Source of the DNA: Spirochaetaceae bacterium
GTDB taxonomy: Bacteria; Spirochaetota; Spirochaetia; SZUA-6; RPPD01
Assembly: GCA_003818675.1 (NCBI GenBank)
Contig: RPPD01000056.1
Span: 1-8,966 of the forward strand
Length of the DNA stretch: 8,966 bases
Reading direction: 5' to 3'
The notes below the pieces were generated by a model. It was not told the DNA's origin and made no database searches. It saw nothing but the letters and a program-made list of their open reading frames with translations. This document shows, one piece after another, positions 1-8,966 of this stretch (position 1 is its first letter; each line of letters begins with the position of its first letter). A program made the translations under genes and the position numbers.

Positions 1-2
1 GG

Positions 3-209
3 TGCGATGAGAAAGCCCTTGAAAAAATCCTCAGGGAAGGTTTGATCAGGTTTAATATGAAATCCAAAATATTGGACCCGGAAAGGATTGAGATCTCCTA
101 TCAAGTGAGATTAAGAAAAGAAGGCCAGGATGCGCTGCAGGGGATAAAAAATATTGAAAAGGTTGAAAGCGTATCACTGATCAATTACAATCCTAATACT
201 GTCCCGTGA
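3..209 (+). CDS. C-terminal fragment of a gene truncated by the window edge; possible DUF4956/MgtC-like ACT-type tail
   Basis: An open frame enters from the left edge and gives 68 residues before a TGA stop at 207-209. The other two plus frames close within the first 45 bases. The fragment starts CDEKALEKIL and ends SLINYNPNTVP. Its pattern, a strand-rich YQVRLRKEG, then a helix, then IEKVESVSLI, resembles the small regulatory ACT-like tail that ends MgtC/SapB-type and DUF4956 membrane proteins. That assignment is inference from a short pattern only. Any membrane domain lies outside the window. The last 17 bp overlap the end of the convergent gene on the other strand. Confidence 0.6.
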   Translation, partial: CDEKALEKILREGLIRFNMKSKILDPERIEISYQVRLRKEGQDALQGIKNIEKVESVSLINYNPNTVP

Positions 210-2358
210 GTTTTCCATTTGCCCGAAGAAATGGTCGTATTTGCTTTACAATTATCCTGTTGTCTGTAGTGATCTTCCACTCGGTATCCCACAGAAGACT
301 GTATCCGTCTGGAATCTTGAAATCTACCGGATAATCACGCGCCACTTTCCATAAAAGAGATGAAATATCACGAATCTGTTCTTTTGAAACCAGGTAAAGA
401 TCATAAGTACCTGTGTTGGAAAAAGAAACTCTCTCGATTTTTGTCACTTCTCCCTGTGCAACAGTTACAAATGTTTTTTCCGGGTATATCCCTCCAAATG
501 ACCTCACCGTATCAACATCACCTTCCTGGGCATTAAAGAGAAAGCGGTTGTCTTCCATCCCGGGATTCCCGGTGAAAATAACCATGTTCACTTTTTCATC
601 CTTGACTCTTGCATTCACAAGGATTGCCATTCCTGCGTCCCGGTGATTGATTGAATACCATGATCTTTCCTCAAATGCCTGCGTATTCCAAAGCGAAGCC
701 CAGACTTCAATAAGTGCAGCAGCTATTGGTTTTTCATTTTTTTCTGCGGGGTCGCCGCGTGAAGGGCCGATTTCGTCTGTGTCCAAATCATCCGCGATGC
801 AGGCTGTTTTTGATTCGTAAAGACCCGCTCCGGAAAAGAAAATGGAATCCTCCGCATTTGAACTGCTTCGCATGCGTAACATGATATTATGATTTCCAAA
901 AACATCGCTGATCCTTTTGTCAAGCAAAGACAATAACGCCGGATCAAGCCTGCATGCAATCATGGATTCTCTCATCTGCTTGAGTCTTTGTGCACGATAA
1001 GCAATATCATTTTGAAATTTATCATCCGTCAGCCAAAAATTGATTGTCTCCTCGAAGGAATGAAATCCATTCATGTTCCCCAGCGTAATATTCCAGCCGT
1101 TGTTTTTCATAAAATCAAAATACCATGCTGTTGGAATGGCAAAACCGCTCATTTTATAATGGTTACCAATCATGTTGTAAAGTATGGCCAATTGTGTTGC
1201 CTTTGAACCAAAGCGTCTGGTCGATTGGCTGCGCTCGGCAGCGCCTGATACTGGTATGCTGGAAATATCAGTCAGAATATCAAAATCCCTGTCTGCGGGC
1301 GGAATATCAGCCTTTTCCGGCTTGAGTCTGTTCCACCAGTTTTTGGCATCAGCCTGGCTCGCATTTTCTATCTCCCATGTGTCTTTTTTCAACACAAGAT
1401 GAACAAGGCGGTTTTCCCATTTCTTTAAAGAGTTGAATGGATCAGATATGTGACAATTGGCAATATGACGATTTGCGAGACGGACATTCAGGTGTGAAAG
1501 CTCTCCCTGGCGGGTGCCAGTTACGATTCCTGAAACAACAGGGATGATATCAAACGGAGCACTGTCGATTACAATAATTTCACGATAATCCACACTGGAT
1601 GAAATGATTCCCTTGTCAAATGTATTTAAATGCAGGAATTTCAAAGTGCCATATGCTTCTGTTGCTGTATAGGCTTCGTATCCGTTAATGAGTTCATCCT
1701 GATTATATATTGGAACGCTGGTATTACCCCAGTTCTTCATGGAATCGCGCTGATTTTTTGAAAATGGGTCAAACTGAAGTTCTCCAACAGTAAAAAGAGA
1801 TTTTAATGCTGCGTAGACGCCTTCCACTTCCGCACGGCTTATTGTCTTGGCAGGATCACTGACATGATGCCATATTGTGAAACAGAAAATCCTGTTGCCA
1901 TTTCTGTCTGTTCTTTCTGTAATATTTCCAGAGTAAAAAACACGTTGTGCAGGTTCGATGGCCATTGTCACATATGAATCATAGGTAATATTGGGAAAGT
2001 CCCTGGCGAAAAATGCACCAAGCACCACATGATGATCAGGATAATTGTTAAGGTTCATGAAATAGGGATAAAGCCCTGATTTGCCCTTGATCGGGATGAG
2101 GAACCTGGTCCCTTTAAGCTCATTCTCCTTGATTGCCCCGCTGATCAGGTTCCAAACCTCATCTGTAGGAACACGGGGAACGAGTACGATTTGATTGACA
2201 TTGTCACGTATTGTCTGCGGGTCATTCAGGATCGCAGCAGTGGACGAATCCATGTTTGCTGTAAAGGGGGAATTGACATCATTTTTGTTGCAGGAAATAA
2301 ATTGAAGAATAAGAATCAAACCAAATCCGATTGACAATCTCAATATATGTTTTCCCAT
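193..2358 (-). CDS. Predicted lipoprotein with a phosphohistidine swivel domain plus PEP-synthase/PPDK-type ATP-grasp domain (glucan water dikinase-like order)
   Basis: 721 residues. The ATG at 2358 is preferred over an upstream in-frame start at 2433 because AGGGG lies 4 nt before it and it begins a lipoprotein signal peptide: MGKHILR, a hydrophobic stretch, then FISC with Cys23. Residues about 30-240 match no family I recognise. Residues about 255-300 resemble the phosphohistidine domain of PEP-utilising enzymes, with GELSHLNVRL giving candidate phospho-His289. Residues 383-721 resemble the PPDK N-terminal/PEP synthase ATP-binding domain: FGSK (Lys386), MRSSSNAEDS (Arg497), VWASLWN, DTEW (Glu693) and KQIRP (Gln706, Arg708). 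Placing the His domain before the ATP-binding domain is the order of plant glucan, water dikinases (SHVSVRARN-type motif, from memory); PEP synthase has the reverse. The usual GLGE motif reads GDVD (613-616). The substrate is unknown. An extracytoplasmic site is odd for an ATP-dependent enzyme. A non-catalytic binding role is possible. Confidence 0.85.
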   Translation of the reverse strand: MGKHILRLSIGFGLILILQFISCNKNDVNSPFTANMDSSTAAILNDPQTIRDNVNQIVLVPRVPTDEVWNLISGAIKENELKGTRFLIPIKGKSGLYPYFMNLNNYPDHHVVLGAFFARDFPNITYDSYVTMAIEPAQRVFYSGNITERTDRNGNRIFCFTIWHHVSDPAKTISRAEVEGVYAALKSLFTVGELQFDPFSKNQRDSMKNWGNTSVPIYNQDELINGYEAYTATEAYGTLKFLHLNTFDKGIISSSVDYREIIVIDSAPFDIIPVVSGIVTGTRQGELSHLNVRLANRHIANCHISDPFNSLKKWENRLVHLVLKKDTWEIENASQADAKNWWNRLKPEKADIPPADRDFDILTDISSIPVSGAAERSQSTRRFGSKATQLAILYNMIGNHYKMSGFAIPTAWYFDFMKNNGWNITLGNMNGFHSFEETINFWLTDDKFQNDIAYRAQRLKQMRESMIACRLDPALLSLLDKRISDVFGNHNIMLRMRSSSNAEDSIFFSGAGLYESKTACIADDLDTDEIGPSRGDPAEKNEKPIAAALIEVWASLWNTQAFEERSWYSINHRDAGMAILVNARVKDEKVNMVIFTGNPGMEDNRFLFNAQEGDVDTVRSFGGIYPEKTFVTVAQGEVTKIERVSFSNTGTYDLYLVSKEQIRDISSLLWKVARDYPVDFKIPDGYSLLWDTEWKITTDNRIIVKQIRPFLRANGKLTGQY

Positions 2359-2385
2359 AGTACCCCTATCCAATTGCAAGAATAT

Positions 2386-2423
2386 AAAAAATCGCCTTGA
2401 CGCCGGATTCAATTCAAGGGCGA
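2386..2423 (-). terminator. Rho-independent terminator-like hairpin, minus strand
   Basis: Read on the minus strand, TCGCC(C)TTGA pairs with TCAAGGCGA to form a 9-bp stem with one bulged base and a 13-nt loop. Six U residues follow immediately (the A-run at 2386-2391). It lies 97 bp past the stop of the DUF1801 gene, so it probably ends the minus-strand series that begins at the SDR gene. The ATG of the lipoprotein dikinase-like gene is only about 28 bp beyond the U-tract. That gene must therefore use a promoter overlapping the hairpin or depend on read-through. A TATATT (2381-2386) could be a -10 element, but no good -35 was found at normal spacing. Confidence 0.6.
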
Positions 2424-2519
2424 CATTCAACACGGCATGCAGAAAACACGCCGGTATGACTCCCTCTGATCACGTCCGGCGCAATACATGGGGATGACAG
2501 GGCCGGGCTTTGCTGCTTG
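2424..2519. other. Short intergenic stretch between the DUF1801 gene and the terminator
   Basis: No gene, convincing promoter or strong repeat is visible here. A GCCGG at about 2451 and a CCGGC at about 2477 could pair, but the arms are only 5 bp with a long loop, so nothing is claimed. Confidence 0.4.
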
Positions 2520-2882
2520 CTACTTTTTATTCAGGTTCTCTGAGGCGCGGTATTTTACAATGCGCTTGATCAGCGCTGCCGGAAGGGGTTTTCCAAATGG
2601 AAACTGGATTGCGCCTTTTGAGGTTTCATATTTTTCCAGTTCCTTTTCAAAGGCGGAAACGCCCGTTGGTGTCGGATAAAATCCAATGTGGTTTTTAAAT
2701 GCTGCAAAATGCACGAGGTTGCCCCTCAGGAAAAATGTCGGCATCTGGTAGCTGATTTTCTCTGTTGTCTCCGGAGGCAGCGCGGATTTGATGATCGCCC
2801 GCATTTCCTTCAGCTTTGCCTGCACCTCCCTGGGCGCCTGGCGGATGTATTGATCTATTGTTGAGACAGGCGCATTTTTCAT
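2520..2882 (-). CDS. DUF1801 / YdhG-like small protein (iron-chaperone-like fold)
   Basis: 120 residues. The ATG at 2882 is chosen over the longer open frame because AGGGGGTG lies about 4 nt upstream and the domain begins immediately (STIDQYIRQAPREVQAKLKEMR). The hallmark segment EKISYQMPTFFLRGNLVHFAAFKNHIGFYPTP is present in order at residues about 43-75, followed by SKGAIQFPFGKPLP and a helical end RIVKYRASENL. Length and motifs match the full DUF1801 family, so the gene looks intact. Members include Bacillus subtilis YdhG (Fra), reported as a frataxin-like iron chaperone, but most are uncharacterised and the role here is not established. There is no signal peptide, so it is cytoplasmic. 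It is the last gene before the terminator at 2386-2423 and lies 70 bp after the secreted-protein gene, possibly in the same transcript. Confidence 0.92.
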   Translation of the reverse strand: MKNAPVSTIDQYIRQAPREVQAKLKEMRAIIKSALPPETTEKISYQMPTFFLRGNLVHFAAFKNHIGFYPTPTGVSAFEKELEKYETSKGAIQFPFGKPLPAALIKRIVKYRASENLNKK

Positions 2883-2952
2883 ATCCACCCCCTGAAAATA
2901 CGGGATTCTGAAAAAAAATGGAATGGTTTGACTGTGCCTGCCCTGCTTCCGA

Positions 2953-3429
2953 TCAGCGAACCTGCGACAGATCCCTGCGCTGCTGCGGCGTAGGACCGCT
3001 GCCGCTTGAATTGGGAGTTCCCACAACAGTGTCCTGAGCCGGATCGTCCTTAACCGTCCATTTATAAGACTGGCTGTTGTCCTCGAAATAGAACCACCTG
3101 GTTCTGTTGTTCGCCGGGCCGCCCAGTCCTGCCTTTTCGAATACAACCATTACATACATCCCGGTCTTGACCCGAAGCTGGAAGCCTGTGGTTCCCCATC
3201 CGGGAGATATCATTGAAGCGCCCGTCAAATCCGTGCCCCAGCGGTTGTCGCCGAGTGTCGGCGGTTTTTGTGCGCGGGGGATATTGTCTAATATGTATAT
3301 TTTATCGATTTTCCATCTGGTCGCATTATGTACAAAAAATGTGACGAGTTCCTCTGTGGCAAAAACGTCCCCTGTCAAAAAAACTAAAATCAATAACCCC
3401 AGGAGAACGGGCGCAAGCAGTCGGTTAAT
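2953..3429 (-). CDS. Small secreted protein of unknown family, probably started at an ATT codon
   Basis: 158 residues if translation begins at ATT 3429-3427. A perfect AGGAGG (3435-3440) sits 5 nt upstream, and this start gives a textbook Sec signal peptide: (M)NRLLAPVLLGLLILVFLTG, then cleavage after VFA at residue 24. No ATG or GTG exists in the frame upstream. The alternatives are a TTG at 3528, which overlaps the aldehyde dehydrogenase gene and buries the signal peptide behind 33 polar residues, and a CTG at 3420, 14 nt from the AGGAGG. The mature part has strand-rich segments (FFVHNATRWKIDKIYILDN, WGTDLTGASMISPGWGTTGF, VKTGMYVMVVFE). The NRWGTDL...I.PG...F.L..G.Y pattern is reminiscent of small periplasmic beta-sandwich proteins, but I cannot name a family. 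The Ser/Gly/Pro/Gln-rich tail looks disordered. An ATG-to-ATT sequencing error is possible. Confidence 0.7.
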   Translation of the reverse strand: MNRLLAPVLLGLLILVFLTGDVFATEELVTFFVHNATRWKIDKIYILDNIPRAQKPPTLGDNRWGTDLTGASMISPGWGTTGFQLRVKTGMYVMVVFEKAGLGGPANNRTRWFYFEDNSQSYKWTVKDDPAQDTVVGTPNSSGSGPTPQQRRDLSQVR

Positions 3430-3447
3430 GGATTCCTCCTGTACTGA

Positions 3448-3475
3448 ATTGTATGCAACCCCGGCCGGATTACAA
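3448..3475 (-). promoter_or_regulatory. Candidate sigma70 promoter for the secreted-protein gene
   Basis: On the minus strand TTGTAA (3475-3470) and TACAAT (3453-3448) are separated by 16 bp. The -10 matches consensus at five of six positions and the -35 at four of six. Transcription would start near 3441, at the AGGAGG, giving a very short leader of about 12 nt. If real, it rules out the TTG start at 3528. It is only a sequence match. Confidence 0.3.
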
Positions 3476-3502
3476 GAGGAATATTTCGTTTCCGGAATCT
3501 TG

Positions 3503-5056
3503 TCACCATTTTTTGATGCTTGCTGCAAACATTTTGATGATTTTTCCCAGGCCCGTTATTTTTTTGAATGGATTTCTGCAGTACAGCACATCCAGAATTC
3601 CCTTGAGGCGGCCATAGAGTTTCTTGGAATGGGGGTACCACCACATGTTCTTGGGCATGCGGTGAAGCAGGTCGCGCACAACAACCTTGCTCTGGGTCAT
3701 TTCGTAAAAACCCATTTCGCCGTGCGATCTGCCTATGCCGGACTGGCGGTATCCGCCCCAGTGGGTTTCCGCGAGGCCGTGGCTCATCAAATGGTCATTT
3801 ATCATTACAGAGCCGGCTTCAAGTCTTTCTGCAAGTTTTTTTGCGCGGCCCGCGCTTTTTGACCAGACACTCGCGGTCAGGCCATAGATCGTGGAATTGG
3901 CCCTTGCGACCACTTCGTCATAATTGTCAAATGTGTCCAGTACGAGTATCGGGCCGAAACTTTCCTCGGTGAGTATGCGCATGCCGGGTTTGACGCGGTC
4001 AAGGAGCACGGCCGGAAGGAGAAGTTTCCCGGGATCATCTTTTCCTGCCGATGCCAGGATTCGCGCGCCTGCTTTGACCGCCTGTGCAACCTGCGATTTA
4101 ACGGTGTCGTACTGCTGTTTTGTTGACATGGCGCCGATGTCCACGTCAAACTCGTTTTCGCGACCGACACGGAGCGCCGCGAGTTTGCCAGCGAGGATTT
4201 CCCCAAACCTGTCCGCGATCCGCTTGTGAGCGTATATGCGCTGGACTCCACCGCATGACTGCCCGCAATTTGAAAGACCTGCCCAGAGCGCGCCGTTTGC
4301 AGCGCGCTGGAGTGAAGCATCCTCGCAGACAATCATGGCGTCGTTGCCGCCCAGCTCAAGGCAGACCGGGATGAGATAGTCCGCCGCCTGTTTCATCAAT
4401 TCCTTGCCAACGGGAATGGAGCCCGTGAAAAAGAGTTTGTTGATGCCTGAACCGAGAAACGCTGGACCGGCGACAGCCCCAGGCAGGTGCACCAGGTGAA
4501 ACAGGTCTGCCGGGAGACCAGCTTCCGAAAGAAGCTTTTTTATGTGCTCGCCCACAGCCTCTGCAATGCTTGCCACCTTGAGGATTACCGCGTTACCGCA
4601 CATGAGCGCCATCACAACCTCGTGGAAAGGGATGCCGAAGGGATAATTCCATGGACTGATGATTCCCACAACTCCCCAGGGTTCAAAGACCAGGGTGGAG
4701 CGCTTGTAGGAGAGCAGAAGGTTCCCCGCGCGAATGGGGCGTTTATCGAGGAAGCGTTTTGTGGCTTTGGCATAATACTTCGCGGCCATCGCCGAAGGAA
4801 GAACCTCGGTGCTGAGAGCGTCCAGATTGGTCTTTCCGGTTGCATGGGCAATTGTCCCTGCGATCTCGTCTGCATGTTTTCCAATCAATCCGGCCAGCCT
4901 GCCAATGATCCGGCCGCGTTTGGCAAAGCTTGCTTTTCTCCAGGCTTCCTGGGCTTTCCTGGCCTTTAAAACGGCCGTTGTAACCATTTGACCTGGGTTT
5001 TTGACGGCAAGTCCGCTGTTGCCATGTTTTGATTTTTTTCTGATTATTTTTGCCAT
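3503..5056 (-). CDS. NAD(P)-dependent aldehyde dehydrogenase with a basic/hydrophobic C-terminal tail
   Basis: 517 residues, from an ATG with AGGGAGGT about 5 nt upstream. It oxidises an aldehyde to the acid. Active-site landmarks are in order: ISPWNYPF (Asn137), NAVILK (Lys160), FTGSIPVG (Gly212-Gly217, cofactor), LELGGND (general base Glu234), NCGQSCGG (nucleophile Cys268, the usual 34 residues after the Glu) and EESFGPIL. The segment after Lys160 reads VAS where most relatives have PSE. The last ~55 residues (MPKNMWWYPHSKKLYG onward) are rich in Lys, Trp and Leu/Ile and extend beyond the catalytic core. The first 20 residues are also basic. Both suggest membrane or lipid contact, an inference. 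Substrate is unknown; fatty or aromatic aldehydes are reasonable guesses. The start lies 2 bp after the SDR stop, whose TAA falls between its Shine-Dalgarno and ATG, so the two are probably translationally coupled. Confidence 0.95.
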   Translation of the reverse strand: MAKIIRKKSKHGNSGLAVKNPGQMVTTAVLKARKAQEAWRKASFAKRGRIIGRLAGLIGKHADEIAGTIAHATGKTNLDALSTEVLPSAMAAKYYAKATKRFLDKRPIRAGNLLLSYKRSTLVFEPWGVVGIISPWNYPFGIPFHEVVMALMCGNAVILKVASIAEAVGEHIKKLLSEAGLPADLFHLVHLPGAVAGPAFLGSGINKLFFTGSIPVGKELMKQAADYLIPVCLELGGNDAMIVCEDASLQRAANGALWAGLSNCGQSCGGVQRIYAHKRIADRFGEILAGKLAALRVGRENEFDVDIGAMSTKQQYDTVKSQVAQAVKAGARILASAGKDDPGKLLLPAVLLDRVKPGMRILTEESFGPILVLDTFDNYDEVVARANSTIYGLTASVWSKSAGRAKKLAERLEAGSVMINDHLMSHGLAETHWGGYRQSGIGRSHGEMGFYEMTQSKVVVRDLLHRMPKNMWWYPHSKKLYGRLKGILDVLYCRNPFKKITGLGKIIKMFAASIKKW

Positions 5057-5058
5057 GC

Positions 5059-5880
5059 TTACCTCCCTGTCCAGGTGGACATGCTCTTGTGAACGTCTAA
5101 AACGCGGATTATGGCCTGAAAGACAAAGTCAGGCAGTATACCGCGTAAAAACACCGCGATTCTGATTGAACGCGGACGTTTGGGCGAATGCCGGCCGTGT
5201 TTAATGCATGTGTTGACAATGCATTTGGCGATCGTGTCGTGGTTTTTGACTAATGGAACGATAAGCCCGCCAAGCCCGCCGATTTTGGCTCCCTGAAACA
5301 TGCCCGTGGCGATATAGCCCGGATGCACAGACGAGAAACGGACGCCGCGTTTCCTGAAGTTGGCTGCCTCATGCCTTAGGGCTTCTGTGAGTCCCCAGAC
5401 TGCCCATTTCACCGCGGAGTACATGGCGAGGCCCGGCACTCCAATGGTGCCCGCGGCTGAGGAGATGTTCACGATGCTGCCGGAATTGCGTTTGTACATG
5501 TCAGGGAGAAATGCCTTGATGGTGTAAATCATGGCTGTGAGATTGACGCTGATTGTTTTTTCATGCTTTTCATCAGGAACTTCCATGAAATCTCCGCCTG
5601 CGACATATCCCGCGTTGTTGACAAGGATGTCAACCCTGCCCATGTCCTTTTTGGCCTGCTTTGCCATCAGGGCAACACGTTTTTTGTCCGTAATGTCGCA
5701 TTCGCGTGCAAAGGCTTTTCCGCCCAGTGCGTCCAGTTCCTTTAGTGCGGCGTTCATTTGTTTTTTGTTGATATCCCAGATGGTGACAGTGACGCCTGCC
5801 CTGACAAGCCGTTTGGCTGTAGCAAGCCCTATACCCAAAGCACCGCCAGTAATGACAGCTGTTTTTCCCGCGAGCTTCAT
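5059..5880 (-). CDS. Short-chain dehydrogenase/reductase (SDR), NAD-type
   Basis: 273 residues. The ATG at 5880 is chosen over an in-frame ATG seven codons upstream because AAGGAGG ends 5 nt before it and the family start (MKLAGKTAVITGG) follows. Classical SDR motifs are complete: TGGALGIG (residues 11-18), Asp36 at the end of the second strand (WDIN, favouring NAD over NADP), NNAG (88-91), Asn113, Ser141, and the catalytic Tyr154-x3-Lys158 (YSAVK). HPGYIATGM lies in the substrate region. The C-terminal ~35 residues contain a hydrophobic stretch (IAVFLRGILPDFVFQAIIRVL) that could contact a membrane. The enzyme interconverts an alcohol or hydroxyl with a carbonyl. Immediate coupling to an aldehyde dehydrogenase suggests alcohol oxidation in two steps, but the substrate cannot be read from sequence. 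It is the first gene of the minus-strand series. Confidence 0.94.
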   Translation of the reverse strand: MKLAGKTAVITGGALGIGLATAKRLVRAGVTVTIWDINKKQMNAALKELDALGGKAFARECDITDKKRVALMAKQAKKDMGRVDILVNNAGYVAGGDFMEVPDEKHEKTISVNLTAMIYTIKAFLPDMYKRNSGSIVNISSAAGTIGVPGLAMYSAVKWAVWGLTEALRHEAANFRKRGVRFSSVHPGYIATGMFQGAKIGGLGGLIVPLVKNHDTIAKCIVNTCIKHGRHSPKRPRSIRIAVFLRGILPDFVFQAIIRVLDVHKSMSTWTGR

Positions 5881-5887
5881 GGAGGCC

Positions 5888-5917
5888 TCCTTGTGCAGCA
5901 AATCTGTTGCACAAGGA
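5888..5917 (-). promoter_or_regulatory. Hairpin/operator-like inverted repeat covering the SDR Shine-Dalgarno
   Basis: Arms TCCTTGTGCA and TGCACAAGGA are perfectly complementary over 10 bp. In the minus-strand mRNA they continue through one C/A mismatch to 2 more pairs around a 4-nt loop. The 3' arm includes AAGGA of the AAGGAGG Shine-Dalgarno (5886-5892) of the SDR gene, so folding would hide most of the ribosome binding site. The same sequence as DNA is a near-symmetrical 30-bp element that could be a repressor operator. Which role applies is not determined. Confidence 0.55.
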
Positions 5918-5979
5918 TACCACGGGGAAACGCTTTGTGACAGGGTCAGACAGGAAAAAGTGAGACAATATCTTTTTAA

Positions 5980-6009
5980 TTGACAAATATTACAGAAAGG
6001 ACATACGAT
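5980..6009 (+). promoter_or_regulatory. Sigma70-type promoter for the GH28 gene
   Basis: A perfect TTGACA (5980-5985) is followed after 18 bp by TACGAT (6004-6009), four of six to consensus. Transcription would start near 6016, about 30 nt before the ATG at 6045. The ribosome site GGCGGAGG (6028-6035) lies 9 nt from that ATG. The SDR promoter must lie in the same interval on the other strand. A weak candidate is TTGCAA (6016-6011) with TAATAT after 18 bp, which would overlap this one. Confidence 0.5.
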
Positions 6010-6044
6010 ATTGCAAGATTTATCTCAGGCGGAGGATTACCATT

Positions 6045-7412
6045 ATGTTCAGCTGGAGGAAGGGAATTGTTGCGATAACGGGAATTGTCGTTGCCTACTT
6101 GTTTTTTGGAGCGCAGGTATACGCGCAGGCAACTGTAAAGTTTCCGGACAAGATTTTTGATGTTACGAAATATGCTGTATCCGGTACGGTTGGAACCGCA
6201 TCCATCCAGAAGGCAATCGACGAATGCACTGCCGCAGGCGGCGGCACGGTTGTTGTGCCAAAAGGGAAATACCAAATCGGTCCCCTTATCATGAAAAGCA
6301 ATGTCAGGCTTGAATTGAAAAAGGATGCCACACTCGTAGCCATAAACGACGTGACTGCCTTCACCTCCACTCCCGAAACTTCCCAATATGCCGCAAACGG
6401 CTGGGTCGCGTTTATTAATGCGCGAAAAGCGAGCAATATGGCAATTGTCGGTGATGGCGTCATTGACGGTCAGGGTGCATTCTGGTGGGAACGCTATAAG
6501 CAGGAACAGATAGTTTCCGGCGGCAGAAGCGGTACCAACAGGCCAAGGCTCATCTATTTTACGGAAGTTGCCAATGTTCTCTTTGACGGGATCACACTGA
6601 AAAATTCCATGAGCTTCCACCTGGTCACCAAGCGGTCAAGTGACATTACCATCAACAACATCCAAATTGATGCACCTGTTGATTCACCAAACACGGACGG
6701 CATCGATCCCATGAGCACGCGCAATGTCCTGATCACCAACTGCACCATAAGCTGCGGTGATGACCATATCGCCATCAAGGCCGACGGCATTGACAACGCG
6801 CATCCCAATGCGTCAATTGAAAACATAAGGGTAACAGGCTGCACCTTCCTCGCGGGCCGCGGGCTTTCCATCGGAAGCGAGTCATTGGGGGGCGTAGTAA
6901 ACGTCCATGCGGAAAACAATGTCTTTCGTGGTTGTATGTACGGAATCAGGATCAAGAGCCCCAGGGGCAAGGGAGGGGAAGTCAGACAGGTCACCTACAT
7001 CAACAACACAATGACGGACGTTGAGACCTGTTTTGTCTTTTCAGGCTACTATACGGGCATTCCGGACGATCCGGTTGAGGCAAAAAAGATCCTTGACGCA
7101 GGCGGATTTATCCTCGGTAACCAGATTTATCCAAATGATGCGGATCCGGCCCAGCCTTATGTTGAGAAAAGGACGCCGTATTTCCATGACATAACAATCA
7201 CAAACATCACCTGCACGGGCCAGAACACCAATGCCGGTTTCGTGATGGGGCTTCCAGAGAAATTCCTGGAGAACATCATTTTCACGAATGTAAAGATTCA
7301 GTCGCAAAAGGGCATGCTGATAAGGAATGCCACTGTCACAAACAAGGGCTTGGTCATCACTGTCAGGGAAGGGGCGCCATTCATCCTCCAGAAAAACGGA
7401 GTAGTGAAATAA
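6045..7412 (+). CDS. Secreted glycoside hydrolase family 28 (polygalacturonase-like) protein
   Basis: 455 residues with a Sec signal peptide (MFSWRKG, hydrophobic core, cleavage probably after VYA, residue 27). The mature protein begins with the pectate-lyase-superfamily/GH28 entry pattern (FDVTKYAVSGTVGTASIQKAIDEC, then GGGTVVVPKGKY) and continues as repeated beta-helix rungs (NITI/NVLITNCTI-like). GH28 signatures are in order: NTD (216-218), GDD (238-240, catalytic Asp pair) and RIK (302-304). The motif normally GHG before LSIGSE reads GRG, with Arg272 replacing the usual His. Family members hydrolyse galacturonan or related pectic polysaccharides in the periplasm or outside the cell. The His change could alter specificity or activity. 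No transporter, lyase or esterase for pectin is adjacent. The gene is divergent from the SDR and convergent with the hydrolase gene 52 bp downstream, with no clear terminator in that gap. Confidence 0.93.
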   Translation: MFSWRKGIVAITGIVVAYLFFGAQVYAQATVKFPDKIFDVTKYAVSGTVGTASIQKAIDECTAAGGGTVVVPKGKYQIGPLIMKSNVRLELKKDATLVAINDVTAFTSTPETSQYAANGWVAFINARKASNMAIVGDGVIDGQGAFWWERYKQEQIVSGGRSGTNRPRLIYFTEVANVLFDGITLKNSMSFHLVTKRSSDITINNIQIDAPVDSPNTDGIDPMSTRNVLITNCTISCGDDHIAIKADGIDNAHPNASIENIRVTGCTFLAGRGLSIGSESLGGVVNVHAENNVFRGCMYGIRIKSPRGKGGEVRQVTYINNTMTDVETCFVFSGYYTGIPDDPVEAKKILDAGGFILGNQIYPNDADPAQPYVEKRTPYFHDITITNITCTGQNTNAGFVMGLPEKFLENIIFTNVKIQSQKGMLIRNATVTNKGLVITVREGAPFILQKNGVVK

Positions 7413-7464
7413 GGGACAGGCGGTTATGCCGGGCATTTATTGTATTACATTACTGGATGCGGCT

Positions 7465-8820
7465 TCACCTCACATTCTCGTCCAGCCAGTCAAATATTTT
7501 TGCATAACCAACAGCTGGCGAGCCTGTCTGGCAGTGGAGAGAGGCCGCGTCAGCACGTGTAAAGAGCATGTACTCCTTTGGTGCCTGCACAAGGTCAAAG
7601 ACGCGCCTGGGTTGGCCGCGACCGAACTCCTCGTCCTCGGCATCTACTACTAATGTCCGCGATGTGATGCGTGGCAGATCAGCCTCATACTCGTACCTGG
7701 TCAATATGGAAAAGAGCTGTGATGGTGTCTTTGCACCAAAGACCCACATGCCATGGTGGATACCCCAGCGAATTCCAAAATCGTATTTGGCGAGCTCAAG
7801 GATCTTTTTATCAAAGTCTGCCGGGTCATCCTCCTGCATCACAAGAAGTTTGTCGGGGAACATGTCCGTAAACATGTCTGAAATGGAAACATACCCCGGA
7901 TCAAGCACAACAGCGGAAAGCCTGTGCTCATATGACGCTGCGCGGGCGGCAAATCCCCCTCCCATTGAAATCCCCATGAGCGCGATGTTGTCAGGATCAA
8001 CTCCAGGCTGCCGTAATACAAAATCAACAGCCGGTGCCACTACATTCTCCCAATCCGGTCTGAATACCAGTCCATGTTCCCGGATTGTGAGTCCCTGGCC
8101 GGGACCTTCAAAAAGAAGACAGTGCCAGCCGCGCTTTATTGCAGCTTCTGCAAGACCCCAGGTAGATTCAATGGCTGCGTCAAAGCCCTGGTGCGAAATC
8201 AGAATGGGACGCGCGCCGGACTGTGCTGTACGGAAAAAATATCCGCGGAGTGTCATGCCCTCATAGGGAATCTGTACAACGGAAACGTTTACCCCCAAAA
8301 GCCTGAGCGCTTTGACAAAATTATTACCCGCCCTGCGATAGGTTGTCAGTATGCGCGGGTCGTCGACATTGGTATGCAGGAAAATTTCCGCGGATAGAAA
8401 ATAATGGGCGCTGCGCAGATAAGCCTCTCCCGCGCTGATTTTATGATCCATGGCAAGCGCGTCATCCGCAAGCTTTTCCACCCGGGTGGCTGTCTTAAAC
8501 CATTCGTCACACCAGGATATCTCGCTTGTATGGCGGATCCTCGTTGCTGTGTCCATAATCTCGCTGATATCGCCCAAACCATTATAGACCCCGCCAAGGG
8601 TGTACAGAAAGTGGGTGTCCATGAACCAATTGCCGATGAAGCGCATTGAAAACCATTTTGATGAGGAGAGATTGCTGGATTTGCCAAGTGCCTGATAACG
8701 GGGATCAGACATATTTGCCTGGGGTACGGCACCAGCATGTTGTCCTGGTCCGCAGGAAATCAGCAATACCGCAAACATGATCATGCATATTCTCAGAGTA
8801 TTATACGATAATTGTTTCAT
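7465..8820 (-). CDS. Lipoprotein alpha/beta hydrolase (FrsA / 2,6-dihydropseudooxynicotine hydrolase-like)
   Basis: 451 residues, from an ATG with AAGGAAGGAG about 5 nt upstream. The N-terminus is a clear lipoprotein signal: MKQLSYNTLRIC, a hydrophobic run, then LISC with Cys23. The next residue is Gly, so outer-membrane sorting is possible by the usual rule. Residues about 35-185 are a helical cap (for example AGEAYLRSAHYFLSAEIFL), as in the FrsA/dihydropseudooxynicotine hydrolase group. The catalytic domain shows ISHQGFD, FEGPGQG (oxyanion side), nucleophile Ser285 in GISMGGG, an acid from DAEDEE (Asp393-Glu398) and His429 in SLHCQTG, then FDWLDE. All triad elements are present and the length is normal once the signal is added. 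Relatives cleave C-C, ester or amide bonds in small molecules; the substrate here is unknown. Most characterised members are cytoplasmic, so the lipoprotein form is notable. Confidence 0.92.
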   Translation of the reverse strand: MKQLSYNTLRICMIMFAVLLISCGPGQHAGAVPQANMSDPRYQALGKSSNLSSSKWFSMRFIGNWFMDTHFLYTLGGVYNGLGDISEIMDTATRIRHTSEISWCDEWFKTATRVEKLADDALAMDHKISAGEAYLRSAHYFLSAEIFLHTNVDDPRILTTYRRAGNNFVKALRLLGVNVSVVQIPYEGMTLRGYFFRTAQSGARPILISHQGFDAAIESTWGLAEAAIKRGWHCLLFEGPGQGLTIREHGLVFRPDWENVVAPAVDFVLRQPGVDPDNIALMGISMGGGFAARAASYEHRLSAVVLDPGYVSISDMFTDMFPDKLLVMQEDDPADFDKKILELAKYDFGIRWGIHHGMWVFGAKTPSQLFSILTRYEYEADLPRITSRTLVVDAEDEEFGRGQPRRVFDLVQAPKEYMLFTRADAASLHCQTGSPAVGYAKIFDWLDENVR

Positions 8821-8966
8821 AAAAACTCCTTCCTTTAAAAAGGATATAAACTGACAGGATCAACAGGATTGAAATCATGTCAATCCTGTCTGATTCTATT
8901 CTCATGCCTTCTGAACCTGTTTGCATTGTTGCGAAACCTGTCATTGATTTTTCTTATATACTACGA
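8821..8966. other. Noncoding region upstream of the lipoprotein hydrolase
   Basis: No open frame with coding character reaches the right edge. The stretch holds the hydrolase ribosome site (8826-8835 complement) and the ACAGGAT repeat at 8853-8889. I found no pair of promoter elements with good match and spacing on the minus strand, although a TTTATA/TATATC sequence at about 8844-8851 could serve as a -10. Confidence 0.4.
8853..8889. repeat. Intergenic ACAGGAT/ATCCTGT repeat with hairpin potential
   Basis: ACAGGAT occurs twice in tandem at a 10-bp step (8854-8860 and 8863-8869), and its complement ATCCTGT follows at 8883-8889. The second copy extends to a perfect 10-bp inverted pair, ACAGGATTGA (8863-8872) and TCAATCCTGT (8880-8889), with a 7-nt loop. 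It is not followed by a T-run on either strand, so it is not a standard terminator. Similar ACAGGAT-rich intergenic sequences recur in several bacterial genomes (from memory), so it may be one copy of a dispersed repeat. Confidence 0.55.

Follow-up and report, generated by a model that had tools for sequence, protein, structure and literature searches.

A predicted exported dikinase-like lipoprotein from a spirochaete and its relatives in the Myxococcota

The histidine dikinases known so far work in the cytoplasm or in plastids, where ATP is abundant. In glucan, water dikinase (GWD) the swivel domain comes first and the ATP-grasp domain forms the C-terminus. The extracytoplasmic kinases CotH and Fam20 are protein kinases with a protein-kinase-like fold and work without a phosphohistidine. 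Rifampin phosphotransferase (RPH) is described as an ATP-grasp domain followed by the RIF-binding domain, with the His domain last and close to the C-terminus (PMC4844700), and the two-component phenol dikinases HpeHI, CreHI and PpsAB are described as two separate chains (PMC12167813). In mycobacteria, a regulatory histidine kinase that derives from PPDK is reported (PMC13400623), so moves of the dikinase module to new roles are known.

The protein described here is encoded in a stretch of 8,966 nucleotides from a Spirochaetaceae bacterium (contig RPPD01000056.1), referred to as the window. Its open reading frame lies on the minus strand, from 2358 down to 193; a GTG at 2433 is a possible upstream start that would lengthen the frame, and the ATG at 2358 yields a signal peptide. 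A sequence search returned 20 close homologues, which align over 88-98% of the window protein with 35-62% identity and together with it make up alignment A1 (21 rows). The features of the gene are as follows.

193..2358, minus strand: whole gene, 721-aa dikinase-like lipoprotein, predicted to be exported (open reading frame, stop codon included; 20 close homologues)
2293..2358, minus strand: predicted lipoprotein signal peptide, residues 1-22 (model helix 3-24; lipobox scan)
2290..2292, minus strand: Cys23, predicted lipid-bearing residue in FISC (Cys in 21/21 rows of A1, window included)
1681..2226, minus strand: N-terminal domain, residues 45-226, candidate acceptor domain (model of the domain alone)
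1324..1683, minus strand: phosphohistidine swivel domain, residues 226-345 (predicted structure)
1492..1494, minus strand: His289, predicted phosphorylated histidine at the start of helix 289-296 (63/63 frames; model helix)
217..1287, minus strand: ATP-grasp (PPDK_N) domain, residues 358-714 (Pfam, predicted structure)
751..801, minus strand: Asp-rich loop 520-536 inside the ATP-grasp domain, possible metal site (alignment)

By its domains the window protein belongs to the PPDK_N/swivel dikinase superfamily. Pfam places PPDK_N over residues 382-713 with 58 bits against a cut-off of 27 (E 1.3e-15), and together with the predicted structure gives the order N-terminal domain, swivel domain with its histidine, and ATP-grasp domain at the C-terminus, which bears out the dikinase-type pair with the swivel first that the initial annotation had proposed. 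The motifs and residues named in that annotation were each located in the protein: GELSHLNVRL at 285-294 including His289, VWASLWN at 552, KQIRP at 705, the residues Lys386, Arg497, Glu693, Gln706 and Arg708, and Cys23 within LQFISC. Since Cys23, His289, K386, R497, E693, Q706 and R708 are all identical in 21/21 rows of A1, this set of features is not due to chance. The protein has all parts, strictly conserved, of a machinery for phosphate transfer from ATP through a histidine to a target, on what is predicted to be an extracytoplasmic lipoprotein, and many relatives share this construction.

Wider comparisons used alignments A2 (48 rows, the other 47 at 25-59% identity to the window protein), A3 (10 rows, seven of them also in A2) and A4 (28 rows). 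Seven of 34 loci were left out of A2, namely L009, which by eye has the same start as P0007, L023, L024, L031 and L032, which are cut at contig ends, L033, which is incomplete, and L029, which has no lipobox by scan. PPDK_N is matched by 48/48 rows of A2 at E 0.1, and two long relatives found by sequence search, P0022 and P0023, have ~1,050 residues at 25-26% identity. We also followed residues through 63 frames, comprising the window and 62 loci that were chosen by hand from profile search hits and are hence relatives by construction. These fall into a batch of 23 nearest the window (the window, L001, L002 and L037-L056), a second batch of 20 frames that are more distant and in many cases longer (L057-L076) and a third batch of 20 in between (L077-L096).

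This is not a small family. When one phylum, which holds L002 (Myxococcota) and also L001 (labelled Pseudomonadota), was searched with a profile, there were matches at E 0.001 in 145/282 genomes, the weak ones of which may be ordinary PEP synthases, and strong matches (best E < 1e-60, counted by hand from the table) in 86/282. With the A3 profile the best 120 database proteins each score at least 915 bits; two of them are named PEP/pyruvate-binding domain-containing protein of a Myxococcota bacterium, and for the most part the other names given are hypothetical protein or pyruvate, water dikinase. Sequences of these dikinase-like lipoproteins are already in the databases. The 1,629 proteins found at E 1e-20 were not taken as the family size, because PDB PEP synthases reach 92 bits with the same profile and the tail may hold them. 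A tree joins the window protein to P0002 on a single long branch (1.23, support 100/100), nested in a clade of 38 rows (100/99); every locus row of that clade belongs to the searched phylum. Both proteins are flagged for unusual composition and the tree does not fix their exact placement. Transfer of the dikinase gene from Myxococcota is possible.

The signal peptide with its lipobox cysteine identifies the window protein as a predicted lipoprotein, which would be located outside the cytoplasm, and the homologues lend support to this part of the initial annotation. A motif scan found a lipobox-like signal after a hydrophobic stretch in 53 of the 63 frames, against 1.47 expected from shuffles, with 23/23 in the batch nearest the window, 18/20 in L077-L096 and 12/20 in L057-L076. 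Six of the ten frames in which the scan found no lipobox have a similar signal further upstream by eye (L057, L060, L061, L063, L065 and L066). A similar scan of 23 other PPDK_N frames, obtained from 25 loci in eight of the same genomes (two loci gave no frame), found none, with less upstream sequence covered. Twelve of these 23 frames matched the His-box pattern, 11 of them after the ATP motif and the twelfth (L107) overlapping the ATP motif itself; the remaining 11 had no match, several frames being cut by the fetched stretch. Since the lipobox served as a guide in choosing the start codons of the 34 loci, the cysteine column of A2 (48/48) is not independent evidence, and it is A1 (21/21) and the shuffled scan that provide it. 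Among the 34 loci themselves the scan found no lipobox in four (L023, L024, L029 and L031), two of which, L023 and L024, have no N-terminus. The ten frames missed by the scan might be taken to mean that the signal peptide is spurious and that the protein stays in the cytoplasm, but the aligned cysteine in every row of A1, the signal in most frames and in all of those nearest the window, the occurrence of cysteines in pairs and the secreted look of neighbouring genes make this very unlikely.

In the 48 rows of A2, cysteine positions are gained and lost in pairs, in counts that ignore kinship. Cys302/323 are both present in 35 rows, both absent in 10 and single in 3, and Cys520/535 are both present in 41, both absent in 5 and single in 2. 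For alignment columns 107/119 the corresponding numbers are 41, 2 and 5, and for columns 445/477 and 573/655 they are 11, 37 and 0 each, the pairs being confined to 11 rows. The cysteine count after Cys23 is odd in 14/48 rows (counted by hand), therefore not all cysteines are paired, and this speaks against a simple all-paired picture. One partner in each of two pairs, Cys323 and Cys535, is missing from the window protein, and both cysteines of columns 107/119 are absent from the window protein and P0002. Since P0001 and P0002 keep Cys302 and Cys520 without Cys323 and Cys535, old disulfides seem to be broken in that lineage.

The nearest solved ATP-grasp domain is that of rifampin phosphotransferase (RPH-Lm, 5hv1). 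When the A2 profile is aligned on the RPH ATP domain, K386, R497 and S516 fall on RPH K22, R117 and T136, and E693, Q706 and R708 on E297, Q309 and R311, with positions counted by hand using a 12-residue offset that was worked out rather than printed. Changes at K22, R117 and T136 are reported to abolish resistance in RPH, whereas E297A does not, and R117A and T136V still split ATP (PMC4844700). Across the 63 frames His289, K386, R497, E503, D504, Q706 and R708 are conserved in 63/63, E693 is E in 61 and D in 2, and E588 is kept in 59. The keeping of these phosphate-handling residues disfavours the suggestion of the initial annotation that this could be a repurposed ligand-binding protein. A non-catalytic binding or sensing lipoprotein that retained the fold would suit an exported protein where ATP is scarce, and beta-propeller, FG-GAP and other genes of secreted look are found close to several relatives; some catalytic decay would then be expected, yet the two E693 to D changes are all that the 63 frames offer, and we regard this reading as unlikely.

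A further alternative is that PEP, polyphosphate or a phosphorylated metabolite supplies the phosphate of His289, or that the reaction runs in reverse, with AMP, Pi and a phosphoryl donor being turned into ATP outside the cell. Against this, the nucleotide-binding residues are invariant in the 63 frames, and the chain ends with the ATP domain, such that by Pfam and the predicted structure the PEP/pyruvate-binding barrel is absent. An NCBIfam scan of the protein gave matches far under cut-off, to PEP synthase and RPH models, and the best PEP synthase score was 29.7 bits against a cut-off of 883. Another donor or direction is accordingly improbable. The Asp-rich loop 520-536 presumably resembles type 3 thrombospondin repeats and might bind calcium; by pattern, a form of the loop with Cys (P0001 520-536 and the aligned loops) is found in 18/63 frames, the window not being among these.

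Residues 226-345 model as a swivel domain, as foreseen for the 255-300 region, and His289 is kept in 63/63 frames; with the lipobox counts given above, the sequence and fold outcomes that the initial annotation had named as refuting it did not arise. The A2 profile aligns the stretch around this histidine to the swivel domain of a Neisseria PEP synthase, very weakly at 3.1 bits, and a swivel profile (A5) run against PDB sequences gave four matches of E 0.29 or worse with no dikinase among them. The loop of RPH-type swivels is given as T/SxxGGxxxH (PMC12167813). The window protein has TGTRQGELSH in this place and the last two batches (L057-L096) mostly FQTPL(S/A)H; the missing GG before the histidine counts against the dikinase reading. 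The N-terminal domain, modelled alone, reaches pLDDT 93.3 and pTM 0.89. Pfam gave nothing at E 1 for this domain, which the initial annotation had listed as an unassigned region of ~210 residues, and the model found no convincing counterpart among PDB folds. His109, Arg139, Gly144 and Pro198 are invariant in 28/28 rows of A4; in A2, His109 and Gly144 are fully invariant and Arg139 and Pro198 are kept in 90% or more of the 48 rows. His109 is further kept in 62/63 frames, with one gap.

A specific kinship with GWD, which the initial annotation had read from the domain order and from the KQIRP ending and VWASLWN, was not supported. GWD1_pHisD (PF22973) matches residues 274-335 of the window protein with 16.5 bits, under its cut-off of 27. 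The protein could still be a bacterial counterpart of GWD that phosphorylates surface or environmental alpha-glucan, since the swivel-first order is the one ascribed to GWD, GWD1_pHisD appears weakly in 18/48 rows of A2 at E 0.1 (best E 1.7e-4) where PEP-utilizers matches none at the same threshold, and the window holds a GH28 gene. However, GWD1_pHisD matches 0/10 rows of A3 and is above cut-off in 0/57 genomes of the phylum (one below cut-off), P0022 and P0023 match PEP-utilizers instead, also under cut-off, and no carbohydrate-binding module is among the Pfam hits of the window protein, A2 or A3. We therefore hold a GWD counterpart to be rather improbable. According to a 2026 review, GWD lacks structures at high resolution (PMC12892837).

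The idea of a conserved operon for the window dikinase was dropped, because none of the listed neighbour groups of three or more loci includes a gene of the window; the recurrent neighbours of the Myxococcota relatives are absent from the window. Neighbour groups were built from stop-to-stop frames, so that antisense frames group too and up- and downstream labels are unreliable for overlapping frames. Several such groups recur in the Myxococcota loci. One, of ~330-390 aa and lipoprotein-like by eye, has 15 frames in 14/63 loci; 13 of the 14 frames listed with a strand share that of the dikinase, and none of four members scanned was above a Pfam cut-off. Other groups are beta-propeller-like (8 loci; two of three scanned above the SGL cut-off), FG-GAP (7 loci), Ig-like and secreted-looking (8 loci, L040-L042, L046-L048, L054 and L055; one of two scanned just above the Big_5 cut-off) and lipoprotein-like of ~370 aa (5 loci). 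Five loci have a downstream partner that by eye looks like a lipoprotein. It contains a linker of acidic repeats and the motif Y-x-P-x-(H/R)-H-H-F, and lies at the following coordinates.

L001, 7698-8840: downstream partner
L002, 8014-9090: downstream partner
L037, 6982-8127: downstream partner
L038, 6873-7976: downstream partner
L039, within 7919-10675: downstream partner

A similar motif, YRPGHHNF, lies near the C-termini of P0022 and P0023. A gene fusion was considered and rejected as suggestive only, the profile match in a search of two sequences covering ~25 residues at 5-8 bits and the motif pattern searched occurring in none of the 63 dikinase frames.

In the window itself, the C-terminal end of a plus-strand gene (3-209) converges on the dikinase gene and overlaps its end by 17 bases. 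This fragment (3-206/209) has no Pfam match at E 1, and a polyphosphate/CotH operon, suggested by what we took to be a resemblance of 3-206 to DUF4956, presumably a neighbour of VTC and CotH genes, was dropped on that result. A 191-aa frame (2953-3528, minus) is secreted-looking by eye and has no Pfam or NCBIfam match. Genes for an aldehyde dehydrogenase (3503-5056) and a short-chain dehydrogenase (5059-5883) adjoin on the minus strand, and both domains are fused in homologues of 803-830 aa (P0169, P0182, P0207, P0215 and P0248). The nearest named relatives of the aldehyde dehydrogenase occur in Spirochaetales/Spirochaetaceae MAGs (P0156 65%, P0162 56%, P0163 57%), other matches reaching 73%, which makes a spirochaete the probable source of the window. 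A GH28 polygalacturonase-like gene (6045-7412, plus) is the sole polysaccharide-active gene among seven window proteins scanned, and an alpha/beta hydrolase (7465-8820, minus), distantly like FrsA and UilS, has a lipoprotein-like signal of its own (LLISC).

We propose that the window protein is probably an active histidine dikinase, exported and anchored to the membrane as a lipoprotein outside the cytoplasm. Starting from the sequence, the predicted fold, the invariance of the catalytic residues and the lipobox obtained here, we infer its location, activity, ATP donor and acceptor and the role of its N-terminal domain. The ATP-grasp domain would bind periplasmic or extracellular ATP, and His289 of the swivel domain would take the beta-phosphate with release of AMP and Pi. 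The charged swivel domain would then turn toward the N-terminal domain with its invariant His109, where the phosphate may be handed on to an exposed acceptor, for which a surface glycan, a small molecule and a partner lipoprotein are candidates. Points against this reading are the low ATP outside the cytoplasm, the absence from the window of the neighbours that recur in Myxococcota, and the missing cysteine partners of the window protein. The scarcity of ATP raised in the initial annotation is a weaker argument than it seems, since a review gives a steady state of 24 uM per 10^10 bacteria for an uptake experiment on the periplasm of E. coli and notes ATP in outer membrane vesicles (PMC7432876), and the ATP Km given for RPH is 8.4 uM (PMC4844700).

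If this is true, a lipoprotein family with a full active site would use ATP to transfer phosphate at the surface of bacterial cells. Tentatively, many Myxococcota and some spirochaetes could phosphorylate surface glycans or adjacently encoded partner lipoproteins by means of histidine dikinases that are anchored and carry a new acceptor domain, drawing on periplasmic ATP or on ATP from lysed neighbours. A literature search limited to openly licensed papers found no study of exported dikinases. The family offers a simple test of whether extracytoplasmic ATP serves bacteria as a phosphate donor, beyond its use as signal or nutrient, and in its N-terminal domain a domain whose ligand can be sought.

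Among known systems, the window protein has the swivel-then-ATP-grasp order ascribed to GWD and a weak PF22973 match, and differs from GWD and PWD in being bacterial, predicted to be exported, under the PF22973 cut-off and without a carbohydrate-binding module among its Pfam hits. CotH and Fam20 act outside the cytoplasm, as proposed here, but have a different fold and no phosphohistidine. With PEP synthase and PPDK it has the ATP-grasp fold and residues in common; in contrast to them its histidine precedes the ATP domain, the PEP/pyruvate barrel is lacking and the NCBIfam equivalog cut-offs are far from reached. RPH-Lm has the ATP-grasp domain nearest to its own, yet the arrangement of N-terminal domain, His and ATP-grasp on a predicted exported protein is not that of RPH, whose NCBIfam model (RIF_Ptrans_rph) gives 10.8 bits against a cut-off of 999. 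HpeHI, CreHI and PpsAB are not described as exported in PMC12167813, whereas the window protein is a single chain with a predicted export signal. As a PEP synthase, PPDK or RPH it fails on architecture and cut-offs, and as a GWD on the curated cut-off; judged by its anatomy, it should work in the manner of GWD or RPH.
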